A stretch of 64,000 bases of DNA, taken from contig JALJEE010001982.1 in NCBI GenBank assembly GCA_023231475.1, forward strand, positions 26,875 to 90,874, in the 5' to 3' direction. Under the pieces are notes generated by a model, which worked only from the letters and a program-made list of their open reading frames with translations, was not told where the DNA came from and searched no databases. Positions 1 to 64,000 of this stretch are shown here, piece after piece. Positions within the stretch are counted from its first letter, which is position 1; the number at the start of each line of letters is the position of its first letter. A program made the translations under genes and the position numbers. The DNA is from Seison nebaliae (Eukaryota > Rotifera > Pararotatoria > Seisonacea > Seisonidae).

Positions 1-1
1 A

Positions 2-127
2 GTTGGAATTACCATTTCTCTAGTCATCAATTATTTAGTAGTTCATGAAGATTGTGATGAAAGAAAATTGGTGACGGGATTGAACGGGCAACAATTGTTA
101 GAAGGAAAAGTTAAAAGCGTTCAATAA
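2..127 (+). CDS. C-terminal exon of a membrane protein, cut by the window edge
   Basis: An open frame runs from the window edge to a TAA at 125-127. It begins with a hydrophobic stretch (VGITISLVINYLVV), followed by a hydrophilic tail (HEDCDERKLVTGLNGQQLL) that ends in KVKSVQ. This looks like the last membrane segment and cytosolic tail of a multi-pass protein such as a transporter, but 41 residues are too few to name a family. The codon composition is protein-like and distinct from the AT-rich sequence that follows. The upstream exons lie outside the window. Confidence 0.5.
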   Translation, partial: VGITISLVINYLVVHEDCDERKLVTGLNGQQLLEGKVKSVQ

Positions 128-506
128 CCGAATTATTTTTTGCCTAGAATACTCACTTTTCATAGTCTAACAATATTTTACAAACACTATGACATCGTTA
201 CCAAACTCTTCTTGTAAGTAGCTCCTCTTTCAAGTCTCGTTTGCCTTACAGTTCCAAAACGGACGGAAATGTAGTGCCATCATGAAATGAATAATATAAT
301 ACTCATTATTATCCTTCTACTACTACTTTCTACCTCTCATCAATCACCTTCTCTTCATTGAGTACTTATCGAGAAAAAGAGAACAATTCCGTTGCCCCAT
401 TCACGATACTTTGACGAGTTATTGAATATGTTGAATTTGAGGAAAGTCATATTTTTGTCATTTTTCTTTTCCGTTTAAACGTATAAGAAGAATGAATATT
501 TATTAT
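128..506. other. Non-coding gap
   Basis: AT-rich sequence after the stop of the leftmost gene and before the degenerate LINE. It presumably contains the 3' UTR of the leftmost gene. I see no exon, RNA gene or convincing repeat here. Confidence 0.5.
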
Positions 507-1883
507 TTATTTATTAAAATTCTCGTCGGGATAAAGAAGAAAAAATAGAAAAAAAATTTTGTCGTCCTCATTGTCGATTAGATGCCTTAATTGATCGAGG
601 GAGTCGCGGTCGATTGATGAAGTGGATGACGCATCATAAGTGGTAATGAAATCTTTGAAATCGTTGAGAGAAATATTACGAGAAAGATCATAGTATCTCA
701 TGGTGTACGAAAGAATTGAGTGAGCGGGAAATGGGTTGGATGCGCTGATTTTGTCGAATAAGGAAAAAAACGACGGCACATGAGAATGGGAAGTGGTGCG
801 ATATTTACTGTTGCAAAGAGAAGAGAACGATTGCATCTATGGAAACAACAGATAGTCGTCCTAATCAGCCGATTATAGGCCCGATCGAGCGAGAGGAATG
901 AACGATGTGAACAGAGAAAAATCGTCTCCAAGGAATACATCGGTAGAACTAAACCCTTAAGAAGCGAAAGACGGATCTTCAACGGAACGAATTTGGATTT
1001 AGGAGAAAAAGAGAAGAACGCTCTACAAAATTTATTCCGAATACGATCGAGAGCACACGATGAGAATGACCGAATATCGATCAAAGAGCCGAGAAAGACG
1101 TTGGAAGAACTGAGAGGAATGTTGGAGAAAGAATGATTGCCAGTCGACAACAACCAACATTTCGATTCATTAATGGAAATACCTCTTTCGGCGAGATGAT
1201 GAGTGATGCGTAGATATGAAAATTTTAGTTTGCGAAGCGACCGATGGATGATAACGAAATCGTCGGCATATGCCATAACTTGAGGAAATGGAGAGTTTCC
1301 AATATCGATCAGATTGTTCTCATTTAGTTCACGGAGAACGCCATCGATAGCCAGTCCAAATAACCAGGGACCCAAGATAGTTCCTTGACGAATACCCGAG
1401 TTGATTTGGAATGTGGAACTAGAGTTGTCACCATGAACTACCCGGCGTGTAGTACACGCCCAGATGAGTTTTGAGAAAGATGAATGAGGAACTTGATGAT
1501 CGGTAATTGTACACCTTGACGCTGTAAGTGATGGAGAGCGAAGGAAACGTTGACGGAATCAAATGCCTTACAAAATAAATGTTAGAAGAGTCGAGGAAAA
1601 GTAGATGTAAGGACACTTTCTTGTCTCTCGCGATAGAAATGGCTGAACGAAGAATGAGAAGGAGAGGATATGTTCCTCGACAGGAAGAGCGATAAGCGAA
1701 TTGATAAGATGACGAATACAGAACATTTCGATAACGAAATAGGATAAGATTCTCCAAAACTTTCAGTAGGAAAGAAGAGATATAAATCGGTCTGTAGGAA
1801 CTGAAAGAAGATTGATCGATATTTGGTTTCTTTACGTTAGGAATTATCTTAAGGAGAAGAGAAATGGAATAATGGATAAACAT
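507..1883 (-). mobile_element. Degenerate, 5'-truncated non-LTR (LINE) reverse transcriptase
   Basis: On the minus strand, three overlapping frames read successively through a reverse transcriptase of the non-LTR type. The first (1883-1428) has the fingers/palm start, including a SYRPI-like block and a Q-F-x-x-R-x-x-x-x-G/T segment. The second (1375-698) has the catalytic palm with MAYADDFVII, whose YADD box lies near 1258-1270, and the thumb. The third (836-507) holds the C-terminal part. Moving between frames requires frameshifts, so the copy cannot make one polyprotein and is a fossil. No endonuclease domain is visible upstream of about 1900, which fits the usual 5' truncation of LINE insertions. 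No clear poly-A tail or target-site duplication was found. The subfamily cannot be assigned. Confidence 0.8.
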
Positions 1884-1970
1884 GTGGAATTTATTATATT
1901 GACGAAAAGCTCAACAAAAAATCCTAATTCTATTCACATCTCTCTCAATCGTCAAATATCTTCTGCTCTA

Positions 1971-3368
1971 TCAATTCTTCGACTCGACTAATTTCAACAT
2001 TTCCGCTAACATTTCTGGCAATACTTCGATTTCGGCGTCAGCTGGTTCTTCAGGACGAATATCCAGGTAAGGCCACTCCATAACATTCTCGTGCTCCATA
2101 AGTGGCACACCGTTATCTCGTAATTTCTGTAGAACATCGTCCGCATCCACCATATCGACTTTAGTGGCGGCTTGTATTTCTTCTACAATCTTATTTACCG
2201 TATCCTCATCAACATACAAGAGAGGATTCAAATTCATCGGTGCCCTTGACGGAAGCGTTACTTTATTCGTAGCTAACCGATACATTTGCTTCACATAATC
2301 TAAAAAGGAATATGAATGAAAATATTTACTTAGAGAAGTTACAACTTGTATAGGCTGGTTCTTCCTGATAAACCGTTTCAAGTTTTGCTATAAATGAGAA
2401 AAATTAAATTGTTATTAATCGAAATGAAAAACGTTTAAATTTCTCCAAATCCTCACATAAACGGCGAATACTCGATTCGTCTAGTCCTGGTATGTCGCCC
2501 CCACTATCCACGGTTGTTATGCCCTGCGGCACTTTATCAAGTTGACACTGCTGACCCATTTTATTCAAACCAAGGGCTGTCAATTTTCTTGGATTGTCTG
2601 ACGAAGTAAAAAAGGTGAAATAAATGACAACTATTTAAAGTGTAACTGCACTTCGGAAATTTGATCAGGTCAACAGTTTCTAAAAATGGATAAGTTCATA
2701 AAAGAAAATTGAGAAAACGAACCGATATCTGTTAGACCACTGACATGAGAATGATGAATTAGATGAAGGATGAATTGATAAAGAAGAGAAACCTCGCTTT
2801 GAAATATAATGGGTAGACAGGTTTATCTGTAAATAGGGACGGAATTAAACAGATATTTTTCGAATTTTCAAAATTAACCATTCGGATCTGTCACGCTCAT
2901 GATGGATGTCATTCCCTTAATAATATCTTTAAAATTGTCATTATATAATAATTGGAATTATTAAAAAATTTCACTTTGAGCATCACGTGCTTCTTCCATT
3001 TGATGACAAACGGAATCCAAGAACCGACTACCTCCAAATAACGGTGCTCCTGATCGATATTTACCAGTGTGACTCACACAAGCCAACCATTCCTTCGTCA
3101 TGTTCTTAGTTGTATTAGTTTTTAGATATGATTTGGGATCATAAACGTGATCATTCAGCTTAGAATACTGACGACTCTTTTCATTGAACTTTTTTGAGAC
3201 GAGAGTCTTATGCAACATTTTCGGCCATGGATGACCAGGTGTCATATGTCTTAAAAACAATTTTATTCTGTTAAAATATTCTGTATCAGCAATCGAATTT
3301 ACTTCCTCTGCTCGTTGTATGTCATCTTGTTCATATGTTCCAATTTTCACGGGATATAAATTAGCCAT
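1971..3368 (-). CDS. Unrecognised eight-exon protein
   Basis: I do not recognise this protein. Exon 1 starts at the ATG at 3368 (MANLYPVKIGTYEQDD) and ends near 2970. Splicing through short GT-AG introns continues the frame through pieces beginning NIIKGMTSIMSVTDPN, DKPVYPLYFKA, SGLTDI, ETVDLIKFPKC, NNPRKLTALGLNKMG and KLETVYQEEPAYT, and then the last exon (YVKQMYRLATNKV) to TGA at 1971-1973. The product is about 330 residues, soluble, with no signal peptide or membrane span and an acidic C-terminus (RPEEPADAEIEVLPEM). All introns are roughly 45-55 nt. It lies head-to-tail 195 bp downstream of ODAD2, so shared ciliary expression is possible, but that is only a neighbourhood argument. Confidence 0.7.
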
Positions 3369-3562
3369 CGGATAATAGTTGAGTTAGTTAGGATGAAAAT
3401 GAATAATGAAGGCGAAATAGATTGGTAAGAAAAAGGAAAAAAAATGAGAAAAATAAAAATTGAAGGAAATGGTTTTTCTGTTCGGATTTTTATTCTTCTC
3501 AAATATCAAACAAATATATTCAAATACCATGTTTTATTTATAGTTCTTTCTCTCTCAATTAA

Positions 3563-5898
3563 TTAAGAACGATTTCCATTTCGATCATTCGCTAAAGCGA
3601 GACGTCGAATGTTCGATATGCAACCGGCGGAAGCTTCTTGTAACTCATTATCATCTGACGGAACGAGATTTATTAGAGCCTGTTGGAAAGAGAAAAATGA
3701 TTTTCTCTATTTTTATAAATTTTAACTTTCACAGCACCAGCTTCGTGCATCGCAACACAATTATGTGCTTCTTTCGACAATTGGTGTAGTGCTTTGGCTG
3801 TCGATCTTCTGACACAGATATCATTTGTTGCCTTCAAATATCGGACGAATGGTTCGACTGCATTCTCTTCTCCGAACTGTTCTCGATTCTTGTTCCATTG
3901 ACAACATTCGCAAACGGCGTCTGCTAAATATCTTCTCAAATTATCGTCGTTCTATAAAGAGAGGAAATGAAATTAACATGAAAATTTAGTGGGAACTGTT
4001 GATGTCAATTTAGCGAGTGAATGAACCACACCATGATCGGTGATAACGGCCAAATTCTCTTGATCTCGAGCTATATAAGAGATGGCGGAACATACGGCTG
4101 CCAATACTTCATCATCTGGTGAATCGAGTAAAGAAACGATCAGTTCCAAACCACCCACAAAACTTCTGACTAATTCACCTGCATCTTTCGTAGTTTTGAT
4201 ACATGGGCAAATAGCACGAGCAGCAGCTGCTTGTACTTTCCTATTAGGATTCTTTAAAAGAGACCAAAGATATCTGACACCATCTTGTCGATCGATCACA
4301 CTAGAATAAATTTTAAATTATTCCAATAATAAAAAATTTCAGTAACACCATATTCTCCGAATCTTCCGCACATTGTTGAATGGAATTACAGAGATTGACT
4401 AATAAGTCATCGTTCGTTCCAGTGAGTTGTCGAACGAGAAGTTGAATTCCGTTAGCACGTCGAATTATTCCGCGATTCTCAGGAATCTTTCCACATTCTC
4501 CCAATGCTCCCACCACATTAATTAAAACTTCTTCTGGCTGATCATTCAACAAAGTCACTAAAGTATCCGTCAATTTATAGTTCTGGAATTCCCTCACATT
4601 CTCTGAACACAATGCACACTTCCAGATGGCACCAGTTAATGCTTCTAATAAATCCTTGTTATTATTCGTCGATTGAAGGAGATCGGCGAGAGGTTTCAAT
4701 CCATTCTCTTCTCGAACTAGTCGACGTACTTCCACATCTTCAGCACACTTGAAAATAGCCCAAGCACAATGTTTTATCAATTGCTCATCTTTCGACGTCG
4801 CCATCAAACGGATCAAATCTTTCACCATATTCTCTTGTCGAACTGCGTGTCGATATATCAACTCACTCGAACAAACTTGTAATGTTCCAACGATGGGAAT
4901 ACAAACCGTTTCTGAGGGATGTTGTAATAGTTTCGCTATCAACGGAATAATTCCTTCGCAAATAAAAGTTGATATGTCTTAATAGAAAGGGAGATGGAAC
5001 CTGCTCTTCTCATACTTTCCTTATTCATCGTACTCTTACTCAAACTCCACAGTGCTAAAGCGACACATCTGATCACCTCGAAACTTTCATTCATTTCCGT
5101 ATTTTCTTCGTCTAAAAATAATTTTCAAATTTAAAATTTCTTTTTATGGAATATTAACCATCATTTGGAATACTTCCATTCCGATTTGATATGGAGGAAT
5201 GTTCCATCTTCGAATGTTTCAATCTATCCGCTTCACTTTCTCCTTGTTCCAATTTCAATAATTCCACTAATTTCTTTATTCCGTTGGCTTTCCGTACGGC
5301 ACGTCTGGCACGTTTGAACTTCGCTACATTCGCAATAGTTTCGGCTGCTAATGCCTTCAATCGTTTATCGTCATCACTGGAAACGATATTGATCATTAAT
5401 TGTAGTCCTCCCAAATCGCCAATACATCGACGAATATAAGAATTTTCTGATATTTCACGTAAAATTTGGAGGGAACCGATCTACATATGACGACGTGAGT
5501 TGAACGAGATGAAACTAAATGAAAACTTTACAACAATGATCTTGAGTATCTAAGAGATTGATGAGGATTTCTAATCCGCCAACATCTTTTATTGCCAATT
5601 GACATGTCTGTTGTTGGAGATTCAGATCTCTTAGACTACAAAGAGCGATCAATGTAGCGGATGGATTTCCTCCTTTCATATATTTCACCAATTTCTGAAT
5701 CTGCCAATACTCTTGAGGTAGATCAGAATTATCTAATTTTTGCTTTTCCAAATATTCTTCTTCTCCTTCCGATTCCGTCGAATCCGATTCAACAAATTGC
5801 TCCTGCACATTCATTCTACTACCAGAATTCTCATTCCTACTTCCTTTCTTCTGGTATTCTCGCGTCCTCTCTAACGTTGTCTTCTCACGATATTTCAT
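3563..5898 (-). CDS. ODAD2: Outer dynein arm docking complex subunit 2 (ARMC4)
   Basis: This is an armadillo-repeat protein of the outer dynein arm docking complex, which fixes the arms to axonemal doublets in motile cilia. The N-terminal exon (5898 to about 5530) has the family block [20 protein letters not shown] followed by [20 protein letters not shown]. The next exon has [13 protein letters not shown] and [20 protein letters not shown], both strongly ARMC4-like. Further armadillo repeats run through 4942-4313, 4299-3973 and 3939-3673, to a last short exon ending at TAA 3563-3565. Introns are about 40-60 nt. The predicted protein has roughly 700 residues, shorter than the roughly 1,000 of vertebrate ARMC4. 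The acidic lead-in before the repeats is short, so either the N-terminal region is reduced or an upstream exon is missed. Its start is divergent from the long coiled-coil gene about 1.1 kb away. Confidence 0.88.
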
Positions 5899-6981
5899 GT
5901 TCTACCACTATTCGATAGAGTTCCGATCAGGAAACTGAAGGATCAGTGATGTTTATATTAAAATGTTTGGATTATCACTATGGCAACGACGAGCTTCAAA
6001 TTGAAAATTCCCGAGTTGAGTCGATTCATTCGATTGGGCGAAAAAAAATTTCGTTGAGCTTGCTTAACTCCATAAGTGGAAATTATCATGTGTGCAGGAA
6101 CTACGTAATCATAAAATGACTTATCATTAATGAGAATTTACATAAGAAAGTTTTTCTTTCAATTTTCTTTTGTTCTTCTTATCGGACAGGAAGTTCTTAG
6201 TCGAAATGAAAGTGGATTAACATCATTGATACTCGTGTTCCTACATGTGAGTTTAGGGAGAAAGAATTTCTTCCGGCTTTAATTAACACCATATAATGAG
6301 TGTGTTCTACTAGAAAGACTGAAACTTGATAACATTCTCTTATCAAGCCACACTCTAATAAATTCAACTGATCGATCGTTAATTGTTCTGTTCTTCATTT
6401 GCTATTGTGTCAATTTGTCGTTTGATAAATTTCTCTTGTTCTAATTTGAATTCATAGACTGTTTTCTTCATGATGGATTTCCATCGTTGCCATACATATT
6501 AATTGAACAGGTCAATGAGAGCTACACTTCTTCCATTATCGTGTGTGTGTTTTTGTGTGTTTGTGTGTGTGTGGATAAGGGGAGGTAGATGAGGAGAGTC
6601 ATAGAGTGAAATGTTAAGACAAAACGAGAAGTTAAATGGAGAGAATATTTTCGCTGAATTTCACCTTCAGCGCACAGTGGAAGTGGAGGAAGGGAAGTGA
6701 GTTTGATAACAAGCACATGACATTAATGTTTTCTCGCTTAACCTTCGTCAACCTCATTTGTTTGTGCGTATGAAAGGAGATGTGAACCGTTAGTAGGAAA
6801 AGATACGTCTATTCATCAAGATTATGTTGTCATAGCAACTAATTATTCTTCTGTCAATCGACTCGATTTCTCCTTATTCCACCAGATTCTCCCTTCTAAA
6901 ACACTTTCAAATCATAATTCATTCATCTCTCCAACCAGTCATCTCTCCTTCACTCATCTCCATGAAGATTCATCTCACAAC
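5899..6981. other. Divergent intergenic region between ODAD2 and the coiled-coil gene
   Basis: About 1.1 kb between two outward-facing genes, so it must hold both promoters. A short GT-rich tract lies at about 6541-6573. A 30-codon minus-strand reading frame ends at 6379-6381 (MKKTVYEFKLEQEKF) but has no visible splice partner, so I do not call it. No RNA gene or mobile element was seen. Confidence 0.4.
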
Positions 6982-9900
6982 ATGTTAACTATTGGACAGT
7001 CGTCAGTCTTCTCACCGGAGATCGACGAAGAACATGAAGTGAAGACGAAAAATTTGAGTAATTTGGTGGCGGATTTGAAAGGGGAAATCGAAGAGAATTC
7101 CGTTCATCATAATTTGACATTCAACTCCTCACAAACGTTCAGTTTCTTTCCTTCACTCCAAAAAACACCTCACTCCCAAATAGATCCATACTCGACATTA
7201 ACGACGTATTATCGAACGAATTGGAACGACAAACTGTTCTCGATCGATTAGCTGCTGTTTTACTTTGCTATGAAATCTCTAAATTCACAAAATCCATTCG
7301 AATAGTTACCACAAATACGAGAACCGAAACTATTGGGAAATGAATTGCAGAAACAATTGGAGATATTGAAAGAGAGTGAATATAACGATATTTCCATCCT
7401 ATACATTCTCTACGAAGTTCAATCACTTCACTTCTTATTCTTCATTTCCTGTTCCAGTTCTATCTCGTACGTCCCACCATGATTCTATATCAAATATATT
7501 TGATGAAATTAAGAAAATATTTCTACTCCACCAAATCGAATGGCCAAATCAATTCGTTCATCGACAACTATTGTAAGTTCACTTCCATTCCATAAACAAT
7601 TGTTCGTCAATCAAATCTTCTCTCAGATATTTACAGAGTCAGCAACTTGGAATGTTGGAGAAATTCAACAAATACAACTCGTTAAAAAGTTCGTTTTTAA
7701 AGATGGCCGGCAAACAGATATCGCCAACGGTTCTATGGGCCAAAGGACAACATTTACTCGATTTATCGGACGTGAAGGATTTGTTGGAAGAGAAGATTCC
7801 ATATTATTCTTCATATCGTTTATGGTCGAAATTCGAATCGGTTTCCATTTGATTTTTAAGAAAAATTTTAAAAGAAAAATTAATTTTCTATTAAGATTGC
7901 TCAAACCATCTTTTATTTGCACAGAAATGATTTTTTGACGATTTCTCTCCAATTGAAGAATGATCGTCTATCATTCAACAAATATCGAGTTCCCTTATTG
8001 AAGAAGGAGTCGATGAATATCGATGAATCAATCGTCAAGTTCCTCCAACATTTCAATTTGTCATTTGTTCGTGCATTTTCTTTCTCTCTCAATATTCTTT
8101 AATGTCATTGAATAGAACACGACACGTTTACGAGAGGAGAGGAAGGAGATGGAATTATATGGGCTAGTCATACGTCATTTTCGTCAACTTTTCCAGAAAC
8201 AAGAGAGATATATGTCTATCATTTCATCTGGGCAGTTATTAAGGAATTCGAAACATTTAGAATCGTCTTCATTCCATACCACCGTTTCTTATGAGTATGA
8301 GAAGATGTGTCAATTCCTTCATCTTCATCCAACTTATCCTTCCGATTATATCAATTCACAAAACCATACGAAATGTGATATTCTGTTGAAGAATCAAGCG
8401 AAAATTATTCATTTGAAATCACCAGATGTTTAATTTAATTTTTTTGTTCAAATAATAAATTCCAAAATTCGTAGCTACTTCGTCAAATGTATAACAGTTT
8501 AGCGAATTCGATTCAAACGATTCAATTGAATAATGAAAAAATGACGAATGCATCATCGATCAATAACATCATCAATTCATATGAAGTTCTAGAAAGAATG
8601 TTCAATTCGAATGCGATGGAACTTCATCAGACAAAGAAAGACAAGTTCCATTGGAATTCAAATGACAAATGAATAAATTTTTCTCTCGCAAAATTATTAA
8701 AGTTTAGAAGTTGAACCGAAATCGTTAGGAATGAGCGCCGTTGATCGAAATAATGGGAAGAATATCGATTTCAATCGATTACAAAAAACAGAGAAGAAAT
8801 CACAATCATCAACATCAACGGGTGACTATGCATATATGGAAACGTTACAGAAATTGGGACTGGATGATCCGTCCGATTCATCGAATAATAATAATTCGAA
8901 CGATCATGGAATTTTGATGTCGTTTCTACTTCTTCGTCATCTTCGCATGAGAGACGATTATCTTCAAACGTTTTATATTCTCAATTATTTCCGATCGATT
9001 CAACGAACTCTAATTATCATTGGTGATGACTTGATTGTGGATGAGAATAATGATATTTGTTCTGAACAGTTTCATTCTCTTTCATTTCTCTATTCACTAT
9101 TCACAATTTCTAGTTTTGGTACATTCTCGACCGATATCGGACTACTCTCACCCAACATTCCTGATATTTCATGTGTCAATCCATCGCCGATGTTTAGTGA
9201 TTTTATTTTATTGAAAATCATTAAATTTTGTTCAAACATTATTTCTTGAAGGAAATTGTTGAACATGAACAATTTGAAGAATATGGATGTTCATTTCCAT
9301 TTCGATCGATTAATGGAAGATGAATCACACGACTACACGGGAATAATGGATGAGAATAATAACGAGATAATTTATGAAGAAACATTAAAAGATATAAAGT
9401 TAATTTTATTCTTCATTCAAAATTATCATGTACTTTGGAAGAAAATTGGAATTTGATTTAATTCAAATCGCTTCACATTCCATCGAATGTGGCCAACCGG
9501 CTAGTTTGGATTCCAGTGAAGACTCTGCAAATACTTTATTATTATTCAATAGTTCCATTGATCGTTATGCAATCATTTATGACATTTGGAAATATCAGGC
9601 ACTCTATCTGAATAAAATGAAAGAATTAGTCGAAATTTATTGGACCATCTATTTACATACGGACGAGTTGAACATGCAGCAGGAATTGAGTTGCGTCATC
9701 AATGATTTGATGTTTGGCTCCTATCGACTACCACGATTCGATCATCATTCAAAACGAACGAAAAAGTCTCCGATCGAAGTAGAAAACTTTGTAAATTATT
9801 CTTCAATCATAACAAACGATTCACTGGAAAATGATGAGAATACAAAAGAAACGACGAAGTCGCAGAAAGGAAATTTCAATTCGATTCCTTATTATTTCGT

Positions 9901-12900
9901 CGACACTTACGTGAAGGAGTTGACAATTCTCGACAATAAGATCTCGTTGCTCACCAAAATCTTCAATGAAATAGTTCTCCGTCTTTCTCGTCCAATTTTC
10001 ATTCTCTCTTTCTCTTCCACAACTACCAAATCTCTTTTTCCCATGTCGAAATAAGGTATTGAAAATGTCGAATTTGAGAGAGTTGAATCAACAACAAACC
10101 ACAAAGGTGATGAGTGAACCTCGAAAACCGTTCACCAACCAATTATTGACGACATTTATGTGGTTAGGTTGTTCTTCTATTATACATGATTAGCATATGG
10201 AATTGATCCTAAAGTAGACTAATAAAATTTGTATATTATATTAATAACTAATACCTATTACCTAATACCTAATATAGTTAAATTGAAAATTTCCTTTTTT
10301 TAATTTTCTAGTGATCAACGATGTTCAATCATTCATCTTCATCCCACATTGGGATATATGGCAAATTTCGAGAGAATTTATCGCCATCATTTGCATGTTT
10401 CCTTCCGTTCCCTCACATACGTTCAACTTCTCGTTGTAGATTTTGGTGAGGGAAGATGTCTGGTCGGATGGAAGTAATTTGAGTAAACTGATTCTCGAAC
10501 AATTGTATAGTAAACTTTTGAATGAAGAATTCCTATCTACCGACAACGATCTACAACTCCAATTTTCTTCTCATTTGTCGAAGGAAGTGTTGTGCGAATT
10601 GAAATTGGAGAATGTTCGTTGGTTGAGTAATTTATTGGACGAGAGTATTTATGGAGAATTAAAAGAAAAAGAAGATGATGAGGTTATGGATGAGCAACGG
10701 AAGAACAATTTATTAATTGCCACTAAATTGACGAAAGGCGAGAGAGCGAAGAAGCTTTCCACTTTGACCGTTCATTTATTGGAACTGCTCAATCTCCGAA
10801 TTCGATTATTGCAGTCATGTCAATTAAATCTACTTCTACTCAAATCATATAAACGATACGGTGAACAACTTCAATTCACTAATTATCATGCTTATCTTCG
10901 TCACATGAAATTCGAATATGGGAAATTTAATAACGATGTTCTCATACCCAATCAAATATTTCTGGAAGCAGATAAGCCGGAAATTGACAGTGATGATATC
11001 GATTCGGTTCCATCAACAGCAAATCAGAATATTTTCTCGTTAACCGATCCAACAGCGAATGATTCGCAGGAACGTCGTCGAAACAACACTACTTCACAAA
11101 CCACCAGTAAGACGAATAATAATTGTCGTGAATTAGATCGGTTTTTCTTTCTTTCTCCATTTCTCTATTTCTCAATTCGTCGAAGTTTCCTCCCTAACAC
11201 TTTCAATTTAGCCATCAGTGAATTGGATGAAGGAAGTATTAGCTGGATAGATTATCGTCATCGAAATAAGATTTTGGAAGTTCATTTTCTAGAGATTTCT
11301 ATTCCATCAATTCTCAATTAGATGTTGACCTCTGATCTCGGTATGGAATTTCACCGTTTAGTCAATCGACTAGAAATCACTCAATCATTCTTCCTATTGA
11401 CAGCTCTCCAAATCATGGAGGTTTGCTCGAAAACACATCCGAATCGGTTTCCAAAAATTTTTTTTCAAATATTAAACTTTTCTATCGCCTCCTCTTTCTC
11501 TAGAGAATTACAATCGAATAGTTTCATTTCAATTCAATATGAAAAAGTTAAATTTGTATTTTGGGAAATTGAAATTGATGAAATTCTTCAGACTCAAATC
11601 AGAGATGGTATGTTGAATGATTTTGTTGAGGAGAAGAATAAATCTCCACAAATCATTAGTGACAAGGAACAATTGAAAAAAGTGAAAATTGAATATATCG
11701 AAAATTATTTAGGAACATTAGCACTCCGGTTAACGGAATTGTCAGCTCGATATCAATTGATTTATTTCTATGATTCCATTCTGGAAATACTCTCCGAATA
11801 CAATACGACAAAGTTCCGTTTAGAAATCATTGAAAAAATTCACCTTCTCAAAGATATTCTCATTTTATGATTGGTGATGAATTCGATTTACAATCGGAAA
11901 CGAAACGACTTCGTGAAAAGAGAACCGAACAAGAAATCCAGAAACAATTGAAACAGAATGGTGGAAAGGATTTTGTGAGTATCGACATCACTTTCGATTT
12001 GGAAGAGGAGAAGAAGTTGGACATGTCAGACACGAAGAATTTCGTTGCCAACAAAACGGTGGAGAAGCGAATGCCAAAAAAGTTTTTCGTTTCAGACATC
12101 ACGCAGGAAATCGCTCAATCCACCATCGCTAATTTATGGTATATTCCCCATTATACGGAATTGTTAGTATTATTCCGTCCGATTTTACCACCGACCATCG
12201 ATTCGAAATCATCTAACTTCAAATATTTGAAGTTCTTGAAAGAACAACATTTGTGGAACGAACAAATTTTTCGAAATTATCTGCTTTTAATTTTATGTGT
12301 TCACGATCTATTGAAAATGCATCAAGCACGACATGAATTAGATGAATTAATGTGTAATCGACAAATTAATCCGATGAAATTTCACGTACAATCTGATCAG
12401 AAAAGTGAGAGAAATATTTATAGTCTTCGATCACTTGTTGATGAATTGCAACAGGAAACGAATCGTTTAGAAAAACGAGACGATTTGACTCAAGTCTCCA
12501 ATCTCGTCCAAATTAAGAGACGAGAGAAGATTCTGGAAACGGTCACGCTACAATTAGTCTGGATACCACAACGACTGATGGAATCGTTGGAGGAAAAAGA
12601 TTTGAAATTGAATGATTCGTTCAATTCTCTCGTGAAATTGACGAAGAATGTCTTATCGTCGAAATTGTTACATTTCGCTTTCCGTACCAATAGTACACTT
12701 CAAATTTATGGAAGAGAACCAACTTTTATACAATTAACTTCTCCTTCATTCTCCACCGTTCGTCATTCCAAAATTTTCACTCAATCACTTTTCACTTTAC
12801 CGATATCGGGAAATGATGAACATCTATCACCGTTCATACGGTTATTAAATGATGAACCTAATAAAGATATGTTATCAATGGGAAGTGGTTCAAAGAGAAC

Positions 12901-15900
12901 GAAATCAGGAAAAACTCAACAAGTGAAATTGGAACATTTTCAAAATTTTCCTTATCAACGCAATTGGGAATTATCTCCCTTATCATTCAAATCGAATGAT
13001 CTTCATTCACAATTAGACCATATCATAAATGGGCCGTTGTTATCTCTAGATAATTTCCAATTGCAGAAATATAACGAACATTTATTGATGATTCAATCGA
13101 TCAGTGACGACTTGATCAAACAGGAAGAAGAAATGACGATCAATATCGCAAAATCACCAAATCGAGTGTCGACGGCGAAAAGTTCGGATAGAACTTCGAC
13201 GGTGAAAAGTGTGGAGAAATGTTCGAGATTGAATCATCGTTTAATTGACGTGGGCAGTTCTCTCTTTAAACTCGATACTCAATTACCGTTGAACATTCTG
13301 GAATTATATGAATGTAAATCGGATTATTATTTATTTATGAATATTTATCAAAGATTACGACGCTTCTGGTATATCATTCAAAAGAGGAGACCGATCAATT
13401 CGTTTTGGACGGATATCAATCTTGTGAAACAGAAAAAAGAATTATCATATTTGAGGGATATTCGGTTAGTGAATTATCTTCAACATTTCCATCATCTCAT
13501 TCTATCAGACGATCATTTGATAACGAAATTATTCTTCCATCACTCAAATTACTCATACGACAGATTAACCAAAAATTCACTTCCATTAATCAGTCGGTAA
13601 TGGAGGACAATCTTCAATTGATGACGATACCATACGTAACGGATCTGTTGAAACAGAAATCATATGTTTATCTCATCCTTCCTCCAACTTAATTTTCGAG
13701 TGTTTTAGATGCGAGAAATGTTGAAACGGATCGATCTCATCATGATCGATTATACGGTGAAAGATCTTCAATCGACATTGCAACTGATATTGAACGAAAG
13801 AAATAATGAACAAGCAACTTGTCCCGTCGATTTATGGCATAATTCATCCGTTTTAAATAAATTCCATTTTATTTAATTTTTAATTTTTAGTTGGATGAGA
13901 TTTATTCCATCAATTATCCGACGACCGTTCAAATGTTCGTGAATCATTTACAGGAAGATGAGACTATTGAAATGAATGAGAAGATGAAAAATCATTTGTC
14001 TTATTTGAGTCGTCTGATAATGAAACATGAGAGGGAGATGTTCACCAAGTCTCAATTTTGTTATATTTGAAATTTAATTATTTCTTTTCAGTTATACGTT
14101 ATTCTATGAATCGTTATTAAATGAAGAGAAAGTATCGTTACATCGGCTCTCCACCAAACTCAGTCAGGAGAAATGTCATTCGATGGAAGTGGAGAAGAAT
14201 TTCCAATGTCTCGTTGAGTTTCGGTTGGCTTATCTGGCGAAAGATCTCATCACAGGTTCGCCCCATTCTTTTTCCCATTTCATGTTGATTTTGTAGAATT
14301 GGCCATTTCGAAACATCAAACGAAAAGGAGTGGTACAGCAGCATCATCAGATACGAACGAACAAGATATCGAATTGAAACTTCGGAAAGAATATGGTGGA
14401 ACGATCAATGATTTAGTTCGGACAAATGGTCAACTTCGTTTCGAAATTGATCAAATGCGGTTTAATTACTTGTCAAATGTTCATTTAACGATTTGTTTAG
14501 GGAACGAACACATAATTGTTTAATGGAGGTGGTTGGTCAGGCGAAATCGGAAGCGATCGTCCAAATCGAAGGATTGAGAGACAAGTTATTAGCTGGCACA
14601 CAAGAGAATTATATAAGTTTTTTTTTTAATTAATTTCTATTTATTCTATCTGTGTTGTCATTGAAGAGGACAGGTTGACGTCCTACGAGAAGCAATCGGA
14701 GAATAATTATTTGAAATTGCAAAATGAGAGGAATGAACAGAAGGACAACATTCGTTTACTGATCTATTTTTATCGATGGCGAATGAATGTCATCCGATTG
14801 GAGTATGACAAAAATTTGAAGAGTTGTATCAAACAATGTGAGGAAGTGAAACAACAGTCGTTACATCGTGAATTGGTCGCACATGAAGATCTGGTATTAT
14901 ACCGGTATCAGCAAACTATCCTTCAGAAGAAGTTGCGTGACGTTTGCGAGAAAGAGAGATTGCTGCAACAACAATTGCAGATGTATGAGAGTGAAACTAT
15001 TCGTCAAAATCACATTAATCTCCAAGCGAAAAAGACGACCGAATGTTTCCACAATCTCAAGGAGAACAATATCGAAGTGTTAAAGAATGCATTGAATAAT
15101 AAGGAGCAGGAGATTAATGAATTGGCACGAGAGAAATTGGAGAAGGATAATGAACTTAAACTGAAATTGCAGAAAACGCAACAACAATTGACGAGTGAGA
15201 GACGGCAGAAAATGAAGGAGAAAATTATGAAGAATGAAGCATTTCAGAAAGTGCACGAACTCAAACAACATATGGAACAAGAGAAACTTCAGAAGACATA
15301 TGAACAAATAAAAAATCAGACGACGAGTGTCATCTCGAATGGAACGAAAAAAATGTCAATGGAACGAAATCGATCATCCTTATCTGACAAGACACTTCTC
15401 CTCAGTGCACGAGATGTGCTCAAACAGAATTTCAATAAAAACATTGAAAATACAGAAGAGATTTCCGGTCCGCTAAGACAGACAACATCCATGACCGATC
15501 ACATGACTGATTATACGAATTCGCGCACTACAATTTATCAGATACCGGTAAAACAATCAGCTTATCGTTATCCGAAATCGGCCAAGCCTTCCCTATCAGA
15601 TTATCATGGTGATGATATGCGAAACAAATCTATCATCAAGCATGTTGCACGTCATCGCATCAAATATGAGAAAACGGTGGGAACACTTGGGAAAAAAGGA
15701 CGGAGTAGTGTATCATCCAATCAAGAATATTTAATTAGATTGTCGAACGAATTACTTCATTATAACAAAGACGCAAATCATAATACCAGTAACGATGATA
15801 ATGATATGAATAAACATCAAAAGGAAGATGTGGAGAGTATCAATCAAATTGAAACGTTTTATACGAAGTTATCGAAAAAACTCCATAATAAATCGCTCAC

Positions 15901-15904
15901 TTAA
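6982..15904 (+). CDS. Very long multi-exon coiled-coil protein, possibly CCDC162-like
   Basis: A chain of plus-strand exons joined by introns of about 41-50 nt runs from ATG 6982 to TAA 15902-15904. Traced joins include DRLAA to LPQIREPKLLG (intron 7252-7300), HHLH to ILVREDVWSDG (43 nt, ending at about 10441) and FEIDQMR to ERTHNCLMEVV (41 nt, ending at about 14500). Large exons include 10443-11321, 11867-13600 and 14675-15904. The product is well over 2,000 residues. It is mainly helical, without membrane spans, and ends in a long charged coiled coil (15000-15300) and a polar tail. Segments such as LNYFRSIQRTL remind me of the CCDC162/DUF4549 family, a poorly characterised group that follows ciliated species, but I cannot confirm the match. 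Two adjacent genes rather than one remain possible, although no promoter-sized gap interrupts the chain. Confidence 0.65.
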
Positions 15905-16628
15905 TTTTACCATTTGTTAAATGTTCACTATTTCTTGGTATGCGAATATCAGAACGAATTTCGAATAGATCCTCCTCTACTCTCATAAATTACACGTCAC
16001 TATTAGAAATGTAATAAAATAATATTTCCACTTTTTATTTAATCTCCTAATTTCATTAAAATTTCAAAATTTAATTAGAATTCGCTCGAATTGAAAAATT
16101 GAAAAATTGTCAAAGAATTTTTAGTCGATAGGTAAAACGAATTAAATAATGAGCAATAGGAGAAGAATTGAAGATAATTTAATAAGAAATATGAAAGAAA
16201 ATGATGAAATGAAATAAATTAGTAGTATAATCTTGAGTATTAGGTATTATTTGTTGCACTTCCATCCACTTCTGAGAGGAGGAATGAATTAGAGATAACT
16301 TTCAGTAGTTTATTCACTTGAGAATTTCAATCAACGACACTCGTCCATCATTTTCTTTGTTTTTCATTTTCTTTCCTTGGACGAAACCGCAAAGGCTTCA
16401 AGGTCAAGACTTCTCGTCAAGACTTCCAGCCATGACCTTGCGCCAAGACTTCTCGTCATATCGACGTTGGTAAAAAGCGTAAGAGAAATATATTGAATGG
16501 AAATTGCGCGTTAGGCAGTCGAACGACCAAATGTGACATTGTAGAAATGATGAAAAGAAGAAGATGGTTTTCAAATTTGGAAAATTATTGAAATATTTGG
16601 CTGTTTGGGAAGAAGGTGAATATTGAGA
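15905..16628. other. Intergenic region upstream of PEX16
   Basis: An AT-rich 3' flank of the coiled-coil gene, with AATAAA-like motifs near 16013-16020, is followed by a more GC-rich 150-bp stretch (16380-16530). That stretch carries an inverted pair of AGGTCA half-sites and a repeated AAGACTTCTCGTCA motif (about 16404 and 16447). No coding exon was recognised. The PEX16 promoter should lie here. Confidence 0.45.
16398..16440. promoter_or_regulatory. Inverted pair of extended nuclear-receptor half-sites
   Basis: TCAAGGTCA at 16398-16406 is the extended half-site bound by monomeric orphan nuclear receptors of the ERR and FTZ-F1/SF-1 types. The complementary TGACCTTG lies at 16433-16440, making an inverted pair separated by 26 bp. 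It sits about 190 bp upstream of the PEX16 start codon, a plausible promoter position. Short motifs also arise by chance, so function is inferred only. Confidence 0.3.
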
Positions 16629-17817
16629 ATGCCGACAGCTTTCGATTTGGTGATTAACAGTATTAACATAAATGGAAACTATGAAGGATTACTTCGATTG
16701 ATTCGATCGTTTTATTATTTGTCACTCTTCTATAAGAAGCAGCCGTCATTCTTGACGGAAACATGTCGTTCAGCGTACAATTTGATACATGAATTGAAAA
16801 CGTTCCAATATGCAGTTCCATTGACAACTTATCAATGTTCCATAAATTTCTTATTGAAAATATTGGAATCGATACAGATCTGGGTGGAATTTACACTTCG
16901 ACGTTTCTTCACTCCCACTGCTCAATATATTGGAATTTTCCTTATAGAGACACTTAAATTGGGGTTGAGAATTATGATATATCCTTTTAAAGGACATCCA
17001 AAAAAAATGCGCAGTTTTATAACTCCCACATATACATTGGAAAATAAGATTTGTCAATTAACTCACTCGAAATGGAAATATGACGCTTTATCAACTCGTA
17101 TTCCTCTCCCTAAACGACTTTTGTACGATTTCCGATATTTCTCAATGAAATTCTTAGTACAACGTAAACAATTCCTTCAAAAACTCCTTTCTTTAATTCG
17201 CAGTCTCTATCTTATAAAACCGTTGATTTATCGTTAAATTTTCTATTATTTTTTATTCAATAATTCAATTTTGACTTTTAACACAGTTCATTTGAGAGGA
17301 GTGCCAAAAGTATTGAGTGGAAAGAAATCGAAGAAAAATGAAATCGTCTCATTATCCATCCTCTTTCTCATCGATTTATTACAGTTTAATTCGTTTTCAT
17401 ATTATTTATATCTTTTCAACATATCTCTCTCAGTTTATTCGGATCAATTCTACATTATTGGTCATTGTGTCTTAACAAGAATTCGGAAGTGAGTGAAGTT
17501 TGTGAAGCACGAAATTCTGTTGAAACGGCGAAAACATCTTTACTTCAATATCTACTCAAAACGCCCATCAGTCTCGTCTTTACATGGTTTCTATAATCAT
17601 GAATTTTCTTAATTTATTTCATTCTCTTTATTTTAGTTCATTATTGAAACGTTTCACATTTTTACCAGGTCTACGTGAAATCTTCTGTTAGTTCATGTTC
17701 TCTCTTCATCTCTTATATTATTCCGTTTTTTTAGTTTTCCTCATTCGATATTTAAGCGATTGTAGCACTATATATTCTTATGGTTGGCTACCGATTCCGA
17801 TATTTAAAGATATTTGA
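16629..17817 (+). CDS. PEX16: Peroxisomal membrane biogenesis protein Pex16
   Basis: Pex16 is a peroxisomal/ER membrane protein that recruits Pex3 and inserts other peroxisomal membrane proteins. Exon 1 from ATG 16629 contains a Pex16-like N-terminal region (GLLRLIRSFYYLSLFYKK, then AYNLIHELK) and a helical membrane stretch (YIGIFLIETLKLGLRIMI). A 53-nt intron leads to HLRGVPKVLSGKKSKKNEIV. Further short introns lead to LFGSILHYWSLCLNK, SLLQYLLKTPISLVF, LLKRFTFLPGLREIF and the last exon FLIRYLSDCSTIYSYGW, which matches the typical C-terminal end of the family. The stop is TGA 17815-17817. The length, about 320 residues, fits the family. It converges with NDUFA5, with only 189 bp between the stops. 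The start could be extended by an unseen 5' exon. Confidence 0.8.
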
Positions 17818-18006
17818 ATTAATTTCAAAATAAATTTTTATATTTTAATTTTTTCACTTTTTAATTTTAAAATATTTACCTCTAATCAATTCACCCTTAC
17901 AACAATGTTAGTGAATGGATGTTAAATTTAAATTAAAAAAAAAAAGAAGAAAATTTGAAGAGATTTCTCTAAAAAATGAAACTAAATAAATTGATATAGT
18001 CACCAC

Positions 18007-18402
18007 TTACACTATCGGCCATTGCCATTGTTGAGTGGAGGGTTTGGTGGCGATCGGTTCCCACGCTTTCCACGTAATCATCTGTCTCGACAATTGATAT
18101 TCATTCTTTGTGGCTCGAATAATTTCGCTCATACTATCCGAATTCTCCGGTTTCGACGCATTCTCGTATCCACTGATCAATTTCTTCGTCAATTCTTCGA
18201 CGTCCTTCTCCGTTTCCAACAGTTTCATTTTCTCCTTTATCATATTTTCCGTTACCATTCGATATTTACAATCGATCGGCATCTTATCTGTATTTCTCAA
18301 GATTTTATTGTATAAAATATAAAGGGCATTGTATGGATTGGCATGAGTCGCTCCTTTCAACTGGTTAATTGCCGTTTTCATAACTACATAGTTGGACATC
18401 AC
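18007..18402 (-). CDS. NDUFA5: NADH dehydrogenase (complex I) subunit NDUFA5
   Basis: A single-exon frame of 131 codons encodes the B13/NDUFA5 accessory subunit of respiratory complex I, found in the matrix arm. Diagnostic blocks are NPYNALYILYNKIL, an E/K-rich middle (MKLLETEKDVEELTKKL) and the C-terminal LSRQMITWKAWEPIATKPS followed by QQWQWPI, which matches the family end (W-K-x-W-E-P ... Q-W-x-W-P-I). The length is near the usual 115-130. Two adjacent Met codons (18402 and 18399) could start it. It lies 215 bp downstream of an intronless coiled-coil gene on the same strand. Confidence 0.93.
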   Translation of the reverse strand: MMSNYVVMKTAINQLKGATHANPYNALYILYNKILRNTDKMPIDCKYRMVTENMIKEKMKLLETEKDVEELTKKLISGYENASKPENSDSMSEIIRATKNEYQLSRQMITWKAWEPIATKPSTQQWQWPIV

Positions 18403-18617
18403 TCCCCAAACGATTTGATATAGAAAGAAAAAAAATCTGAATTATAATAAATAAAAGTTTATGTTCCTGTAGAATGGTTAGAATGAGAGAGATTATGAGA
18501 TAATTTAATGAGATTTTTGATCGGTGGGATAGTTAAATGTAGAGAAAGGATAATACTCCCAAATGGATAACATGGAAATGATGAGGAAGAAAAAACGGTT
18601 TTCAACTAATGTTCAAT

Positions 18618-20633
18618 TTAGTGACAATTCAACAAATTCTTCAATTTCTCATTTTCTTTTTTAGTCGATCGCAATTCAGTGGCGAGTGTATCGATATTCG
18701 ATTTCAACGTCTCGTTATTAGTGATGGAATCTTCTAATAATAATTGTAATTTATTTTTCATTTGAATTATCATATCTGTCGACGGTAATGATTTGTTCGT
18801 TAACGAATTGTGGGATTGTGAGCAATTTCCAATTTCCGTCGAATCTGAAAACACTTTGATGATTCTTCCTTTCTTTTGGACTTCTTTCGTCAACTGATCA
18901 ACGTGTTCATTAAGGAAATCGATTTTCTCTAATAATCTAATATTCTCCTTCTGAACGAACGTCATTTTCTTCATGACTTTCTCTTGCAATTTGACGTCCA
19001 TTCCATTTCCTATTTCATTTACCGGTATTTGATTGTCATTTGAAATATTCGTATTTGACGAAGTTGAAAGTGATGAAGATGAAGAATTTATCATGTTTCT
19101 TTTTCGTAAATCATTATTCCTCAATTGAATCAATTCCTTTCTCAAATCTTTACATTCCGCTTGATGTAATCGTTCATTGATGGTGAAACGATCTTTCACT
19201 TCCTCCAAATTCTGTTGTTTCTCTTTCAATTCATTTTTCAATTTCTCAATATCTTCTTGCAATTCTTCATTAATTATTCCTTCATCTACTTTCGTTTCTT
19301 CATCTTCCATTTCAATTAAATCCGTTTGACACATTTGATTTGTCATGGAAATTTTTCGTTTGGAAATCGTTTGAATATCATTATCATCTTCATTTATTTC
19401 AGTTAATGATGTTGTTGATTGTAAGTTAATGCCATTTTGGAGAGAAGATAATTTCAATCGATTCGTCGCATTCAATTCAGCGAGTTGTGCTGAATGTTGA
19501 AGTAATTTTCCTTCACGTTCCTCCGTCGCCAAAAGAGAATGTCGAAGATCATTATTCTCATCTTCTAATTTATTGATAGCGAGATGAAGTGCTTCATTAG
19601 CATCACGTTCTCGATCGAGTGCTTGAGAAATGTCATTGAATCGTTTAAGATCACGATGTAAACCATCGATTTGATTCGAAGCGATTTGATTAATTTTCTT
19701 ATATTTATTCAATTCATTATTCATCTCCTCTTCTGTCACTTTTATTTCATTTAACTCTTTCTTCACATTTTTCAATTGTTCATTCGATTTCTTCATCTCT
19801 TTCTCCATCAAATAATATCGTTCCTTCTGAGTCTCATCAACCATCTGTTCTGCTTTCATTTTATTTAATTCTAATTGAAGAGATTTCCATTCGCCATTTC
19901 TCAATTTCAATAATTTATCTTGTTCTTCTTTCACCGTTTTTAATTGATTCATCTCATTCGTCGTATTCGTCAATATTCGACACTTGCTATAATATTCTTG
20001 TTGAAGTTGTTTCAATTCTTTCTGAGCGGAAACTAATCGAACTGTCATATCATGATTCTTTTTCTCCTCTTTTTCCAATTGACTTCGATATTTTTTCTCT
20101 GAATTAATTAAATCGATTCTTTCTTTCTCTTGTTTTGCATAACACATGACATTGTTCGTTTTCAATTGTTCAATCTCTTCTTGATCCTTCAACAATTGAC
20201 TCTCCAATTTTCCACATTTCTTTAAAATCAATCTCTCATTCAATCCATATTCGTCTAAACATTTCTCATAAAACTTTCTCATCGCCTCAAATAATCGATG
20301 AAGGAATTTCACTAATAAATCTTGTCCTTTATAATCATCGAATTCGTCAGGTAGAATGACATTAGCAAATTCATCCATCCTCTTTCCATCTCTCAATTCT
20401 TCAATTAATTGAACGAGAAATTCTATTTTTGGAATTTGTTCCAATAACTCTCTCAATTTATTAATTTCACATTCTCCCATCAATCTCACTTTCTCCTCAT
20501 ATCGCTCTTCCAATATTTCCTTCCAATTCTTCCCATCCATCAACATTTCCATCTTCAAATATCTCTCCACATCATCTATCGTCTCGTTCAATAGACATCT
20601 CACTTCTTCCATCGTCTCATTATTCAACATCAT
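18618..20633 (-). CDS. Intronless 671-residue coiled-coil protein
   Basis: One uninterrupted frame of 671 codons. After a short helical N-terminal domain (about residues 1-125), it is almost entirely predicted coiled coil: long stretches rich in Glu, Lys, Leu and Gln with heptad spacing, broken by a Ser/Asn/Thr-rich linker near residues 520-545. It ends in another coiled coil (KSNIDTLATELRSTKKENEK). There are no membrane spans or zinc ligands. Such architecture occurs in centrosomal, basal-body and vesicle-tethering proteins. The block LDRERDANEALHLAINKLED resembles ninein/MCC-type coiled coils, but low-complexity helices give misleading similarity, so no family is assigned. Confidence 0.8.
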   Translation of the reverse strand: MMLNNETMEEVRCLLNETIDDVERYLKMEMLMDGKNWKEILEERYEEKVRLMGECEINKLRELLEQIPKIEFLVQLIEELRDGKRMDEFANVILPDEFDDYKGQDLLVKFLHRLFEAMRKFYEKCLDEYGLNERLILKKCGKLESQLLKDQEEIEQLKTNNVMCYAKQEKERIDLINSEKKYRSQLEKEEKKNHDMTVRLVSAQKELKQLQQEYYSKCRILTNTTNEMNQLKTVKEEQDKLLKLRNGEWKSLQLELNKMKAEQMVDETQKERYYLMEKEMKKSNEQLKNVKKELNEIKVTEEEMNNELNKYKKINQIASNQIDGLHRDLKRFNDISQALDRERDANEALHLAINKLEDENNDLRHSLLATEEREGKLLQHSAQLAELNATNRLKLSSLQNGINLQSTTSLTEINEDDNDIQTISKRKISMTNQMCQTDLIEMEDEETKVDEGIINEELQEDIEKLKNELKEKQQNLEEVKDRFTINERLHQAECKDLRKELIQLRNNDLRKRNMINSSSSSLSTSSNTNISNDNQIPVNEIGNGMDVKLQEKVMKKMTFVQKENIRLLEKIDFLNEHVDQLTKEVQKKGRIIKVFSDSTEIGNCSQSHNSLTNKSLPSTDMIIQMKNKLQLLLEDSITNNETLKSNIDTLATELRSTKKENEKLKNLLNCH

Positions 20634-21026
20634 CGCACTCCTATTGGAAGTAGTATGAATAAATTAAATAAGTTGCTCATATGAAGGCGAATTGATTTAC
20701 TTCTTACAATTCAAAATAAAAAAAACTTATACCAAATAAGTTGAAGCTTAAAATTCAACTTTTTTTTCCCCAAAAATTTTCCTTATTAATTTCCAATATA
20801 ATTTTCTTCAACTTCAATCCAAACTAAATATAACATGAATTTTTTTTGAAGGATTATCATTAATCCTAATGAATAAGAAGAAAAACAAAAATCTTTCAAT
20901 GGTTTATTCTTTCAAAGTGGATCTTTCATTTTAGTTTTCGTTTTTTCATAAATAAAAAAAATGTTGGTTTGATGGGAAATAAAACTTTTTCAAAATCACA
21001 AATTTCGTTACGTCACTTTTTCTTTT
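20634..21026. other. Short intergenic spacer
   Basis: About 390 bp between two genes on the minus strand, very AT-rich with several poly-A/poly-T runs. It should hold the 3' end of PFDN2 and the promoter of the coiled-coil gene. Nothing else is seen. Confidence 0.4.
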
Positions 21027-21374
21027 TCAGACTTTCATGGGAAGATATTTACTTTGATATTCCTTCAAGTCATGCGATAATTCTAAGAATTCTTTCGACG
21101 TCTTGTCCAGTTTGCCGAGATATTCCTTCAAGTCTTTCTCCAATTTCTTCAATCCTTCCTCCAATGTCGATTCTACTAACATATCGTTGACAACGATCCA
21201 ACATCTCTTCTTCTTGTCCATCGATTGGAGATGAGTGAGAATGGAATTGTGCATGTAAACATTGCCTTGTAATGTTTCCATTTGTTGCAATGCATTACCG
21301 TGAACTCTCTTCTTTTCTTGAAAGATTTTCACTCGCTCTGATAATTCATCAGCCGTTGCGCTACTAGTTGCCAT
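21027..21374 (-). CDS. PFDN2: Prefoldin subunit 2
   Basis: A single-exon frame of 115 codons. Prefoldin is the hexameric cytosolic co-chaperone that hands nascent actin and tubulin to the CCT chaperonin, and subunit 2 is one of its beta-type subunits. The sequence shows the beta-class layout: an N-terminal helix (ERVKIFQEKKRVHGNALQQM), the hairpin region with KKRCWIVVNDMLVESTLEE (compare the family R-K-C-Y-R-M-V-G-G-V-L-V-E-R-T-V) and a C-terminal helix (LEKDLKEYLGKLDK). The length fits the family (about 120-150), with only a short leader. Confidence 0.85.
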   Translation of the reverse strand: MATSSATADELSERVKIFQEKKRVHGNALQQMETLQGNVYMHNSILTHLQSMDKKKRCWIVVNDMLVESTLEEGLKKLEKDLKEYLGKLDKTSKEFLELSHDLKEYQSKYLPMKV

Positions 21375-21785
21375 TCGCTGAACTGTCTATATAAAAGTGA
21401 AAAATTCTGAGAAAGTAAATTGAAACGATTAAATAGCATTATCGTCAGTTCTCCATAGAAAGAAAGAAGTCATATAAATATCAAATCATTCTTTTCATTA
21501 GGCCAACTATTGGAAATTGAAATCGATTAATTTAATCGTTTAAACGTCCAAAGAACAACTTGTTTTATTTCCATTGAAACAATTATATTTCCACTTATGT
21601 TATCCAATCATTGTTGAGTTAGTGCTGTTATCTGATTGGCTACGAATGTTGAGAAGCTTCGAATATTCTAGAAGTGTGTGATTGAAAAATGCACATACAT
21701 CCAACACCATTATAAATATGAAAAATAATTCAATTAAATTCCAAATTAGATTAATTCAGTGTAGTGATTCCAATTTCGTTTTAGT

Positions 21786-21836
21786 CAATGATCGATTATA
21801 GTTTCCCTTTCTTTGAGGTTCTATAGTCGATCGTTG
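21786..21836 (+). repeat. 16-bp inverted repeat (RNA-type hairpin)
   Basis: Left arm 21786-21801 (CAATGATCGATTATAG) and right arm 21821-21836 pair over 16 positions with a 19-nt loop. Two positions are T-G, which pair as G-U in plus-strand RNA but would be A-C mismatches on the other strand. This points to a transcribed plus-strand structure. The stem is shorter than a typical pre-miRNA. Confidence 0.5.
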
Positions 21837-23203
21837 TCATATATGAAGAGAATGGAGTTCATCCATCTAACCTCCCAACCAAAGCTAAAAGATGGATGAT
21901 ACATCTTCATTGGAAAGAAAAAAAAAGTTTCTTAGCTGAGCAACATCCTCCAATCAATGGGGTGAAACGTATATCGCGACAAAGGCGGTGATCAATCGCT
22001 GTCAATATTCTCCACTGCTTCATTATCATCTGGAAGTGATAAAGATAACAAGCAACCGAGAATGGACAAATGATCTTCATAATCACCGAAAACGATTCAA
22101 ATGGCAAGTGGATACAATTACAGAATACAGAATTACTATATCATTCCATTAACCGTTCTGTACAATCCGTAAAATCAATATTTTATTAACAATATTCAGT
22201 ATTATCTCACAAGTCTCAATTAATACGAATGATTTTACTCTTTTACTTATATATTATTAGTATTTTTATTATTATATTACTCCTCTATTTATTCAATAAA
22301 ACAACCATATACCTCAATTCTCTAATTCTTCATCTTCTTTTTTTATTCGTGATCGATTACTAATACATGTATGTTCATGCTTCTAAACATCTATTTCATT
22401 ATCATTAATTCTTAGAAAAAGATAAATTTTATTAAAATTTTTATTAAAAATAAAATGATTCATGTTGAGATACTCCAAAAAATAAATGTTCGTCATCAAC
22501 GTTGTATTGATCTAGTAGAGGAAATAAAAATATAATTAGTTCAGCAACAACACAACGGTTAAATGGAAGATATTGATTGATATCGTAATCAGTACTTCTT
22601 AGAGAGATATTAGGTAATCAATTGATACATTTTCATGTATCATCAATGAAAAACACAATAAAATCATCATTCAATGAATTGTATAAAAGATACAAAAAAA
22701 AAAAACAAACGAACTAACCAAAGAAAGATTTGAATAAAAGAATAATGAAATATGTTTGTGATAAGAATGAGTGAATGATATTGTAATGGAGAACATGTGA
22801 TAAATAGAAAAGTTTTAAAAGTGAAAATATGTAGAATGTGTTTATAGAGATGTTGAATGATAATTAGAATTTGAAGCTTTTTCTTCGTTTCCGCGAATAT
22901 GAATTTTTCTTGTTATTTACCATAGACAGTTCAATAACCAATAATATTGAGGATAGTATCGGCATTTGGTTGGCAGTTGAATTAATTTATTTAGTCCTAA
23001 AATATTAATTAAATTAATATGTATGGGAAAAATGCACGTTCTATTACGACTATAAATAGAGAAGAAGAATTCATTGAAAATCTAACCGAATACATAGAAT
23101 TTACTCTTTTGTCCAAGTTTCTATTTTTCTTTTTTTTTTAAATTTTTCATAATTCTTTCCATTTTTTCTAGTTCTTCCAGTTGGACAAGGATAGACCCGG
23201 TAT

Positions 23204-23618
23204 CAATACTACGATCATAGTACGACTTGATCGTAGTATTGAAATGGAAACAAGTCGGGAGGTGCGATCAAATCTCCCGCTCACTTGGAAATCAAGGGAT
23301 CCCCTACGTTCACCATCAAAGTGAGTGATGGTGAACAACTGGATAGAAGCGGTTGGGCCAAACGGCCCAACATTCCTGGCAATGTCGTTCTAATGAAATG
23401 GATGGGGATGGATGAAAGAAAATGAAAATGATTACCCATTACTGAAAGAATTAATGGATTCTTTTCAACCATTCATCATTTGAATGGTTACATAGAAATG
23501 GTATGAATAAGGTCGACTGCCCGTCCTCAGGCTGGAGTTTTACCAAAGTCTTCTTTATGGATTGATCATAACTCGGGATTGTAGACGAAAGGAAAGTTTC
23601 TTTCTTTCTTTCGTCTAC
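23204..23618. repeat. Cluster of consecutive, unrelated hairpins
   Basis: Within 415 bp there are five perfect inverted repeats of 8 bp or more. They are 23204-23217 with 23228-23241 (14 bp, loop 10); 23308-23318 with 23326-23336 (11 bp, loop 7); 23352-23359 with 23364-23371 (8 bp, loop 4); 23467-23475 with 23481-23489 (9 bp, loop 5); and 23581-23591 with 23608-23618 (11 bp). Weaker hairpins lie at 23256-23279 and 23444-23466. The arms differ in sequence from one hairpin to the next, so this is not a tandem repeat. It resembles a structured RNA or a foldback element more than random sequence. Confidence 0.55.
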
Positions 23619-23859
23619 AAACGAAATATATATTTAAACGTTCTTAGATTTTAAGTATTACCTATTTCTTTCCAAAATCAGAGAATACTGACAGCTCTGA
23701 AAAGAGGAAAAAATTTATTATCTACCTCACCACTTATTTACCTTCAATTTACCTCAAAATTTTTGATTATTTCTTAAATAAATTTCATATTATCCAGAAG
23801 AATCTTTTATTAGTGATTGGAAAGTGGATGAAGAAATATTTGAATTAAAAATAGAAAAA

Positions 23860-26800
23860 CTAGAAAAGATATTTGATAATCGGTTTGTAGTAAACGGTGG
23901 CATTCGATGTTGGACTAGACTTCACCGACTCACTAGAGAGAGTTGTATCTGAATTATCTGTAAAATGATTCAAATGAGTCGAGTTGATTGTGGTAGAATG
24001 GATGTTGGTAGAAAGATTGGATTGAATTAGATTTCCCTCATTCTTTCGATCATGATGATTTTTTGCGTTGTTAGTCAGAATGATGACCTCTTTCTTTGTC
24101 GACATGACGAACAAGAACATTTTGTTGATTGAGTATTTGAGTGAATATATTTCGAATGATTGAATTATGGAATTATTATCGTTCGATCGATTATTTGATA
24201 TATCCACCGAACTCTTTTTCCATCGAGAGAGAAAAGTTTGTTTCTCTTTATCCATTTCATTTGGTCGTTTTATATAACGTTCAATCAACGGTATTAAATT
24301 GAGAGTGTTGAGTAGGGTGAGATCCCACGAACTCCACCATTTAATTTGACCATTCGACAATCCACCAACAACTGAATTAACAGCCGTTCCCTCTGCCATA
24401 TTCGTCCAGACGATAGAATTAATAGTAGAATGATTCTCTCTAATACTTCCTACCACACTCCCGTTAATATCGAAGATATATAATGAATGTTTATCACCAA
24501 TGACAACAGCAATATCACCATTTAATTCATTGCAAGCGATGGAAGTAACAGTGATAGTGGGTGTCAAACGATAATTATGAGGTGAGAGACAAGATGAATC
24601 CAAATTTAATGTATGTGACTTTCCTGAATTAGAAGTGGATGTGAAAGAATGTGATGATAATGAAGAGGAAGTGGATGAATGAGATGACGTCAATAATTGA
24701 TTAGTGTCATCAAGTAGATAATTCATGAAATTACTAAGGAAATCTTGTGCATACATTGATGATGGTTCCTCTTTATTTTTCAATAATTTTAATAAAGTCG
24801 TATAAGATTTCTGGAAAGGAAGTGGTGTGTTCGTATTGAAAAGACATTTGAACAGTGTGGCATATTCACGATTCTCATAAATTGATTCTTCGTCATTATA
24901 TGATTCGTCGGGATCGTCATTATCTTCATAAAAGAAATGGTCGTCATCAGTTGGTGGTATGTGTGATTTGGTGGGAGATGATTGATGGAAACGAATTTTT
25001 TGTAAGATTGATGAATTGGGATCACAAATGGAGATCATTCGGATGAATTCGAGTGTGGTCGAATTCCAAATGAGAATATATCCGTTTGATGTGGTGACGA
25101 GCAATGACTGAAATCTGGAGAGATGGTAAATGGAAGTGATATGAGATGTGAGTGATCGATGTTGAATATAACGAGATTGATTATGATTGAAATTTGTGTT
25201 ATTATTAATGGAATTGTTAACAGTGTGATTAGTGATATAATATAGATGATTTGATTGTGCCGATGAATAACATCGGAGAGTTTTGGGAGTAAATCGATTG
25301 ATGATATGTGGATAAATTCCGATAGATTTAGATAATATTAATTCATAATTATAAACTATGACGAAACCGTTGGATAATGCTACGAATATGGAACAACATT
25401 CCTTATTGATTACTATATCGATAATTGTGCATTGAACATCAGTGAATTGTGCAGGAACATCTACTTTCAACCAAAAATACATACTCATCGATGAGAGTGA
25501 AGGAATGTTAGATTTGAAAGACAAATTGAAGAGGTCACTAATGTAAATGTTGAGATTGATTGAATTGAAGAGAAGATATCGATAAAGTTCGTTTTGTTGT
25601 GATAGAATGAAATTGTTCGGATATCGATTCAACGGTAAAAGACGTCGATGACTATTGAAAACGATTATATCGTCCGCTCCAACATTCATCATTTCATAAT
25701 CATCGTGAATATTCGATCGATTTAGTCTTTGTAATTTTATAACAAACGGTTTCGGATAAGCTATACTTCCTACATAATTTCCCCATCTTTTTCCTACAAT
25801 ATATCGATGAATCGATTTTGGAGACAATGAACTGAGACGTTCGTTAATTAGCTGCTGATGTTCATCTGCTGTAGCGGAACGAACGGTTTGATGAACATGT
25901 TTCTCTTTCGGGAATAATTGTAATGGAATTTGTCCCCACATTCTCATCATTGTATCCTTCGCCAACTTCATTACATTATCATAATCTGATTTCTCATTCA
26001 CATCTTCTTTCTCACTTTTACCATTAGGTGTTTCTGGACGTTGTATCGTTTGGAAATCAGATGAAGCATAACATATTGGATGATATAAATTACATTTATT
26101 CAATGCTTCCTTCCCTCGTTGACAATAACCGAAAATCAAATCGATCCACAACGGAAGAATTTTTGTAGCAAATTTCGATTCCAACGCTTGACGCATTGTC
26201 AGAATATAAATACGTGATGATCCTAATGACCATAACGGTAATTTAACTTTATCGACCGCTTCATTATTTTGACGACGACCAAAATTCAATTGAGCCGATT
26301 GATTCGTATAAAGATAAGGTAACGTGAATAATTCTGGTATTAATTCCTTATAATCGGTGAAACTGTCTCGCGTCGCCAAATACCACACATTCGCGACATT
26401 ATTGAACATGCGATCGGGAATATCGAAACTATTTCCCTGATACGATAACATACCGACGAAATATGGAACTAGTCGAACCATAAAATGGAGAACTACACCA
26501 GAATTAGAATAGAGCGATGCGTAATGATATTTGGGGAGATTATTGTCTGATAATTGTACGTACAATTGTCGGAAATATGTCTCACGTTCTTCGCTTTGAA
26601 CGGCAATTGGTAAGGACAAATCTCGATAGATCGACGAGTTGTGCAGATTGAGTGCACATTGTCTCTTCGAATATTGGATGTGATGATCGGTGATGAACAT
26701 CTTATCTTCTAATAACGTCACAAATGCATCACTACAAAATATTTGAGGCATAATCGGATATTGCATCAAATCACTATAAGTTCTACCAGCGAACGTATTC

Positions 26801-29800
26801 AACCATAAAATATATTCGAAATTTGTCAAATTTCCTGATTTCCATAAATCCTCCACATCCTTCAATGACAAACTATTGTTGTTATTGTTGTTGTTGTTGT
26901 TGTTGTTATTAGTATCATGTTCAGTTTTGTTGATATTATTCGTTAAATTGAAATCGATAAGTCCATAAATATTTGATCGATTATCGATAATCGATTGATC
27001 GATTGATCGAATATTCACTTCCATTCCAGTCGATTCATTTCGTATCAAATTCTTTTTATGTTGGAGAGCATTATCAGTCAAATGTTTCTGTTGGAGATGG
27101 AAGGAAGAAGAGCAAGAACGAAGATAATCAGAATTACTCGTTGACGACGATGTTTGAATACTGAGAGAAGGCGAATATTTCATGATTTGATCAAGTGCGT
27201 CTGTTCTATCCGCTTCTTTTGGGAAGACGATGAAATATGAATCAGCATTCTGTAAGAAGATTTCTAGAGAATTATGTTCGAACATATATTGTCGAAGACA
27301 AATAAATCGAATTTTTTCAATTGGAATACTCGTAAAAAAATGATCTTTCTCGAACGTTTTCGAACAATTTAATTGCATCCGATTCGTGCATTCTATGTGC
27401 AGTCGATCACAATCACATTCACGATACCAATCCAATGTCGTATCGGTGGTAATGGCTTCCATCAATTCCGTTGAATTCCGTTTGACATTTGACAACGTTT
27501 CATTCGCTTGTTTGTTGATGGGGAGAATTTGTTCTGATTGGAATTTAAGAATGTTCTTCGAAATAAATAAACTACCCGACACAGCCGTCAACATACCGAC
27601 TAGACGACAACCGGAAATGGAAATTGATGGTTCGACATTGATGAAATTGTCGAAGATGGTGAGAGTATTAGGGAAGAGATTTCGAAGGAGAGGTGTCGGT
27701 AACGTGCTCAATAATTTGGTGACATGTCGACGAAAGAATTTGGGATGTTCATTATGAATATATGTCGGTGTCAATTGACGTCGTTCGGTGATGGGAGAAG
27801 CGACGGAACCTAATCGCCAAAAGGGTGGATGGTGTTTAACATAGAATAATGGTGCTAATGGTGACATGCATTCTTTTACGGATTGACGCCATAAATCGAT
27901 AGATTCCTTCAAAAGGATTTGTTCATTCCGTCGATAAACCATCAATGAATGATTACTATCATTCTTCAATTTCTCAATAATCTCATCCAAATTATATGGT
28001 ATTGATCGATCAGGTATTGATTGATGATTTTCTTTTGATTGTTGAATGAAAGATGAAGATTCGTTTATCAATTTATTATCCGTCATCAATAAAGATGATG
28101 GTTGTGGTTGTTGAATGATGGTTTGATTGTTGACAGCCGTCGTATCTCTAGAAGATGTGTCGAAATAATAAGAATAAAATTTATCAGAAAGATGTTTCCG
28201 AACATTGTCGATGATTTTCAATTTTTGTTCTTTCTGCAATTCGCCCATCTCTCGTAGTTTTAACGATTTTTCTTGGAGATGTGATGGAAGTGATGATTGT
28301 AGAATATCCCGAATATTGTTACAAACCATTTTCTCATTCTCATAAAAATTGATGATGGTTCGAATATCTGAATGATTCTGTTTCAACGTTTCTCCATCCA
28401 ATCCTTCCATATTTATTTCTAGAGAATTTTTCCATTTTCCATCAGCCTCTTCTTTCTTTCTCTCATAAGTTAATGGTGGTAGTAGTTGTTGGATGTGAAG
28501 GAAAATAATATAAAATAAATGATTTCCGATGTAGATAATGGTCGATCTTTCTGGCCAAACGGTAGAGGAAGTGATGAGATGGACCACCTCTAATCTCGTT
28601 TCGATATCGACAACGTCACTGAGAGAGATGAGAAGAAGTTGATTGATCGTTTGCATCAAATCACTAATTTGTTTCGTTCTAGATTCGGTGAAAGTGACAT
28701 CTCCTTTTTGACTTCGAAATTTCTGATTGATAATATTCAATTGAACTTCTTTCACAGGAAACTCTCTACAAATGAACTCGAAAACATTAAAAGAATTTTT
28801 GATTACGACCAATAAATAATTGTTAAGTGATCGCATTACAACATCATCCACTTCCATCGACATATAAGAGAAAAGTTCACTAAACTCTTTCAAATATAAA
28901 ATATATTTTTCGAAAAAATTCAATCGATATCGTCCTTTGATTAATGTTCGTTGACAGCATGATTTTGAAATATTTACGATTATCTCAACGAACAATTGAC
29001 ACAATTGTTGTTGATTCACTTCAAGAAATTTCACCAAATTCATCTTTAATGCACATGACGGTTTGAGATCGATACATAACTGATTTGATCCACAAGGGAA
29101 ATCGTGTTCGGAATTCATTAATTCCAAAATGACATTAGTTAATCGATCCAGATTATTCATTGGCATAGTAACGAGACAAACGAAGAAATCATACATCGGT
29201 TGATTGACGTGAAGGAAAAAGAATTTGACGATAATCATTCTCAATCGGATATGATATCCACATAATTGCAACAAATTTGAGAATAAATATCGAATATTCT
29301 CTGATAAATTCTTTAATAATTTCAATGAATATCTTGACGTTCCTCTTCCATTATTCATTACCGTCGTTATGGTTTTCATGGGAGTGGTATTGATTGTGGA
29401 GGCATGCTTCTCCGAGTAGATATTACAAACGTAGATGACAGCAAATAGTTGGAGGAAGGAACAATTGTTTAAAAGATTCGTAATTAAACTATCGATCGAT
29501 ACGACAGATCGTTTCATGATATAAATTAAATCTTCTCTAATTCTCTCTAACAACTTTCTATATTTGTCGAATAATTCTTCTAAATTCATCTCATTTTTAT
29601 CTTCATCTAAATCATTCGTTAATTTCAATGATCCATTACTCTCCAATACAACCGTCAATGTCATCAGATAAAGATGACTAATAAGTAATGTTAATCGACC
29701 ATAATCGGATGGAATCGATTCTGATAATTTCACTAACGATACCATCGTTTCAAACGACGGTGCAGTATATGAGCGAAATATGGATGAAATACATCGTTCA

Positions 29801-31595
29801 GAAAAGAGTCGATAAAGACTGAGTGGAATACCAGATAATAACGGTTTCGTTTCCATTTCTTCGTCTGCTTTCCTTTTACAATACAGTACGAGAATTTTCA
29901 TAGAGATGATGAGGAGATTTTGCGAACCGAAATTGCGTGAATACTCCAAAAGTGGTAGAAGTAATTTCACATACGATTTCTTTGTGAAATCATTCCACAA
30001 ATATTGGAGATGTTCAATATCGTCGATGGAATCATAAAGATGGAAAAGATAAGTGAGGAATTTGGTTTGTAATCGAATGAAGAGTTTGAGATAAAATCGA
30101 TTTTTCGTTCTTTTTCTCGGATTGTAAATGTCGATGATACAAATGAAATTCCAAAGAAGTCGAATATTATTCAATTGTAACTTCTCTTCACATTTCCCAT
30201 TTTTTGAGATTTGATCGTTATCGATTACAATGAATAATTGATAGATTAATGATGCCACCTCTTCACAATCCACTTTTCCTTCAATTGCCATCTCTTCTCG
30301 TTTAGTGACATGTTCCGATTCAAATCGTAACAAAAATTCTTCGATGTTATGCAACAGAATTTCATTCAATGACTTACAATAATCATAGAAATCTTTTCCG
30401 ATCACATTGAGGAGACTGCGAATCATTCGAATAATTTTATTTCCACAATTCACAAAAATCTTCCAATTGAACGACCAAAGATTAAAGAAATTATACCAGA
30501 AGAATTTAAAAGCGTCGAGATGGACGATAGACATGACGAAATAGAACTGACGGAAATCATATGAATGGAGTGTAGTAGCTGAAAGAATTCGATGACATTC
30601 ATTCGATAAATTATCGATGAAATGTTCGAGAACATTATGGAAATATTTCAATAATTTCCCATCGTTCAAAGTGAACAATTGTTGGAGGGAATGGAGGAAA
30701 AGTGGCTTCCGAAATTTTGCCCATTTCCTCATATCGATCATGAAAGAATCCATTAGAATTGTTAGAATGAAATGAAAAATTTTCGATAATTTCTCTCGAC
30801 CATTCATTCGATGTGGATATTGATCATCAATCAATATATTGATTTGATGATCAATATATTCATCATCGATTAGAATATTGATTTTATCATCGATATATTC
30901 ATCGAATTGTGTTCGATCGATTAATTGATCGAGTAATCGATGAATGATCAGAAAATATTGTTGGAGGAAAACTTCTTGATCGAATGACGATGTCATCGAA
31001 CGATGATGATGGATATAATTGTCGGGAATGGTCTTCTTATCTTCATTGGGAACGAAAATTTCTGTCCATTGGAAAATCTCGTCGAGCGATTGAATCGTTT
31101 CGATGAGTTTGAAAGATTGTGATTGTCTCGTCTTAGTAGTTGGATGACAGTGAATAAAAGAAAAATATTTGATGTTCATTTTTGGAATGAAATAACCGAC
31201 CATAAATAATTTGAGAAATTGGAGATGAGTGAAATTGAATGAGAATGACAATTGTTGATTCTTCTCACCATTAACATTCACGTTCGTTTCGTTGAATTGT
31301 TTCAAATCGAATTGGAAACGTCTAGAACTGAATGGCGATTTCAATGAAATGGAGGAAGTGATGGCATTGAATGAGTTGAAATAATTGGAGAAGAATAATT
31401 TGAATAATTCCTCCACATTCTTATTCAATTGTCGTTGAAAGAGAATTTCATAAAGATGCATTTGGAATGATTGCATGAAAAAATAAATGAGATAAACTGT
31501 ATTAGGTGATAATGCGCCACCAAATAAATTAATCTCTCCAATTTCAAATGTTAATGATGATCCTATATTTAATGAGAAATTTGAATAATTCATAA

Positions 31596-31640
<45 letters not shown>

Positions 31641-34320
31641 TTGATGATGGTAATGATGATGGTAATGATGAATGATTCTCAGTAATTAATGACACTTCTT
31701 TTGACGAGAAGATTCCCCATCGTTTCTTCTTATTCATTTCACGTTTCAACCATTGACATTTATTCGAATACTCTAAAATTCCATTACAATATAAATTGAT
31801 AATAAGATAAGAATCGAGATGTTGAATTGTAATAGAAATATATCTCTCCTCTCGATCATTTAATTTGATGTTCTCATTCAATAAATCATTGGAGATAACA
31901 ATCTCATACTCATTAACACATTCCAATCGATACAAAGACAATTTCAATGAGAATCGTTCAATTTCAATCACTAATTCCTTCTCAAACAATTGTGATGATG
32001 GAAAATCAGATGATAATCGTCTCAATTGAAAAATGAGAGAGAAATCATTTAATGAGAAAATTTCATTCATGAGAATTTCGGGACAATTCAATAATTTATA
32101 AAGAATCGAATTGGATGACGATGTCGTATTAGATGAATGGAATTCATTTGCATATGGATCGAGTGTCGATCGAGATTTCTTATGTGTTTTCTCGTGATGA
32201 CTGATGGGTGAGGAGGTGCTATTCAATCGGAATCGTTTAATGTTTTTTTTCAATTTCTTCGATTCTTTTATTTCTCCTAATTTCTTCAAGAATTGTTCGA
32301 TAAATCGCCAACTCTCCATCATTCCTTTCTCTTGACAAATGGAAGTAAAATTGAACGATCTCAAATATTTTCGTTTTCTTCTCCGTTTGAAGGTGGTAGC
32401 GAAAGAAGAGAGTGAGAGATATGATCGATTTAATGATGATTTTAAATGTTTATGTCGAATAAAGAATTTCGATTGGAATTGGAGAAACATTATCAAAATA
32501 TCAAATTGATCATCATTTAAAGATTCGTCTGGTTTTGTGAAATTATTCAAGAAATAAGTGAAATGAACAAAAAATTTTGGATGATAATTCCTCTCGAATG
32601 TCAATGAGAGAATGTCAAACATTCTCCTCAATAATTTCTTTTCCATTAACAATTCATTCTCATCCATCAATTGTCGTGATCTGACGGAAATGGCTTCGAG
32701 AAATATCTCGTTCAATGAATCGATATCTATCGATCGATAAGAAATTTCATGATTCTCTTTTATGATCATTTTTTCCATTTCCTCCAACATATCCATAAAT
32801 AATGGAACGGTATAAGATCGTAATTGAATGAATTGAATGTACATCGATATTAATATTCTGAGGAAGAAATCGATAATATACCGTTTGATATGGCGATCGA
32901 TATCGAGGAAAATCGATAAATTGAAAAATTGTCGAATGAGCTCAAACGACAATTGGATTAATTCATTCAATTTTTCTGGAATTGATGATTGATAATTTTC
33001 GGTGCACATCGATCGATAATGGTCGTAATGATGGAAAATGTTGAGGAGTGATGAAAGTATATAAGAGAAGTCATTTTGGAGAATGATAAAGATGTCTTCT
33101 TTCGGTAAATTGGTATCAATTTGATTCGATGTTTTCATGCACATATACATTACCATATATGACGATAATGAATGAGCGATACAAATGGATGGAAATGAAT
33201 TTTCGAATTTCTCCATCAAATAAACTTCGTTTTCTCTTCCATCCATCTTATTCTCCAATTTCTTTTTTTTCATTCCATTATCATCTGTTGACGAGAATTG
33301 ATGAGATAATTGTATTTGATTCAATTTGAACATTTCTCGATTTGATAATTTCTGTTGTCTCATATTAGTTCGAGTTAAATTGAAAGAATTTGATTTTACA
33401 TCTAATTCATATAAATATAATGTGTATAAACGAAATAATTTCATTAAATTATATTGAATGAGACATTGAAGATGATTAATGAATCGATGAAAGATTTCAT
33501 TATGTTCTTGGAAATGAAGAAAGAATTGTCGATTCTCCATTAATTGACGAAAAAGGAATTTAATGAAAATTGAACATTTCATCTCTCGTCCACAATTCAA
33601 TGAGATATCAATCAATTTCGATATACGTTCTCCTAACTCACCAAATGAATTACCTAATGATTCCATCGAATTTACATTCCATACATTCTGGATACTAATA
33701 TAAACGAACGAACTCTTCCTCAATCGATAATCGCCAATAGTGGATGATGATTTTGATAATGAGAGATCCAATTCATCCATTCGACCAAGTAATTCATCTT
33801 TCCGATAATAAATGTCGATGGAAATCTGATTAGAAATTAATTGTGAATCATTCCAATAATTATCGTCAATTAATGATAATTTTCCTTTCATCAATATCGA
33901 ACAATTTTCGAGATATTCCAATAATTTGAGTTGATGAAATCCGATTAATATCGTCACATGAATTGATCGAGTAAATCTCATCGATAATTGAATGAGCCAT
34001 CGATATTTCTCCAAATTTACTTGAGACACATAATCCATCAAATCATATCGATCGATAATTCTCTGAAATTTCTTCTTATTCCCACAAATATGGAATGAAG
34101 TCTCAAGAAATTCTTGGAGAAATATTAGGAATTTCTCATAATTCACTTTTCTCTCTTGTTCGAATTGGAGAAGAATTTGTTCAAATTCATCTTCATATTT
34201 TCTCTTGATCTCTCCATTCGTGGAATGATGATGAGAGAATTTATGGAAAGAAAACCGTCGTGAAAATCGTCGGATTTCTTCTTTCGACGAATCGAAATTA
34301 ATCGATTTCATCTTTCTCAA
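23860..34320 (-). CDS. LYST-like BEACH-domain protein in one 10.46-kb exon
   Basis: A single open frame of 3,486 codons. BEACH proteins are giant scaffolds controlling lysosome and lysosome-related organelle size and vesicle trafficking. A long helical N-terminal region (about 1-2200) includes a Ser run near 900. A PH-like domain follows (about 2230-2385, with SLEIFLQNADSYFIVFP). After a poly-Asn linker (about 2470) comes the BEACH domain (about 2495-2755) with NFEYILWLNTFAGRTYSDLM, NSGVVLHFMVRL, FDIPDRMF, DYKELIPELF, LNFGRRQNNEAVD and WIDLIFGYCQRG. WD40 repeats occupy about 2950-3340 (NGYILIWNSTTLEF; GGLSNGQIKWWSSWDL). Layout and length match LYST better than NBEA, LRBA or WDFY3, although a divergent NBEAL-type protein is possible. 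It is unusual in lacking introns over 10.4 kb, while several neighbours are full of them. Confidence 0.85.
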
Positions 34321-34717
34321 TTTTCCAAATATTCATTCGAAATTCAAATAAATATTCATGAAAATACTTTTTTTTTTTTTAATTTTCTTTAATAACTCTC
34401 TCGTCACGTGACGAATGAGTGAAAGAGATTTTACAAGAAATGTTAATTTATTTTTCTTTATAATCTATTAAATAAATAAATAGATCGAATAGTTCTCATA
34501 CGAGGTGACAATGTGAGTTTGAAAGAATTCAATTAATAATCATTAGATTAATCATTAAAATGAACTTTAGGAATAGATGAAATTCTAAAACTTAAAATTC
34601 AAATTTTTTAGAATAGAAAAAAAAAACTCTAATGAATATTGAATGGAAAGAAAGAAAGAAAGAACTAAATGAAAAAGAAATGGAAAAAAATGAAAATTTT
34701 TTCGAATTTCTCAATTC
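34321..34717. other. Intergenic spacer upstream of the BEACH gene
   Basis: About 400 bp of AT-rich sequence between two minus-strand genes. It holds the presumed promoter of the BEACH gene and the 3' end of the next gene. The CACGTG E-box at 34405-34410 (in gtcacgtgac) is the only recognisable motif. E-boxes of this type bind MiT/TFE factors that control lysosomal genes in animals, so it is a weak but fitting promoter hint. Confidence 0.35.
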
Positions 34718-35776
34718 TCAATTATTCGAATACATACGATCCTTCAATTCTCTAATGAATTCTTCATTCTCATTCTCCCCTACACCCAATCGATTATTCA
34801 TCATGTAATTTTTATTCCCGTTGTTGTTGTTGTTGTTGTTGATAGTATGAGAGCGTTCAAAAATATTATTTGTGGATTGAGAATTGAATTTGTTTTCCGA
34901 ATTATTTGTCTGAAAATTAGTATCAAATTTATAGGACGGTAAATAATTTCCATTAAAATCCGAATATAATTTCTTGAGTGATCGTCTTCGATTGTTTAGG
35001 AGTGAATTGTTGGAATCAATTGAATTTATATTTTCAATCGGCACATTCGTCTTCTGTTGATGATTGACGAATGGTTTCATTCGAGTACCAATTGGAGTGA
35101 AATATGTGTTCGCATCTGTTATCTCATTGAATTTGTTTGGTGATGTGATATCGGTAATTCGAAGGAATTTTCCTAAACCTCTCTCCTTTCCTTCATTCTC
35201 TAATAAGGCGTTCGCTAACGGATTTAAGGGCGAAGTTGATTTCTGCATATCTCGTTTCTTTTTTTGACGACGTCTTTCTTCTGAATAGTCTCGTTCAATC
35301 GTCGGAATTCTTTCCATTAAATATTTTCTGGAATTGAAATTTTGTGACTGATGTCGAGATTGTTGATATGGATCATATTGATTGGCTGAATATTTCCTCC
35401 CGCCACTATATTCATAATACGTCTGATTATCATAAGAATCATAATTGTGATTATATTGATTTTGATTATATCGATTCTGACCGGAATTAAATTGATTTTT
35501 ATTTCGATTTTGATGATATCGATTCTGATTATTCTCTTCCTCAATTGATTTATAAGAATAATTGTTTTCTTCTTGATTCTTATTGTCTTGATGACGTTGA
35601 TGATTAGTCGTACTTCTCAGACGATCTAATTCACCGTAATAACTATCATAATGTGGCATGTTCAGATTGAAATTAAATGGTAAAATATTTTCATATCGGT
35701 AACTTTCATTATCACTTCTATGTTTATGGAAGAACTGATGAATTTCAAGACTTCCTTTATCAGTTCCTGAATGCAT
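34718..35776 (-). CDS. Asn/Tyr-rich orphan protein, intronless
   Basis: I do not recognise this 352-residue protein. The first half is extremely rich in Asn, Tyr, Gln, Ser and charged residues (for example NQYNHNYDSYDNQTYYEYS), with a prion-like or disordered composition. A basic stretch follows (EERRRQKKKRDM). A conserved-looking segment around residues 195-245 (GLGKFLRITDITSPNKFNEI, then TYFTPIGTRMKPFVNH) is the only part with globular or short-motif character. A second Asn run (encoded by GTT repeats near 34823) precedes a helical C-terminal end (EEFIRELKDRMY). There is no signal peptide or membrane segment. The frame is intact over 1 kb despite the bias, which supports a real gene. Confidence 0.65.
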   Translation of the reverse strand: MHSGTDKGSLEIHQFFHKHRSDNESYRYENILPFNFNLNMPHYDSYYGELDRLRSTTNHQRHQDNKNQEENNYSYKSIEEENNQNRYHQNRNKNQFNSGQNRYNQNQYNHNYDSYDNQTYYEYSGGRKYSANQYDPYQQSRHQSQNFNSRKYLMERIPTIERDYSEERRRQKKKRDMQKSTSPLNPLANALLENEGKERGLGKFLRITDITSPNKFNEITDANTYFTPIGTRMKPFVNHQQKTNVPIENINSIDSNNSLLNNRRRSLKKLYSDFNGNYLPSYKFDTNFQTNNSENKFNSQSTNNIFERSHTINNNNNNNGNKNYMMNNRLGVGENENEEFIRELKDRMYSNN

Positions 35777-36222
35777 GATAATTCTACTGGAACAATTTGA
35801 ATTATCTACTCAAACTCACTTGTTAATAGTTTCGGATGAATTTTATTTGGATTTTATTTATTTAACAACACAATGAACCATTTCCCTTTGGCATGTTTCA
35901 ATTCCATGTTTTTCTCCATGTTCTTCTCCGTATCAAACGTGAAAAGGTAAAGGACGAGAAAAGAAAAGACAAATGAGGAAAACAAATAGAAACTTATCAG
36001 AATTATTACTCCCTCTTTTTCTACATTCACAATCGTATCAAGAAACAGAATAAATCAATAACATATCAAAACGAATAAATGAATTGGTCATTTGAGAAAG
36101 AATTTTTCCAAGGTCATCAATCACCAGGAAACAAACATGATTCTTAATATTTCATATTCTCTACTTGACAATTGGATGTAATTAATACTCTTTCATACAT
36201 CTAAATCTCCAAATTATTCCTA

Positions 36223-36264
<42 letters not shown>

Positions 36265-36354
36265 ACTGTACATTTTATATATTCAGTGACATTATAATAA
36301 TAATGAACCGAATTTTTCATTTATTCATGGAAATCGATTTCCGTTCATATCCTT
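35777..36354. other. Intergenic spacer with ATT microsatellite
   Basis: About 580 bp between the Asn-rich gene's start and the 3' end of DRG2. It contains an uninterrupted ATT run at 36222-36262. Otherwise it is plain AT-rich DNA with no exon recognised. Confidence 0.5.
36222..36262. repeat. (ATT)n microsatellite
   Basis: About 13 perfect ATT units downstream of the DRG2 stop codon. Simple repeat; likely length-polymorphic. Confidence 0.95.
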
Positions 36355-37924
36355 TTATTTCTTAACAATTTGTATAATGTCCTCATGATCAACCACATGA
36401 TCCAAACCGATACGTTGAGGTTGATGTTTCACCGAAGTACCCTAAACATTTCGGAGAGGATTCAACAGAAAATTATTTTAGGAAACTAACCCAGACATAA
36501 GCGAAACGGAAATCTTTCAGGAGTGACTTGTGAATGATATGACACTAAAAAAAAATGAGAATAGACGAAAGGAGAAAGGGAAGATTAAACCACATCCCGA
36601 ATGTTACTTCCATTCCTTACGATAATTCCTTCGTCTAAATCCGGTTTTTCTAAAAAGATGATTATTTTCATGATATTAATTCCATCATCAAAAGCCAACC
36701 AGATTTCCTTTTCGTATAAACACTAATTAAATTAAGATATGTCCAAATCGACTTCTTCAAATACTCAAAATTTAATTTCATATTACAACTATAAATGGAA
36801 TATAATTGGAAATTCGAATAAGAATTTGACTACCTGATAACGACCGAATCTGGTTCTCTCGCTAATGCATCCACTTGATCGATTGTCAATTGATCGATTT
36901 TATTATAAACCTTTTCCAAATGAAATGATTGTATGAGAAAAGAGAAATGATGGAACATAAAGACATGGTAAATATTTTCTAGTTCCGATTACAACATCCA
37001 CCAACTGATCCGTCGTGATATCTTCTTTGATGAGTAATTCACAATTGAAGATTTCTAATGAGAATAATGATGAAATTAATTTTGATTTAATTTCTAACTA
37101 TAATTTCTTAAAATCGTTCTTGCCATCTTCTCGTCCAATTTCGTCAATTTGATCGTACTACTAAAACTAATTCCGCCTCCCTCTCGTTTCTAACAGAAAA
37201 TTTTATAAAAAATTATGCTAAAAAAAAACGAACCCTGAAATGGACATTTGGTGGTCGTTGATTTAATCGTATACCAATTTTCTCTAATTCGATCGATAAC
37301 AATTGTCTGGATGAATGGTTGGTGAATGTGAATGAGTGAAATGATTTTTGTAGTGACGAGAGTAACCTTTGTTTTTTACCATTTTGCGCATCTAACATCA
37401 TAAGAACGAGATCGGATGTCCTCGCCACTGAAATTACTTGTTTGCCTCTTCCTTTCCCTTCGGATGCATCTACTAGAATTCCTGGTAGATCTAATAATTG
37501 AATATCAGCTCCATTAAACTGATTGAAAAGGAATGAAAGATGAGAATTTCATGAGAAACTTCTATTACACCAGGAATGCAAGTGAGAGTAGTAAATTGAT
37601 AAGCGGCAGCGATCGATGTCGTTTTGGTGATACTGGAGAGGAGTGTAGACTTTCCAACTGATGGAAATCCGATGAGAGCAACACGAGCATCACCACTTTT
37701 AGCAACATCGAATCCTTCGCCTTTACCACCACCAGCTTTATCTGTATCATTAATAAGTTGTTCTCGTAATTTGGCTAATCTCGCTTTCAATTGTCCCAAA
37801 TGATATTCAGTTGCTGAAAAATAAAGTTTAGGAAGATATTTCTTCCAAAAAAAATTTCACCTTTATTTTTTTGTGTTCGTGAAATTTCATGTTCGATCTC
37901 AGTTATTCTGTCTAATATTCCCAT
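36355..37924 (-). CDS. DRG2: Developmentally regulated GTP-binding protein 2
   Basis: DRG2 is a cytosolic ribosome-associated GTPase of the Obg/DRG group that pairs with the DFRP2 (RWDD1) partner. Exon 1 (ATG 37922-37924) encodes [20 protein letters not shown], with the DRG2-type MGIL start. The next exon has the helix-turn-helix lead-in, [20 protein letters not shown] and the G1 P-loop GFPSVGKS, then LTCIPGV. The following exon has G3 (DLPG in [20 protein letters not shown]) and [14 protein letters not shown]. Later exons have [20 protein letters not shown], the G4 motif NKID ([12 protein letters not shown]) and a TGS end, FRFAYVWGTSVKH to EDIIQIVKK. All introns are about 45-60 nt. [12 protein letters not shown] and CIPGV mark DRG2 rather than DRG1. 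It is divergent from EI24 across 253 bp. Confidence 0.93.
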
Positions 37925-38177
37925 ATCATCTCAATGTTTAAATGAGGAATCTCCTAAAATAATTTAGTGGCAACAAGCTAAATTTTCAATTTGAAATGAG
38001 AAAATAAATGGAATGGATATTGGAAGAAAAAAAAACGGTCCATTTTGATTCCCTCCCAATTTCTCAAGTCAAACATTTTATTTTTTGACATTATTAATAA
38101 AATAAACATAAATCATCAACATAATATATGGATGATTTGGAGAATTTTTAATATGGATTATTTTTTAGTCCGTGAGA

Positions 38178-39323
38178 ATGAATCGAAATAAAAATACAAT
38201 TTTTACAATGGACAATTTGCAGACATTCGTCGATAGTATTCCCAGCATTTTCTGGTCGTTCATTCTCGGTCTTTTGGATTCGACAATAAATCTAAAGAAA
38301 TTGAAAACGATGAGAAAGAAGAAAGACGAGGACGGACATAATGAAATAAAAAGACGAGATCGAACTCATTCTCCATTCCATCGTCCCGATTTGAAGAAAT
38401 TTCAAAAGACCGATTCTCCAAACATCATCAATAACAATAATATTAATCGACCCAATAATTCATCACAAGAAAATCGACAATATACGGAAATTATGAGTGC
38501 ACTCTTCAAATATATGTTGTGTCACATCTTCCTTATTGCCATTCTATTAATTCTCGAATATATCAGTAGTAAATCGATTGATGATTCAAATTTCTCATTT
38601 TGGATGATAATTCATAATCTAATTTTTCTTCTATGGATCATTCCAGTGTCAATTGGTAGTCGAATATTCTCCATGTTCTGGTTCAATGATCTCGCTAATT
38701 ATCTAATGCTTCATTATAATAAGAAGAAGAGGATACGTTCCATTCCACATCGAAGTTCGAATGGTGGAATGTCTGATGGTCATTTGGGAAGTACGGGAAA
38801 GAACTTTATTAATAATATTACACATTTAGTTTTATTGACTGTTCTCCTCATTGAAAATTGGTTATTATTCCTTCTTAATAGTTATGTACCTACCACTCTC
38901 ACTTATTTCATTTACTATTTATCATCTTCAATGGTTTATGCATTGACCGCTTTCGATTATAAATGGTCATATCAAGGAATCAGTGTGTCCGAACGTTATG
39001 ATCGTTTCACCAAACAATGGCCATATTTTTTCGGTTTCGGATTATGGATGGCAATCCTCCTCTACGTCACCTCATACAGTCTGGTACTCAATGGAGCGAT
39101 GTATTCCATCTTCTTTTGTCTTCAATTAATTCTCATCTTTCTCACCGACAACGATAAACCGAGTCGATTAGAGAAGAACGTTAAAATTCTCATGGAAGAA
39201 TTTCATGTACGAAAAGTAAATTTTCGAATCGATCATCAAATGAAACTTTTTCATCCATCCGTTGTCGCGACCGGATATATAACGAATTACACCAATAAAT
39301 TGGTCAATTCATTAATCGGCTAA
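38178..39323 (+). CDS. EI24: EI24 autophagy-associated transmembrane protein
   Basis: A single exon of 382 codons from ATG 38178 to TAA 39321-39323. EI24 is a multi-pass ER membrane protein needed for autophagy and linked to p53-induced cell death. After a charged N-terminal region (about 1-110), there are around six hydrophobic segments (for example MLCHIFLIAILLILEYI; THLVLLTVLLIENWLLFLL). The family marks are present: IGSRIFSMFWFNDLANYLM (compare V-V-N-A-I-W-F-Q-D-I-A-D), FDYKWSYQGISVSERYDRF and WPYFFGFGLWMAIL (compare N-W-P-Y-Y-F-G-F-G-L-P). A strong 3' splice-site-like T-run plus AG at 38167-38168 lies just 9 nt before the ATG, suggesting a 5'-UTR intron or a trans-splice acceptor. Confidence 0.85.
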   Translation: MNRNKNTIFTMDNLQTFVDSIPSIFWSFILGLLDSTINLKKLKTMRKKKDEDGHNEIKRRDRTHSPFHRPDLKKFQKTDSPNIINNNNINRPNNSSQENRQYTEIMSALFKYMLCHIFLIAILLILEYISSKSIDDSNFSFWMIIHNLIFLLWIIPVSIGSRIFSMFWFNDLANYLMLHYNKKKRIRSIPHRSSNGGMSDGHLGSTGKNFINNITHLVLLTVLLIENWLLFLLNSYVPTTLTYFIYYLSSSMVYALTAFDYKWSYQGISVSERYDRFTKQWPYFFGFGLWMAILLYVTSYSLVLNGAMYSIFFCLQLILIFLTDNDKPSRLEKNVKILMEEFHVRKVNFRIDHQMKLFHPSVVATGYITNYTNKLVNSLIG

Positions 39324-39634
39324 TTTCATACAAATAACTTCCTTCATTTCTCTTCCCAATAAGGCAATATAATTAATTTGATATTCTCCCTGACCTGAAT
39401 TTAATTTTGTCTTAATTTTTAAAAATTTTCCACAAACTATACTTACTCTTAAGAGTTAGTACTATAAATAACTCAATAAAAACTATGTTCATTATTTTTT
39501 TTTAGAATTTATAAATTTTATTTACATAGTTATATTTATGGGAAGAAATTTTTAATTTTGATATTTATTTTGAAATCCAATTAAAAAAGTTGGAAGTTTG
39601 AGGAAGTTTGAGGAAATGTTTAAATGAGAACTCC
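39324..39634. other. Convergent 3' spacer
   Basis: About 310 bp between the facing stop codons of EI24 and the dynein intermediate chain. AT-rich with candidate AATAAA at 39474-39479 for EI24. Nothing else is seen. Confidence 0.45.
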
Positions 39635-42600
39635 TCATTTTTTTGGGACATTGATTTTAGTACCTGAAAAACTATGGAGGGCTTGAAGTAAAGATTGTCT
39701 TCCTGCCGTCAACATAGCACGATAAGTTTTTGATAATGGTAAATCATATTTGAGTTCGTTAATTTTCCCGTATGTTCCCTCTGCCAGACTTTGTAGTCGT
39801 TCGATGGCTCTGTCTTCATTGAAACGATCTTCTTTCGATTGTTCCGTTCGGGATTGATAGCCGAGATGTCGTTGCTCCATCAGATTTGCGTATAGATTAG
39901 TGAGTAGACCTTTAAGGAGATGAGGCGGACTCGTCGATAATGTACTGGAGATGTTGTAAACGAGCATTTGACCCGAATTTGTCCCGATCAACAAGGTAAA
40001 GGTTTGGGGAGCGATTGTTGCGATTGTCATTCGTGATCTTAAAGGTGACGTGATTCGGAACATTGGATCCAACATGTTCTCCTTTAAATCCCAAATTTGT
40101 ATTTGATTGTTACAAGTGGCGATGAAAGCGGTCGATGAATAAATCGACCATTTCACATCATAGACCATATTCTTATTGGAGAAGAGGATTAATGCTGGAA
40201 ATAAATATTCTGTCTAAAAGAGATTGAGATGAGAAAGAGAAAGAGAAAATAGAAAACTCTCCATATTCGAATAGTGGAATCGGCGGAACAAGAAAGAAAA
40301 GCATCCTCATCAAACGGTGACCATTGTACCTGATAAACATGATTACTATGACCATCGAATGTTTCGTCGATGATATCGGGATATGATATCGAGCATAAAT
40401 GTATTTTACCTTGATCCGTTCCAATTAGATATGTCTCTCCATCAAACGGATTGATATCGAAACACATGACACCAGCTCGTCGAATCAAATAACCAGGTTG
40501 ATTAACTTCATACGACACATTCTCACACCTCAATCGAGGAAGATGTTTTGGTATATGTTTCTTCAACTTATCTATTTGTAGAATGTCTTCGATCATCAAT
40601 TGTTCGTCGATATATATCGTACAAACACGTCCATCCATTCCCACACTCATAATTTGTTCACCAACTTCTGGTCGATCTTCTTGGAAGAACCATCTGATCT
40701 GCCACACCGTATCCATATGTGCACCAGGCAATAAACTCGTCGTATAAATAAGTGGCATCGTCTCCTCAGCGATATTATACAAATTAATAAAACCTGAATG
40801 TAAAGAGGTTGCTAAGATACCAGGACTTTCTTTCGAGAACTCGACACAAGCAACTTTCGAATCAGTTTCCGTGTAACGTGTGGGATGGTCGGGATTCTTT
40901 AACGACCACAAACATATCAATCCGGTAAAGTTTTCACTAAATTCAAAACTTCCATAACCGATAGCAATCATATCGGGAAGACGTGGATTCCAAGCCGAAC
41001 AACTGATATTCTTACTACGAGTGAGATAACACGAATAAATCCAGAGGAAATTCATCACCATCTGATATCGACCATCAGTCGTTTTGAGTATATGTGGGCC
41101 CGTACCCATTTTATTCGTCTCAACATTGGCTACTAAGCTTGGATTAGAATCATCACCATCACCCGACATCTTATCATCCATCAATTCATCTCCATCACCC
41201 GAATTCGGCGTCTTCTGAGATTGTTTCATTTCGACGATATCTTTCGTCAAATCTGAACCGAAATCTGGATTTAATTGTAACATCAATTCTAGAGCGTTAG
41301 GTCGATCAGTTTTATTTTCGTGTTCGATCTCTTTAAGAAATAGTTCGAAATCCGTCTTCAAACTAGTCACTCCACGATAAGTGGAATGTGCCGTCTGATA
41401 TTTATCGCATTGGAGTGCCGTCTCGATTAGTTTGAGGAGTTGTAACAATTTCGTCTGATCTAAATCTCTCAAATTCTTCTCGGATATTGGAATTAAATCA
41501 TAATTCATTTCATTCGGTGGAATAGTTCGAATGGATTTAATCGTCGGTTCTTTTGACGAACTACTACGTTGAATGACGGTTTGTGTCATCGTTCGATGAT
41601 TATAAATCGATTCTCGCTTATCTTCCGAACTTTTCTCGTCGAATGAATCGTCAAATAATTCGACATCTGAATAAATTTTTCGTCCCTCCAATCTCATACT
41701 CTCCAATTTCTCTCGCAATTCATTCTGTTCCACAATCTCCAATTCTAATTGTTGACGTAATTCGTCGTCATTGGCAGCCGCTTCCCAATATTTCGCTATC
41801 AATCCCTTCTGTTTCCGCTGATCATTCATTTCGACATTTAACGACAAATTAGAAACAGAACGAGTAGGAAAGATTGGAATTAATGCCTCGTCCAACATAT
41901 CCACTTGAACTGACAACGTTTTCTTCGGAATAACTGCACATTGTGTATCTTTCCTTTTCATAATTCCATTATCTGTTTGTGTTATCGATGACGTCATAGT
42001 TTCATCGCCAGGCAATCGATCTGCACGAAATCTTTCCACCACTTGATTTCTAGCGACTTCTCGAGTATAATCGGGATGCAAAGGACCGTACAAAGTACAG
42101 GGAATATGAAGAATGGGAAATGTTGGAGTCTCTCGAAATTTGAGAGTTTGATACTGAATCTCTTGTTTCTTCTTCGTCTGTTGAATGATAACATTGGCCG
42201 TTGTGAAACTGAATGATGACGACTCATCACTATCACTATCATAAAGAGAATTCTCATTTTCGTCATCTTCAATTATTTTTGATGATTCTTCGATTAGATC
42301 TTCCGATTTCTTTCCTAAAATTAAATTCGACGGTTTCGACATCGTTCCATCTTGTAATTGGAATAAACTCAACAATGTGTAATTTGGATCACGTGGAACG
42401 ATGATACGTTGACATCCTTTCTCCAAATAAGAAATTGGCGCTGGAGTCGTTTCTTCACCAGCGATATCTCGAATTGATGTCTCTTCTTTTAAAGAGAGTG
42501 TTGATGATCCTTTCACTTCTTCTGTTACTTCCGAAAATATTTCTCCTAAATTTTGCGAAGAAGAATGAGCAGATGTACCAGATGGAACATCGATTGTTTC

Positions 42601-42783
42601 ATGTGAATCGATTCGAGAAGCATCGACAGAATTATTCTGTTTAACTTCACTTTGTTTCGACTCTCCACTCTGCAACGGTACTATACTGTCCACCTTTCCT
42701 GGTGTACGTGCTGCTATATTGGAAATAAAACATTTCTTATTCCATTTGACAAATTAGTAACTTGAAGATCTACCGCTTCGCAT
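39635..42783 (-). CDS. DNAI4: Axonemal dynein intermediate chain, DNAI4 (WDR78)-like
   Basis: This is a WD-repeat intermediate chain of an axonemal dynein, probably the two-headed inner arm f. A 10-nt first coding exon (ATG 42781-42783, reading MRS) splices over an intron of about 58 nt to ARTPGKVDSIVPLQSGES. A long acidic N-terminal region includes ETPTFPILHIP and coiled segments around EAAANDDELRQQLELEIVEQ. The WD domain starts at NISCSAWNPRLPDMIAIGYG and LICLWSLKNPDHPTRY, typical of dynein intermediate chains. It continues through VWQIRWFFQ, GVMCFDINPFDGETYLIGTD, HVYQVQWSPFDEDAFLSCSA and, after an intron near 40175-40230, VYDVKWSIYSSTAFIATCNN and IQIWDLKENMLDP. About 1,030 residues. The DNAI4 paralogue is my best fit over DNAI3, DNAI1 and DNAI2, but a tree is needed. 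Confidence 0.82.
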
Positions 42784-42959
42784 TTTAGTTCGGATAATTG
42801 GAGAGAAATAATAAAATTAAGAAAAAATGGGAATTTTTCTCTCTCGAGGTAGTTGAAGGCGGTTAAAGAGAATTTATTCAATACATTTTTCTTTTCCTCC
42901 TTTCTCTATTCGTACTAATTTCGAAGAATTAGCTGAAATGTTTCTTTATTAATTACACA

Positions 42960-43858
42960 ATGAATAGTAGATATCCATATACATCCAATTATTATCAACA
43001 ACCATATTCTTCCACCACTTATCAGCCCACCGTCAATACTCAACCGAATCCCGTTCCCGATGTTCAATTACCAGATGAACTTTCAAGTTACCTTCCTCCC
43101 ATTACCTCATCGGCATAATATCTTTTTCTAGATGAATTACGAAGAAAGAATCATTCGGAATTACAACAATTATATGACAACACTAATGAAAGAAATAATT
43201 TGTTGGAGAGATTTCTGACGAACGACATAGCCGAAGAAGAATCTCGATTGAAGCAAAATATCATCACAAAAACTATCGACAATCTAGAGAATGAACAAAA
43301 CTATGAAAATAATCGAAATCAACTTCTATTAGCCATCGATGCACTCAATGAACAAAAAGAAGAATTACAAACCGTTTTCAAACAACAAAGTTCCATTTGT
43401 CTTCACTTAAAATTTCCCCAATTTTTTCTTTGTGAAACTTGAGTTTCTAAACAAAATTTTTCCATCTCAAATTTGAAAAAAAAATTTTTTTTTAAAAAAA
43501 AATCTACAAAACTTTTTTTGAATGAAATTTTAAAATTTTCTTTTTAGATAACCAAATGAATGACAATAGTTCGGATTCGTTATATGCCTTGCTACGCTCA
43601 GCGTCGACATCTGATGAAGATAGGACGGAAGAGATGGTTGAATCATTTCTCTCGTCAGCCGATGACACGATAAGTGAGCGAGAACTATTCATCGAGGAAT
43701 ATATCCGTCAAAGAACGAGAGCTTATCTGTTACGATTCAAAGCGGATTATCTCCAAGAGAATCAGAGAAATCATTTCACTACAACAAATCCATATAATGA
43801 TTATCAGTCAAATTCGATGAATACATCGAAAAGTTACCAGAAAGTTTCATTTGAATAA
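42960..43858 (+). CDS. VPS37: ESCRT-I subunit VPS37
   Basis: VPS37 is the coiled-coil subunit of ESCRT-I, which sorts ubiquitinated cargo into multivesicular bodies. Exon 1 (ATG 42960) encodes a Pro/Gln/Tyr-rich leader (YPYTSNYYQQPYSSTTYQP). A 50-nt intron joins PDELS to NELRRKNHSELQQLYDNTNE, the start of the mod(r) helical domain, which continues as RNNLLERF and LENEQNYENNRNQLLLAIDA. A longer intron (about 43391-43546, T-rich) leads to the last exon with SLYALLRSASTSDEDRTEEM, VESFLSSADDT and FIEEYIRQRTRAYLLRFKAD, the family's C-terminal block. The paralogue (A, B, C or D) is not resolved. Stop TAA 43856-43858 lies only 34 nt from the stop of the convergent SDHAF4. Divergent from DNAI4 across 176 bp. 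Confidence 0.82.
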
Positions 43859-43892
43859 AATAATAAATAAAAATATGAATTTATGTGAAGAA

Positions 43893-44231
43893 TTAAAAGT
43901 CGATACATCGACCCTTCCTCTCCCAATCGCCATAACGAGTAGGTTCGGGTCCCTTCGGTCCGTTAATTTCTTTCACTTCCTTCTTCTCTATCATTTCTTC
44001 TTCACTTTTCTTCTTCTTCTTCTTCTCTTTTCTTATGGGAACGTCATATTCTGATTCATCTAATTCTTCTAATTTGACTATTTGTCGTTTGCCCAATTTC
44101 TTCTTTTGATCTTCCATCAGTTGACGATCGAGTTCTTTCCATCGTTCTCGATAATCATTCTTCCTCCGAACTATCATTCCCAATCGACCATGATAGTTGA
44201 TAATTCGTCTGAAATTTGATGTGAACATCAT
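43893..44231 (-). CDS. SDHAF4: Succinate dehydrogenase assembly factor 4
   Basis: SDHAF4 is a small mitochondrial matrix chaperone that binds flavinylated SDHA and promotes assembly of complex II. This 112-residue single-exon frame ends with the near-invariant signature GPKGPEPTRYGDWERKGRCI followed by DF and stop. The N-terminal part is basic (FRRIINYHGRLGMIVRRKND), fitting a mitochondrial presequence. The middle is an unusually Lys/Glu-rich low-complexity linker. It starts only 80 nt after the ZNF830 stop on the same strand and ends 34 nt from the opposing VPS37 stop. Confidence 0.92.
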   Translation of the reverse strand: MMFTSNFRRIINYHGRLGMIVRRKNDYRERWKELDRQLMEDQKKKLGKRQIVKLEELDESEYDVPIRKEKKKKKKSEEEMIEKKEVKEINGPKGPEPTRYGDWERKGRCIDF

Positions 44232-44311
44232 AAGAAGATAACGGAAAAGAAAAATTCTAAATATAAAGTCTGGAAATATTTACAGGCAAAATTTACATTT
44301 TCTATTGACAT

Positions 44312-45352
44312 TTAAAATAAACTATTCAAATTATTATAAAAATTATCAAGATCTTCTTTCATCGTTTCATCTTCACTCTCCGAATTATCTTCTTCCTTCT
44401 CCATCATCTCACAATTTTCTCCTTTCAAATCCTTTTTCATTCGTGAAGTGACAGTAGGAATAATTTCGTCTTTTTTCTTAAATAATTCAACTAATTTCGA
44501 CCAACGTTCTTCCTCCGCTAACGAATCGAGTTGTTTTCCTCTCTCAAACTTCTTTAACGACTCAACGTCTTCCACTTGATCGGATTGATTGACAAATATC
44601 TTCACTTGATCACTGAATTTCTTCATTTCACTATCTATCTCCATTTTCATTTTCTCTTCTCTTAGATCGCGATTAAGAAGTTCGTCGTCGAAGAAATCTG
44701 CAGGTAAATTTTTATTATCCATTTTCTTCAACGTCTTCCTCAATTTCCTTTTCTTCTTTTTCGATCTTCTTCTCTCCAATTCGTCGATGGAACATTCCGA
44801 TTTTTTCTTCCAATTTTTCTTCTTCTTTTCATATTTGTCATGATGTCGAATGGAATTCTTATACAAATCATCCAATTGATAATTGAACATATCATTCTCT
44901 TCTTTTCTTTCTTCAATTTTTTTCGAAATCTCTTCTATTTTCTTCGGAGAATCTTCCAATTCCTCTCTCACTATTCCCACAATATCATCCTCAATTCTTG
45001 ACGGTTTTTCTTCAAATTTTTCATTAAGAAATTTCACTTCTTCTTCCGTTAATTCATTCACATTTTCTATTTCTTTTTCATCTTCATTCGGCTCCTCAAT
45101 ACGTTTCTGCTTCAAATCAATTTCTGATAACACTTCAACATTTTTCCTTTTCATCAAATTCTTCTTTTCCATTCGAATGACAGCACTCACATGTTGTCTC
45201 CCATTCTTATGACCCAACCAGAGACGTTCATGTTTCAATAATTGATTACACGCCAAACAGAGGACGCCGTTACCTTTCGTCTTCTTAAAATATGGCGACT
45301 GAACGGAAATATTCATTTTTGCGAAAAAAATTTTCTTTTTCAATAGCTTCAA
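44312..45352 (-). CDS. ZNF830: Zinc finger protein 830 (CCDC16/OMCG1)-like
   Basis: ZNF830 is a nuclear C2H2 zinc-finger protein associated with pre-mRNA splicing. The 346-residue single-exon frame has the matrin/U1-type finger near residues 20-55: SPYFKKTKGNGVLCLACNQL then HERLWLGHKNGRQH, with ligands C-x2-C and H-x5-H. A Lys/Glu-rich coiled region follows, then the conserved block LPADFFDDELLNRDLREEKM (family L-P-E-G-F-F-D-D) and helix EEERWSKLVELFKKKDEI. The second Met (residue 13) may be the true start. It is the upstream member of a tight head-to-tail pair with SDHAF4. Confidence 0.85.
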   Translation of the reverse strand: MKLLKKKIFFAKMNISVQSPYFKKTKGNGVLCLACNQLLKHERLWLGHKNGRQHVSAVIRMEKKNLMKRKNVEVLSEIDLKQKRIEEPNEDEKEIENVNELTEEEVKFLNEKFEEKPSRIEDDIVGIVREELEDSPKKIEEISKKIEERKEENDMFNYQLDDLYKNSIRHHDKYEKKKKNWKKKSECSIDELERRRSKKKKRKLRKTLKKMDNKNLPADFFDDELLNRDLREEKMKMEIDSEMKKFSDQVKIFVNQSDQVEDVESLKKFERGKQLDSLAEEERWSKLVELFKKKDEIIPTVTSRMKKDLKGENCEMMEKEEDNSESEDETMKEDLDNFYNNLNSLF

Positions 45353-47614
45353 AATCGAAATCGAATTAGTTTACATTTTTCATTCATTCTATGAAATTTT
45401 ATTAAAATTTATTAAATTTTTGTAATCGTTGTAAGAAATTACATTGTGATTGATTCAATTTTTTTCTATTCATTCTACAAATAAAATGACAATAATCAAA
45501 ATTGTTGTTCTTCTTCATATTTTCAATGATGATGATGATGAAAAAATTTTAGTTAAACTCAACTCCAAATTCAGAAAAGAATTCCTCTCCAATTTCTCGT
45601 TTTCTTTCAACACACACACACACATACACAAAGACGGAGAGAAACTTGCACATTCGCACACAGGAAAATAGAAGTAAAATGATTGATGAATTTAAATTGC
45701 AATAGAAATTTTTTAGATAGTCGTCTAAATATTGTTATGTCTCTTTATTTCTATCTATATGGCTCGTCCAACCTCATCATCATTTTTTTCTCGACGAATT
45801 ATTCTGATGATTCGATGTTCTCACACAAATTTATTTTTCAAATAAATATCATGACAATCGATTATCAACATTCCCACGAAATATTTAATTTTTAAAAAAA
45901 TTTTTAATTTCTATTTATTTCATAATCGTCTATGTAATTTGAAAAAAGTTTCAAGAAATTTTATTATCACGTTCTTTTTATGTTTCAAAAAAAAATGTTT
46001 GTTCGATTTTTACGAGATATTTTTTTAAAGAAATTTCAACGACTTCGTTTTCAATCCTCGTAAAAGAATGACGAAGAAATATTATTTGGAGAGTGATGAT
46101 GTGAGAGAGATGTGGACGAAAAGAACTTTGATGGAGAAAAGTTGAAGTAAGTTTGTTCGTTGGTGAGAAGAAAGATGTTCTTATCTCATTGTTTGATGAG
46201 AGAAATGTGTTTAGGTTAACGGAGAAATTAAAGTTGAAAATTATATAGAAATGTTTCTTGTAAGTTTTATGTAAGAATTAGAGATATGGGAATTTGAAAG
46301 CGGGAGAAGTTGATTGTCGTCCTGTCAGTTAAGATAAATCAATGGAATTGTTTTCCTTCCTTCCTTCCATCAATAACAACAAATGAATATTTTGTTGATT
46401 TGGTCGTTAATTGTGAATGTGGAACAGGAGAATTCTCTTCTCGAATTACCAGTAATTTTAGTTGTTCCCCCATCATTATTTCTGTTTATGAATATGGAAG
46501 TGATGATTATTGATGAGAAGGATTTTGTTTTTGAGCGACTCATTTCAGTTAGAGATGGATTAATCAGTTTGATGGATAACTAATAGAGAATGATGAAGTT
46601 AAATGAATCGAACTGTGACGAAACGAATAAATTTGGAAGAGTTTCTATGATTGTTTTTTTAGAGAAAAAAATTTCAGTAGATATTGTCCTTCATTGATAT
46701 GTGCTATTGGACATGTTGGACCGACGAAAGTGGAAGATAAGGAGAAATAATTCTCTATTTTTAGTGATAAGTACCATTGAGGTACACCTACGACAATTGA
46801 CATCTGAAATGGGATTGAATGAGTTAGTTAATTTGAGCGAAATGTGGATAGGAAGTTACTCGATTGTATTTGTTATCGATTTCTATTTCTTCCTGTTTAC
46901 GTCGTCCAAATAGCAGGAATGCGGAGATTAGGGATGGATGGAAGGCAATATGTGGGAGAAGATAAAGGGAACACAGTTATATCGATGGGATATTATCCGG
47001 TCTATGGACCATCCGACTAACGAGAGGTGAATATTATGAGAATGCAAATCAGAAAGAAGATATGTTCATGTGTGTGCGATTGTGTCAGTTATGCGTGTGT
47101 GTGTGTGTGTGTGAGTGTGTGTTTTATTATTTATCGATTATGTTTCCGTTCATGGTGACGGATGGATGATGTAAGAATGTGTATGTGAAAAATAAAGAAG
47201 AATGACAATGTTAAGTGAAGATGACGTGTGCGAATGTTATATTTGCCAATTCATCACCAATACACATGATTGGAGGAGAATGAGAAAGGGAAATGTGAGG
47301 AGGAGAGGGATAGGAAGAGGAGGAAGATGAATAGAAATATTAAGAATCATAATATTCATTCATTATCAATGACTGAATGTAATTGCTTCGGATACATAAC
47401 CGTTCGCCCTCTATTTGTCTATGTATGAGATGGTCGATACAGATCATTAATTTATTCGAAGGAAAGTCATTCAGTTCTCTTTTCTCTCTTCAAATCGCAG
47501 AGGAATCTCGTTTTGCGGACAAGGGTTGTTGAAAAGCAGTTCTTACATATTTCTGATGAACATTCTTACTATATTCCTCCTTATTATTACATCTACGATC
47601 TTGTTCTTTTTCTC

Positions 47615-47615
47615 G

Positions 47616-47650
<35 letters not shown>

Positions 47651-47651
47651 G
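47615..47651. repeat. (GTT)n microsatellite
   Basis: About 12 perfect GTT units in the gene-poor interval. On the minus strand it reads as a Gln run within a short frame with no other support. Confidence 0.95.
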
Positions 47652-47873
47652 GCATTGTGATGAGAAGAGAAGAAGAAGCATTTGTCAATATGTCATTTAT
47701 TATTAACTTCTTTAACTTTTATTTTTCTTGTACATTCTGTATATGTATATGTTATGCAACATTAGAATAATTCCCTCTTTTATTTTATTAATATTATGAA
47801 CTTTTTTTTTATCAATGCAAACTCGTATTCATATGACGACACTCATCTCATATGTATCCTCGTGTGTTCATGT

Positions 47874-47877
<4 letters not shown>

Positions 47878-47916
<39 letters not shown>
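47878..47916. repeat. (TG)n microsatellite
   Basis: An almost uninterrupted TG tract of about 19 units, the longest simple repeat in this interval. Long TG tracts can form Z-DNA. No function is implied. Confidence 0.95.
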
Positions 47917-47918
<2 letters not shown>

Positions 47919-48031
47919 TGGATTGTTTTGAAAAGAAGAAAAGAAAAAGTTTTGATATGAAATAGAGATCTTTTTATTTTGTGCCATGTAACCGAACAGT
48001 TGTCGGATAGAAACATCTGGCATAATTAACA

Positions 48032-48061
48032 ATGAGTTCTGATGACGAAAAGGGATTGATG
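48032..48061 (+). other. Possible alternative first coding exon of syntaxin
   Basis: ATG at 48032 opens MSSDDEKGLM and is followed directly by a strong donor, GTGAGT at 48062-48067, in phase 0. The second syntaxin exon (49459) also starts in phase 0, so splicing would give MSSDDEKGLM joined to [10 protein letters not shown]. That is an acidic N-terminus much like known syntaxin-1 N-termini. It lies 1.3 kb upstream of the canonical first exon. Transcription is unproven. Confidence 0.25.
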
Positions 48062-49360
48062 GTGAGTGATAGAAGGGGAGGGAGTCGCTTTCACTTTCGA
48101 AAATTGGAGAATGAAATTTCCTCTTATTCGCTCATGCGGACAATGTACTTACATCGTAAAAGTTATAGCCGACTCGCGCCACACATCCACCTATCCATAC
48201 CTATCATCTTCTTCCCAACATCTTATACATAGTCAGTAGTTGTCATATGCATATTAGTATGTCACACTGTGTCACACTGTGTCACACACAATAAATATGT
48301 ACGTGTGGGCCATGAGTGAATGCGGATGTGTGTATGTGTCAATATACACATAGATGCGTGTATGTCGTGTCGAATATTTATCTTATTCATTTAATTCCTT
48401 CTTTTCTATCTAATTTTTTCTTTTATAATGTTAATGCAACTGCTTATTTAGTCCCTTATTAATTTGATTATATAATTATTGTTATTCTTATTATGATAGT
48501 CGACTTCTATTCCTATTATTCTCATTACGACCATTATTACTTCATTGACATGTTCCAGTGTTGTCTTCCATCATTATCATCATTATCATCATCATTATCA
48601 TCATTCCCATTTTGACAGTTATCTTTATTATTAAAATACTGTTATTCTTCCAATTACTAGTAATCATTGATGACGGAGGTAAATAAACATTTATTTCTCA
48701 TCAATTTCCTCTCGTTCGTGATTGGAATGAGGGTGAGAAATAATTTCCATGTAATTCCTTCTTATACATGATCCTTCGCACGCCATCCAGGTACCAGCTC
48801 TCTATGAACAATGTCGATGGTGTTTTCGGATGCCAATCAATTTCTTCATCCGTCACAATTCCATATATGGATAGATGTTCGTCAGATTAATGATGATGGA
48901 GATTATGTCGTCCCAATTCGACATTAAACGATTTCTCTCTTGCTCCTATGTCCAGATATGGTCAGGTATCGCTGATAATGGGTGAGTCGAATAAGATGGA
49001 ATTTATCCCCAAAAAAATTATTTTTCATTCGTCAATTAAACTCTCTCGTTCTTCGATTACATCCATTTCCTGTTCATTCATTTATCTATCTCTATTACTA
49101 TTTCTCTTTTTTTTTTTTTTCTTTACTTCAGTTCGACAGATCAATATTTGGATTATATCTCCACATTCTCTTCATATTCCTTCCATCCAGAACACCATGT
49201 GTACGATCGATCAATGATTGATCGACCAATTCCTTATTTCACATCTCAAAATATTATCGAATCGAATTCTTCATCAATACGCTCACAACAATTGATCCAT
49301 CCGTCGTCATAATCATTCACTTTTGTTTCCACTTCCCAATCACTTCATTGATAAGACGCG

Positions 49361-52300
49361 ATGGCGAAAGATCGCTTAGAAGCGTTGAAAGCTGCCGTTT
49401 CCATTTTATCTTTCTTCCTCCTCCTCCTTCTTCTATCATCTCATCCTCTCCTCCAAAGGCACAAGATGATGACGACGATGTCGATGATGTCGCCGTTACC
49501 ATGGACGCTGGTGGCTACATGGAAGATTTCTTCCAAGAAGTCGAAGGAATCAGAACTAAAGTCAATCAAATTAATCAAAACGTCGAATTAGTCAAACGAG
49601 CTCATAGTAGTATACTATCCGCTCCTCAACCAGATGAACGTTAAAATTCTCGTATTCCACTTCCCCATCATCATTTGCCCATTTGCAGGAGTGAAACAAG
49701 ATCTGGAACAGAGGATGTCTGATATCAAACGAACGGCAAATCAAGTTCGTCAGAAATTGAAAGGTAATTTTTCTAACATTCTCATAATCTCATTTTTTTT
49801 TTCATTTAAATTCTTCATTTATATTCTTCATTTTCATTAACAATCCTAACATTCTTTTCACTAATCAGCCATGGAAGCAAGAATAGAACAAACTGAACAA
49901 GAATCATCAGCATCAGCTGATCTCCGAATCAGAAAATCTCAGGTAATATTTCTTCTCAGTTTTTCTCATTTTATTAGAAATTCATTTTATTATCATTCCA
50001 TTTTATTATCATTTGAAAAAGAAAAAAATTCTTTCAATCATTTTCTTATCCTAACCGATATTCTCTTCCATCATCTCTTCCAAATATCACATAATTTTCA
50101 CTTTTTATGGAGAGAAGGTTGTTATGCACAGATTGTTGCACATGAAGCGACCGGAGTACCAACCGCTCAAATAAAAGCAATGAAATCCACGGTATTCTTC
50201 TTAACTAATCTTCCCATTTTCTTTTCTTTCCTTTTCTTTTCTTTTCAGTTTCACATTTAAATTTTATTTCCAATTCTCATAAGAATTTCAAGAGAATATT
50301 TCCATTTTCTACATTTATTTATTCGACGAATTTAAAATAGAAAATAATTTTTTTTTTCTTTTTTGTTATCTCCATTATTTGAAGCATGCAACGTTATCCA
50401 GACAATTTATCGAAGTTATGCACAGTTACAATGTTGCACAAGTCGATTATCGAGAGCGTTGTAAAGCTCGGATCCAACGTCAACTTGAAATGAGTGCGTC
50501 ATTTTTTCTAACTTATTCTAAGTCTTCTTATTTTCCTTCGCTATAAATAACGCTTTATTCTCCGTTTACTAATTCCCCTTTTCTTATTGTGCTAATAACC
50601 AGACTGATGGTGACGGAGAGGGGGTAGTGATAGTTGTAGTGAATCGTTAATTTTCTTTCCTTTTAATGTTCAGTTGTTTCCGTTCTCATCGTGGTAGTTG
50701 TGATTCATTTTTTGCCGGATAGTATAATATGATGGTGAAAAGTTTGACGGAAAGTATGAAGCATTACGACGAAGTGCAGATCGCTTTCCGAACTCATACG
50801 AAAAGACTTTTAATGCAACAGCTTGCCACTAGTTAGTTTGTCAACCACTTCTTTTCCACCCTCCACACACACACACACACAAAAATGCGTCTTCAATTAT
50901 TTTTATCTGGTGATTATTCTTTCTTGCTTGCACAAACATTTTTGGTGATATCTTCCTGTAATTATCTTCCATGATTATTTTCTATTTCATTTCTAATTCT
51001 TTTTTTTTGGTGACGACTTTTAGCTGGGAAAGTGACAAACAATGACGAAATTGAAGATATGTTGGAGAAAGGAACGCCCAACGTATTTATTGATGGAGTT
51101 AAATTAGTTCGAACTTTCTTTCTATTTTTATCCAACAGATTATCATCGATACACAACAAGCGAAACAAACATTGAAAGATATTACTGATCGACATGAAGA
51201 CATTATGAAATTGGAAACGTCGATTCGAGAACTACACGAAATGTTCACGGACATGGCCACTCTAGTCGAAAGTCAAGTTCATCTTCCAATTCGATTTTTC
51301 AACAATTCACAATTTTCAATTGGAAATTTCAGGGAGAAATGATCGATCGTATCGAATTCAATGTAGATCACGCTGTCAACTATATCAATTCAGCGAAAGC
51401 GGATACGAAAACCGCCGTCAAATATCAAAGCGCAGCGAGGAAAGTTTGTAGGAATTTCTCATCAACCATTTTATGTAACTATTGTGTTCTATGTGTTTAA
51501 TGTATTCGTTCATTGTGTTCTACTCCACCAGTTGTGTTCTCTAACATCTACTCACTTTTTTTCTGCTTTCTTCAGTTAACAGTCCAATTAGCTTCCTCTC
51601 CTTATCATTTCGTAGTTTTTCTTCATTCTTCAATTATCCACATTCATCGATCATTGTTATGATCGGATTTTCATGAAATGAAAATTATTATTGGGATAAT
51701 TAGAAAAGTGCCTTAAATGGACATCTTTCCATTCCATCAATGCGATTTGTGGAAAATGGAAAACAGTGGACGATCAGGGAGCGAATTGTGCGAATTCCCA
51801 CTCTAACACACAATATGTTACAATTTAACATCTTCTTCAACCTTAGATAACACCACCATTTATCATCGATATCTTACACCGGCGTAAGATGAAGAAGAAG
51901 CAGAATATATCATCACGAAGAATTTATTAATAACTAATCGTCAATAGTAGCAGCTATTGCAGTCGTCATCTCTCTAGGTACATTTTCCTTCCTTCCTTCC
52001 TTCCTTCCTTCCTTCAATCCTCTCAAGCGATTTGATGTGAATATGGATATGCTAGAACATTCGATTATTTACTCTCTGCTTCACCACCATGATCTGTCGA
52101 TGCTTAACTAACTCTCATAACGCTTCTCCAACGATTCATTCATTTTCTTTCGACGGACGACGAACATCTTCAATTCGATTCGATAAATACATTCGATTTC
52201 GATGCATTCATGAATGGGATAGGATCCTTCTCCACATTTATACTTTTATTTATCCTCTCAACTCTCATATTATCTTCCATTTCTTATGAATATAGAAATA

Positions 52301-53845
52301 TATGATCATTGGTGGAATAGCTATTGCTGTCATTCTTATTATCATCATCATTGTTCTTGCTACTAGATGAACATCATCAATAGAATCATTCCAATCTCAT
52401 CAATATTATTATCATCATCATCATTCCAATGTCATTCCAATATCAGCATCATTATTCCAATATTATCAACATTATTATTATTATTATTATTATCATCAGC
52501 ATTCCAATCTCATCGTAAAGATCTATATTCAAATATCATTCAAATCATTCCAACTTAATCGATAAAGACATCAAAATCTATTCGTCAATATAAATATAAA
52601 TATATATATATATATATGAACAGTCAATTCTATAAGTCATTACATTTATTTCAATTCATCGCGAACCTCTTCCAGAAACGACACACAACAACAACAAAAA
52701 TGGTCATCGGTCATTTTCTTCAAAGAATTTTTCGTTTAATTTAATTTATATATTCAGTTCAATTCAGTTCAACTATCCTCTCCAATCAACACAATAATCC
52801 AATTTACTTCTTCTCGATAATCATTACATCTTTCTCTTCTTCTCATTCATAGAAACGATTGGTCTTTATCGGCTTCTCTCTAATTGTCACTGGAATTATT
52901 ATAATTATTATAGTCTCCAAATTCCTTTGATTGTTTGTGGGTGAGAGACAATTCCTCATCTACATCGATATTCATGCTTTCTCAACTAATCTTACATTAA
53001 CCAGTCAAACATTGTTGTGAGAAGACTGTGATCCATCATCATTCCATTTCATTCGACATATTCTATTTTCACAAACTCCACAAATTTCCACTGAATCCAA
53101 TTCACAATTTCTCACTACCCACCCACCCCTCTAAAACTAATCGATTGAATAAGGAAAACATTACACTCTTCAACGCATTGATGAAATACTAGATTGTGAA
53201 ACAATTGAGAAGAATAAAAATCTGATCATTATCGAACGATGAAAGAAATAAGAAAAATCAGTTTTTAAAAAATACCATCAAATCACCACACATACACACA
53301 CATAGACATATCTCTGTTAATCTTATTATTCCTGCAAAACTATATGCCTTGCACCGGTGCATCTCAACGAAAACATCTGCAATCTCCTTCTTCCCAACAC
53401 ACACACACACAGAACTCAAAATTAAGAAATTGGGAAAGAATATTTTTTCTCATTTCATTCCCTCGATTTGGATCTCATTCCAATTGTGTAACGTCTGTCA
53501 ACCAATTGATTAGTGATCAATTATTTAATCTATTTTCATTTCTGTAATCTACTTCTTCTCCCTTGTAATTAAATGAATCTTCTCCAAATATCTTCTCTCA
53601 TCAATTCATTCGTGGTATCAATTTTGGTACAGTGTTCGTGCAGTCTTTCTGCACTGTTAGTGCAATTCTTGTATTTAATGTGAATTTTATGCATTATTCG
53701 TTGTGTCAATTTTCCTTCATTCCAAAACCATATTAATATCATCCCAATATCGATCATTTTCTAGAAAAAGATAATAATGATGATCTGCCTTCTTGTTATC
53801 GTCGTTATTCTGGTAGCTTGGTTGGCATATTATTTTACTGGTTGA
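49361..53845 (+). CDS. Syntaxin-1-like t-SNARE with alternative exons
   Basis: Syntaxin 1 is the plasma-membrane Qa-SNARE that drives synaptic and secretory vesicle fusion. Constitutive exons are 49361-49396 ([12 protein letters not shown]), 49459-49639 ([16 protein letters not shown]), 49689-49763 ([16 protein letters not shown]), 49869-49942 (ADLRIRKSQ), 51024-51097, 51139-51276 ([19 protein letters not shown]) and 51333-51443 ([20 protein letters not shown] to KYQSAARK). The last three carry the SNARE motif, whose zero-layer Gln lies in [12 protein letters not shown]. One of two helix-Hc exons (50385-50493 or 50723-50831) fills the central gap. One of three membrane-anchor exons (52296, 52853 or 53765) ends the protein. 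Usual length of about 290 residues. Introns are GT-AG, mostly 40-110 nt in the 5' half but long around the alternative exons. Confidence 0.95.
50132..50191 (+). other. Candidate 60-nt in-frame cassette exon of syntaxin
   Basis: Inside the 442-nt intron between RIRKSQ and the Hc exon lies a 60-nt open segment flanked by AG and GT. It is phase 0 at both ends and encodes [20 protein letters not shown]. Its base composition is much richer in GC than the surrounding intron. Inclusion would add 20 residues just before helix Hc without a frame change. Syntaxins of other animals go directly from RIRKTQ to HSTLSRKF, so this would be an insertion specific to this lineage. Confidence 0.4.
50385..50493 (+). 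other. Syntaxin exon 5A (canonical helix Hc)
   Basis: 109 nt (36 codons plus one base) with acceptor AG at 50383-50384 and donor GTGCGT. It encodes the canonical Hc segment: HATLSRQ, then [20 protein letters not shown], then ARIQRQLEM. This matches the highly conserved syntaxin-1 block almost residue for residue. Confidence 0.92.
50723..50831 (+). other. Syntaxin exon 5B (divergent duplicate of helix Hc)
   Basis: Again exactly 109 nt, same phases, acceptor AG at 50721-50722 and donor GTTAGT. Positions 8-27 read [20 protein letters not shown], aligned without gaps to exon 5A (shared M12, Y15, Q19, R23, K27, Q33, L34). Both exons end on the first base of the same codon, so including both would shift the frame. 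That implies mutually exclusive use. Confidence 0.85.
52296..52370 (+). other. Syntaxin terminal exon with membrane anchor 1
   Basis: An AG acceptor at 52294-52295 is followed by AAA (Lys) and a 24-codon frame, [12 protein letters not shown] then a run of Ile ending VLATR, stop TGA 52368-52370. It supplies a single C-terminal membrane span with basic flank in phase with the ...AARK end at 51443. Confidence 0.8.
52853..52930 (+). other. Syntaxin terminal exon with membrane anchor 2
   Basis: An AG acceptor at 52851-52852, then [14 protein letters not shown], an Ile run and IVSKFL with stop TGA 52928-52930. Same phase and basic start as the other two anchors but a different hydrophobic core. 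Confidence 0.8.
53765..53845 (+). other. Syntaxin terminal exon with membrane anchor 3
   Basis: An AG acceptor at 53763-53764, then [20 protein letters not shown] and AYYFTG, stop TGA 53843-53845. The KKI-M-M start is closest to the canonical syntaxin-1 anchor (K-K-I-M-I-I-I-C-C-V). This is probably the ancestral terminal exon, placed last after two shorter-range alternatives. Confidence 0.85.
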
Positions 53846-55081
53846 TCATCACATTAACAATAAGAACAACAATCATAAACATGCAAATATCATTCATTCT
53901 TCCTCTCACACTCTTGGAAAGTTTTATCATCGATTAACATCGAGATCAATTGTTCGATAATCGATTGATAGTTATCGATTAGATTGATTAATCCTCCTCC
54001 ACTAAATGAATGAAATTTTTGTGATTATTTATAAATATTTCTTTCGGTTCTAATTTATTCTCTCATTCTATCTCATTCTATCTCATTCTATCCTTCCCCT
54101 TCCTCTCCCCTCTAACCACCATTTCATATATTAATCTTTGAAGAGTAGACATTTTATTTTCCCAAACATAAAAAACAATTATTCCTCTTTTCACATCCAA
54201 ATACAATCCATAAATATGCACTCCTTTTATATGTAACATTCATATTTTTTCTCCTATTCGACTTCTTCACTCACTTTCTCCTGAAAAAAACAAACACCTT
54301 CCAAACGTGAAATTTTATCGTTTCTATAACCATCTATAACCATCTATAACTTTCTATATTCCCGTCACGAATTTTCACTTTTTTTCCCTATCCGATCTTT
54401 TTTCTTCTACTTTTGTACACATCATTCTCAATTGCCATCAATTCTTTAAAAAAAAAAACTGCCGAAAGATAGTTATAAATTTTCGCTTTCTTCTTTTCTC
54501 TCTTCGTTCGACTGACGAGAATATATTCGTTTTCTTTTTGTGTGGAAGTCGTCTCATTTCTTTTTTCTTATGTCATCCGAATATTCTCCTCAATTCCATG
54601 AATTGATTCCAATCCGTTTTATGGAAATGAGAATGATTTTTACACTTTTTACACAAAACAAAAAAAACACTTTTGTCTGTTAATTCTTACCACAATTTTG
54701 TTACACACAATTTTTAGAAATTGATCAATATGGATTAATTCGGATAAACACATTTCTTATTATCAATCGAAATAAAAGAAACTCAAAAGAAATTACTCGA
54801 ATAAATTTAATGGAAGAAAAAGAAGTTTTTAGAAGTGTTTAGAAAAATTTTTATTTCAATAAAAATTATTTTAACGGAAAATTTCGTGATTCTTGCAAAA
54901 AAGGAAATGTACATAAATTGTCAAACATTTAAAAAGGAGGAAAACAACAACAGAAAATGTTCTCTTAATTCGAAAATAAGATAAAATAAATAATATTGAT
55001 TGAAGTGGAGAGAGTGTCAAACACATCCCGTGTGATCGATAAATTATTTGTTTAACTAAAAATCAACTGAAATGAAACAAT
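53846..55081. other. 3' flank of syntaxin and convergent spacer
   Basis: About 1.2 kb between the distal syntaxin stop and the stop of the bromodomain gene. It is probably mostly syntaxin 3' UTR. It contains three copies of TCATTCTATC (about 54063-54092) and a doubled TAACCATCTA (about 54328-54350). No exon was recognised. Confidence 0.45.
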
Positions 55082-56935
55082 TTAATTTTCTTCTTTTATT
55101 CTGCTCTTGGTGATGATGGGTGATGACATCGACATTCCTGCACTCTTTATTTGGCTTGTTCGATGATTTGATTTCCTTAGGAATTTTGGATGGATATCGA
55201 AATTTTGAAGAAATATCGATTGTTCTCCGAACATTCGTTCCAATGTAAAATTGGGAAATATATCTTTCAATCGTTGAATGAGGAAGATCATAACTCGATC
55301 ATCAATTTTGTCCATTAGCTCATCATCAATAATCGATTGGTCGTCACGTTCCAATGTGATATCACTTTCTGACTTGATGGTTTTAGGAACATTATTTTTT
55401 TGGAGAAATGGAAGAATTTCTTTAATCTTCCTATGTTCAGTTCTCATTGTCGAATAATTGTTAGTGAATTGGCGAGCGTGTATATGATAATAGTCGTCTA
55501 AAAAACCAAAATTCTTCCGAGTAAATATCATTCGAATGAGACTCCGCAAATACACGTACATGTGAACGCTGCCAAACATTTCTATGAAATAACTTCGAAG
55601 CGGTTCATTCAAATGATAATAATTCATTAAATGACGCAATTCATATGATAATTTGCAATTGGCATAATTGAAACTTTGTCGATTGGCAAAATTTGATGAT
55701 TTCTTCACATTCTCCCTTTCTTTCTCTTTCTTTTCTTCTTTTTTCCAATATCCGTTATTGAATGGTCCATTCACAACAAATAATAATTTTTCTTGATTCA
55801 TCCTTTCCATTTGTTGGTGTTGAGGCACATTACGAAAATGGTCAATACTTCGTTTTGCATACCATCCGAATGGATTTGGAGATGAGATATTGTTGTCGAA
55901 ATCGACTAAATTTATCGGTTTCCTCATCAAATATTCATTCGCTACATTCTCCTCTCGCAATTTCCTCCTTTCCATTTTCCAGTTAATGATTCTCATGTCC
56001 AATTTATCCTCGATATCGAGATGGTGAGATGATTTCCGTTTTCGATGAGTTCGCACGAGATTATGAACTTGAAATTTTTGATCTGTTCCGATGAATCCGA
56101 TTGGCAATGTCTGTCCATCGATTGATGAATGGACGAAATTATGGAGATTTTCAGCTGCTTTATTTTTCGCTTCACTGATGGATTTGATCATGACAATTTC
56201 TTTCTTCTTCTCATATGCTAAATACGAATTATTATTATAAGAATTATCAGTTTGTAGATCAATTAATGAATCATCATCATCACTTCCCAATTGATGATGA
56301 TTATTATTATTATTATTATTAATATTATTATTATTATTATTATTATTCGTATTGAGATTGTGTCTCAATTGTTTTTGTCTTGCACGTTGTAATAACATCG
56401 ACTCGTCAACAGGAAAACCTAATTGTTCACCAGTTAAACTGGCGAATGCAATTAATCGATTATAACAACTCAATAATCGTTTCTCTTGGAAGTAAGCTAG
56501 ACCACGATTCAACAACTTTTGCGCCTCCTGATAATAGATGGTATGTGGTCCGTTGAACATTAGACAATTGTCACACATTAAACGGAAATCATCTTCGTAT
56601 TGTTTGATGGTGGAATAATGTTTAGATTCGATTTGTTTCTTCATCGTCGAAAAATCCATCGGATTCTTTATGACCACATAATAATTCGGTGCAATTTTCG
56701 TATCAACCGGTTCACGGAAAAACCGTTGACCATCCAACATCACTAAATGATCATGAAGATAATTGAGAGCATTCGACAAATTCTTTGCTAATTGATTCTC
56801 TTTTCTCTTCGTTCTCTTCAACTGTTCTCTCATTTGTCCGTCGTTTATTAGTGTCGTTGACGACGAAGCAGATGATGACGGGTGATGATGTATGGGAGAA
56901 CCTTGAGATACATGAGAGTTATCAATTAATGTCAT
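55082..56935 (-). CDS. BRD7/BRD9-like bromodomain protein
   Basis: A single exon of 617 codons. BRD7 and BRD9 are bromodomain subunits of SWI/SNF (PBAF and non-canonical BAF) remodelling complexes that read acetyl-lysine. The bromodomain spans about residues 48-150: FFREPVDTKIAPNYYVVIKN with PMDFSTMKKQI in the ZA region, and MCDNCLMFNGPHTIYYQEAQ, in which N128 is the acetyl-lysine-binding Asn, as in the BRD7/9 Y/F-N-x-P-x-T-I-Y-Y block. After it come a helix and an Asn-rich linker (about residues 197-215, encoded by ATT repeats at 56289-56349). A long charged C-terminal region follows that may correspond to the DUF3512 domain. The paralogue is not resolved and is weakly conserved past the bromodomain. 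Confidence 0.82.
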   Translation of the reverse strand: MTLIDNSHVSQGSPIHHHPSSSASSSTTLINDGQMREQLKRTKRKENQLAKNLSNALNYLHDHLVMLDGQRFFREPVDTKIAPNYYVVIKNPMDFSTMKKQIESKHYSTIKQYEDDFRLMCDNCLMFNGPHTIYYQEAQKLLNRGLAYFQEKRLLSCYNRLIAFASLTGEQLGFPVDESMLLQRARQKQLRHNLNTNNNNNNNNINNNNNNNHHQLGSDDDDSLIDLQTDNSYNNNSYLAYEKKKEIVMIKSISEAKNKAAENLHNFVHSSIDGQTLPIGFIGTDQKFQVHNLVRTHRKRKSSHHLDIEDKLDMRIINWKMERRKLREENVANEYLMRKPINLVDFDNNISSPNPFGWYAKRSIDHFRNVPQHQQMERMNQEKLLFVVNGPFNNGYWKKEEKKEKERENVKKSSNFANRQSFNYANCKLSYELRHLMNYYHLNEPLRSYFIEMFGSVHMYVYLRSLIRMIFTRKNFGFLDDYYHIHARQFTNNYSTMRTEHRKIKEILPFLQKNNVPKTIKSESDITLERDDQSIIDDELMDKIDDRVMIFLIQRLKDIFPNFTLERMFGEQSIFLQNFDIHPKFLRKSNHRTSQIKSAGMSMSSPIITKSRIKEEN

Positions 56936-57770
56936 TATCTCTCTCTCTCACACACACAAACACACACAAACACACGGAGGTTCTCTTTCTTTTGAGATTT
57001 GAATTTTCTTTCTGAAATTTCACATTAAAAATTAGGAAAAAAAAAATTTTTTCATATTCCTACTAATTTATTAGATTCATTTACACTTGACATGTGCGTG
57101 TGGGAAGGTGTGGGACAATTTAAAAAATTTATTTTCTCTTCTTCCCCTTTTTCGCTGTAAGTGAAGTGTGTGAAAAGGATGAGCTTGTCATTTGAATGGA
57201 ACAATCTCTCTCTCTCTACACAAATAGAGAATTGTTAAGTGAAGTGTGGAGGAAAATAGAAATGAAATAGGACGAAAAAGGAAGAGAATAAAGAAAACAT
57301 TTCTCAAGATGATGTTTAATTTGATGAATTTATATGAGAAAAGATTAACTGAAAGAAGACGAACGGTTAGTAGTTTTAAGGAAGATGATTTATATGAAAA
57401 TATGATTTCAAGGACATTCTCTAAAATTTCACGTTACTCAATTACTCACCTCAATTAGTTGGAGAGGAGAAGAGATTATACTAAATCGAATGTTACAGGA
57501 AAAAAAAATGGAATTCATTCACAAGTGAAATGGATCTATGATTGGAGAGAGATTTCTCAACTATTTCCCTTCTTTCTTTTCTCCTTTTTCTTCTCGTTAG
57601 TTTCTTCTTTCTCACTCACCATTTCCATGTTCTCCTTTTATCAATCCAAATTGTTTTCTCCTTCAGTCAATTCAATTCTTTCCTCAAATTTTCAATTTGA
57701 ATCTCCTAATTTCTTTTCTTTCATTTATCTCATTCACGACCAGAAATAACATTAGTAAAGTTAAGAGGAG
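56936..57770. other. Divergent intergenic region, bromodomain gene and SMG6
   Basis: About 830 bp holding both promoters. A TC/CA-rich tract (56938-56976) abuts the bromodomain start. Two short plus-strand frames could be upstream SMG6 exons. The first contains MMFNLMNLYEKRLTERRRT before a GTTAGT donor at 57367. The second follows an AG at about 57459 and contains RRRDYTKSNVTGKKNGIHSQ. I could not link them cleanly to the main frame at 57771. Confidence 0.35.
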
Positions 57771-60749
57771 ATGAGAGAAGTGGATGAGAATGATTTATGT
57801 GAATTAACATCTTTATTCGACGCACTCAATTCCCAATTTGATGAGATACGTGACGAACAATTGACAAATGAGATCCAATGGATTTACAAACGAATTTTCT
57901 ACAATTCCTTCACATGGAAAGCATCGACGATGATGGCTGAGACGATTAGTATTCCACAAATCGCTCGAAAGATCCATCACATCTTCTCCAATCGTCATTC
58001 ACCGTTTAATCGATGTGCTTGCTCAAAATTCCTGATAATGGAAAATCGACGGAAATTATTGAGTGGAATTGACGAGATTAATTGTCGATTCGATTGGAAG
58101 GATGTAGATTTGTTGGAGAGTGTAGAGAATGAATATCATCATCGTTTAGATGAGAATAATAAGAATAATAATAATCAAATTCACATTCTCCAACGCAAAC
58201 CATTACCCATTTCAGTTTGTGAGAGGATTCAAATGAAAACATCAACTCCGATGATTGTAGAGAAGAATCCGTTAGATGAGTTAAATGAATTATTGAAAGA
58301 GATTCATCAAAATCATTTGACGAATAAACGTCTGAGAAGAATATTTGAATTGAGGTTCCCTTTTATCATTTTTCTCATTTTTCAATTTGTTTTCCAGGAG
58401 AATTTTAGAGAAAAGATTTCTAATGAAATTATTAGATCATTCTAATCATCAAACGGCAACGAGTTTATGGAGAAATTGTTTCTATAACATTTATCGAACA
58501 TTTATTCAAATTCTACAAATTGGAACAATTGAAATGAGAAGAGAATTACGAGAGAATTTATTCCAATTTCTTTATTCAGCCAGAAATTTCTTCCGTGAAT
58601 TGATATGTCTAATTGAATATGATATTTATTGTCGATGGCGATTAGATCAGAATGATCGATTCATTTCATTGATTGATAATGATGATGTGGAGATGGATGA
58701 TCTTTATGCCAATTCGGTTTTATTCGTTTTAAATCATGTTCATCATTCACCATATATGAAAGATAAATGTCCATCATTAATTCATTCGAATCTCCTTCAA
58801 GTCTTCCTAACATGTCTGGGTGATATCGAACGATATTTATTATTTGTTAATGAATGTTATCGGAAAGTTGGAATGATGGAGAAAGAGAATATGACGAAAG
58901 AAGAAGCCATTCGTATTTATCGTCGAACTACTTATTTCCCATCATTGAAACAAGATTGCTTCTCTAAATTACTCGTTTTTCCAACAACCATTCTCAATAA
59001 ATGTTGTCTACAAATTAAAATGATTAATCGAATCAGAGCATCCATTGAAACAGATAAAGAAGAATTGGAGAAATTGGAAGGAGAAGATGGAAAAGTGTTA
59101 GAAAATCGTATTGATCATCATATGACTCAAATTGATGATCATGATGGACAATTGAAGAGTATGATGAATAATGTCCATAAGAGATTGGGAGGAATTGAGA
59201 AGAAGTTCTCTTCCATTCTATCAACATCTAATTTGGATATGAAAGTTTTTCCTCATCATTCAATCAAATTGCAGAAATGGGAAATTCCTCCAATATTTCG
59301 CACTCTCAAATCATCCAGTGATTGGTTACATGACGACGTGTTCAACATCGAAGAAATGGATGCAACAGAAACTTCATATTTGACTCAATTGAATGATGAG
59401 GAATTGAAAGATCGATTCGAATGTATTTTCCTTTTCGTCTTTGGGAAGATTGTGAGTAAAATTGACGTGGAGACATTTGTTGTTTCTCAATATTTTCTCT
59501 CACTCACTTTCGAACATGTACTCAAGAGAAAATTGTCTTGTTTGAATTCGATGGATTGGTGGGAGAATATTTTAAATCTTCTTACTTATATTCCATTTGC
59601 CGTTAGACAACATTCGAAAAATGATGAGAAATTGAAAGAGAATCTCCTCCAAAACTTCTGGTTGGCATTGTGCGAAATGTTGAAAGTGACGTTGAGGAAT
59701 GTACTCCACTATTTCCTCGATCGATTATTGCCACTCAATCAACAGAAGAATTTCAAAGAGGAAATTGCTAATTTCCAATTCGACAAATCAGTCGAAAGTC
59801 AACTCAAATTCATCAGAATCATCTTGTTTTGGTTATGTAGTGGCAAATTGGAAGATAATTGGCTCTACATTCTCACTGGCTATGGGAAAGTTAATACGGA
59901 TAAATTGATGATTCGAAAGAATTGTGAATTGATCGGTTGTCTGGTGGAATTGGGAAATATGTGTAAATTGTTGAGGAGGAAAGATTTGCTCATTCTCTCT
60001 TTCGACAGTCATAAAAGTGACATCGATTTATTAAATGAAAGTTTCTTGAGACAATCTAATTTGAACTTACTTCATTGTGAGGATGATATCATTCTCTCAA
60101 ATATTCTCAATTCCAATCATTCATTACACATTTCTGCTATCATCGATTTATCATCTGATCAATATCAATCTTCAAATAATAATAAAGAAGAAGAAAAACG
60201 AAGAGATATTGTTAATTTCTTTTTCTCTCTCTCAATAAATCTCATTTCAATTTTTTTAGAATTCACTTCAAAATATTTATCGACTTCGATCTATCCATTG
60301 GTTAATTGATGAATTGTCATTGGAGAAATATATCAACATCTTCCAAACGACAAACGAAGAACAATTGACGAATTGTGAAGAAGACGAACGTTTCCGTATA
60401 ATTCATCGATACTTATTGAAAGATAATGAATCAGTGTTCGGAGGTGAATCAATACATCCTATCAATTCTTCAACGTCACCAATCTGTCACAAAATCATCA
60501 ACGAACATTATAAGAGTACCGTTTCTTATCAACAAGAAATTCGGTTGAATGCCAATTCTGTTTTACTTGTCTGTCCCTTATATCTTGTCATCGATACGAA
60601 TTGTTTCATTCAAGATTTGGATTTGATCAGAAACTTATTCTCTTACAAATATTATCATATGATTGTACCAATTATGGGTTAGATTATTCCTCCTTTTTTC
60701 CATTCCTCATTTTAAATTCGTTTTTTTTTTTTTTGTTGGACCACAAACA

Positions 60750-60787
<38 letters not shown>

Positions 60788-61319
60788 TTAATTTTTTTTC
60801 TAAAATTTAGTGTTACATGAAGTGAAATCATTAACGAAATTGACGAGAGATGTACGAGAGAAGAATTTGCCACAGAATGTGGAAGATAAGAAGAAGAGTG
60901 AAGAGAGACGTCAAATATGTCACGAAATTCTCCGATTCTTCAAAGAACAAATTGGAAAGAATAATGATCGTGCAGCTTATTTGAATGAAAGAGGAGAATT
61001 GTTGCTCAATCCCAATTTAAAGAAACATCAGAATATGGTGAAAGGTGAGAACAATGACGATCGAATTCTCACCAGTTGTTACAAATTAGTGAAGAGAATG
61101 GAAGAGGAAGGCGACCACATCAACCTTTTCCGACGGAACAATAACAACAACAACATCAATGGCTGTGATACGATTAGTAAACCGTGTCGTGTAGTGTTGT
61201 TGACGAATGACAAGAATCTTCGATTGAAAGGTATTGCCACTGAACAACCGACGAAACGTTTGAAGGATTTCCTCCGATGGACGATGTTACCGGATAAATT
61301 GATTCGAGGAAATAAATGA
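57771..61319 (+). CDS. SMG6: SMG6/EST1A-like nonsense-mediated decay endonuclease
   Basis: SMG6 is the endonuclease that cuts transcripts near premature stop codons during nonsense-mediated decay. Exons are 57771 to about 58354, about 58400-60200, about 60259-60677 and about 60811-61319. The middle forms the helical TPR/14-3-3-like and HSD region (CFYNIYRTFIQILQIGTIEM; FQFLYSARNFFRELICLIEY). The C-terminus is a PIN domain: LVIDTNCFIQDLD (first Asp), HEVKSLTKL (conserved Glu), NNDDRILTSC (second acidic cluster) and VVLLTNDKNLRLKG (third Asp). All catalytic positions appear retained, which favours SMG6 over the inactive SMG5. The protein starts near the TPR region, so the long N-terminal part with EJC-binding motifs is absent or lies in unseen upstream exons. 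Confidence 0.82.
60742..60786. repeat. (AAT)n microsatellite inside a SMG6 intron
   Basis: About 12-13 ATA/AAT units in the intron that splits the PIN domain, preceded by a T-run at 60720-60734. Confidence 0.9.
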
Positions 61320-61812
61320 AAAAATAAATCCGTTTGAAGTGAAAAAAGAGAAATTGTTAATCGACAAATTACTCGAAGCCAAAAAAGTAATTTCATCATC
61401 TGAAGAGAAAGGGGAAATAATTATATGTCAATCAATTTGATTTTCATTGAAGAAAAACGAACTTTATTCATTTTCAGGAAATGAATATGGAGAGGAGAAC
61501 GGTTCAAATTATCATCAAATATTCAATTCATTCAAAAATTTAAAAGAAGAATTGATAACCAAATAAAAAGGATTTCTTCCAAATTAATCATTTTTATTTC
61601 TTTCCCATCACAACAATTACACTAGTAAAATTTTAGTTAATAAATTTTCTGTTTTTCTCAATTTTTTATTAGAGTATTCTCGTTTTTTCAAAATTTTTCC
61701 ATCGTCGAATTTCCTGTTTTCTTCTTTCTTCCGTTCTCGGCAGACAGAAGAAGAAACAAGAAACGATTACGACGACCAAATAAGAGAATCGAGAAGATTT
61801 CCCAATTTTCAC
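61320..61812. other. 3' flank of SMG6
   Basis: Contains a spliceable-looking open stretch: NPFEVKKEKLLIDKLLEAKK ending at a GTAATT donor at 61386-61391, then after an AG at 61479-61480 GNEYGEENGSNYHQIFNSF to a TAA at 61564-61566. It is out of frame with the SMG6 stop at 61317-61319. It would be an alternative C-terminus only if a donor within the last SMG6 exon were used. Otherwise it is plain 3' UTR. Confidence 0.3.
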
Positions 61813-62246
61813 ATGTCAAAAGCGAATAAGTTGGAAATAATCATTTTTTTCGCATCATTAATATTATCACCAGTGTTGCAGAAAGAATGATGATGGAAAT
61901 TTGACGGAATTGTCAATTGGAAGTCTCTTCTTTGTCGGAATGATTGCTCTGCTACTGGGAATAAGTAAATTTGCTTTTAATTTTTTTTATTAATTCCCTT
62001 TCTCTTTCTCATTGTGGTGTATATATGCAAGTGTGTATGATTGTGTATAAGTGTGTGTATGATTGTGTATGTGTGTGTATAAGTGTGTATAAGTGTGTGA
62101 GTGTGTATAAGTGTGTGTGTGTATCGAGTATCAACCCGATTAGCATATCGATAAATTATTTTGTGCATATTCTCCATGTAGATATGGGATATGGGAAGTG
62201 GGGAGGAAGGATGGTTAGAATTGATGAGGCATTTATGTCGATCTAA
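61813..62246 (+). CDS. Small single-pass membrane protein
   Basis: ATG 61813 opens MSKANK. A 52-nt GT-AG intron (61830-61881) joins it to exon 61882-61964, reading KNDDGNLTELSIGSLFFVGM and then IALLLGI, one clear membrane span, with a GTAAAT donor. A third exon from 62182 (after ATGTAG) would give a Gly-rich tail ending EAFMSI with TAA 62244-62246, but this last join is uncertain because the intron is a TG-rich repeat. The product has about 54 residues: short polar N-terminus, one span, short tail. The layout recalls small regulatory membrane peptides such as FXYD or SMIM types, but the FXYD signature itself is absent, so no family is claimed. Confidence 0.35.
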
Positions 62247-64000
62247 ATCTCTCGTCTTCTTCTCTCGGAATTGACGACATAAATAATGGTGGAAGGAATG
62301 ATGATATTGATTCGGAATGGAACATTCCCATCATTCTTAATTGCATCATGTTACCGAGGAGGAAGATGATAAATCATTTCGGAATGTTTGTTGAGACGAA
62401 TTCGGAATATATCTGGAAATGATAATTGTGTAATTTGGAGAAGAATTGAATTGTTTCTCATCTTGACATACACCTTTCTCGATCATGCCGTCACGACGTA
62501 TAGGGAATGATTTGTACGGAAATGGAAATAGCTCGGAAAACGGAGAAATGTTTATTCTTCAGATAATTGTTTCTGAGAAGTCCCTACCAGATTTCTCTCC
62601 TCTCACCAACACGAACGAGGAGAATTCATTTACAAACAAGTGTTGTACAGGATGATTTGGCGGGCGGATGAACAGTGTCTGTCTTTCAAAGAGAGAATCC
62701 TGTACGCTTTTAAGGTCAATTGTTGTTAGTGCACTCGTCTCGGCGTCTGTGGGAGAGGAATGGTAGGGGGGGAGGGGGAAAGCTTCTTATATTCCTCTCA
62801 TATTACTACTCGTCAACTGCCTTGATAAGAATAGACCGACGGACGACGGAGAACTAATAAAATGAATCATTCTTTATTCTTTTGCGTTTTCTTCTTTTAA
62901 TCGCTCCTCCTCTATATATGGAAAAGGAAAGTATTCTTTCTCAGATAAGCAATTATTTTTATTGATCTAACATTAACGAGGATGACCAACCAGAAAACTG
63001 AAATTTCATCATCCTAAAAAATATTTTGATCGTCTGATATTCTCATAAATAACATTATGATATGTTGATGAGGGTCATATCGTCATGGAAAGTCATTCGT
63101 GCAGTTTTCAGTCAATTATGCAGGAATAATTCGGTTAAACATACTCCTAATTGATCAAAGTGGGTAAAGTGTCGGAGAAAAAGTCAAAATAATTTTTGCA
63201 TAAAAAACTTCTTCATCCGACCCATGTCTGCCAACCATAGCTCAATAATCACATATGTTAGAAATGCTTATTGGATAGGTAAGAGAGTCGTTCCCGAAAA
63301 GACTTTATTTTCATTTTCATCATGTCTGATCATATTGAGGCATTAGTTAATGGAATATTATTGTGTCGAGATTGGCAGGAGGATTATTTGTTTGACCATT
63401 AGTGGAAGTTAATGATGATTCTCGCGTTAGATTGGAAATATTTTCATCCACCTTCTCCTCACTATGACGACAACGATGACGATAATGGCGACAACGACCA
63501 CTGACAGATGTTCTACAATTCGATGAACTTCCATTAATAAATAATCGAGAGAGAAGAGAGTATGGGAGAGAGAAAGAGGGAGTTGATGGAACGATAAGTA
63601 CCATCCATTAAATTGTCATTTGTTACACGTCCATTACGTTCTTCGATTGAGCAAACACCCTCATGTTTTGTGTCTGTTCATCATAATTGATGATTGTGAT
63701 TGTCCTGATTGTAATTAGATTCTGATTATCGACTATTATCTATTACTCTCATAAATTGCAGACAAATGTTGCCAGATGATCATTTTATTTACTTTAGAAC
63801 TTTAAGAATTACACTCTCCTTCTAACAATTCCGAGTCTTGGTGATTTGGTAGACGAACTATTTGGTAGACGGAGATTTGGTAGACCGACCATTTGGTAGA
63901 CTCCGTATGGGAAATACATGTAGATATTTTCTTATTTCACATTTAAATTGCTCCAAAATTTTGGATCATTCAAAAGGATTATGCTCATTAAAAATACGGT
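62247..64000. other. Right-end non-coding region
   Basis: No exon could be supported. GC content rises around 62460-62830, including TTTGGCGGGC at 62658-62667, which resembles an E2F site, so a promoter may lie here for a gene beyond the window. The remainder is ordinary AT-rich sequence up to a short degenerate minisatellite at the edge. Confidence 0.4.
63844..63901. repeat. Degenerate 16-bp minisatellite
   Basis: Four exact copies of ATTTGGTAGAC start at 63844, 63860, 63875 and 63891 (spacing 16, 15, 16). They are separated by variable 4-5 nt resembling GGACC. This is a short tandem array in which an 11-bp core is conserved and the spacer drifts. Confidence 0.85.

What the first reader, a model, noticed from the sequence alone, without database searches (positions are those of the whole stretch)
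50385..50831. Mutually exclusive exon pair for the Hc regulatory helix of syntaxin
Exons at 50385-50493 and 50723-50831 have identical length (109 nt), identical phases, good splice sites and gapless peptide similarity. Both encode the segment between RIRKSQ and TGKVTNND. 5A is the canonical, nearly invariant sequence. 5B keeps the helical pattern but changes most surface residues ([13 protein letters not shown] becomes [13 protein letters not shown]). Helix Hc packs on the SNARE motif in closed syntaxin and contacts Munc18, so the switch could make a form with altered autoinhibition. Known syntaxin-1 splice variants I am aware of alter the C-terminus, not Hc.
Basis: partly seen in the sequence, partly recalled or inferred. 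Interest (0 to 1): 0.85.

Follow-up and report, generated by a model that had tools for sequence, protein, structure and literature searches.

The report
Alternative helix exons in rotifer syntaxin
A tiny marine rotifer's gene for the nerve-release protein syntaxin carries two interchangeable versions of one exon in its self-locking domain, and molluscs and several kinds of worms have a similar pair of versions at the same spot, which points to an old, little-noticed switch in how cells release transmitter.

Summary
The window is from the rotifer Seison nebaliae and contains its syntaxin-1 gene. Exons 5A (50385-50493) and 5B (50723-50831) are both 109 nt with identical phases; using both or neither gives an early stop. 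5B resembles the Hc segment far beyond chance: second of 127,784 scanned 36-codon positions, and 43 against -2 for the next of 55 splice-flanked open candidates. The deposited annotation also uses 5B with the same boundaries, but fused to the first ten residues of 5A.

New: predicted isoforms of Lineus, two scallop records, Octopus and Dreissena differ within exactly these 36 residues and nowhere in the ~225 around them. A second Hc class (B) occurs in 62 of 177 collected syntaxins, from six spiralian phyla. One apparently unspliced ORF carries both exons in tandem, with what look like the same phases.

5A belongs to class A. 5B falls on the class B side, and a 5A+5B sister pair is disfavoured (p-AU 0.03), but its branch is very long and exon order is reversed. 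5B changes rat R151 and I155, the reported Munc13 contact, to Q and T. No transcript evidence was available; function is inferred.

The parts
49361..49396 (+). Syntaxin-1 exon 1 (start codon; [12 protein letters not shown])
   Evidence: spliced model; the 5A model equals deposited protein P0004
49459..49639 (+). exon 2 (Ha region)
49689..49763 (+). exon 3 (Hb region)
49869..49942 (+). exon 4, ends ...ADLRIRKSQ in phase 0
50385..50493 (+). exon 5A, canonical Hc segment (class A), 109 nt, phase 0 in / 1 out
   Evidence: class A side of the 99/97 split
50723..50831 (+). exon 5B, alternative Hc segment, 109 nt, same phases; replaces 5A
   Evidence: used with the same boundaries in deposited protein P0003
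50415..50420 (+). internal donor GAA|gttatg inside 5A, implied by the deposited fusion isoform P0003 (10 residues of 5A joined to 5B)
   Evidence: splice-site listing
51024..51097 (+). exon 6 (TGKVTNND..., linker region)
51139..51276 (+). exon 7 (SNARE motif, first part)
51333..51443 (+). exon 8 (SNARE motif, second part)
52296..52370 (+). alternative terminal exon, transmembrane version A (used in P0003 and P0004), to its stop codon
52853..52930 (+). alternative terminal exon, transmembrane version B, to its stop codon (read from sequence)
53765..53845 (+). alternative terminal exon, transmembrane version C, to its stop codon (read from sequence)

Best explanation
5A and 5B are alternative, mutually exclusive coding exons for residues 123-158 of Seison syntaxin-1 (rat 120-155), which make up most of the Hc helix of the autoinhibitory Habc domain. 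They are the Seison version of an Hc exon pair widespread in spiralian animals. Because each exon is 3n+1 nt, only transcripts with exactly one of them stay in frame; double inclusion or skipping gives an early stop. Shown here: exon anatomy, frame arithmetic, protein-level retention of the helix pattern, and the same swap in predicted isoforms of other animals. Inferred: that Seison makes the 5B transcript; that 5B descends from the spiralian class B exon and then diverged fast; and that the 5B form keeps the three-helix fold and SNARE motif but has a changed Hc surface, so that Munc18 binding and Munc13-driven opening differ (rat R151 and I155 become Q and T), giving a form with different priming control.
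For: Equal length and phases, and early stops with both or neither. Protein similarity far above chance and coding-like codons. Neutral decay would rarely leave this combination. Pfam Syntaxin aligns over the same 33-183 stretch with 5B (110.7 bits; 133.6 with 5A). Isoform pairs of Lineus, Mizuhopecten, Argopecten/Pecten, Octopus and Dreissena have 0 upstream mismatches and 0 in the 105 residues downstream, with 8-12 within the 36 (5 of 8 rows; the other three are no clean tests, see Tried and rejected). P0123 holds class B and class A in tandem in one apparently unspliced ORF, each preceded by Q and followed by S, as CAG|...A|GT would read. Class A/B split 99/97, 5A on the A side, 5B on the B side, 5A+5B sister pair disfavoured at p-AU 0.03. 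One strongly matching syntaxin-1 locus in the genome, with four weaker matches on other contigs; Sec1-family and MUN-domain sequences are present (orthology to Munc18 and Munc13 not tested). The column of rat R151 is invariant in the 43 aligned proteins and that of I155 is at least 90% I; PMC8728020 (passages) names R151/I155 as the MUN-domain site.
Against: No transcript evidence. The deposited 5B model is a 5A(10 aa)-5B fusion. 5B is extremely divergent (branch 3.29 changes per column), the tree rests on 36 columns with an unsettled bootstrap, and class B without 5B is not rejected (p-AU 0.20). Exon order in Seison is A then 5B, whereas P0123 and the fused Macrostomum model P0124 imply B then A. 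All 22 distinct class B segments keep R at rat 151 and have I, or in one case M, at 155, so the proposed Munc13 effect would not be shared with the other phyla. Seison 5A itself has M at 155. No close relative was available to test purifying selection on 5B.
Confidence: 0.68

Rival explanations
1. 5B is used, but as a partial extension: an internal donor in 5A joins its first ten codons to 5B, giving a 300-residue syntaxin with a longer Hc helix (the deposited isoform P0003), not a clean swap.
For: It is the deposited model and stays in frame. Several donors in this gene are GTT types, so gttatg is not unusual.
Against: The fusion lowers the Pfam Syntaxin score below the clean swap (97.3 against 110.7 bits). 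The AlphaFold model of the fusion has lower confidence over residues 31-150 (10-residue blocks 66-85) than that of the 5A isoform (78-93) and an Hc helix of 56 instead of 46 residues (the clean-swap isoform was not modelled). A Macrostomum model (P0124) is fused near the same EVM site, as expected if gene predictors force tandem exclusive exons into one frame (inference).
Confidence: 0.17
2. 5B is an independent, Seison-lineage exon copy that arose separately from the mollusc/flatworm class B exon; a convergent second origin of Hc switching.
For: Reversed exon order against P0123 and P0124; 8 of 36 identities to 5A and at most 10 of 36 to class A or class B; class B held together without 5B is not rejected (p-AU 0.20).
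Against: A 5A+5B sister pair is disfavoured (p-AU 0.03); 5B scores somewhat nearer class B (mean BLOSUM 45.6 against 38.3; profile 3.6 against 1.1 bits, much of it from the first residue); same place and phases.
Confidence: 0.3
3. 5B is a decaying, unused exon copy.
For: Very long branch; no transcript evidence; no relative in which to test constraint.
Against: Open frame, exact length, both splice sites, coding-like codons and retained Hc pattern together; the annotation uses it.
Confidence: 0.1

Closest known systems
Class A / class B Hc isoforms of spiralian syntaxin-1 (predicted isoforms in databases, e.g. P0011/P0085, P0030/P0103, P0024/P0099)
   Same: same 36 residues swapped, same boundaries; the one tandem ORF (P0123) appears to have the same phases
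   Different: class B is a subtle change (8-12 residues in the five pairs) that keeps R151 and I155, and lies upstream of A in P0123 and P0124; Seison 5B differs from 5A at 28 of 36 residues and lies downstream
SNAP-25 exon 5a/5b (PMC2581893, seen as search listing and start of abstract only)
   Same: mutually exclusive duplicated exon in a partner SNARE
   Different: other gene; described there as a duplication in higher vertebrates; SNAP-25 has no Habc domain (recalled)
C. elegans unc-64 exons 8a/8b, regulated by UNC-75/CELF (PMC4946901, passages)
   Same: alternative exons in the syntaxin-1 gene; Seison too has what look like alternative terminal membrane-anchor exons
   Different: changes the C-terminal membrane anchor, not Hc

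Membership tests
Syntaxin-1 (Qa-SNARE) | Habc (PF00804) and SNARE (PF05739) domains; full-length similarity to syntaxin-1A | tested here: met
   PF00804 133.6 bits with 5A and 110.7 with 5B, PF05739 50.2 with either; PDB syntaxin-1A E 8.6e-84 with the 5B isoform
Mutually exclusive exon pair | tandem homologous exons, same length and phase, only one usable per in-frame transcript | tested here: met
   109/109 nt, phases 0 and 1; both or neither gives early stops; homology at protein level
Mutually exclusive exon pair | transcripts with each exon alone and not both | not testable with these tools
   no Seison transcripts were found; deposited models show 5A alone (P0004) and a 5A-5B fusion (P0003)
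Spiralian class A/B Hc exon pair | one exon belongs to class A | tested here: met
   5A on the class A side, 99/97, and inside a 7-row subset of class A, 98/89
Spiralian class A/B Hc exon pair | the other exon belongs to class B | tested here: inconclusive
   on the B side of the 99/97 split, but class B without 5B is not rejected, p-AU 0.20; profile 3.6 against 1.1 bits
Spiralian class A/B Hc exon pair | class B exon upstream of class A (order seen in P0123, P0124) | tested here: not met
   Seison order is 5A then 5B; order elsewhere from two examples, so it is not established as a defining feature

The most novel reading that the evidence does not exclude
Spiralian animals inherited a splice switch in the autoinhibitory helix of their neuronal syntaxin. 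Seison has driven the second version so far that it lacks the Munc13 contact (rat R151, I155), making a syntaxin whose opening and priming no longer depend on Munc13 in the usual way.
Probability: 0.25. Interest if true: 0.82.

Novelty: new variant of a known kind. Interest (0 to 1): 0.66.

Why it matters
Syntaxin-1 opening, controlled by Habc, Munc18 and Munc13, is a central control point of transmitter release. A splice swap confined to the Hc segment, with the second version present in molluscs, nemerteans, annelids, a bryozoan, flatworms and an orthonectid and probably in a rotifer, would be a natural set of mutants at that control point, testable in Octopus, scallop or Macrostomum as well as by reconstitution. 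The listings of my paper searches showed no description of it (one open-access library, most subscription papers missing).

Tried and rejected
Chance open frame between splice-like sites: rejected. Recent copy of 5A: no nucleotide similarity detected and disfavoured on the tree. A second syntaxin-1 locus: one strong locus, four weaker matches on other contigs. A separate class B exon in the genome: the class B consensus hit only 5A, even at E up to 10; but it did not find 5B either, so an exon as divergent as 5B would be missed. A region search for proteins sharing words with 5B itself returned one candidate, the Seison protein P0003, so no 5B-like intermediate turned up at that sensitivity; no rotifer appears by name among the 89 hits, of which 62 carry class B, 20 class A and 7 neither by my rule. 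Intron pairing that might enforce exclusivity: several AT-rich inverted repeats, e.g. 50335-50348 / 50974-50987 (14 nt, fully complementary); not tested against chance, none compelling. My choice of heptad-core columns was made after seeing the pattern and is not counted as evidence. Plasmid search with 5B: no match, as expected.

Rows that are no clean tests: the Haliotis row compared two class B proteins, and the two Mya rows mismatch upstream (39 of 91), P0133 being shorter (251 residues), with a differing upstream sequence; two further Lineus pairs also differ at six residues in 236-263. Rows left out of the profiles and the tree: segments were cut out by a motif and classed by columns 4 and 34. 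P0003 and P0004 (Seison) were left out on purpose; P0124, P0174 and P0175 were not caught by the motif; P0178 was cut at a wrong place and P0179 has a shortened segment; P0128 fell outside the rule and was added to class B by eye in the tree. The two segments of P0123 were added by hand.

Full report
What the window is. A 42-residue region search with 5B returned a single protein, a Seison nebaliae hypothetical protein (SNEBB_001265) on a 90,874-base contig. The window maps to contig C659 of a 36.0 Mb, 846-contig assembly. S. nebaliae is a rotifer. I do not know which submission this is; the published draft GA2 is 43.9 Mb in 3301 contigs (PMC8351084, passages).

Anatomy. The syntaxin-1 gene reads 49361-51443 through exons 1-8, followed by three alternative terminal exons encoding different membrane anchors (only the first is used in the deposited proteins that I saw). 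My 5A isoform is identical to the deposited protein P0004 (100% over 100%). Exons 5A and 5B are both 109 nt, enter in phase 0 and leave in phase 1. Including both gives a stop at the second codon completed in 5B; skipping both gives a stop at the fourth codon after exon 4. The introns 4-5A, 5A-5B and 5B-6 are 442, 229 and 192 nt.

Is 5B real? As protein, 5B matches 5A at 8 of 36 positions and positively at 16 of 36. No shuffle of 5B out of 20,000 scores as well against 5A or against class A or class B profiles. In the whole window only 5A beats it. Its codons look coding. Replacing 5A by 5B leaves one continuous Pfam Syntaxin match over the same residues. Starting from 5A and mutating without constraint, the observed combination arises in 7 of 20,000 runs at mean nucleotide identity 0.45 and 74 of 20,000 at 0.53; observed 0.47 (indels not modelled, which favours the null; at lower divergence it is commoner, 1001 of 20,000 at mean identity 0.70). 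The deposited annotation takes 5B with the same ends, though fused to the first ten codons of 5A.

The wider family. Of 2593 matches to the 5A isoform 120 were listed; 14 of these 120 carry a different Hc segment, beginning Y(S/A)TISR and ending RQMEI. In Lineus, Mizuhopecten, Argopecten/Pecten, Octopus and Dreissena, a class A and a class B isoform have no mismatch upstream and none in the next 105 residues, and 8-12 within the 36 (eight rows were examined, the two Mya rows mismatch upstream and the Haliotis row is class B against class B). That each pair comes from one gene is inferred from isoform names and the same longest contig; these are predicted models. A search with the class B region returned 89 proteins of 92 candidates, an uncapped list: 62 class B, 20 class A, 7 neither by my rule, of which P0128 is class-B-like and P0123 holds both. 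Named class B carriers belong to Nemertea, Mollusca, Annelida (Dimorphilus; a leech form with H at position 1), Bryozoa (P0128), Platyhelminthes and Orthonectida (the phyla are recalled from the species names). P0123, apparently an unspliced ORF, contains class B at residue 58 and class A at residue 165, each preceded by Q and followed by S, as an A|GT donor would read. P0124, a fused Macrostomum model, also has B before A.

Where does 5B belong? On 47 Hc segments of 36 columns, class A and class B separate at 99/97, 5A lies on the A side and 5B on the B side at the end of a 3.29-long branch. Holding 5A and 5B as sisters costs 3.7 log units (p-AU 0.03). Holding class B together without 5B costs 2.4 (p-AU 0.20), so membership is not settled. 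With so few columns, a bootstrap that had not settled and one very long branch these tests are weak. The Seison order (A, then 5B) is opposite to the two other examples. A tandem duplication of the pair with later loss would explain that; so would an independent origin.

How it may work. From the alignment with rat syntaxin-1A, Seison numbering minus 3 gives rat numbering, so exon 5 covers rat 120-155; the modelled Hc helix is 114-159 of P0004. PMC8728020 (passages) states that R151 and I155 of syntaxin-1, which it assigns to the linker region, interact with the Munc13-1 MUN domain. The column of R151 is invariant in 43 aligned syntaxins and that of I155 is at least 90% I. 5B has Q and T there; 5A has R and M; all 22 distinct class B segments have R, with I or once M. 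The genome has Sec1-family and MUN-domain sequences. The proposal that 5B syntaxin folds but is opened or chaperoned differently is inference. The AlphaFold model of the deposited fusion isoform makes 5B helical, with lower confidence than the 5A isoform; the clean swap was not modelled.

Literature. Searches for syntaxin with mutually exclusive exons, alternative splicing plus mollusc, Habc plus alternative splicing, Schistosoma splice variants, Octopus, Hc helix plus exon, and Lophotrochozoa listed no paper whose title or abstract start describes Hc exon alternatives (listings only, two of them empty; one search listed 20 of 30 papers). Of PMC4946901, on unc-64 C-terminal exons, I saw passages. 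Papers in subscription journals are mostly outside that library.

Verdict. A well-supported mutually exclusive exon pair. In kind it is a new variant: alternative exons are common and syntaxin anchors are known to vary, but a swap confined to the Hc segment, widespread in spiralians and extreme in Seison, appears undescribed as far as these searches reach. Transcript proof and function are open.

Noticed in passing
window 52296-53845: Three candidate alternative terminal exons encode three different membrane anchors of the same syntaxin, a kind of variation known from other syntaxin-1 genes.
   Followed up: partly
window 50132-50191: A 60-nt, in-frame, splice-flanked open stretch ([20 protein letters not shown]) lies between exons 4 and 5A; its codon use scores as high as only 2% of noncoding windows, though another frame scores higher. 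Possible cassette exon.
   Followed up: partly
window 50121-50142 and 50415-50440: A short near-identical repeat links intron 4 with the middle of 5A (1 of 1000 shuffles as good, six comparisons made); probably too similar to be an ancient exon remnant.
   Followed up: partly
P0010, P0019 and P0099 (Lineus longissimus), residues 236-263 in Seison numbering: Lineus isoforms also differ in the second half of the SNARE motif, suggesting a further alternative exon near the place of Seison exon 8.
   Followed up: no
P0003 and P0124: Deposited models from two animals fuse parts of tandem Hc exons near the same EVM site, possibly a gene-prediction artefact at exclusive exons.
   Followed up: partly
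window 48033-48062: A short open stretch MSSDDEKGLM followed by gtgagt lies upstream of the syntaxin start; possibly an alternative first exon or another gene's exon (read).
   Followed up: no
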